Below the pieces are notes generated by a model, which did not search any database, was not told the DNA's origin, and saw nothing but the letters and a program-made list of their open reading frames with translations. From assembly GCA_008360975.2 (NCBI GenBank), contig CM039202.1, forward strand, positions 4,722,128 through 4,786,127: 64,000 nucleotides of DNA. The letters run 5' to 3'. Position 1 is the stretch's first letter; every line of letters starts with the position of its first letter. Below are positions 1-64,000 of this stretch, in pieces. This stretch comes from Lichenostomus cassidix (lineage: Eukaryota > Chordata > Aves > Passeriformes > Meliphagidae). The position numbers were made by a program, and so were the translations under genes.

Positions 1-1049
1 TCCATAAATCAGCAGATTCATGCAGCCAAAATGTGAGGTAGGAAATAGCTATGTGCACATACACATGCACAGAAGATGCTCTCCCGCCTGATATTTTTTC
101 CTTCCCTTTTAGCACATTTCTCTGTTCCTTATCTGTGTACTTTTCCTTAATTCATTTTTTTATTTTCTGTTGTACTTTGGTTAATTCCCAGTTTGCTCCT
201 ATCACAGCCTGGACTTTCACTCTAGAGTCAGTAGAGCAAGGGCTGGTTTTAATTTTTCAAGTCAGGACTTCTAAGTTGCTGTCAGCAACGTGATCTCGTC
301 TCTCCTCCCTTTTGTCCCATTCATCAGCTTCCTGGTTTGTTTTTGGTCACAGTGGCTCTCCCTGTTCCTCTCACCCAGCCCATATTCCAGAGCTGGTTCT
401 TATACATGACCTTGCCCCCTTGCTCCATTTTTTATCTTGATTAATAACTTCTTACACCACATGCTTTTGGGATCCACTTTGTGTAACTGCCTGACAGACT
501 GTTGGATTTTGCTCTGTTTTATCTCTCGGTTGTAACATTAAATTAACACAGCAAATAAAATCTTTGTGTGTTTCCCAAGGAAGACATGATTTATGTTTAT
601 TCCTAGCAGGGTACAGTTTCTGTTTGTTTTACCATATTTGTCTTAAGTCACTGTTTTCTTTTATCCCTTGATTGTGTTTTCTTCTTTAACTTACGTAGAA
701 TTCCATTGGGGATTCAGAAAACAGCAACTTCGCCCAAGAGCTTGTTAACAAACTCCTTGGCTGAACAGAGCTTTGTGTGCTGAAAAATGTATAGAGTTGC
801 ATCACTTGTGGCATCAGGGGATATTTGAGGAGATGAACATGGTCTGGAGTTACTGCCTGTTAGTTGTGGATGTTTATCCTTTCCCCTGTGTAACTCCCTT
901 CTCCCCAGCTGGGAGCTGGAGAACACAGGGAGTTATCAGGGGGTGGGTTGCATACACTGTCCAATTAGTAAGTGTAACTTTATTATTTCAATGTCATTTT
1001 ATTTCTCTATTTCAAATGTATATTACCATCTCCAAAGACAACACCAAGC

Positions 1050-1077
<28 letters not shown>
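1..1077 (+). other. GMCL1 intron, upstream part
   Basis: AT-rich sequence with no ORF resembling GMCL1. It ends in a 26-T run (1050-1075) that forms the polypyrimidine tract of the acceptor AG at 1076-1077. I see no other feature. Confidence 0.6.
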
Positions 1078-1080
<3 letters not shown>

Positions 1081-1147
1081 GGCTGTCCTCTGTTTACAAA
1101 CAGCAGTGGTTTGCCATGCTCAGAGCAGAACAAGACAATGATATTGG
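1078..1147 (+). CDS. GMCL1: GMCL1 exon (first in window)
   Basis: Encodes the stretch around WLSSVYKQQWFAMLRAEQD. It enters with two bases of a split codon and leaves with two bases (GG) that the next exon completes as glycine. The donor is GTAGGT at 1148. An internal ORF starting at 773 reads the wrong frame through it. Confidence 0.87.
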
Positions 1148-4100
1148 GTAGGTATGCTACAGGCTTTCCTTTATTTCTTTCTTAAATTAGAAACCTTCCT
1201 CTCATAAATACTGACATGATTAATTTTGGAGTTTACATTAAAAGGAGGGGGGAAGCATACTCCAGTGCTTTTAAATTGTTGCTCTCTGTGGAGCTCTGTT
1301 CCCTTGGGCTGGCTGGTCTTCCATCCTTCAACCAGTAGAACTCTGGAAAATTGGTGTAATGGGACCAGAGGGAAATGCTGGGTGGGGGACACATGTTCTG
1401 TATTTCCTTTGTGATGGTTAATGCTTCTCACTAGTACTTTGCCTGGAAATACATGTTGAGGCTGTCAAAAGGTAATTTATGAGCCTTCCATTTTAGGAAT
1501 ACTTCGGGACAGTACTGCAGATGGAGAAGCCTGCCCTGGCCCCTTCCCCCAGGCTGGGGGACAGGAGGCTGTGGGGAGCTGCAACTGCGTTGGTGAAGGA
1601 GGCAATCTGTCATTTTTTATCTGTCATTTTTTACCTTTACTCCTGCCCCTCCCACGCTGGCCTCCCAGCACCTAGCAGGGTTCTGCATCCTCTCACCTCC
1701 CTTGACCTCACTCCTTTCTAATTTCACTGCCTTTCCCCCTCAGTGTTACGTTCCGTAGCTCTCCACTGCCAGTGCTCCAGCTTTTCCCAGTAGATCTTCC
1801 TTCTCCACTGCTAAGACCCCGTTCTCTCCGTAATCCTCCAGTTCTATCTCTTTTGTCCCCTTCCTACACTGTGTGCTGCACTGTGCTGGCATTGCTTGCC
1901 AGTGAGAGAATTCCATGAGACCTCCGAGCATGTGAGTGTCATTTCTGTGCCCCCCAAAGGCTGGTGTGTGGCTATGCTTTGTGTGGCTGGTGCCTGTGAT
2001 GCTGAGCCTGTGCTTGGCCAGTTTGTATGTTTGATGTGTGTTACATGTGTGTGTGGCCATCAAACTGTTTCCCTTCCTTCTGCTTGCTCTTGGCCATGCT
2101 GCAGTGAGCCAGGTCCCTGATTTAACACCAAAACTATGGCAAAATGTAGCTGGAGAGTTGGTCCTGCCTTTGTCTTTTCTCCTGGTTCCTAGAGTGGTTT
2201 GTGGAGAAAAAAGGTCAGGTTAAAAAGCTGCCAGGTCAAGCAGCTGCAAAATGCCTGTCACCTCCCAAAACTAAACAGACTGACATGTTCCTTTCTCCCA
2301 TAGCTGTGTCACCCAGCAGGTTGTTGGGTTTTAATGAGAGCTTCACTGGGTGATCACAGGCTGAGAAGTGTGAGAACCACTGATCTGCTTTGAACCAGAG
2401 CCATGCAGGCTTTGGCAGTGTTGTTCAGTTACATATCTCCCATCTTCCCTTAAAGTGAGGAGTCAGTGTGCTTGGTGTGCTTCCCTGGCAGCAGCAGTTC
2501 AGGATTTTTGAGGAGGGGGGTTTGGCTGGATTGTCACTGAACAGCCAACAACTGCTCTTAAACGCATTACATTTCTGTCCTGAAACAGCCCCATGGCGTG
2601 GCTCCATGGCTTAATTATGTATTGCACAGAAAATACTTCTTCAATTACTTCCTTTTGATGTCATCATGTAATAGTGTAAAAAAACCCAAACTCTGGTGTG
2701 AAGAATAGCCAAGATCTTTGAAAATGTTGTTCTCTTCAGTAGCAGTCCTTTAGGAAAGAGTGGAGGTAAAGTACAGAATTGTGACTCTCATATTCAACTC
2801 TTGAAGATTAATTCTGGCTGGCTGTGTTTCTGATGCTGTTTTCTTGGGAAGGCTTTTGCAATGCTGCTGTGGCTGTATCTGAGAGTAGACAAGTGTTACC
2901 TCCTGGCTCGTGGGGAACCAGGGCTCACAGGGAAGTGAATCATCAAAATTCTGGTAAAAGACCCTGTATTTGCTAATTTTGATTTTTTGTTTTGGTAGTT
3001 CAGTGCAGTGGGAGCATTTGAATTGTCAACCACTGGATGTACATGCTTCTCGAAAAGCGAGCTCCCACAGAGCTGCAGTGAGGATGATGCGGATCATCCA
3101 GCTTGGAAAAGAGCAGCTTTCATATTCAGCTACAACTAAGGATTTCAATGGCTCTTGGAATGGGCAGAGTATTTTTCCACATTTTTTGCGCTTGTCTAGT
3201 TTTCTCTTTTGCAGTATGGGTTTATTATTTCTTTTAAGTCAGTGAAAACCAAAAGTCTCAGCCAGAGAACGTTGAGTTTAACAACAGCTTTCAGTTTGGC
3301 TCAATCTCTTAGTCTGGTGTCCATTGCCAAGGGCAGCGTTGCTGGCAATGGTAAGAACTGGTGAGATGTAGTGTTTCTCCTCAGTATCTCTCAGCTTTGG
3401 CCTTTACTAGTTTATAAACATAGTGATTCTGGTGGCATCCAGGTTACTGTTTGTGTAATAATAATGAACTGATTGTGTCTGGTGTTCTCTGGGGCTGTGG
3501 GGAAGAGATGGGGTGCCAGGCATGGGGTATTGCCCTGCAGTTGCAGCAGCTCAGCTCCACTGCCACTCATCCATTGCATGTGGTCTATGAGATCAGTGGG
3601 ATTCGAAGCCCTGTGGTGCCACCATGCAGGAGAGGCCTGTGGTTGATAAGCTGTGCCTTAGAAGGGCACATGTACAGCTGCTCCTTAGTGGTAGTGCAAA
3701 TGTTTTTGTCATTTGACCAACCTGTAGCTGCAGGAAAAGAATTCAGGTTTTATAAGCCCATGGTTTATCCAGCTCTGCTGCCCTTCCTCTCACACCTACT
3801 TCCATATCAGTATGAAACACTGTTCTGAAAAACTGTGTTCTCCCTTAGGGGTAAGGAAGCAGACTTGGGAATCAGATCAAGACATGAATCTGATTCCTCT
3901 GAGCTGAAGTAAGGCTCTATTTCCATATCCCACCTGGTGCAGGGCATAATTCTAACACTGCCAACATGGAAATGGCACTGCTTGGAAGTGTGTGATGTGG
4001 TTTATCTTGATTACTTTATAGAGAGGAAGAGAAGAAAGTGTTTCCCTTCTGCTTTGAGTTTGCATTTAAAAGGATTAAACATTTATTCATGCTAAAGAAC

Positions 4101-7100
4101 TGGAGAGTGTTTTTAACGTAACATGGGAGTTTGTTACTTTGAACTGTAGCTGCTCAAGGTTTACTTGTTGTCCTAAAGTGGATCACTTTTTTTAAAATTA
4201 AACATGTGTTTTGTGGCAGGAGCCAGACAGATCTTTCAAGTCCAGGACTGGAATCACTTCTGCTCTTAACAGTCTCTTTGGCAGTGTGTGAGAAGGAAGC
4301 AGAATAACTCTATTGTTCACTGTGTGGCAGCTGGTGGAAGTGGTTAAAGCTGAAATTCTGCATTGTCTGAGGCTGCTTGAGGGATGGAGAGGGAGGTGTT
4401 AATGTCAGTCTGAGCATTATGGACTAATGTTTGTGAAATTTGTCACTAATTAAACAGAAATAAATCCTGTATCACCATTACTGCATTTAGGTCAGCCACA
4501 GAACCAGTTCATCTGGAAGATGTGGAAAAGCACACAGGAGGTTCCTGGGTGAATTTGTTCATGTGTGATGAGCTTGTGTGCATAGCCTGTTCATAGAACC
4601 CTTCACCTGCCAGGATTGGTTTTTACAGAAATGAGAGAAAATACTTGGGCTGAGTTCATAAAAGCTTTAGCAGCAAGTTCCTGAGGAGTGTGAGCAGTAG
4701 GAGGAGAACAGATGCATCTTTTCTGGCTTGGAGGACATTGTTGGGTCTTGTGGGTTTGTAGTTTAACCTGCAGAGATTGATGTCACTGCGATTAATAAAG
4801 TTCACTGCTAGCTCTTGGCCTAGTGTAACTTGAACACTTTCTGGCAGTGGGAGTTGGGTTGATGATGTCGTGGTGTGTGAAGCAAAGTGAGTTACACACT
4901 TCTGGAGATTCAGGACTGATCTCACTCATGCTGGCTATGCAAGACTGTTCTACGTGTTGAGCTGCTGGGTGAAAGGAGCTGATGTTGGTGTGAGTTGACA
5001 CAACCGAGGGGCTGTGACAGCTCAGGAGCTCTGAATGGCTGTGGCACCTCGTGAGCACTGAGGGGAAGTGGGTTTTTTTAGCCAAGTTGTGTAACCAGCC
5101 CCTTGAGAAACCTCTCCCAGTGTCTCGTGGCTGCTGCTTCGCAGCACTGCTGTTGTGCAGAGCCCTGCAGCTGTGCCCCAGCACTTGTCTCTGGTTGTGC
5201 CTCAGAAGTCAGCCTGCTGTGTTTAAAAACACCTGGGTTTCTACAAGGCTGGGAGAATGTATTTCATTGCAACAGCTATTATTTTGTTATCTGGAAAAGT
5301 TTCGTAAAAGAAGTCCTGCCTAACTGAGGTGTCACAACCTAGTTTGTATTGGAGTTTTGTAGTGTAGGTGGATGTTTATGGTATAATTTGGGATGGAAGA
5401 GACTCTGAGAGCTCATCTAGTCACACATCTGATAAAAGAAGGGTCGGTTGTGGGTCCCTTCCAACTCAGGGTATTCCACGGTCTTGTGGTCAGACAGTTT
5501 TACTCCAGTCTGTTCATCTTCCCCGCATTAAGGTATCATACGAAGCTGTTGAAGTGTCCTTAAAGATATTGTTTTGGGGTTTTTTCAGGCCTCAAGAAAT
5601 CAATAAAGAGGAACTGGAAGGAAACAGCATGAGGTGTGGTCGCAAACTGGCAAAGGACGGTGATGTAAGTGTGGCACGTGGCAAACTGCAGAGCTGGCAT
5701 GGCTGAGTCAGGTCAGGCATTTCCAAATCATATAGATCCTCATTGTCAAACTGAATCCAAAAGATGTCATGGAGAAAGATACAATTTTTTTATCCCTAGA
5801 AGGATGGAAGCAATTGTTGTCTCAGCACAGAGTAAGAAACAGGTGTTTCATTGTTCTCTTGTGCTGCAAAAACTGTTAGTTTTCATTTGAGACTTGGAAA
5901 ATCTAGGCAGTTAAATAGAGCCCTATCAGGGATGTCTTTTTCTTTTTAGCAGGAAAAGGAAGTTCTCTAGATAAGATTTGTAATATTCAGAGCCAGGGCC
6001 CCTCTGTGTCTTTAGGTAACAAGTCTTGTAAAATAAATAGAGAACATGAATTTTTCCCACTGAAGTCACATAAGCTAAGGCAGTTGACCCCAAGGAGTGC
6101 TTTGAACATGGCTGGGACTCACAGATCAGCCCCGTTACCCAGTGCTGAGTATTTGATACCCACTTGTGTGACATGTGTTCTGTCTGTCTGGGAGGCAGCT
6201 GACAGTCAGCTGCTCTCACGCAGTCACCTAGTACGGTTTGCTCCTACCAAGTTCTCTATTTCAGACAGATGTTGGCAGGGATGTTGGCACTGAACCCCCA
6301 CTCTCCATAGTCCAGAACCCCATTCCCAGGACTGACCAGCTGGAGCTCACGTGGCACCCCTGGTCTGTGTCACAGCTCACCCTCAGGCTGCTTTCTCTGG
6401 TGTCCCCTCTGTCCTGCAGTACTGCTGGCGCTGGACTGGCTTCAACTTTGGCTTGGACCTGCTGGTCACCTACACCAACCGTTACATCATCTTCAAGCGG
6501 AACACGCTGAACCAGCCATGCAGTGGCTCGGTGAGCCTGCAGCCACGCCGCAGCATTGCCTTCAGGTGCCGCACCCAGCGGGGCTTGGGGGCTGGCTTAA
6601 TGCTGCCAGCCCTGTTTGCCTTAAATTTTGTTGCCACCAAGTCAATTATATTTAAAAATGTTACCCCGTCTCCTTGGGAGAAACTCCTTGTGCTGAAAAA
6701 ATAACAGGAGATTGAAGTGATTTCATTGTTCTGTCCCCAGGTTACGCCTGGCATCATTCGATAGCAGTGGGAAGATGATTTGCAGCAGGACAACAGGCTA
6801 TCAGATCCTGACCCTGGAGAAGGATCAGGTATATCTGTGGGGTTTTGGGCTGTTGAACTTCAATGGTGGAGTTCAAGGCATGAAAAAAATGCTGAGAAGT
6901 TACCAATGCTTTTGAAGGGGAGTTGCTTCTTCTTCTTGTCATGCTTATGTGGAATCTCAGGCATTCCTGTTGGAGGTAGAGGGTAATTAAGCTAATCTGT
7001 GAAGTGGAACTAGAGTAGGGTAGTGTGGGTTTCATTAGTGTTGATAATATGAAATTAGTTCCCATATTAGTAAAATTAGTGCCTGTGGTGCTGCTGTCTG

Positions 7101-8058
7101 CTGCCAGTGTCATGTTCTGCTGCTCTCCCAGCCCTCCAGCACTGCTGACATCACCTCTCTGCATAATCCGTCCATCAGACTCCTTATTTAGAGGCAAATG
7201 TGGAGTTTGAAGACTCTTGTAAGTTGAGGAGTTAAAAGAATGTCTACATGTTGTTTAAGGGTTGAATTTATTACTCTTCTAAATGAATTGATAAAAGCCG
7301 CAGAAAGGAGTGGAGTTTTCTTAGAGTATGTGCCCCTTTCCACCCATTGCTGACGGCAGGATTTAGTGAGGTGTGTGCAGGACTTGTTAATCAAGTTTCT
7401 CAAATCCCTGCCAGCAGTGCTGCAAAGGTGGTGAGAACACAGAAAACCTCTTCTTGTCCGTGCCATCCCTGCTGGAGGGTGACGTTTCAGTTTCGAAGTT
7501 TCAATTGTTTTGCATCCTCACTAGGGTGAAGTTTCAGTTTTGCTGCCCCAAAACCCTAGAGTGGAACCAAAAAATTCCTACCCCCAAACAGAAATTTGTC
7601 TTAAACTGTTGGGAATGCCTGGTTGGTGAAATCTCCTAAAAATGAAAACTCTCCCTTCCTCCCCAGCATGTTGGAGGGGAAATTTGCTCAAGCATTTCCT
7701 GTGGTTGTTCCCTGTGCTGCAGAGAACTGGGAGCTCTGGGGTGGGGGCTGTGGGCAGGTTGAGAATGTGTCAGTGTTTTAAGCTTGAGGTGAAGGTGAAC
7801 TGTCTTTGCTTTATTTTTTTCATATTCTGATTTTAATCCATAGTCATTAAAATGTGCAGAATGACTATTTTATCAGTCTTGTTCTTTGTGGTCACCCATC
7901 ACCATGCAAATGTGCCTTGTGTGCCTCAGGAGCAGATAGTGATGAATTTGGACAGCAGACTCCTGACGTTCCCCCTCTACATCTGCTGCAACTTCCTGTA
8001 CACATCACCAGAGAAGAGGACAGACAGCGAGGCACAACTGGATCATTTGGAACCCTGA
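1078..8058 (+). CDS. GMCL1: GMCL1, germ cell-less-like BTB protein, C-terminal five exons (5' part outside window)
   Basis: Five exons join in frame: 1078-1147, 5589-5664, 6420-6565, 6741-6828 and 7930-8058. They encode about 169 C-terminal residues ending at TGA 8056-8058. The translation contains QQWFAMLRAEQD, PQEINKEELEGNSMRCGRK, YCWRWTGFNFG and PLYICCNFLY, which I recognise as the C-terminal domain of germ cell-less/GMCL1. Family knowledge: GMCL1 has N-terminal BTB and BACK domains, lies at the nuclear envelope, and acts as a CUL3 substrate adaptor. The BTB/BACK exons are not in the window, so they must lie upstream of base 1. All junctions are GT-AG and phases agree. The gene converges on HK2. 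Recognition is from memory, but exact exon joining supports it strongly. Confidence 0.87.
1148..5588 (+). other. GMCL1 intron, 4.4 kb
   Basis: Mostly unique AT-rich sequence without a convincing exon on either strand. Short ORFs here have no recognisable protein content. A CR1-like fragment lies near 5379-5502. Confidence 0.5.
5379..5502. repeat. Degenerate CR1-like fragment, possibly inverted
   Basis: TTTGGGATGGAAGAGACTCT resembles the antisense start of an avian CR1 tail. About 60 bases later GGGTCCCTTCCAACTCAGGG resembles the sense 3' end. Two opposing CR1 ends may abut here. The match is short and by eye. Confidence 0.35.
5589..5664 (+). CDS. GMCL1: GMCL1 exon, PQEINKEELEG segment
   Basis: Acceptor TTTTTTCAG ends at 5588 and donor GTAAGT starts at 5665. 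The first base completes a glycine codon from the previous exon. The exon then reads PQEINKEELEGNSMRCGRK and ends in phase 0 after KDGD. This charged linker precedes the tryptophan-rich C-terminal fold. Confidence 0.87.
6420..6565 (+). CDS. GMCL1: GMCL1 exon, YCWRWTGFNFG segment
   Basis: Acceptor CCTGCAG ends at 6419. The exon reads YCWRWTGFNFGLDLLVTYTN through RRSIAF and ends with AG of a split arginine codon before GTGCCG, a non-optimal donor. The WRWTGFNFG core is highly characteristic of the germ cell-less C-terminal domain. Confidence 0.88.
6741..6828 (+). CDS. GMCL1: GMCL1 exon, RLASFDSSGK segment
   Basis: Acceptor TCCCCAG ends at 6740. The exon completes the split arginine, reads LRLASFDSSGKMICSRTTGY and ends in phase 0 after EKDQ. 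The donor is GTATAT. Confidence 0.87.
7930..8058 (+). CDS. GMCL1: GMCL1 last coding exon
   Basis: Acceptor CCTCAG ends at 7929. The exon reads EQIVMNLDSRLLTFPLYICC and NFLYTSPEKR, then a short divergent tail ending DHLEP and TGA at 8056-8058. Confidence 0.87.
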   Translation, partial: EQIVMNLDSRLLTFPLYICCNFLYTSPEKRTDSEAQLDHLEP

Positions 8059-9220
8059 GACTTCCTGGGGGTCTGTGGCAGCCCCTCTCCCACCCTGGAT
8101 GCTGCTCCAAGCTCAGACAAGCAGGCCTTACACTGTAGCAACATCACTGGCTTTAGTGCTCTCCTATGCACCTCTGAAGAGAGGATCAGACATTAGATAG
8201 GTCAAAATCAGCTACCCTTTTTTTTTTATTATTTTTTATTTCTGTTCTGCATTGTCAGGCAGTAGCCATTCCATGTTTGAGAAGTGTTATACTCGGGCTT
8301 TTCTGGGTGAAAACTGAGCCAAATTGGAAATAGGGAATTTGTGTGGATCACAGTTGTGTGGGTTTTGTTAGTGTGGGTTTTGGTTGTATTATTTGTTGGA
8401 TTTTTTAATAATTGACCTGTAAATACCAGACCCATATTTTGCTTATTTTCCTGGTCCTTTTCCATTAGGGCCAAATAATCTCTGTAAATGTGGCCTCTCA
8501 CCTTTGATTATTTAACTGCCCAGCCTTTCCCACCTGCTGGGTTTAAGTCTTTTTTGCAGCTCACACACACACATTTCATTCTTGGTCTTGTTTTAACACT
8601 GCAGCCAATAATTCTCTGTCTTTTACCAGGTTAATTTACTAACAATTAACAAGGATGTTCTTAAGTAAATTTTTTTCCATGTGCAGCAAATACTCCAGTG
8701 TCTTCACCATCACTTGAGTCCCCTCAGCAGCAGCTCTCAGCTGGAGTTCTGCTGAGTGCTCATTCTGCTCACGCAAACCAAATACCAGTTTTTAAACATT
8801 TTTTGTGGCTTGTTTTAGCTGTTACCTTGGGAATACATCCCGTGTTATCTCAGGAACTTGTGACTTTTGAGTGCCTTTTGAGTTGTATGTGTAACACCAC
8901 CTTCACATCAGTTCAGCAAGGTCACGGGATCCAAAGGCAGAGTGGGGAAGAAGGGATTCCTCTCCAGTTGGTTTGATGGATGAGTCGTGTCATGGTACTC
9001 TGTTCAGTCTTTGTTGGGTTTTATGTTTGTCTCTTACAATTTTGAATTCTTACAGCAGGATTTTTTGATTCAAAGTGGGAATTTTTGCCTCATTAGCCTA
9101 TTTTTTTATGTCAGAAAAATATAAAACTATTTGTACTTTATAACAAGGATAAAAATATGTTGGGCAAGATAGAAAAACATGGCAATTTGTCATTAAATTA
9201 TTTCAAGTGGAATACTTGCC
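8059..9220 (+). other. GMCL1: Putative GMCL1 3' UTR
   Basis: AT-rich tail after the stop with no coding content. It contains a T-rich run (8218-8241). An ATTAAA variant signal at 9192-9197 is followed by GT-rich sequence (about 9218-9235), so cleavage near 9215-9220 is plausible. An AATAAA at about 10064 could extend the transcript into HK2 antisense territory. Confidence 0.45.
9192..9197 (+). terminator. Candidate GMCL1 polyadenylation signal ATTAAA
   Basis: Common variant hexamer about 1.1 kb after the GMCL1 stop, followed within 20-40 bases by a TGTGTCTGTT-type element. Confidence 0.4.
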
Positions 9221-9905
9221 TGTGTCTGTTCTTTCCTGCTGGGAATAGCTGAACCCTATGGATTCAGCCCCTGTGTGTGATCTTGTGTTGTGTCACAGCT
9301 GTGGCAGCAGAGAGCAGAAGCATTTTAAGGTGTTAAGCTGCTTCAGCATCAAATTTATTTATTGAATCAATTCTATTTAGATACTTAACTCTGGTTTTAA
9401 TTAGAAGTATGAACTCCTTAAAATTGATTTAGTGGAAATTGATTCAGTAGAAAGCCACAGGGGCTGCTGGTTAATGGCAGAGGGAACAGGTTCATCAAAT
9501 CCTGGTGGTTTTTAACAGCAGGTTCAAGTCGGAGCTGTGAGGGTGGGCTGAGCTGCACAGGGCTTTGCACCCCTGCCAGGGCCCAACCCTGCTCTTCCCT
9601 CTGGATCCCAGAGCCCCCCACTGCTCTGGACATGGGGCCCTGCTGCTGGGACCCACCCAGTGTCACAAGGACATGGGATGTGGAGCAGAAAATGAATCTT
9701 GGTCTTTTTTTCCAGGCAACAACCTGTTCCCTGGATCCCTGGGTGTCCTGGATCTCCCTGCACCCTCCCGGCTTTGGGGGCACTGTCAGTGCAAGGAAAC
9801 AACCCCCTTCCCTGCTGTGTCCCTCTTCCCAGGGGCCAGGATCAGGGATTGGTGAGGGGGTGAGGGGAGCACAGAAGCCGAAACACATGACAATGACCCC
9901 AGAAA
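9221..9905. other. Short convergent intergenic region GMCL1/HK2
   Basis: About 0.7 kb between the predicted polyadenylation sites of two converging genes. I see no gene or repeat in it. Confidence 0.4.
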
Positions 9906-12900
9906 TGGATGGTGGTTTCTCTTTCCTTTATTGTCACCGAGTAGGAGCAGCAGTGGTGGCCGAGGGGAGCTGAGCAGTACAACACCACACTCAGGAAAAC
10001 TGTATGAAAAGTACAAAAATAAGGAAGCCTATATATAATATCATTGCAGTCAATTGCTAAAAATAAATATTGTAAACACCAAAGAACAACATCAGGTGAA
10101 TCTACAGCACTCATTTCTGCCAGCAGCCACACAGTCTTTGGCTTTATGACTCCCCTGCCCATACGGAGCCAGCACCCACATCAAGATGCATTTTCTTTGC
10201 TTGAGGCCAGAAAGATTTCAGACTGGTCAGGGATGTCACAAGGGAAAGAATTTCCCTGTCTCTAAATTGCCTTGAGAACAGGAATTGCCTCTTTTTGCCT
10301 TCAGTGCCCATTTTTCTACCAGAACAAGCAAATCATCAGCCCAAAGCAGGCATTTTCCTTGTCTGGAGGGGAGGGATTGTGGCAAGGGCTCCCCCATTCT
10401 AGTTTACTTTGTTGTTATCTTGTGCCTCACAACCCTTGCATGGTGCATTTTGCCACCATTTTACACCTCTCTCCTCACATGCACTTGGACCTTTCACCCC
10501 CTTATCTTTCTGACAGCCAGATGGGTTTGGATTGCCTGATAAGGGAGAGCAGGCACCAAGTTATCTCAGGTCAAACTGCATCCGAGCTGCTGCCAGGCTA
10601 GAGATCTGTGCCCCAGTGATACCCTTGTAGCCCTCGGGTCACTGAGCACGAGCTGCTCCTTCCCGGCCTTGGACTCCAAGAAGGGAAGAGGCAACTTCTG
10701 CTCAAAAGGCTCAGTATTTGCTGATTGTGTTTATATGTATCTACATATATATTCAAAACACAATAAAATCCGGTCCAAAGTACCAACGAGGAGAGAATTG
10801 CTAGGGAGCAAAGGCCAGAGACTCTGTTCCCTGCTCCCTGCGTGGCTGGCAAACATCTCAGAACCCCGGGAGCACAAAGAAAATGCATCCAAATAGGAAC
10901 AACCAAGCAAAACAAAACCATCCTAAATCCACAAAGCAGCGCTTCTTCCTGCAGGGAAGAGACAGACTGGACAAGTCAGGCTGAGCAGTCTATCTATCTG
11001 TCCCTACAGATAATCATTTGATCTTCCCTTCATATCAATAATTATAATTTAATCTTCCCTTCTTCATTTTAAACACATTCACAGAACATCCCATGGCAAC
11101 ATTTTGGCGTGAGGTTCCAGTCCCAGCCGTCACAATCAGACTGTACATCATACACCTCCAATGCTCGTCCCCTTGGGGACAACAAGGAGCACAAACTCCT
11201 CCAGGTGTTCCCCAAAAACTCTCCCTGCAGCCCCAGGGAGGGTGGATCTGCACTCACAGGTAACACAGGTGTCTCGTAATGCTTCGAGTACTGCTTTTAA
11301 CTGGGAACATTCCAGACTCTGCTCGATTCTGAGTCAAAGCAAAAGCTTTCCAGCACTGTGGGAACCTGGGCTATCCAGGTGGTTTTCCAGGTGTGTATCC
11401 CTCTGACCAAGCCCAGGTAAGCTCAGGGTGATCCTTCCCCACTCCTGTAAAGCTACAGCCCCTCCTTCACCCCCAGACAGGTGAGGGAATGTGGTGACCC
11501 TGCTCCAAGCCAGGAACTCAGCTCCCCAGTTTCCCTCTCACCTTGTCAGTCACCTGCCCCAACAGAGCCTGAATCAAAAGCAGGGCTGCTCAGATCCCAA
11601 TCCTTCCCATCCTGCCCCCAAAACTACTGTTGTATAAAATTTCGCTCACTAACTGATGGAAACACTACGGATTTCAGAAGGTGTACAGCTGGCTAAGAGT
11701 AGAAACAGCCACTAATGCAATTCTGCAGAGTACAGCAGCTAAAAACATTTCTGTTTCAATTTTTCAGCAGGCAAAATGCTGGTTTTCTGAGGAAAAAAAT
11801 CACACAAAACTGCTTGGTACCAGATTAGAGGATTGCTGTATCATCCTTCAAAGATTTATTTGATAGTTTCCAAAACTTCCACTAAAGTTGGCTTCTTACA
11901 TCATTTCTATACACAGGTTTTATTTGTTATAATTGTCTTGAGGCTTATAAAAAAATAAGCATTTAAAATGCCCAAAAGAGTAATTTTGCTTTAAAATTGT
12001 GCTACTGAAATTGACCCCCAACACAGAAGAGAGACTTTTGGTAATGAGGTTACCCCAAGCAGTATAAAAATATACATAAAAATAGACAAAAACTCTATTC
12101 TCCAATCTGAAGGGCTGTTTGTGGGGATTATTAGTTGTTTGGGGTTTTTTTGTACATCACAGAAATCTCATTAACTTTTGCTAAATATTTACAGAAACCC
12201 CCCCCACCCTCTGTCTGCCTCTGTTCCCCGAGGCAGAGACCTGCAGCTTTTAGTTCATTCAGTTTTTTGTTGGCAAAAATTGATCCCTGCATTTGACCAT
12301 GGTACAGAAGTGATGCTGCGGGTACAAGTGGCCCTGAGGATGCTCACAGACAGCCCTGAGGATGCCAAATGGGAATGAAGTGCCACCAGTTGATGTCACC
12401 TCACCAAAGAGATGAGCTTGGCTTTGCTGGTGCCAGCACTAGACCAGGATGGTGACATGAGGCTGAGAGCACTGCAGAGCCCTGGGTTATGTCACCCACC
12501 CACCTTCCAGAACACAGCTGGGGAGGATGGGGACAAAATAAAACCTCTCCTAGGGTTAAACCCAGCCTAAACCCGACAGCATCACCGCACGGCCCTGCTG
12601 CTCCTGCACGCCGCGTCCCTGGCTTTCTGCTTTCCCTTTTGTCCTGCTGATAAAGTCAGAATGCCCAAACCTCTTGCACAACTGTCCTCAGGAATTTGGG
12701 TCTCCTTCTCCAGTCCACCCCAAGAAAATTTTAAATTAAAAAAAAATTACACAACCAAAAGAAAAAGAAAAAATAATTACTCTGTACTCTTCTTCAACAA
12801 CATGAAAAGGTGACGTTAAAACTAAGTGATACAACCCCCCAGAGACTATGTACATAAAAAGACATCAGATCTCTTCAAACATAAATATACAGTGTATAAA

Positions 12901-13864
12901 TCCAGGTGCCACCTAAAGGCTGCAGCCACAGAACTATTTCACAGACACAAAGCAAACCAGACTCTCCACACCAAGGGCAGACACACGGCCATGAGTTTGG
13001 GGCTTGGCAGGGGAGATACCAACCCATGGCAGTGGCTCCTCGTGCCCACACATGCACCAGGGAAGGGGGTAGTGGTGTCCAGGGGTGAAACACAACCCTA
13101 TGTACATGCCACGTTCCTATACACTACTCAGGGTGTGGGTGAGAGGTTGGGAAATGGGATTAGACCCTGAGTCCCCAATTATTTCCAGGCACGTGCTCTG
13201 CCAGAGCCGGCCGAGGGGCCCCTCTAACCTGGCTCCAGCAGGTTCTCTAGTATTGCTCACCAAGGGAGATACGTGGTATCTCCAGTGCAGCCGTGGCCAC
13301 GCCATTGGAATTCTGCACCCTGTGCTTTAAGAGTTACCATGACTTTCATGGAAATAATACAGCCTTGATCAGGGTAAAAGACTAGTGGAGGTCTTTAGCC
13401 CAATCTTAGAGGTTTGCTTCTACAGCACAGACAGCTACGACTCCGACATACATAAATAGGTACTGTTAAAGTGACAATGCAGTGTCTTAATTATCCGAGT
13501 GTTATCCCTACTGCTGTTAGGAGAGGGCGAGTGGTTTGGAGTGGTGGGAGGAGAGCTGGGGTGTGACAGAAGCTGAGGGTGGGACAGCTCCAGCTCCACC
13601 TGAAAATGCAGGGAGAAGCCAAAAGACACTGTGAGCTTTACTCGACAGGCGGTTTTATGTCATGCAAGGAAACTCCTACGACAACACTTTGTACAGAGCC
13701 CACGGAGTCTCCAGTCCCACCGTGGTGCCTCAGAGAACAAGTAAAGCTACGAGTCTGCTTGGAGGAGAGGGGGCGCATGGGTGTGTGAGTGTGTGCATGG
13801 AGGGAGAGAGGGAGTCGGTGAGGAAACGTCCTGTTTTGCTGAAACCAAGCTCTTGGGCAAACCT
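9906..13864 (-). other. HK2: Putative HK2 3' UTR
   Basis: About 4 kb lies downstream of the HK2 stop on the minus strand without an exon-like ORF. A minus-strand AATAAA (plus-strand TTTATT, 9927-9932) is followed by GT-rich minus-strand sequence around 9870-9895, a good cleavage site. Other TTTATT copies, for example in the 11850-11935 region, could give shorter isoforms. Confidence 0.5.
9927..9932 (-). terminator. Candidate HK2 polyadenylation signal AATAAA
   Basis: Canonical AATAAA read on the minus strand, with a downstream GT-rich element. It is the distal candidate before the GMCL1 3' end. Confidence 0.5.
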
Positions 13865-38653
<24,789 letters not shown>

Positions 38654-38880
38654 GGCGGGTGCGGAGGGTGCGGAGCGGAGGTCGGTGCGGAGCAGCCCCG
38701 GCAGCGCCGCGCGCTCCCCGCGCCAATCGGGCTCATTGAGAAGGTTCCCCCAGCCCCGCTGACGTGGCCGCGCCGCCGCTCCCCATTGGCCGCGCCGCGA
38801 GGGTGTGTGCCCGGCGCGCGCGGGGCGGGGCGGGGCCGCTCGGAGGGCGGGGAGGTGGCACTGGGGGGACACCGGCGGGA
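38654..38880 (-). promoter_or_regulatory. HK2: HK2 proximal promoter / 5' UTR region
   Basis: GC- and CpG-rich. Visible motifs on the plus strand are CCAAT (38723-38727), TGACGTGG (38760-38767; a CRE half-site that also contains the hypoxia-response core ACGTG), ATTGG (38785-38789, an inverted CCAAT) and GGGGCGGGG Sp1-type boxes (38822-38836). Established knowledge: the mammalian HK2 promoter uses CCAAT, CRE and GC boxes and HK2 is HIF-inducible. No TATA box seen. The start site is not determinable here. Confidence 0.65.
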
Positions 38881-40470
38881 CACTGAGAGGGCACTGAGGG
38901 GGCATCGTGGGGTGGGGGTGCACTGGAGGGGTGCATTGGGGTGGGTACCGGAGGGGCTGCGAGTGCACTGGGAATGCACTGGGGAGGGCTGAAAGTGCAG
39001 TGGGAGGGCACTGAGGGGTGTATCGGAGGGGTGAATTGGGGCGCACTGGGGTGGGCACAGAAGGGCTGGGATGCAGTGCAGGGTCAGCGGGGTTGCACAC
39101 TGGGATGTGCATGGGGGGTGCAGTGAGGGGACCGGGGGTGCTCTGGGAGGGTGTTTTGCGTTGAGCACTGGGGGCCTAGCTGTGCATTGGGAAGGTGTAT
39201 TGGAGGTGCACTGGAGAGTTGGGGGTATACTGGGAGGGCTGAGGCTTGCACTGAGGTAGGCGCTGGGGGGGTGAGGGTGCAGTCGGGGAGTGCATTGGAG
39301 GTGCGGTGGGGAAAACTGGGGGTGCACTGCGAGGGTGTATTGGGATGGGCATTGTGGGGCTGGGCATGCACTGGGAAGGTGTATTGGGGCTGCACTAGGG
39401 AGACAAGGGCAAGCACTGGAGGCATGCACTGGGGGGATACTAAGAGGGCTGGGGGTGCACTGGGATGGACATTGAGGGGATGGGAGTGCAGTGGGAGTGT
39501 GATGGGGGGCTGGAGGTGCACTGGGGGACTGTGAGTGCACTCGAATGGGCACTGGGGATGCGGGGGGGGCGTATGGGGGGGCATTGGGTGGGCTGGGGAT
39601 GCACTGGGGGGCCTGGGGGTGTACTGGGAGAATGCATAGGGGAGCACTGCCGGGGCTGGAAGTGCACTGGGGTGGGCACTGAGGTGTCTGAAGGTGCAGT
39701 TGGGAAGTGCAGTTGGGGACACTGTAGGGGCTGGATTATACAAAGGGGTCTGGGCATACAGTAGGGTATATTGGGAGTGCACCGGAGGGCTGTGAGTGCA
39801 CCGAGGAGGGCAGGAAGGGGCTGGGTTGCAGTGGGGGGCTGGGGGTGCACTGGAGGGGTGAACTGGGGGGGTGCGGGGAGGGTGTACACTGAGGGGGCTG
39901 GGGATGCAGTGAGGGTAAGCTGGAGCAGTGAATTGGCTGGGGGTGCATGGGGGTGTACAGGGGGCTGGTGGTGCAGTGTGTGAGTGGGCACTGTGCGGGC
40001 TAGGGGTGCAGTGTGGGGTGCACGGGGGTGCATTGGGCATGCACTGGGGTGGCTGAGGATATGCTGGGGGCTGCGTCAGGGTACACTGAGGTGCATTGGG
40101 GTATACGGGGATGCATCGGGGTGCATTAGGGGTTTGGGGTTGCACCGGGGGTGAATTAGAGTGGACTGGGCGTTTATGGGGGGTCATGCATTGGTTTGTA
40201 CTCGGGAGGTGCATGGGAAGTGCATTGGGGGGCTGAGGGTGCCCTGGGGTTACATTGCAGGTGCATTGGAGGCTACTGGAGGTTGGGGGTGTACTGGGGG
40301 ATGCATCGGGGTGCATTGGGAGGGTCCGGGGCGCACTGGAGGGTTGCAATGAGGGGTTGGGGGTGTACTGGGGGTGCGCTTTGGGGGTCCATTGGGGTGT
40401 ATTGGGGGTGCAGTGAGAGTGTCCAGTGGGGTCTACCGGGGGGCTGTATTTGGGGTGCTCTGGGAGTGCA
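38880..40470. repeat. 1.6-kb G-rich minisatellite upstream of HK2
   Basis: Dozens of degenerate copies of a roughly 20-35 bp unit built from GGGCTGGGGGTGCACTGG. It starts at the HK2 promoter edge. Repeat translation creates a 673-residue minus-strand ORF rich in P, H, C, T and S (39084-41105), which is an artefact. Confidence 0.9.
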
Positions 40471-41214
40471 TCACGCGTGTGCCGCAGCCCGTGTGTCCGC
40501 GCACGCAGCCGCCGCTCCCCGCCCCGGTGTGCCCGGCTGCCGTCACATGCGTGTGAACGTGCGCGGCCCTGTGCACCCGTCAGGTCGCATCCATCAGCCC
40601 GCGGCCCGTGGCGCTCGCTCCGACGGCCGCGTCTCCCGCTTCCCGTGCGCAGGCACGGACGGCGGTGGGTGCCCGCTGAGCCCCGAAAACCCTGGGAAGC
40701 ATCTTTTGGAAGCATCAGTAGGGCTGGGATCTGCCTCCACCATCCTGCCTTCCTCCTCGCCTCCATCCCGTCTCCATCTGGGAGTCCGCGGGCCGCAGCC
40801 AGGTGTGGGTGGCCCAGAGCCCTACGAGGGCCGCAGCACGTCCTGGCCCTCCGGAGCGGCTCCCGCTCCCCGCTCCCAGCAGAGCCGGTCCCAGCAGCCC
40901 TGCGGCAGGAGTTACCCAACCTGTCTGCCCGCTCCCGCCGCTTTCCCAACCAGTTCGGAGCAGCGCCGGCTCTTCTTGCCTTCACCCTCTCAAGAGTCCT
41001 TTCTACATGGCCATTTACATCATTTTGGTGATTTTTGTTCAAAGACTTGTAACTCCATTTCAAAGGAAAGAGGGGGAGAAGCAACCAAAGCCAGAGCCAA
41101 GACAATTCTGCTACCAGACACCTTTTCCTGGAGGATCAAGTCCCGCTGGACCCACTGTGAATCTGTCAGGCATTCCAGTTAAATTCCCGGATTGTGACCT
41201 GATGCATTTTAGGA

Positions 41215-41268
41215 TTTGAACTCAATGATCCTTGTGGATCTCTTCCAACTCAGGCTATTCTATTAATC
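41215..41268 (+). mobile_element. CR1 3' terminal remnant
   Basis: GAACTCAATGATCCTTGTGG, ATCTCTTCCAACTCAGGCT and ATTCTATTA match the last 50 bases of a sense CR1. Confidence 0.7.
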
Positions 41269-41378
41269 TCTGTTGCTGCCCCTACATTTCAATTCACTCT
41301 CTCATCCAGCTTTTTTTTTTTTTACCCTAAAAAGCCAAATTCTCCGTGGTTGAGTGGAAATTAAAGCAGTGCTTGAGC

Positions 41379-41388
41379 CTAAAAATAG
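41379..41388 (+). promoter_or_regulatory. Perfect MEF2 consensus CTAAAAATAG
   Basis: Matches YTA(A/T)4TAR exactly, about 2.7 kb upstream of the HK2 start codon. HK2 is the muscle hexokinase, so a muscle enhancer is conceivable, but such motifs also occur by chance. Confidence 0.25.
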
Positions 41389-43004
41389 CTGGACACATCT
41401 GTCCGCCTTCCCCATCTGCCACCAGCCTGGCTGGATGAAGGAAGTGACTGTCTGCGCAAAATGAGGGACCTGTCTCATCCTTCTGTCCCACAAGATCAGT
41501 TTATTCAGGGAGAATATTCCCCAAGATGCCATTGATTTGCCAGATAACACCCTAGCTGGGAAAAGACAGGAGGAGCTGGGCTCTGCTCAACCAGTTCCTC
41601 TAAATAAAGTAATTTTTTTAATTTGAGGTTTTTCAGTTGGTTTTGGAATTCCTTTCATGGAATAAAGCTCCCAATGGAAACCTTTTCAAGGCATCCCAGC
41701 TACTTGCCGTCTCCACATGGGCTTGTAATAATCTATCGGCATTTAATGCCATGTTCCTTACGAAAAGGAAGCAGCTGATTGTAGGGAGCTACAACCGGCT
41801 CTAATTTCTCTAATGTGATTCCTTAAGGACGAGTGATGCAGTAATAACAATGTCGGAGCGTGAGGAAGAGCCATGCCCAGCAGCCAGAGTAGGGACAGAG
41901 CATCCTGGAACCCTGGGACCAACCCGACCCACAGCACAGGGCAAAGCCCTCCTGGGGCACAGCTGCTCCTGGGGACCCCCAGGAGACTCTTGGGAACCCG
42001 GTGAGGGTCATATCCCACTTTTATATGAGGGAAACTGAGGCACAGGTGGGGATAGAGGATTTGGGAACCAGACCATCCAAGCACGGAGCAGCTGGTATGA
42101 TCCTGGAGCTGGAGCCACTCCAAGAGAGGCATGAACTCATCTGTGATCACCTGCCCCATGATTCATCACTCCAGCACTGCTCTACATAGTTTCCAACAAG
42201 GTTTCATTGGACACAGGCATAGACACACACATCCCCATGAACCCATCGGCATCAGGATGACACTGGTGACCAGTTATTGACTTTGCCCTGTCACCCAAAG
42301 CACCGGAAACCTGGCACTTGGCTGGACCCAGCCCTCGCGTGGGGCTGAGAATAGAAAACCGGTTGGAGAACTTTTCTTCGGCAGCCACAGGATGAGCTCG
42401 TGACCTTGGGCTGAGCTGGATGAAACAGCCTTTCCCCAGCTCTGTGGAGAGGGAGGGGGCTTGCCCATCCCAAACTGCACCATGAAGGGAGAGGGAGGGG
42501 AAGATTGTGCCCTGCCCGTGTTGGGGGTGGTGGGAATTCATCCATCCATCCTACTGCTCCTCCTCTGCAGATCTCATAACACCAGAACGATTTCCAGCCC
42601 ATCCCAAACCCCCAGCTGCACCCAAAGGTAACCCCCCACAGCCACCCCTCCCCAAAACAGCTGGCAGAATTCCCTGGGGGTCAGACTGGATGTCCCTGGG
42701 CTGGGCTGTCCCAGCTCCCACAGCCTGGCTTCCCACCCCACTTGTCAGGTTAATCTCTATGGAACGGACGGAAAAGGGGAGATTAAATTAGATTAGCTGG
42801 AGCCACCTAATTTTAGCGTCCTCACGTGTCACTGACACACTGCTCCGGCTCTTTCCTCACTCCCCCAACCCCGCATGACCCTCAAAGCCACCAAGGCCAC
42901 CAGCCAGAACAGGAGGAATCCAAAGGGAGTTTGGCTGGGAAGTGGCACCATGAGATGGGTGTGAGTGGGTGTGCATGGGGGTCACTAGACCTGTGCCAGG
43001 AGGG

Positions 43005-43225
43005 GACTGGGGGTGATGGCCACCTTCTACTGGAGATGGCCATCCTTGACTGGTGACAGCCATCCTGGAGTGGTGCTGGCCACCTTTCATTAGTGATGGC
43101 CACTCTCTGTTGGTAACAATACATCAATATTGGTGAGTGCCTCCAGTGATGGTCACCATTCCTTGGTTGTGGTCACCATCCCCTTGTGGTAGCCACTCTC
43201 CACTGGTGATGGCAACCCTCAGCCT
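43005..43225. repeat. Degenerate minisatellite
   Basis: Seven to eight copies of an approximately 25-30 bp unit resembling GGTGATGGCCACCNTCNACT. Confidence 0.75.
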
Positions 43226-46139
43226 TGGGATCATCTCCATCCCCAAGCAGCCACCTCTGCCCAGGAGGATTTTGTAGCGGGACACTCCACACCGGCATAT
43301 CCCATTTTCCCCCTCTATTCCCACCTCTTGCCCTGCATATTCTGTTGCCTCCTCCCAAATCACCATACCGTGAAGATGACATTGGCCTGACCACTCCCTC
43401 GGGGCAGTGCCAGCTCATCCAGCCATAGAGGGGCCTGCCAGCTCCATCAAACATCTCCTGATCCATTGGATGCTCCACAGGATTGGCCCCGTGACACCAC
43501 AGAAGATAGAGGAGATGTCTGTCCCCTTCCATTCCCAAGAGCCACACTGTCCCCAACATCCCAGGAAGATCCCCAAAGTCCCAAGAAGGTCCCAAAAGAC
43601 CCAGTCCAGTACCCAAAGCCTGGATACTGGGGCTGGCAGGAGCTGTGGCAAGAAGGAAGGTGTCCCCAAAAGCCATCATGGCCAAAGGAAGGGAGAGCTG
43701 AGGACCATCCTGCATCCCAGAGGGGCTGTGCCAGCGGCCACAAAACCTAGCACAGTTCCAAGGCCAAAAGTCCTGGTCAGGACACAGGATCCTGAGTCAC
43801 TCTGCCCTGGGATGAGCAACACCCGCATGCGGCACTTTCCCAATTGCAGCAGAAAGGAGAGGTTTCCCCTGCATCCCTGAGGCACTTTCCATGGGCACCG
43901 CCACGTCCCACGGCATGGGACATGCCACGTCCCTGTTGCCACCAAACTGGAGCAGGGACACGAGTGGGACTGGGCAGGGAATGCTCAGTGCCAGGGGCTT
44001 TTCCCTCGCCTCTGCCATGGAACCCTCATCCTTTTTCCCAGCACTGTGGGTGTGAGCAGGCTGGATCCCAGGAGTCTCATTGGGAGTGGGATAACCACCC
44101 TGATGGTTCTGTGCCACAGCCATATCCAGCTTGCACTGACCCCTGTGAAATCCTTCCCAAACAATCAGAGGAAATAACCCAAAACTGGGATTTGAGGAAG
44201 ACGCAGGTGCACGGCTGCAACACAATCTCTGCGACAGAATCTCACCCTTCAGCCCTGTGGTGTCCTGAGAAAGTCACCACATAGGCATGGACAAGCGTCC
44301 ACATCACCGTGGCAAAGCCACGTGCCAACAAATGTGCCTGCCAGCCCGTCCTCAGAGTCTGGGTGAGGCACAGGGAAGAGTTGGCAAGGGAGAGAGGGAC
44401 TGGGAACCCACCTCCTGCCCTCCAAAATTCCAGCCAAAAGGCACAGCACTGCTGGTGGGCAGGGAAGGATTGAAACCCCCCGGGTCCCGCAAGTCCAGTA
44501 CAATTCCTAAATCCAGCCCAGAGCTCTCTCTGGGATGCAGGAGCAGATCTGGGCTTCCGCGGGATCCTCGCTCATCACAGGCAGCATCTCCCTCTCTCCC
44601 TGACAGAATGAATGGCTCAAAGCCCCCAGTCACATGTATTTCCACCAATTTGCTCTGACAGGCAGAAAAATGCCCAAAATATTACATCCCACTTTGCTCC
44701 GACATCACCCCACCTGGCTCAAGGCTGGAGATTTGAGAAACAACTCCCCTCCACCCTGCCATCATTCTCCCCATCCATCTCATGATCCCTTGACACCCAC
44801 AGTTGCTCCCCTTTCATCCCTTTGCGCTGCATCCCTTGCACATCCTCATGTGCACAAACTCCCTCACAATCCTGAATCCAGGGAGAAAATTCCCTTACCT
44901 GGGTGAAGCTTTCGCAGTCCATCCCGTTCTCCGTGTGCATGGACGTCATCCTTGGAGCATCCACAATGGTTTGCTGAGACTGAGACCTCACCGTGCTGAG
45001 CTGGGTCTGGGAGGGCTTTATCATCTCTGATCCCTGCGGAGGAAGGCCCTGCGTGCCAGCGCTGAGGTCATTGGCTGGGCACCGCGCGGATGAAGATGGG
45101 ATTTTAGCAGCAGTGGTGTAATCCCGGAGCCTTGGGATGAGAATGACAGAGCTGTCTGGGATGAGATGCTCTGTGGAGGGTTTGGGCTCCTCCTGCCCCA
45201 CACTGACACCCCCACAGAGGACCCCTCCATTTCGTACCCCTTGGCACAGCAATATGTAGCCGGATCATGGATCAGCCCTGCATTGCTCCATCCCTGTGGG
45301 GATGACCTCACTTGCCCCCAGCCCAAATTTCAGTGCAGAGAGTTTTACTGATGAATCCTCTCTCCTTTTTTGCCAGAGAGGAAAAATAAAATGGAAAAAT
45401 CCCTGCTAGGGTGGGATGGATGCGTTCAGAGAGGCTGGAAGCCCTGAGGCGGAATGAGTCCATACAGCCCTAAGCCTGCTGGAGACACATCATGCGTGTG
45501 CAAATGTGTGTTGCGTGTGAGGGCACACGTGGGACAGGGACACGTGGCCTCCCACAAGGATCTGACCCGACAAAGGGCTTAATTGAGATCTGCAGCATCT
45601 GCCATGGCAGCAGCAGCAGCTCCTCCGCGTTGAGAGTCCTGGAGAATTCCAAAAACCCAGATGGGGGATAAAAGAGGGGGAAAAGAGCTGCCTGGCTCCT
45701 CCCCCACCCCGTGGCTCTGTGGCCCCGTGGGTCCATCCCTACGTGACAGTGGGCACGCAGGGTCTCTCTCCCTACTGCTGGAGAGGAGCTGCCAGGCAAA
45801 GAGGGTTAAGGTTGATTCATTTATTAATTCTAACAGATTATCCAGCTCGGAGGATGCAGCAGCACTAGCAGCCAGTGCTGGAGGGTTATCTGGGATGGGG
45901 AAGGCAGGAATTGCTGCCAGGGAAGAGGGGGATGGAGCTGCAGTCCCAGGTTTTCCCATCACAGAGATGGACGGCCTTGAGAGAAGGGGCAAAGATTTGA
46001 GAGCAGCAGGCTCCAGGCTGGGTTTAGGCACCACCTGGATGGGCTGAGGGTTAAACCCAGACCTAAATCTTAGTTCAGGTGCTGAGCTCAGCCCCAGCTC
46101 TTGGTCAGGTGCTGTGTGAGCTGAGGGAGCAAGGCTGAT
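43226..46139. other. Intergenic segment with orphan ORFs
   Basis: Mostly unique sequence. Two minus-strand exon-like stretches are noted: 44899-45033 (listed separately) and a weaker one ending near 43381. The AT-rich block 45790-45860 (TTCATTTATTAATTCTAACA) could be regulatory. No known gene recognised. Confidence 0.4.
44899..45033 (-). CDS. Orphan exon-like ORF, unknown gene
   Basis: On the minus strand a TTCCTCCGCAG acceptor-like sequence precedes a 135-nt open stretch of exactly 45 codons. It ends in a perfect CAG|GTAAGG donor. Translation includes MIKPSQTQLSTVRSQSQQTI and MHTENGMDCESFTQ, polar and unlike the low-complexity ORFs nearby. I recognise no family. It might be a lineage-specific or noncoding-transcript exon, or chance: the frame stays open upstream to 45252. 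Confidence 0.25.
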
Positions 46140-46830
46140 CTGAGCTCCAGCCCTGGTCCCATCTCTGTCCTCATCCCTGCCCCTATCACCATCCTGATCC
46201 CTGTCCCAATCCTATTCCCATACCCATCCCATCCCTGTCTCCATCCTGGTCCCTGTCCCTATCCCACCGCCGCCCCAATCTCTGTCCCAGTCCCATTCCC
46301 ATGCCCATTCTCATCCCTGCCCTGTCACCATCTCCATCTTCATCCCCATCCCCATCTCAAACCTGCTCCTATCCCTATCCCTTCCTTGGTTCCTGGTCCC
46401 ATCCCATCCCTATACCTGACACCATCCTGGTCCCTATCCAATTCTCAAACCCTTCTCCATCCCTGTCACTATCCCCATCTCAATCCTAGTCCCTGTCCTT
46501 TTCCCTTACTCACCCCTGACCCCATCCCTCTCTTGGTTCCTGCTCCCATTTCATCCCCATTCTGTCTCCATTCCCATCCCTATCCCTGACACCATCTCTG
46601 TCCCCATCCTGGTCCTGTGCCATCTCCATCCCATCCTCATCCCTGTTCCTGTCCTGATCCCTATCCCCATCCCCATCCTCATCCTCATCTCCATCCCTGT
46701 CCCTGTCTCATCCTTGTCCTATCCCCATCCCTTACACCATCCTTGTTCCTGTCCCCATCTCATCCCCAATCCCTTTCCTGTCCCTACCCATCCCATCCCA
46801 TCCCATCCCATCCCATCACACCCCAGGGCA
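46140..46830. repeat. CCATCCCTGTCC-type minisatellite
   Basis: About 690 bp of C- and T-rich units (CCCATCCCTGTCCCCATC and variants), ending in a perfect CATCC pentamer run (about 46787-46816). Confidence 0.92.
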
Positions 46831-48839
46831 CATGGTCATCGGTAACAGCCCAGGACTCATCCGGACCCTGCGACAGTCAGACCCCCACCCCGAGCTGTCC
46901 CCATATCCACCTGCCTCGTGATGAGGGTTTGGCAGCGCCTTCATCCAGTGGAAACTTCTTTTATCTCCAAAAATTCCTCTGCGCTCGGACGGGGAAAACT
47001 CCGGCTGCTCCAGGCTGGGATCCTCCCTCCGCAGCCCTCAGCTCGTACAAAGACTCCTTCACCCGGGAAGGACAGAACCACCTTTGTTCATCCCACTCCG
47101 ACCGCGGCCGGCATGGCAGGAACTGCACTAGCCCTCCGGCTCCACGATCCACCTCCCGGGAATCTCCAGGAATGAGAAAATCACTGAACTGCGAGCGTTG
47201 GGTGGTGGGAGACGTGAGGTGGGGGCATCGCTGCTTGTCTCGGATTTGCTCTCTCCCACCAATCCCAGCAGGATTTTAGTCATTATTTGGATTTAACCTA
47301 GCCACGATTGTTTAATATCCCCCTGGAATAATGGGTAGGATTGAGGGGATCCAAGCGATGCCAAGCCCCACAGCCCGGCTGTCCCTGACAGAATTCTCGC
47401 CATGCCAATAAATCCCTTTATTGTCTCTCCCACCCCATGGATAATCCAGGCATGGCGGGGGTGAGACCTGCCCCTTCCCAGCATGGGACTCCCGGGAATC
47501 TCAGTGGGTGGCCGGGACAATCCCCACCCCCCCCAGCGCCCCACCCCCTGTTCTTCATTACAAAAGGAGGATAAATAATCCCTTTATAAGGAGGGGCTGG
47601 AGGAGCGAGTGCCTGGGATGCAGTAGGATGGCGATGCCCCCTAGGATGCCCCCGAGATGTTTCCCCGAATGTCCCCCAGGATGTCCCTTGGACCCCGGAC
47701 ATCCAACTGGGAACCCATTCAGCCACAAATCCCACAACATCAACCCCAGGGCTGAATGCAAATGCAGCCTCTGGAATTCCCTCACAAATATCCCTTCAAA
47801 TTTCTGGGTGAGCAAGGAAAACAGAGCCAGAAGAGATCTCTGTCTCACATCGGAGCACCGGGATGTTTGGCAAAGATAAAGTACTTGGGAGATGCAGCCC
47901 TGATGTCACCAACAGCATCGATGGCAGTGGGAGAGATGATTTCATTACTTTAATGACAGGATAAAAGTTTTCCAGGAGCCCCTCTGTTCATATGGATACC
48001 TACTCTCCCATATTTCCCTACACTGGTGGCTGCAAGCCCATCCCTGGGCACCCAGAACCCACTGGAAGAGGGATGGGGATCCTGATGCCAACCCAGGCTC
48101 GACCCTTGGAGAGCTCAGGGAGCAGGTTATGAATGACGCCAGAAACTCTGGGGTGCAGCCTCCCAGTAAAGCAGGTGTCTTGGGATGTGTTTGGCAGCAT
48201 GAGGAGCAGGATGGAGAGGTGGAAGTGGCCAGAGGTGCTGCCACAGCTCCATAAACCCCTTTGGAGTGTTTTACTCCCACTCTCCCCACCTATGGCCAGG
48301 ATCTGGGCACCATGGAGCCAGCACGAGGCTGGCAGCTCTGGCAGGAACCAGCCACTTCCGAGATGTTTGGGACTATGCCAAGAAGGATTGGGTTAAATCC
48401 CATGCCAACAGCTGCCACAGCCCCAGATTAGCCCTGGCACTGTCCTCCTTCCCTGGGCTTCACAGGGCACCGCGCTGCTGTAACTGGAAACCCAAGGGTC
48501 ATTTTTCCAGTCTCATGATATCGGCAAATGTCAGATCCTCGACAGATCATTGGCGTTGGGGTGGGTGGGATGGGGCAACTCCCGAAGGATAGAGACACTT
48601 GGATTTATGGAGCATCCTGAGATGGGGTGTTGGGACTGGATTACTGTTCTGTCCATGCTCAGAGAAGGAAAATAAGAGGGATAACTGAGCCTGAAGAGTT
48701 GGAAAACAGCATTCCCGATGAGCATTCCCAAAACATTACCCCCGGGGCTGCTGGGATGATGTTTCGCAGGAGTTCAGCCTTTTCCAAGTTCCTATCCCTA
48801 ACTGGCATTCCTCATCACCCTGCCTCCTCATAACTGTCA
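46831..48839. other. Intergenic segment
   Basis: No repeat family or gene recognised. The ORFs at 46617-47279 and 47558-47848 have no recognisable protein motif. Confidence 0.4.
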
Positions 48840-49680
48840 CCCCTAAAAAACACAATCCCTGAAAAATGAAGTCCCTAAATAACAGTGACCCAAAAAAACA
48901 GTGACCCCTAAAAAATGTAGGCCCTAATGACTGTGACCCCTAATAACCATGATCCCCAATAACCCCAAATGCTAATAATTGTAACCCCTAAAACTGTGAC
49001 CCTAATAACCTCAAACTCTATTAATCCCAAACCCTATTTAGCCTGACCCCTAATAACTGTGGCCTCTAATAATCCCAAACCCTATTAACCCTGACCCCTA
49101 GCAACTGAGACCCCTAAAAAGCATGGTCTCTAATAATCATGACCAAACCCTAATAGCAGTGACCCTAAGAAAATATGGTCCCTAATAAATGTGACCCCTA
49201 AGAACCATGACCTCTAAGAACTGTGACCCAAATAATCATGACCCCTACAACCCATGACCCCTAAAAAATGCAGTTCCTAATAACCCTGACCCCTGATATG
49301 TGTGACCCCAAAAACCATGGTCTCCAGTGACATGTTAAAAAACACGAACCCTAAAACCCACAGCCCCTGACAACCATGGCCCAAATGTGACCGTCAATAA
49401 TTGTGACCCCTAAAACCCATGATCCCTAATCACCATCACCCCTAATAACCCTGGCTCCTAATAACTGTGACCCCCAATTAGTGTGACCCTTAAAAACCAG
49501 TCCCTAATATTTGTTGTCCCTAAAAAAGAGCCCTAAAAACGTCTCCTAATAACCATGACCCCTAAAATGAGTTCACTAATAAGTGTGACCCCTAAACACC
49601 CTGGGTCATAGCTCAATAACTATGACCCAAAATAACCATGACACCCTCAATAACTGTGCCTCCAATAACCCCCATCCCCA
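48840..49680. repeat. Minisatellite of TGACCCCTAATAACC units (contains CCCTAA)
   Basis: About 840 bp of degenerate units of roughly 15-17 bp. Most contain CCCTAA or CCCTAAAA, the C-strand telomere hexamer, in a different register from true telomere repeat. Confidence 0.92.
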
Positions 49681-50900
49681 ATTCCTTCCTCACTGGCTCC
49701 GTTCATTTCCCCTCAAGGCACAACCCCTGCAAACCCCATTTCCACCAGCCCCTTCTCCGCCCCTCACCCCTCATTTTTCCCTCAATATTTAATTCCCCTC
49801 CCTCCAACTTGGAGCATTTCCCAGCTTTTCCCAACACAGAAAAGGAACAAACCCCAGCTAAAGGGGTTCGACCCCCCCAGCTGCTCCCAGTGGTGAACCC
49901 AGCTGAGCAGCTGGGCACAGACCCATTTTTGGGGTGACTTTACATCTCCCTGCCCTCAGATTAATTTGTCAAATGCCAGAATTATGCCCAGATCGGGGCA
50001 GGAATAATGGGATTATCCAGAGCCTGCTGCGGGATAGGGAAGCTTATTACAGAGCATTAAAGAGAAGAAAATTAGGTTTTTCTAAGTTCTTAGAAAAACC
50101 TCAATTAACTTCCAGGTGCCTCTGAAGCTCATTTTAGGGTCATTTTGGGATTTCTTTACAATTTGCTCCACACCTTCACTCTCTTCATGGACACAAAACA
50201 ACTTCCAGGATCCCAGAGCAGCTGGAGATGGCATCCAGCCTCCACAGGGGTTTTCATGTTTGGGGAACTTGAGTCACAGCAGCCCCAAACCTGCACAGGG
50301 GACACATCCACGCCCCACACACACCAAAGAGCACCCACTCCCTTCTGGAGCCCCCAAATCCCCCAGGAAAACCAGGATGAGCCCCCTTGGAGGGTTTTTC
50401 CCCATGAAAACACTAGAGGAGAGGGAAAATCCATGCCGGTGGTGGGAGTGGGATGAGGTCGCCCTCATAGTGGATAACAAAAGGTGACCTGACATTTCTT
50501 TTAGGTGTAAAAAGGGAGGTTTTACCATTGTTTTTCCAGCTGCCCGGAGTTTTCCAGCATGTCAGAGGCTAACAGTGCCACCTACCGAGCCAGGCTTTGT
50601 GTAATTAAATCTCATATTTCTATTTTCTCCACACAAAAGTGCTTCCCACATTTTTAGGAACACACAAGGCTTCTCAATTGAATGCATTTCTCTCTGGAGC
50701 GAATCCAGGTGCCCATCGGTGCCAAGTCCCCAAACGTCCCTCAGGATGGTTTGGGGGGCCTTTTGTGGGCTCAGGGCTTTGTGGATACCAGGTTGGGATG
50801 GTGAGTGGGGGAAACTGAGGCACAGCATGGGATCAGGATTTTGTGGATACCAGGCTGGGATGGTGGGTGAGGAAACTGAGGCACAGCCAGAGCTTGTTAG
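49681..50900. other. Intergenic segment upstream of FIGLA
   Basis: Contains an AT-rich block (49930-50110) with ATTAATTTGTCAAATG and GGGATTATCC that looks like a possible conserved noncoding element. Two copies of a unit containing TTTGTGGATACCAGGTTGGG lie at about 50780-50880. No gene recognised. Confidence 0.4.
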
Positions 50901-50914
50901 GCCCAGATGGGTCC

Positions 50915-50947
50915 CACCTGTGGCTCATTTGATCCCAGCTATTTAAG
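50915..50947 (+). promoter_or_regulatory. FIGLA: FIGLA core promoter: E-box plus TATA-like box
   Basis: E-box CACCTG at 50915-50920 and TATTTAAG at 50940-50947, about 75 bases upstream of the FIGLA ATG. The spacing fits a short 5' UTR starting near 50970. E-boxes (CANNTG) are the sites bound by bHLH dimers such as FIGLA-E12. Self-regulation is only a guess. Confidence 0.45.
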
Positions 50948-51019
50948 GCCGTTTTTCACCAATTCTTCCTTATTTTGAGTGTTACCTCAGGGGGGTTGCA
51001 GCTTCAGTGCTTTTCTGGG

Positions 51020-51457
51020 ATGGGGGAGCCCAGTGGAGCCAGGGTGGTCCCACAGCCCTCTGGGGTCCTGGAGACACCGGGGATACTGAAGCCTCCAGAG
51101 GTCCTGGAGCCCTCAGTGACCTCACAGCCCCCAGGGGTCCCACAGCCTCCAGAGGTTCTGGAGCCCCTGAAGGTCCCAGAGTCCTCAGGGGCCTCACAGC
51201 CTCCAGAGGTGCTGGAGCCCCCAGGGGCCTCACAAGCCCTGGGGGTCCCACAGCCTCCAGAGGTTCCGGGGGTCCTGCAGCCCACGCCGCCCCCCGAGGT
51301 GCTGGAGGAGCTCCTGAGTCAGCGCTTCGGGCCCCTGCCCTGCCCGGCCACCATCACCCGCCTGCGGCGTGGCCCTGACGGCAGGTACGAGCCCACCGGA
51401 GACCTGGCAGAGGTGCTGGAGCGGCGGCAGGCGGCCAACGCCAAGGAGAGAGAGAGG
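51020..51457 (+). CDS. FIGLA: FIGLA exon 1 with coding minisatellite
   Basis: 146 codons. PPEVLEP begins at residues 25, 43 and 61 (a PPEVPG variant at 79), a strict 18-residue period. It is followed by [17 protein letters not shown], which is the conserved FIGLA block. The exon ends in the basic region AANAKERER before donor GTGAGG. The starting frame is open upstream to 50975, but the first ATG in it is 51020. Confidence 0.88.
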
Positions 51458-54061
51458 GTGAGGGATCCCAGAACGTACTGAAGCCCCCCCCAGATCACAC
51501 GCTGGGGGCTGTGTCACATTGTGGTGGCACCCAGGGCTGCTCTAGGTGGGGACCTAGAGGTAGCACAGAGGCAGTGCTACCACAGGGGTGCTCGGAGGGA
51601 GGACTTTGGATTTGGGGGGAGGGGTTAATCCTGGGGGACCACAGCTAAATTTTAGGAGGGCCTGGTTTAGTCCTGTGTTGATCATCTTAATCCTGGGGGG
51701 CTCTGGTTAAATTTTAGGAGGGCTGAGTTTAATTCTGAAAAGCCCAGTTTGATCCTGGGGTAGAGGGGTTTGGTTTAATGCAGTGAAGTCTAGTTTAATC
51801 TTAGGAACCCCAATTCAATCCTGAGGGACACAGTTTAATTATGGGATCCCAGTTTAATCCTAGAGGGGTTGGTTTAATCCCAAGCACCCACATTTTATTC
51901 TGGGGTGGTCCAATTTAATCCTGGAAGGGGACACTTTAGTTCTGGTAAACCCAGTTATATCTAGGAGGTGCCAGTTTCATTCTAGAAGGGCCACAGTTAA
52001 ATTCTGGTCTCAGTTTAATTCTAGGAGGGCCATGTTTAGTCCTGGTGAGCCCAGTTAAATCCTAATTTAAAGGCCCCATTTTAACTCTAGGAGAGCCCAG
52101 ATTAATCATGGAAGGGACTGGTTTAATTTTGGGGTTCCAGTTTTAATTCTGATATGGGGCCTAGTTTACATTTGGGGAGCCCAGTTTTATTCTCAAAGCA
52201 TCCAGTTTAATTCTAGGAGGTCTGGGTTTAATTCTGGGGAGCCCTGTTTAAACTTGTAAAGGCCCCAGTTCAATCTTGCAGAGTCCAGTTTAATCCTGGA
52301 GACCCCAGTTTGAGTCTATGAAGGACCAACTTTAGTTTGGAGGGGTCAGTTTAATTCTGAGGGGACCCCAGTTTTTATTCTGGTGGGTCTGGTTTAATCC
52401 TGGTGAGCCCAGTTGAATCCTGGGGGGTTCCCAGTGTCATCTTGAGGGATCCCAGTTTGATCCGGGGGGGGGTCTTGGTCTAACTCAGGGCTCTTGGTGT
52501 CCCCTCGTGGCCTCTAAGAGGGTCCCTTTGGGGTTCCCCCTCGGTTTCTAACCATGTCGCCTCAGAGTCCCCCTCGGTCTCTAACTGGGGTCCCTTTGGG
52601 CTCCCCTTTAAGTCTCTGACTGGGTCCCCGGGGGTCCCTGTGTCCTGCAGATCCGGAATCTCAACAGTGGCTTCTCCCAGCTCCGGACACTGGTACCGCT
52701 GGTGCCGCGGGACCGCCGGCCCAGCAAGGCCGACACGCTGCGGGCAGCTGCCCAGTACATCCGCCTGCTGCGGGAAGTGCTGCAGGATGCGGGGGGCTGC
52801 CAGGTGGGTATCCCAAAACTGCCTCCTGAAACACCACCCTGTTGTGGGATGCAGGGGGCTGCCAGGGGGGGTACCCTAAAACTGCCCCCTGATTCCCCCA
52901 ACCCTCCATAATGTAGGATTTGGAGGTGCTGATGGAGGTTTTGTTGCTATTTTTCATAATAGAATTAATAATTCAATTTATTTTTAAATACAATTACGTT
53001 TTGGCAGGGCACCCCAGAACTTATAATTGGAATTTTGGGGGGATAATAGGGATTTTTCTTGTGATTTTTCAGGTTGTAATTTATAATTCAATTCATTTTT
53101 AATAATGTTTTTGTGGGGCACACCAAAACTGACCCCTAGTCTCCAGCCCCCCTTATAATCTGGAATTTGGTGGGACTGATAAGGGGGACACCTGGTTGGG
53201 GATGGGACACGTAGAGGGGGGGACAGATTTCTTCCAATTTCTTCTGATTTTTCAGTTTGGAATTCAGTATAAGATTAACAATAAATATAATTATTGGGGG
53301 GGACACCCCAAAATTTACCTCCAACATCCTGGGACTCCAAAACTGACCCTCCACTTTCAAATTTCTCTATTGTGTTGGGATTTGGGGAGGCTCATGAGAT
53401 TTTCCTTGATATTTTTCTGCTTGAAATGAATTTAATAATCAAAAATAAATTGAATTATTATTTGAGGAGGGACCATAAAACTGACTCCCACCTCTGGGGA
53501 CCCCAAAACAGTCCCCACTCTTCCTGACCTCCCCTATAATGTCGGCTTTGGGGGATTTTTATTCTCATTTTTCGGGTTGGAATTAATTTAAAAATTAAAT
53601 TGAATTGTTATTGCGGGTAAGCCCCAAAACTGACCCACAACCCCCCTATAATGTGGGGGCTTATGGGCCTGGTGGGGATGTTCCTGCTTGAAGTTTTTGA
53701 GGTTAAAATTAATTTAATAATTAAATTGAATTCTTTGGGAGGTGGTTGTTATTATTGGAGGGCCACCCCCCAGTTTTAATATATTTTTAAATTCCCTTTT
53801 TCCCAGGAACTCAACAGGAGCAGGAGTTGGAGGGACACTGGGGGGATGTCCCGGGGGGGGCCGCCTGAGACCTGGCCTGGCAGTGTCCCCACATGCTCAT
53901 GGGGACCCCGTGCTCCTGCCCCCCCACCCTGGGGCACTGCCAAAGAGTGGGGGGATGGTGAGTGGGGGGCACCCCGACGGGGTCGGAGCACCCTGGGAGT
54001 GGGGGGAGGCACCAGGGGGTGGAACACCCTGGCAATAGAGGGGAGCTCTGGGTGGGGATAG
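51020..54061 (+). CDS. FIGLA: FIGLA, folliculogenesis-specific bHLH factor (3' end uncertain)
   Basis: Oocyte transcription factor that pairs with E12-type bHLH proteins at E-boxes of zona pellucida genes. Exon 1 (51020-51457) and exon 2 (52651-52803) join in phase 0. They give the basic region [13 protein letters not shown] and helix-loop-helix [29 protein letters not shown] and [14 protein letters not shown]. The segment [10 protein letters not shown] before it matches the FIGLA-specific N-terminal block. The N-terminus is about 80 residues longer than I recall for human because of an 18-residue tandem repeat. The start ATG at 51020 has G at -3 and +4. The last exon is not recognised: a candidate starts at 53807. 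Adjacency to ADD2 on the same strand supports the assignment. Confidence 0.87.
51092..51289 (+). repeat. FIGLA: 54-bp coding minisatellite in FIGLA
   Basis: Three full 54-nt units (51092-51145, 51146-51199, 51200-51253) and a partial one. The core is CCTCCAGAGGTCCTGGAGCC with one to three changes per copy. The period is a multiple of three, so frame is kept. Confidence 0.9.
51590..52490. repeat. Minisatellite filling FIGLA intron 1
   Basis: Roughly 900 bp of degenerate 20-30 bp units built on CCAGTTTAATCCTGGGGG. Occupies most of the 1.2-kb intron. Confidence 0.92.
52651..52803 (+). CDS. FIGLA: FIGLA exon 2 (helix-loop-helix)
   Basis: 51 codons from acceptor TCCTGCAG to donor GTGGGT. Helix 1 [18 protein letters not shown], loop [11 protein letters not shown], helix 2 [18 protein letters not shown]. 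The invariant lysine-hydrophobic start of helix 2 (SKADTLRAA) is present. The end of this exon and its donor are duplicated 62 bases downstream. Confidence 0.9.
52785..52895 (+). repeat. Tandem duplication of FIGLA exon 2 end plus splice donor
   Basis: GGATGCGGGGGGCTGCCAG at 52785 spans the exon end. GGATGCAGGGGGCTGCCAG recurs at 52847, followed by a donor-like GGGGGGTACC and the same CCTAAAACTGCCCCCTGA downstream. The period is 62 bases. The second donor is mutated. Confidence 0.85.
52904..53770. repeat. Tandem array of 120-245 bp units in FIGLA intron 2
   Basis: Each unit has TATAATGTGGGATTTGG, a TTTTTCAGGTTGGAATT stretch, AATTTAATAATTAAATTG and CACCCCAAAACTGACCC. Starts are near 52909, 53154, 53369, 53535 and 53651. 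The TTTTTCAGG parts mimic splice acceptors. Confidence 0.8.
53807..54061 (+). CDS. FIGLA: Candidate FIGLA 3' exon
   Basis: Strong acceptor CCCTTTTTCCCAG ends at 53806. In the phase required by exon 2 the frame runs [13 protein letters not shown] and on to TAG at 54059-54061. A donor GTGAGT at 53958 could instead splice onward. A second AG at 53816-53817 would give the short acidic end [16 protein letters not shown] with TGA at 53866. I cannot match any version to the FIGLA C-terminus, so this is tentative. Confidence 0.3.
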   Translation, partial: ELNRSRSWRDTGGMSRGGPPETWPGSVPTCSWGPRAPAPPPWGTAKEWGDGEWGAPRRGRSTLGVGGGTRGWNTLAIEGSSGWG

Positions 54062-54260
54062 AGCACCTTGGGGGGCACCCTGGGAATTTGGGGGGGGGGC
54101 GCACCTTGTGGGGATTAGAGCACCTTGGGGGGTACGGGGGGGGGGGCAGAACACCTTGGGGGACACCCTGCTGGTTTGGGGTGTTGCCTGGGTGGGACTA
54201 GAGCAGCCTGGAGGGACAGAAAACTTGGGGGGGGGCACTTGGGGGGCGCAGAACAGCTGG
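53945..54260. repeat. G-rich minisatellite
   Basis: Units of about 40-50 bp with GAGCACCTTGGGGGGCACCC, TGGAACACCCTGG and long G runs. Strong G-quadruplex potential on the plus strand. Confidence 0.8.
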
Positions 54261-54677
54261 GAGGGCACCCATGGACTCAGGGTTAGCAGGATTGTGGGTA
54301 ATACCAATATAAACAAGGGGTGCTTCAAATTACTTTTTCCCAAAAAATATTCCAAAGGTGTGAAAAATCTTTTTTTCTCTTTTTTTAAGGTTTTTCCTTA
54401 CATCCCTAAAAATCCGGGGGGTTCCACATGGGTCTCCCCCGACAGCCAAGGTCAAGGCTCCAGCCCCTATTTTCGGGTCACACTCCTGTCCTAGAGCCCT
54501 GCGCCCCATGAAACCAGCACCCCAAAATTTGGGGGGCAGGGGGTCCGTCACCCTTAAAACGAGGGGGTTGGGAGGGCAACGCTGTAATTAATTGCTTTGT
54601 GAAATTGTAATCAGCTGCTACTCCCCCCCAGGTGAGGGCACATTAATGATTATTAATATAAACCCAATTAATGGCAT

Positions 54678-54683
54678 AATAAA
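54678..54683 (+). terminator. FIGLA: Candidate FIGLA polyadenylation signal AATAAA
   Basis: AATAAA followed by TGGTTTTGGGGG and TTGTTTATTTG within 60 bases. It is the first canonical signal after the FIGLA exons. Confidence 0.4.
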
Positions 54684-54699
54684 AAGGGATTGTCGGAGC

Positions 54700-55724
54700 G
54701 TTAGCGCTGGTTTTGGGGGTCCCCCCTTGTTTATTTGCAAGGATTGAGTTCCCGGGGGCGGGGGGGAGGGCGGGGCGGGGGGAGGTGCGGGGACACGCGT
54801 GGTGTGTCGGGGGGGGGGCGGCCCTTTGTCAGGATGCTCTGAGGAGGAGGAGGAGGAAGGTGGGTGATGGCAGCAGCCCCCGGCCGCAGCATCCCTCGGG
54901 GAGGAGGGGGGGATTTAGGGAGGGTGGGGGACCGGCTGGATGACCCCCCCCCCTTTTCCCCACCCCACCCCCAGCTAGCTGCATGCAGGTATGGGGGGGG
55001 CTGCATCCCACCCCTCCCTCCTTTCCCAGGCCTTCATCCTTCGGTGGTACCCGACCCCACCCCTCCCCCCATCCCCACCCCCAAGGGGGGGAGATGCTGC
55101 AAACCCCCCAGATCCATCCCGGTTTTCATCCCGGTTTTTCCTTCCCCCCCCCCCCCCTCCCCCCCCGCCCTGCGGCTGCCGCAGCGGCGCTGGGCGCGGC
55201 GAGGGCGGAGGCGGGGTGGGGGATGCTGGGAGGGGGATCATTTGGGGGTCCCTACCCCAGTCCCCTGAGAGTCCCTCGCGTTCTCCTGGGGCTGCTCGGG
55301 GCCTGCGGCCTGGGGTCATCGGGGCCCCCCTGGATTTATTCCAGCCATGGTCCCCCGTTCCCGCTGAGCCAGGTGTGCTCCGAGCACCAAAATTTGTGGG
55401 GTCTCCCCTTCTGCACTGAGTGATGGGGGGAGGGGAGGGGGGGAGGGTCAACCCCTGGGATTTGGGGGACCAGCTCCACCCTGTGTGTTGGGGGTGCCGT
55501 GGGTCTCTTGGGGGGTCTCTTGGGGGGCTCTTGGCAGCAGCACGCCCAAAGCGCCTCAGTGACGGTGACCTGAAGGGGATGGGAGGGTCGTTTATGGGGT
55601 CGGCGGGCCGGGGGGGGAGGGGGAGGCTGTGAACCCCCACACTGGCGGCGGCAGTGCGGCGCCGACCCCGCGATGGTGGGTGACCCCAGTTCGGGAGTGG
55701 GATCGTGGGGGAGCGCCCATGAGT
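54700..55724 (+). promoter_or_regulatory. GC-rich FIGLA-ADD2 spacer, candidate ADD2 upstream promoter
   Basis: Long G and C runs with CpG-bearing stretches (54740-55300 and 55600-55680). GCGGCGCCGACCCCGCGATG followed by GTGGGT at about 55676 could be a noncoding first exon with its donor. No TATA box. Human ADD2 has upstream noncoding exons, so this placement is plausible but unproved. Confidence 0.3.
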
Positions 55725-56490
55725 ATGCTGGGCTGTGCCCGTTGCTCCCATGGCTGAGCCAAGCTGTGCCCGTTCTCGGCTCCTATCAGGTGCACCAAGT
55801 GGTTCCCGTTCTCAGCCACCACCCCACTGGTGCCCCCAGCTGTGCCTGTTCTTGGCCACCACCCACATCAGTGTGTTGAGCTGTGCCCGTTCTCAGCAGC
55901 CTCTCCCATTGGTGCACTGCGCTGGGGCCGTTCTCATCTCCCATCAGTGCACTGAGCTGTGCCCGTCCTCAGCCGCTGCTCCCAGCGGTGTGCCAAGCTG
56001 TCCGTTCTCAGCTCCCACTGATGCACTGACTCATGCATGTTCTCAGCTGCCGCTTCCATTGGTGCACTGAGCTGTGCCCGTTCTCAACTGCTGCGCCCAT
56101 TTGTGTGCTGAGCTGTGCCTGTTGTCAGCCCCCGCTTCAACTGAACTGTGCCTGTTCCTGGCTGCCATTCCCATTAATGTGCTGAGCTGTGTCTATTCTT
56201 GGCACCTGCTCCCACCCGTTGGTGCACTGAGTTGTGCCTGTTCTCAGTTGCTGCTGCTCCCATCGGAGCATTCACTGAGCTGTGTCTGTCCTCAGCTCCC
56301 TGTCCCCCTAAGTGAACCCCAATTCTCAGCCGGGGATCCCATTGGTGCACTGAGCTATGCCCGTTCTCGGCTGCTGCACCTATCAGCGCACTGAGCTGTG
56401 CCCGTTCTCAGCCGGGGATCCCTTCAGTGCACTGAGCTATGCCTGTTCTCAGCTCCCATCAGTGCGCTGAGCTGCGCCCGTTCTCAGCTG
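55725..56490. repeat. Minisatellite of GTGCACTGAGCTGTGCCCGTTCTCAG type
   Basis: About 770 bp of degenerate 40-45 bp units. Each has TGCACTGAGCTGTGCC, a GTTCTCAGC core and a CTCCCAT-type tail. The same core reappears in ADD2 intron 7 (about 61436-61515). Confidence 0.92.
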
Positions 56491-56621
56491 TGACGTTCTC
56501 AAGGGGGTGTAACCCAGCCTGAGCAGTGCCGCCAGCGGGGGACCGCCACCACCGCCGCCGAGTGTCCCCAGCCTGTCCCCTCGTTCCCCGAAGGCGCTGG
56601 CCAGGGCGGGGGCCACGCGGA

Positions 56622-56631
56622 CCTTATCTGC
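56622..56631 (+). promoter_or_regulatory. GATA-factor motif upstream of the ADD2 first coding exon
   Basis: CCTTATCTGC is the reverse of an AGATAAG GATA site. It lies about 95 bases before the coding exon and next to GGGCGGGGGCC. ADD2 is strongly erythroid, where GATA1/KLF1 pairs are typical. Motif-level evidence only. Confidence 0.3.
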
Positions 56632-56724
56632 CCGGCACAGCTGTGCGGTGTTTTCGGTGCTTTCTCCCCAATCTGTATTTTGGGGGTGCCGGGGGTGACG
56701 CCACGTGTCCCCGTGTCCTGCAGG

Positions 56725-56901
56725 ATGAGCACGGCCGCCAGCCCCGAGCCCCTGCCCGAGCCCCCCGCCCCCGGGCCCCGCTGCCCCCCTCAGGAGGACG
56801 CCGAGTTCCTGCGGGAGCGGAGCGGGGGCGGGGAGGACCTGCGCCAGGACTTCAACCTCATGGAGCAGAAGAAGCGGGTGACAATGATCCTGCAGAGCCC
56901 G
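56725..56901 (+). CDS. ADD2: ADD2 coding exon 1 (start codon)
   Basis: Acceptor TGTCCTGCAG ends at 56723, one base before the ATG, so 5' UTR lies in upstream exon(s). Reads [17 protein letters not shown], then [20 protein letters not shown]. Ends in phase 0 at QSP with donor GTGAGC. Confidence 0.93.
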
Positions 56902-59900
56902 GTGAGCCCCCGGCCCCAAGCTGGCCCTCCTGTCCCCAGCCCCATTCCTCTCTTGTCCCCAACACCATCCCTCCTGCTCCCAACCCCGTTCTGCCTGTCC
57001 CTAATCTCGTCCCACCTATACCCAAAGCCTGTTCTTTGTGTCCCCAGCCTCTTCCCTTGCGTCCCCTAACCCATCCCTCCTGGCCCCAACCCCAGCTCTC
57101 TTGTCCCTGGCCCCATCCTTTGTTGTCCCCGCCCTATCCCTCCTGTCCCCAAGCCAATAGATGTCACCGCATGGTGGTGCATGTCCCCACCTGGCAATGT
57201 CACTGCCAAGGTGCAGCTGTCACTGAGCTGCCAGTGCCACTGCTGCCACTGTGCCAGCAAACCAGTGGTGTCACTGACATCAAGACGGTAATGCCACCAT
57301 CACCGTGCCACCAGTCTGGTCGTGTCACCATCACTGCGCCACCAAGCCAGTGGTGTCACTGACACCAAGATTGTAATGTCACCATTGCCGTGCCACCAAG
57401 CTGTCAATGTCATTGCCACCAAGCTGGTGATGCTGGCACCACCACTGAGCTACCAAGCTGTCAGTGCCACTGACACAAAGTCAGCAGTGCCACCAATCAC
57501 CATGTCACCAAGCTGCTGGTGTCACTGATACCCAGCTAGTGGTGCCACTATCACCATGTCACCAAGCTGGTGGTGCCACCATTGTCAAGGCAATGATGTC
57601 CCTGACACCAAACTGCCAGTGCCAGCATAACCGTGCCACCAAGCCAGAGGTGCCACTTCCACTGAGCCGGTGATGCTGGCCCCTGCCCCAATGTCCCCAA
57701 CGGTCCCATCCACCCCGTTGTCACCTTGTCCCCCGTGCTGCAGTCCTTCCGGGAGGAGCTGGAGAGCCTGATCCAGGAGCAGATGAAGAAGGGGAACAAC
57801 TCATCCCATGTGTGGGCACTGCGGCAGATCGCTGACTTCATGGCCACCACATCCCCCGCTGCCCTGCCCACCTCCCCCATGGGTATGTAGGGCTGGGGAT
57901 GGGATGGTTTGGAAACACTCATGAGGGGTTTAATTGAGGGGGATGGGGTTGGAAAACCCCCAAAATCTTGAGGGCCACCAAATCTTTGAGGGGCACCAAA
58001 ACCTTGGGAACTCCTAAAATTCTGGGGGTCACCACACCTTTGTGGCTTTGGGAATCATCAAACTTTTGGGGCCACAAAAACCTCTGGGACCTTCAGGGGC
58101 ATCAAATGCTTTGGGGCCACCAAACCTTTGGGACCTTGAGGACCCCGAAAACCCTTGGTGTCATCAAACCTTTAAGGCCTTTGGGGCCCACCAAACCTTG
58201 GGAGCCCCTAAACTTTTGAGACCCTGGGGACCCCCAAACATTTAGAATCATCAAATCTTTGGGACCTTTGGGATCTTGGAGTGCTACCTAACACCTGGGA
58301 ACCCCCAAACCCTTTAAGGACCCCCAGATCTTTGAGGCCATCAACCCTGGGGGACCACCAAACCTTTGAGGCCTTGGGGACCCCCTAAACCTTTGGAGCC
58401 ACCAAACCCGTGGGGCCTTGGGGATCCCTAAAACCTTTGGGGCCACCAAACCTTGAGGTCCAGCAAACCTTTGGATCCATCAAACCTTGACAGTCACTAA
58501 ACCCATTCCCACAACCATCTGCTTCCCTGTCCCTAGTAAGCCCCCGTGGTTTGGGGGGTCCCACCGCTGACAGGGGGTTCTTGATCCCCAGGGCTGGCAT
58601 CTGTCACCCCCATTAATGACCTGCACGGGACAGAGGGGCCGGTGCTGGCCAAGGGCGAGCGGCTGATGCGCTGCAAGGTGGGCAGCATCCACCGGCTGCT
58701 GGATCTCTATGGCTGGGCACAGCTGGGACATGCCGCTGTCACTGTGAGCACTCCAAAACCGAGATGGGGGAGCTGGAGTTGTTTTGGGGGCGTTTGAGGG
58801 GGATTTGGGGTTGTTCTGGGGGGATTTGTGGGGACTAGGGGGCTTTTGGGACCTGCTGGACCTATACAGGCTGGTCACAGCTGGGGCACATCATGTCACT
58901 GTGAACACCCCAGAACCCCTCTGGGGAGCTGGGGGATTGTGGAAGTTGGGGGAGGTTTGGGGTTGTTTGAGAGGGATGTTGGGGACAATTGCAGTTATTT
59001 TGGTGGAATTTGATGTTGTTTGGGGGTTTGGGACCTGCTGGAGCTGTATAACTGGGCACATCTGGGGCACACCCCTGCCACAGTGAGCACCCCAAAAACA
59101 GCACAGAAGGGCTGGGGGCTTTGTGTGAGTTGGATGTGTTTTGAGGGGAATTTGGGGTTTTTTAATGGTTTTAGGAGGGCTTGAAGTGTTATAGTTATTT
59201 TGGGAGAGGATGGGGAGGTTTTGGGACCTGCTGGACCTGCACAGCTGGGGCACATTCCATCACTGTGAGCACCCCAAAATCGGAACAGTGGGGATTGGGG
59301 AGTTTAAAGGGGATTGGGGGTTCTTTTGGGGGGATTTGGATGGAACTGGGAGGACTGCGACCTGCTGGAGCTGTGCAGCTGGGCACAGCTGGGACGTGCT
59401 GCCATCACCACGAGCACCCCAAAACTGGGATGGTGGGACTGGGGGGCTTTAGAGGGGTTTGGGGGGATTTGCATTAGTTTTGGGGGGTTGGGGAAATTCG
59501 GAGTGTTTAGGGGGGAATTGGGGGTTTTGGGGACCTGCTGATCCTGTATAATTGGGCACAGGTGGGGTACACTTGCAACACCATCAGCATGCTGGACAAG
59601 GGGGATTGGAGGGTTGGGTGTGTTTGGCAGGGTGCTGGGATTCTGGGAAGGTTGGGGGTTTTGGGGGGGGCGAGTTGAGGGAGTTCACTGAGGAAATTTG
59701 TGGTTTTTTGGGGCATGAGATTTTGGATTGGGGGTGGATGTTTTGGAGTTTCTTTTGGGGCAAGATGTGTTTCTGGAGGTTTGGGGAATTTTGGATGTCT
59801 TGGGTTTGGGAGGTTTTGGGGGGTTCTAGGAATTGGGGTTCTTTGGGGGGAATCTGAGGGTTTTATTGTATTTTGGGAGGGTTGGGAGCCTCTAAGATGG

Positions 59901-62900
59901 GGATCTTAGAGGGGTGCTCATGGTTTGAGAGCTTCTGAAGGATTCTGGAGTCTTGGGGTAGGTTGGAATTTTGGGGGGGAGTTCGCGGGGGTTGGAGATT
60001 TTGAGGTTATTGTTGGGTTCCTTCAGGGTGTTGGTTTGGGGTTTTTTTTTAATGGTTTGGGTGTGATTGGAGGGGTGTGGGGGTTTTGAGGTGGTGTTTA
60101 TTCGGGGATTTTTTCATCCCCCTCTGTCCCCTGGCAGCTGCGGGTCAGCAAGGAGCAGGAGCACTTCTTGGTGGCCCCGCAGGGGCTAGCGTGCAGTGAG
60201 GTGACAGCGGCCAGCCTGGTGAGCCTCCCGCATCCCTCCCCGGGGCTGCCTGGTGGGGAGCAGCCCCCCCTGAGCCCCCTGTGCCCCCCAAGGTGAAGGT
60301 GAACGTGCTGGGGGCCGTGGTGGAGCAGGGCAGCACCGGCTTTGCCCCCGATGCCCGCAGCTTTAGCCTGCACGCCGCGATCTATGCCGCACGCCCCGAC
60401 ATCCGCTGCATCGTGCGCCTGCACACCCCTGCTGCTGCTGCTGTACGGGCTGGAAACACCAGGGACCAGGGGTTTGGGGGGCCAGGGGATTTGGAGTATC
60501 TGGGGGAGTTGGGGGCCTTTGGGGGAAGTTGTGTTTGGAGGGGAATTTGGGAGGTTGGAAGAGTGTTTTGGAAGGGTTGGAGAATTTGGGGTTTGTGGGG
60601 GGTTGGGTTTTTTGGAGGGGTCAAAGGGAACTTGGAGATTTGGGGCGGGGCTGAGAAGGACTTGGGTTCCTTAGGAGTTTTAAGAACTTTGGGGGATTTG
60701 GGGGCATTGGGAGCTTGGTGGGGACAGGAGGGTTTGGGGTGATCGGGATGATGGGAGTTTCTGGGGGTTTGAGGCTTTTTGGGGCAGTCCATTTTTGGGA
60801 GCATTTTGGAGTTTGTGAGATGGATGGTTTTGGGGAATTTAGGAAGTTGATTTTGGGGGAATTTGATGGGCTTGGAGGAGTTTGGGGGGTTGGGGAGTTT
60901 TGGGGAGCTTTCTTTAGGGGTTGTGGGTTTTTTGGAGAGGAGTTTGGGAGGTTCTTTGGAAGGGTTGGGGTTTTTTTGTGGGGGTGGGGGTTTTTTGGGG
61001 TCTTGGTGGTTTTTGGGTGTGTTTGGGGTTCCCCCTGCCCTGTTCTCCGCCCATGCCCAGGTGTCAGCCATGCGCTGCGGGCTCCTGCCCATCTCCCGCG
61101 CCGCCCTGCTCCTGGGGGACATCGCCTACTTCGACTTCCGTGGGGAGGTGGAGGACGAGGCCGATCGTGTGGAGCTCCAGAAGTGCCTCGGGCCCACCTG
61201 CAAGGTGAGGGGCACCTGGGGGGATGCGGGTGTCACCCCACCATCCCCTGCCCGCCCTGCTGACATCCCTCATGGGTGCTGCAGATCCTGGTACTGCGGA
61301 ACCATGGGGTGCTGGCGCTGGGGGACACAGCTGAGGAGGCTTTTTACAGCATATTCCACCTGCAGGCAGCCTGCGAGGTCCAGGTGAGTGCAGGGCATGT
61401 GATGAGCTGCATATGGGCTCAGCAACCTGTGACAGGTGCATGCACTGAGCTGTGCTGGTTTCAGCCTGCCCCCGGTGCCCCAAGGCTTTGCACTGAGCTG
61501 TGCCAGGTCTCAGCCCCCCGGTGCCCCCGTGTGCCAGCACTGTGTCTGAGGGCAGCCGTGGGGCTCCCGCGCGGTGCCCCAGCTCAGCGGTGCCTGGTGC
61601 CCATGCAGGTGTCGGCGCTGGCAAGTGCGGGTGGCGCAGAGAACCTGATCGTGCTGGAGCGGGCCCAGCAGCGCGTGCCCCACGGCCTGGGCGCCGTGCG
61701 CCGCGCGGGCACCACCTTTGGGCCCCTGCACAAGAGCCGCCTGGGCGAGCACGAGTTCGAGGCCCTCATGAGGATGTTGGATAACCTGGTGAGCGCCAAA
61801 ACCCGCCCAATCCCCCAAAATGAGCTCCAACCCCTCGGTTTATCCCTGTGTTCCTGACTCCCTGCTCTGTTCTTTTCCAGGGATACCGGACGGGCTACAC
61901 GTACCGCTACCCCTTCGTGCAGGAGAAGAGCAAGCCCAAGAGTGACGTGCTGATCCCTGCCACCGTGACGGCCTTCGTGTTCGAGGAGGAGCCCGCTGGG
62001 ACCCCTGCCCTGCGCCAGCACGCCCAGAAGCAGCAAAAGGAGAAAACGAGGTGGCTCAACACCCCCAATACCTACACCAAGGTCAACCTGGCTGAGGAGC
62101 TGCAGGGCAGTGCTGGCGGCCAGAGGACAAAGACCACGGTGAGGGGCAGATGGAGCAAACAGGGGCTTGGGGATCAAAAACCAAGGAAGTGGAGGGTGTC
62201 CTGGTTATTGATCCCACTGAAATCTGGGGTGTAGGAAGGCCCAGGCATCCACTTTCACTGTGTAATAATGATTATTTTGAAATGCCACCACCCCATTCGA
62301 GTGGGGCTGAGTGCCACTGGCTTTATTGGGATATCCCCTCTCTGCAAGATGCATTTACTGGGGTTTCCTCTCATTTATTGGGGTCTCCCTCTATGCAAGA
62401 TACATTTATTGGGGTGTCCACTTTATTATGAGGGTCCCCCCTCTACATAAAATGCTTTTCTTGGGGTCTCCCCTTTATGGGGCTCTCCCTTCTACGCAAG
62501 ATGTGTTTATAAGGGTCTCCCCTCTATTACTGGAGTTTCTCCCTTGTGCAACATGCATCTTTTGGAGTCTCCCCTCTCCATTGGGGATCTCCCTGGTTTA
62601 TATTGTGTTTCCTCTCTATTATTGAGATCTCTCTTCTACACAAGTTGCATTTAGTGGGGTCCTCCTTCTATTATTGGGTTCTCCTCCTTCCCAAAACACC
62701 TTTCCCGAGTTTCCCTTTGTGGCCCCACAGTGGCTGCGAGCAGACGAGGTGGAGAAGGGCAGCAGTGGGACCCCAATTCGCATCGAGAACCCCAACCAGT
62801 TTGTGCCGCTCTACACAGACCCACAGGAAGTGCTGGAGATGCGCAACAAGGTGGGCCCTGAGAGCTGGGGTGGGGCTGGGGACAGGGGGGTCTCGGCATG

Positions 62901-64000
62901 CAGGGGGGGTTTATCCCCTTGGAGGGGGATTTATCCCTGTTCTCACCCACAGATCCGAGAGCAAAACCGCCAGGACGTGAAGTCAGCCGGGCCCCAGTCA
63001 CAGCTGCTGGCCAGTGTCATCGCTGAGACCAGCCGCAGCCCTGTATGGCACCTGTGTCACCCTGCATCCTCAAACCCTGCATCCCCAGCCCCGTGACACC
63101 CCATGTCCTTGCTAATGCCAGCCCATGTAACCAGATGTGACAGTCACACCCCAGCCACAGCTGCTGGCCAGTGTGATCACTGAGACCAGCTGGAGCCCTG
63201 TATGGCACCCATGTCACTCCATGTCCCCAGCGCTCTGTCCACAGCCCATGTCACCCTGTGTAAACCCACGTCCCCAGCCCCATATCCCCCTGTTTTTCCA
63301 GTCACAGGAGCTGACCAGTGTCATTGCCAAGACCAGACACAGTCCCATATGGCACTCATGTCACCCTGTATCCTCACAGTATCCCCAGGACAATATCACC
63401 CCATGTCACCTCTTGTCCCAAGACCCACATGCCCAGCCCCAAATCCCCCTTCCCAGAGCACCCAGCCTTTCCCTGGATCCCCAGCATTCCACAGGTCCGG
63501 GGGCAGTGACACCACTCCGAGGGCAGAGGGCACACTGCTCCGGGGGCGGCACTGCTCCAAAGGGGTTGACACTGCTCGGGGTGAGGGATGGGGGGGTTGA
63601 CACAGTTCCAGAGGGGGTGACACCACTCTGGAGGGGTGACACCTCTCCAGGGGGCGTTGACACTGCTCCAGGGGAGTGACACCACTCTGGGGGTCTGTTT
63701 CAGTCTACCGAGAGCCACTTAGGGGATGCAGAGGCCAAGGAGGGCCGGAAAGAGGCTCCCCCCGAGCCAGAGCCCCCCAACCCCTTCAGCCAGCTCACAG
63801 ACCAGGAGCTGGAGGAGTACAAGCAGGAGGTGGAGAGGAAGAAGCATCTACAGGGTAGGAGAGACACCCCAAAATCCCCACACATCCCCGGGTTGCTTTG
63901 AGGGGACCCCAGACCAGCATGTCTCTCTGTGGCAGGCGAGAAGGATGCAACAGCAGAGGACAGGGGGGCTCCCCCGCCCGAGCCACCGCCCCCGGAGCCG
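56725..64000 (+). CDS. ADD2: ADD2, beta-adducin, 5' thirteen coding exons (3' part outside window)
   Basis: Caps actin barbed ends and recruits spectrin to actin at the membrane skeleton, notably in erythrocytes and neurons. Coding exons: 56725-56901, 57744-57882, 58592-58743, 60138-60218, 60293-60442, 61061-61204, 61285-61383, 61609-61788, 61881-62138, 62731-62850, 62953-63042, 63704-63854 and 63936 onward. They give about 602 residues. Recognised segments: [49 protein letters not shown] and [20 protein letters not shown]. The aldolase-like head spans about residues 130-385, then the neck, then the start of the tail. Alpha- and gamma-adducin (ADD1, ADD3) are less likely given FIGLA next door and the N-terminal sequence. 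The MARCKS-related end is beyond the window. Confidence 0.95.
57160..57690. repeat. Minisatellite in ADD2 intron 1
   Basis: About 530 bp of units of roughly 27-30 bp containing CCACCAAGCTGGTGGTGTCA and CTGACACCAA. Confidence 0.9.
57744..57882 (+). CDS. ADD2: ADD2 coding exon 2
   Basis: 139 nt. Reads [20 protein letters not shown], then [20 protein letters not shown]. Ends with one base of a split glycine codon before GTATGT. Confidence 0.93.
57955..58520. repeat. Minisatellite in ADD2 intron 2
   Basis: Degenerate 28-33 bp units around CACCAAACCTTTGGGGCC and TTGGGGACCCCC. Confidence 0.88.
58592..58743 (+). CDS. ADD2: ADD2 coding exon 3
   Basis: 152 nt. Reads [35 protein letters not shown] and [12 protein letters not shown], the entry to the adducin head. 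Donor GTGAGC. The last 48 bases and the donor recur, degenerate, five times in the following intron. Confidence 0.94.
58696..59600 (+). repeat. Tandem array derived from ADD2 exon 3 end plus donor
   Basis: The exon segment CTGCTGGATCTCTATGGC starts at 58696. Copies start at 58853, 59035, 59228, 59362 and 59535 (steps 157, 182, 193, 134 and 173). Copies 1-3 keep a GT donor followed by GAACACCCC or GAGCACCCC; copy 4 has ACGAGC and copy 5 has lost it. Inter-copy sequence is G- and T-rich and also repeated. Confidence 0.9.
59601..60120. other. G/T-rich remainder of ADD2 intron 3
   Basis: Runs of GGGG and TTTT alternate (for example TTTTGGGGGGGGCGAG), with no exon. Similar sequence fills intron 5 (60443-61050). 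Confidence 0.75.
60138..60218 (+). CDS. ADD2: ADD2 coding exon 4
   Basis: 81 nt, phase 0 at both ends. Reads [20 protein letters not shown], then EVTAASL. Part of the aldolase-like head. Confidence 0.93.
60293..60442 (+). CDS. ADD2: ADD2 coding exon 5
   Basis: 150 nt. Reads [20 protein letters not shown], then [20 protein letters not shown] and TPAAAA. It ends in a (GCT)4 run and uses a weak donor, GTACGG. The intron before it is only 74 bases. Confidence 0.9.
60443..61060. other. G/T-rich ADD2 intron 5
   Basis: Dense GGGG/TTTG clusters without exon content. Strong G-quadruplex potential on the sense strand. Confidence 0.7.
61061..61204 (+). CDS. ADD2: ADD2 coding exon 6
   Basis: 144 nt. 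Reads [20 protein letters not shown], then [19 protein letters not shown] and QKCLGPTCK. Head domain. Confidence 0.94.
61285..61383 (+). CDS. ADD2: ADD2 coding exon 7
   Basis: 99 nt. Reads [20 protein letters not shown], then [16 protein letters not shown] is the position of an aldolase-type metal-site histidine motif; adducins are not known to be enzymes. Confidence 0.95.
61436..61515. repeat. Two copies of the upstream ADD2 minisatellite core in intron 7
   Basis: TGCACTGAGCTGTGCTGGTT and TGCACTGAGCTGTGCCAGGT, each followed by TCAGCC, match the 55725-56490 array core. Confidence 0.75.
61609..61788 (+). CDS. ADD2: ADD2 coding exon 8
   Basis: 180 nt. Reads [20 protein letters not shown], then [20 protein letters not shown] and MRMLDNL. 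End of the head domain. Confidence 0.95.
61881..62138 (+). CDS. ADD2: ADD2 coding exon 9
   Basis: 258 nt. Reads [20 protein letters not shown], then [36 protein letters not shown] and GGQRTKTT. Neck region, involved in oligomerisation and actin-spectrin activity. Confidence 0.95.
62139..62730 (+). repeat. ADD2 intron 9 with TATTGGGGTCTCCC-type tandem repeat
   Basis: From about 62320 to 62700, units of roughly 35-50 bp contain GCAAGATGCATTTATTGGG and GTCTCCCCTC. The first 180 bases are unique. Confidence 0.75.
62731..62850 (+). CDS. ADD2: ADD2 coding exon 10
   Basis: 120 nt. Reads [20 protein letters not shown], then [20 protein letters not shown]. Start of the tail. Confidence 0.95.
62953..63042 (+). 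CDS. ADD2: ADD2 coding exon 11
   Basis: 90 nt. Reads [20 protein letters not shown], then [10 protein letters not shown]. Donor GTATGG. Its 3' half and the donor region are repeated twice downstream. Confidence 0.94.
62995..63380 (+). repeat. Tandem array derived from ADD2 exon 11 end plus donor
   Basis: The exon 3' half is followed by copies at about 63152 and 63300, steps near 150 bases. Copy 1 reads [16 protein letters not shown] and keeps the GTATGG donor and a CACACCCCAG acceptor-like end. Copy 2 reads [15 protein letters not shown], has TGTTTTTCCAG before it, and has lost the donor (CATATGG). Confidence 0.9.
63480..63690. repeat. Minisatellite upstream of ADD2 exon 12
   Basis: Units of about 22-27 bp with TGACACTGCTCCAGGGG or TGACACCACTCTGGGGGG. 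Confidence 0.85.
63704..63854 (+). CDS. ADD2: ADD2 coding exon 12
   Basis: 151 nt. Opens [20 protein letters not shown], then [20 protein letters not shown] and KKHLQ. Acidic tail segment conserved in beta-adducin. One base of a split glycine codon precedes GTAGGA. Confidence 0.94.
63936..64000 (+). CDS. ADD2: ADD2 coding exon 13, truncated by window end
   Basis: Acceptor TGTGGCAG ends at 63935. Reads [20 protein letters not shown] to the window edge. The rest of the tail, including the basic MARCKS-like end, is not in view. Confidence 0.9.

Follow-up and report, generated by a model that had tools for sequence, protein, structure and literature searches.

Copies of two exon ends and their splice donors in introns of ADD2 in Lichenostomus cassidix: probable exon stuttering, old and decayed

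The DNA analysed here, referred to below as the window, is a stretch of 64,000 nucleotides from the passerine Lichenostomus cassidix (assembly GCA_008360975.2, contig CM039202.1, positions 4,722,128 to 4,786,127), and all coordinates are given relative to its first base; a single haplotype was analysed. A 12-exon gene model, open over 580 codons, was identified in this 64-kb window as ADD2: the predicted product matches the Pfam domain of class II aldolases and adducins, its best match in the PDB is the solved beta-adducin (3.2e-281), and bird beta-adducins match it over the whole query at up to 96% identity among the best 120 of 6201 matches, the set used for all protein comparisons below. 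The closest models among the matches listed are those of passerine birds. Coding exon 3 is located at 58592..58743 on the + strand and is followed by the authentic donor GTGAGC (58744..58749, +), which is in phase with exon 4 at 60138. The assignment to ADD2 exon 3 and its donor, already made in the first-pass annotation of this DNA, is thus supported by the gene model and by the PDB and protein searches alike.

The last 48 bases of exon 3 (58696-58743) are the source of an array on the + strand (58696..59600), which consists of the source unit and five copies with G-rich spacers between them. Copy 1 (58853..58906) comprises an exon part at 58853-58900, 79% identical to that of the exon, and a donor remnant (GTGAAC) at 58901; copy 2 (59035..59088) has its exon part at 59035-59082 (77%) and a GTGAGC donor at 59083; copy 3 (59228..59270) has lost 11 bases of the exon part (59228-59264; 78% over 37 aligned bases) and carries GTGAGC at 59265. 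The donor has been lost in copy 4 (59362..59415, ACGAGC; exon part 59362-59409, 79%) and in copy 5 (59535..59588, ATCAGC; exon part 59535-59582), the latter being 60% identical to the exon part and 80% identical to copy 2 over 51 bases. All five copies lie on the + strand and start with CTGCTG, followed by the exon end, the donor or its remains, intronic sequence and a G-rich spacer; the intronic stretch resembles GAGCACCCCAAAA and is clear in copies 1-4 and worn in copy 5. Successive units are spaced by 157, 182, 193, 134 and 173 bp, and the exon parts of the copies are 66-86% identical to each other. The five-fold recurrence of the exon end and its GTGAGC donor, as described in the first-pass annotation, was therefore confirmed for degenerate copies (0 of 200 shuffles). 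A GT is indeed retained in three of them (copies 1-3), the full GTGAGC in copies 2 and 3 only; the first GT had been placed correctly at 58901, while the other two, given as 59085 and 59276, are located at 59083 and 59265.

When the whole coding sequence of exon 3 was aligned to intron 3, the best local score was 49, compared with a dinucleotide-shuffle maximum of 29 (0 of 200 shuffles reached 49), and the last 56 coding plus 22 intronic bases scored 66 (shuffle maximum 25; 0 of 200). In an iterative local search limited to scores of 30 or more, copies 1-4 came up and copy 5 did not; the latter was recognised because of its 80% ungapped identity to copy 2 (51 bases) and its place in the series. 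The outcome that would have spoken against the array, an identity between exon and copies no higher than that of shuffled sequence, depends on the method: gapped alignment clears the shuffles, whereas blastn-short does not, giving a single match that stops 16 bases short of the exon border and whose 24.3 bits were also reached by the best of 50 shuffled intron sets.

A second array, absent from the first-pass annotation, was found in intron 11, where the end of coding exon 11 (62953..63042, +) and its donor are present twice more. According to the gene model and blastn-short, its source is 62992-63042, with the donor GTATGG at 63043. Copy 1 (63149..63205, +) has an exon part at 63149-63199 that is 90% identical over 51 bases (61.9 bits) and an intact GTATGG donor at 63200; copy 2 (63298..63352, +) has its exon part at 63298-63346 (local score 79; 30.2 bits in blastn-short) and has lost the donor (ATATGG). 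The blastn match of exon 11 reaches the exon border exactly (distance 0), and the alignments extend through the donor in both arrays. An anchoring of the array at the exon edge, proposed earlier for exon 3, fits these observations, the exon 11 array having the same geometry. The latter is probably the younger of the two and would have arisen in the same way.

The two sides of the introns were compared over the whole gene with 100 shuffles per side; only introns longer than 150 bases were used, which excluded 4 of the 11. Two of the seven donor sides are copied (z 22.6 and 34.6) and none of the seven testable acceptor sides, so that acceptor-side copying was discarded; the remaining 12 sides have z values between -0.8 and 1.4. 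Across 264 exon-by-intron-by-strand comparisons, both strong matches are sense-strand matches and fall in the intron adjoining the exon from which they derive. Exons 2 and 6 also match intron 6 weakly, with scores of 30 and 26 where the best of 100 shuffles reach 27 and 25, respectively; as chance alone would produce two or three excesses of this kind in that many comparisons, these matches were not considered further. These same weak matches, which also just beat their 100 shuffles, and the noise-level result of blastn-short for exon 3 are what could be cited for chance similarity or an assembly artefact. Such an origin is extremely unlikely, considering that the real scores of both arrays top all 200 dinucleotide shuffles in each of five tests, that the two copied sides stand so far above the other 12, and that copies diverged by 14-40% over the exon part would be unlike assembler repetition.

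The nine bases that precede exon 3 copies 1 to 5 are, in order, TTTTGGGAC, GTTTGGGAC, TTTTGGGAC, GACTGCGAC and TTTGGGGAC, and exon 3 itself has CATCCACCGG (CACCGG) before the same point. This shared junction points to one founding tandem duplication with a breakpoint inside exon 3, which all copies would have inherited and which would have been followed by amplification and decay; separate copying of each unit from the exon is disfavoured by it. The spacers resemble each other as well, which suggests that whole units were copied: four of the ten spacer pairs exceed the top z value (2.6) reached in 35 control comparisons and a fifth is level with it at the printed precision, so that five or six of the ten are not above the controls. 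The array may accordingly have begun when about 157 bp, comprising the 3′ end of exon 3, the donor and the intron start, were duplicated in tandem; the copy would then have been amplified to five units within intron 3 by slippage, fork repair or unequal exchange. Replication slippage, the mechanism considered in the first-pass annotation, is plausible, and slippage, stalled-fork repair and unequal exchange are each possible. The units would subsequently have decayed while coding selection held exon 3, the same process would have produced a second, younger array at exon 11, and the nearest, authentic donor is presumably still the one used. G-richness alone does not explain the seeding, because intron 5, with a GC skew of 0.68 compared with 0.52 in intron 3, nevertheless has no exon array.

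A form of bird genome instability named exon stuttering, or sequence stuttering, was described in chicken in February 2026, mostly on dot chromosomes (190 of 236 introns) (Hron et al. 2026, PMC12954441). According to this report, the exon part measures 20-187 bp (median 36) and is present in 1-44 copies (median 4), cases were screened for in the neighbouring intron with a blastn-short cut-off of 42.1 bits, and Tandem Repeats Finder located simple repeats in the stuttered introns “in the majority of cases”. No other paper using either phrase was found in a literature search, and neither ADD2 nor adducin is named in the main text of the report, its supplementary gene list aside (PMC12954441). 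The ADD2 arrays share with the chicken cases, as these are described there, a bird gene in which the lateral part of a coding exon and its splice site are repeated in imperfect tandem in the next intron, an intact coding sequence, an exon part and copy number within the published ranges, and other introns that are rich in repeats (PMC12954441). They differ from the published account in the species, a songbird, in the gene, and in affecting donor sides only, and the exon 3 array is more diverged than the chicken example, which is under 20% from its consensus (PMC12954441).

The exon 11 array passes the published cut-off with copy 1 (61.9 bits; copy 2 reaches 30.2), whereas the exon 3 array, at 24.3 bits, falls below it because it is too diverged, and would not be listed by the published screen. 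This cut-off is described here as a detection limit and not as part of the definition; judged from its sequence, the exon 3 array falls under the stated definition and can be described as a putative decayed member. Taken together, the ADD2 arrays resemble exon stuttering that took place long ago and has since decayed. We consider it very probable that the exon 3 array is an old tandem array seeded by the exon, which was amplified and then decayed, with a second case at exon 11 and no likely function. Such a reading would extend stuttering from chicken to a songbird, where a conserved cytoskeletal gene would be affected at two separate places. It also indicates that there are decayed arrays invisible to the published screen, so that the process may be older and wider than reported. 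Moreover, the arrays offer a natural test of how one among several near-identical donors is chosen.

Regarding the age of the exon 3 array, the difference of 21.5% corresponds to a Jukes-Cantor distance of about 0.25 and the passerine rate is about 3e-9 per site and year, which would place the array at tens of millions of years. At codon positions 1, 2 and 3, exon 3 differs from the copies at 17/75, 11/77 and 30/76 sites. This excess at third positions could be read as synonymous drift of the exon, the copies retaining older states; however, a control comparison of the copies with each other (29/141, 35/148 and 48/144) is also highest at position 3, although less strongly, and the third-position reading is suggestive only and was not used as support. 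The first base of a Gly codon of the exon is A in all four copies that have this column, the alignment of copy 1 being ambiguous there, and 115 of the 120 ADD2 proteins (best 120 of 6201) have LYGWAQ at this site.

Donor strength was scored with an approximate donor matrix, which gave 1.3 for the authentic exon 3 donor and -2.5, 1.5 and 1.3 for those of copies 1-3. By the same matrix, the three weakest of the 11 ADD2 donors are those of exons 3, 5 and 11 (58744, 60443 and 63043), all with T at -1, and two of these three exons (3 and 11) bear arrays, a coincidence based on two arrays. Read-through past exon 3 would meet a stop at 58795, after 17 codons. The copied donors might then act as functional decoys, as the first-pass annotation had proposed, competing with the weak exon 3 donor so that an unproductive transcript would tune ADD2 output; the donors of copies 2 and 3 are no weaker than the authentic one by this measure, and both array exons are among the three with the weakest donors. 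We regard this as quite unlikely. The donor has been weakened or lost in three of the five exon 3 copies and lost in one of the two exon 11 copies, which is unlike maintenance, and of 98 GTs in intron 3, six equal or exceed the score of the authentic donor with this matrix, four of them not being copied donors. Among the 120 ADD2 proteins (best 120 of 6201), exon 3 continues as LRV or MRV in 108 and otherwise in eight, four being unreadable; four of the eight start with VR and then run on into further sequence. A second exon 3 end was found in none of the 120 proteins with four mismatches per ten residues allowed, although unproductive transcripts would be invisible in such a set.

At exon 11, copy 1 has an AG before it and the intact GTATGG after it, which together delimit a stop-free segment of 45 bases in phase 0, and the exon 11 copies could serve as, or become, alternative exon sequence in passerines. 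In seven of the 120 models (best 120 of 6201), Val directly follows SRSP, as if the GT of the exon 11 donor had been read through, and in one of these, the Junco model P0113, the frame continues past exon 11 across intronic sequence and reaches a second exon 11 end 36 residues later. Both this Junco copy and exon 11 copy 1 of the window have VIT in place of VIA, which suggests common descent, although the CpG base concerned may have changed twice; the repeat spacing at exon 11 would differ between the two species (108 bases suggested by the Junco model versus 157 here). Nevertheless, an exonised role for these copies is very unlikely. The Junco and SRSP-Val evidence consists of gene models only, a search with the Junco region gave Junco itself and a Copsychus model covering 39%, with no second model containing both ends, and a search with the open frame over both exon 11 copies yielded 157 candidates, none of them a relative (no E value of 10 or less). 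Furthermore, the donor of copy 2 has been lost.

A bolder proposal would be that exon edges with weak donors are preferred seeds of stuttering, beyond dot chromosomes too, and that the copied donors take part in splicing. It is motivated by the weak donors of both array exons, by the restriction to donor sides, and by the passerine models that read into the intron or a copy. If true, unproductive splicing or new exon sequence would originate from the arrays; we consider this proposal unlikely. Most likely, neither array has a function, and the exon 3 array would be a neutral relic.

Tandem repeats at splice donors have been described in other genes. In man, ABCA7 intron 18 contains a polymorphic VNTR of 12 to about 427 units, the 25-bp unit of which starts with the donor GT (PMC5954066). 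As in ADD2, the repeat is located at a donor, and some ABCA7 transcripts use a copied donor that lies one unit further along; in contrast to the ADD2 arrays, the unit as published has no reported coding bases and an effect on splicing was shown (PMC5954066). The contrast with ordinary intronic minisatellites drawn in the first-pass annotation, namely that these do not carry coding sequence and splice sites, was consequently too strong, with both exon stuttering (PMC12954441) and the ABCA7 repeat (PMC5954066) in print. The tandemly repeated IFI6 (6-16) minisatellite likewise lies at the end of an exon and provides several donors, but there, according to the source cited, the downstream units act as donors in productive transcripts (PMC4526556). 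GC-rich introns of bird genes have been reported to be filled with tandem repeats with G-quadruplex motifs, a make-up shared with ADD2 introns, although that account, as far as it is cited here, does not mention copied exon edges or donors (PMC6792250). The G-quadruplex-type clusters found on the sense strand number three in intron 3 and two in intron 5. The unit of the IFI6 minisatellite (Turri et al. 1995) is said to be much shorter than those of ADD2.

Of all intron bases in ADD2, 32% lie in tandem repeats, and Tandem Repeats Finder covers 5% of intron 3, 8% of the exon 3 array and 51% of intron 11. GC skew changes along the gene (57883-61060), with a C-rich intron 1 (-0.32), an intron 2 near zero and G-rich introns 3 and 5 (0.52 and 0.68). 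A degenerate array of units of about 52 bp (CTTTATGGGGGTCTCCCTCTACGCAAGATGCATTTATTG) is located in intron 9 (62321-62594). Another unit, resembling GCACTGAGCTGTGCCCGTTCTCAGC, is common to intron 7 (61442-61518) and an array 5′ of exon 1 (55866-56490), which are more than 5 kb apart (score 43 versus a maximum of 34 in 200 shuffles); this sharing is not strictly local, whereas stuttering, as published, is local (PMC12954441).

A search of plasmids gave nothing, and a search of viral contigs gave eight pattern matches, none of them a relative. FIGLA-like reading frames, judged by eye, are present at 51000-52820, and one of two strings sought for the FIGLA exon ends was located. FIGLA is a neighbour of ADD2 in other vertebrates, and chicken ADD2 is on chromosome 22, which is not a dot chromosome; no paper on FIGLA with ADD2 on this chicken chromosome turned up in a literature search. 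A repeat with periods of 18 and 54 bp is located at 51090-51264. Over the window as a whole (1-64000), GC content is about 41-50% within the initial 13 kb and higher thereafter, mostly 52-68% apart from a few lower 1-kb bins, and tandem-repeat cover climbs from 1% to 27% (8-kb bins) toward the ADD2 end.
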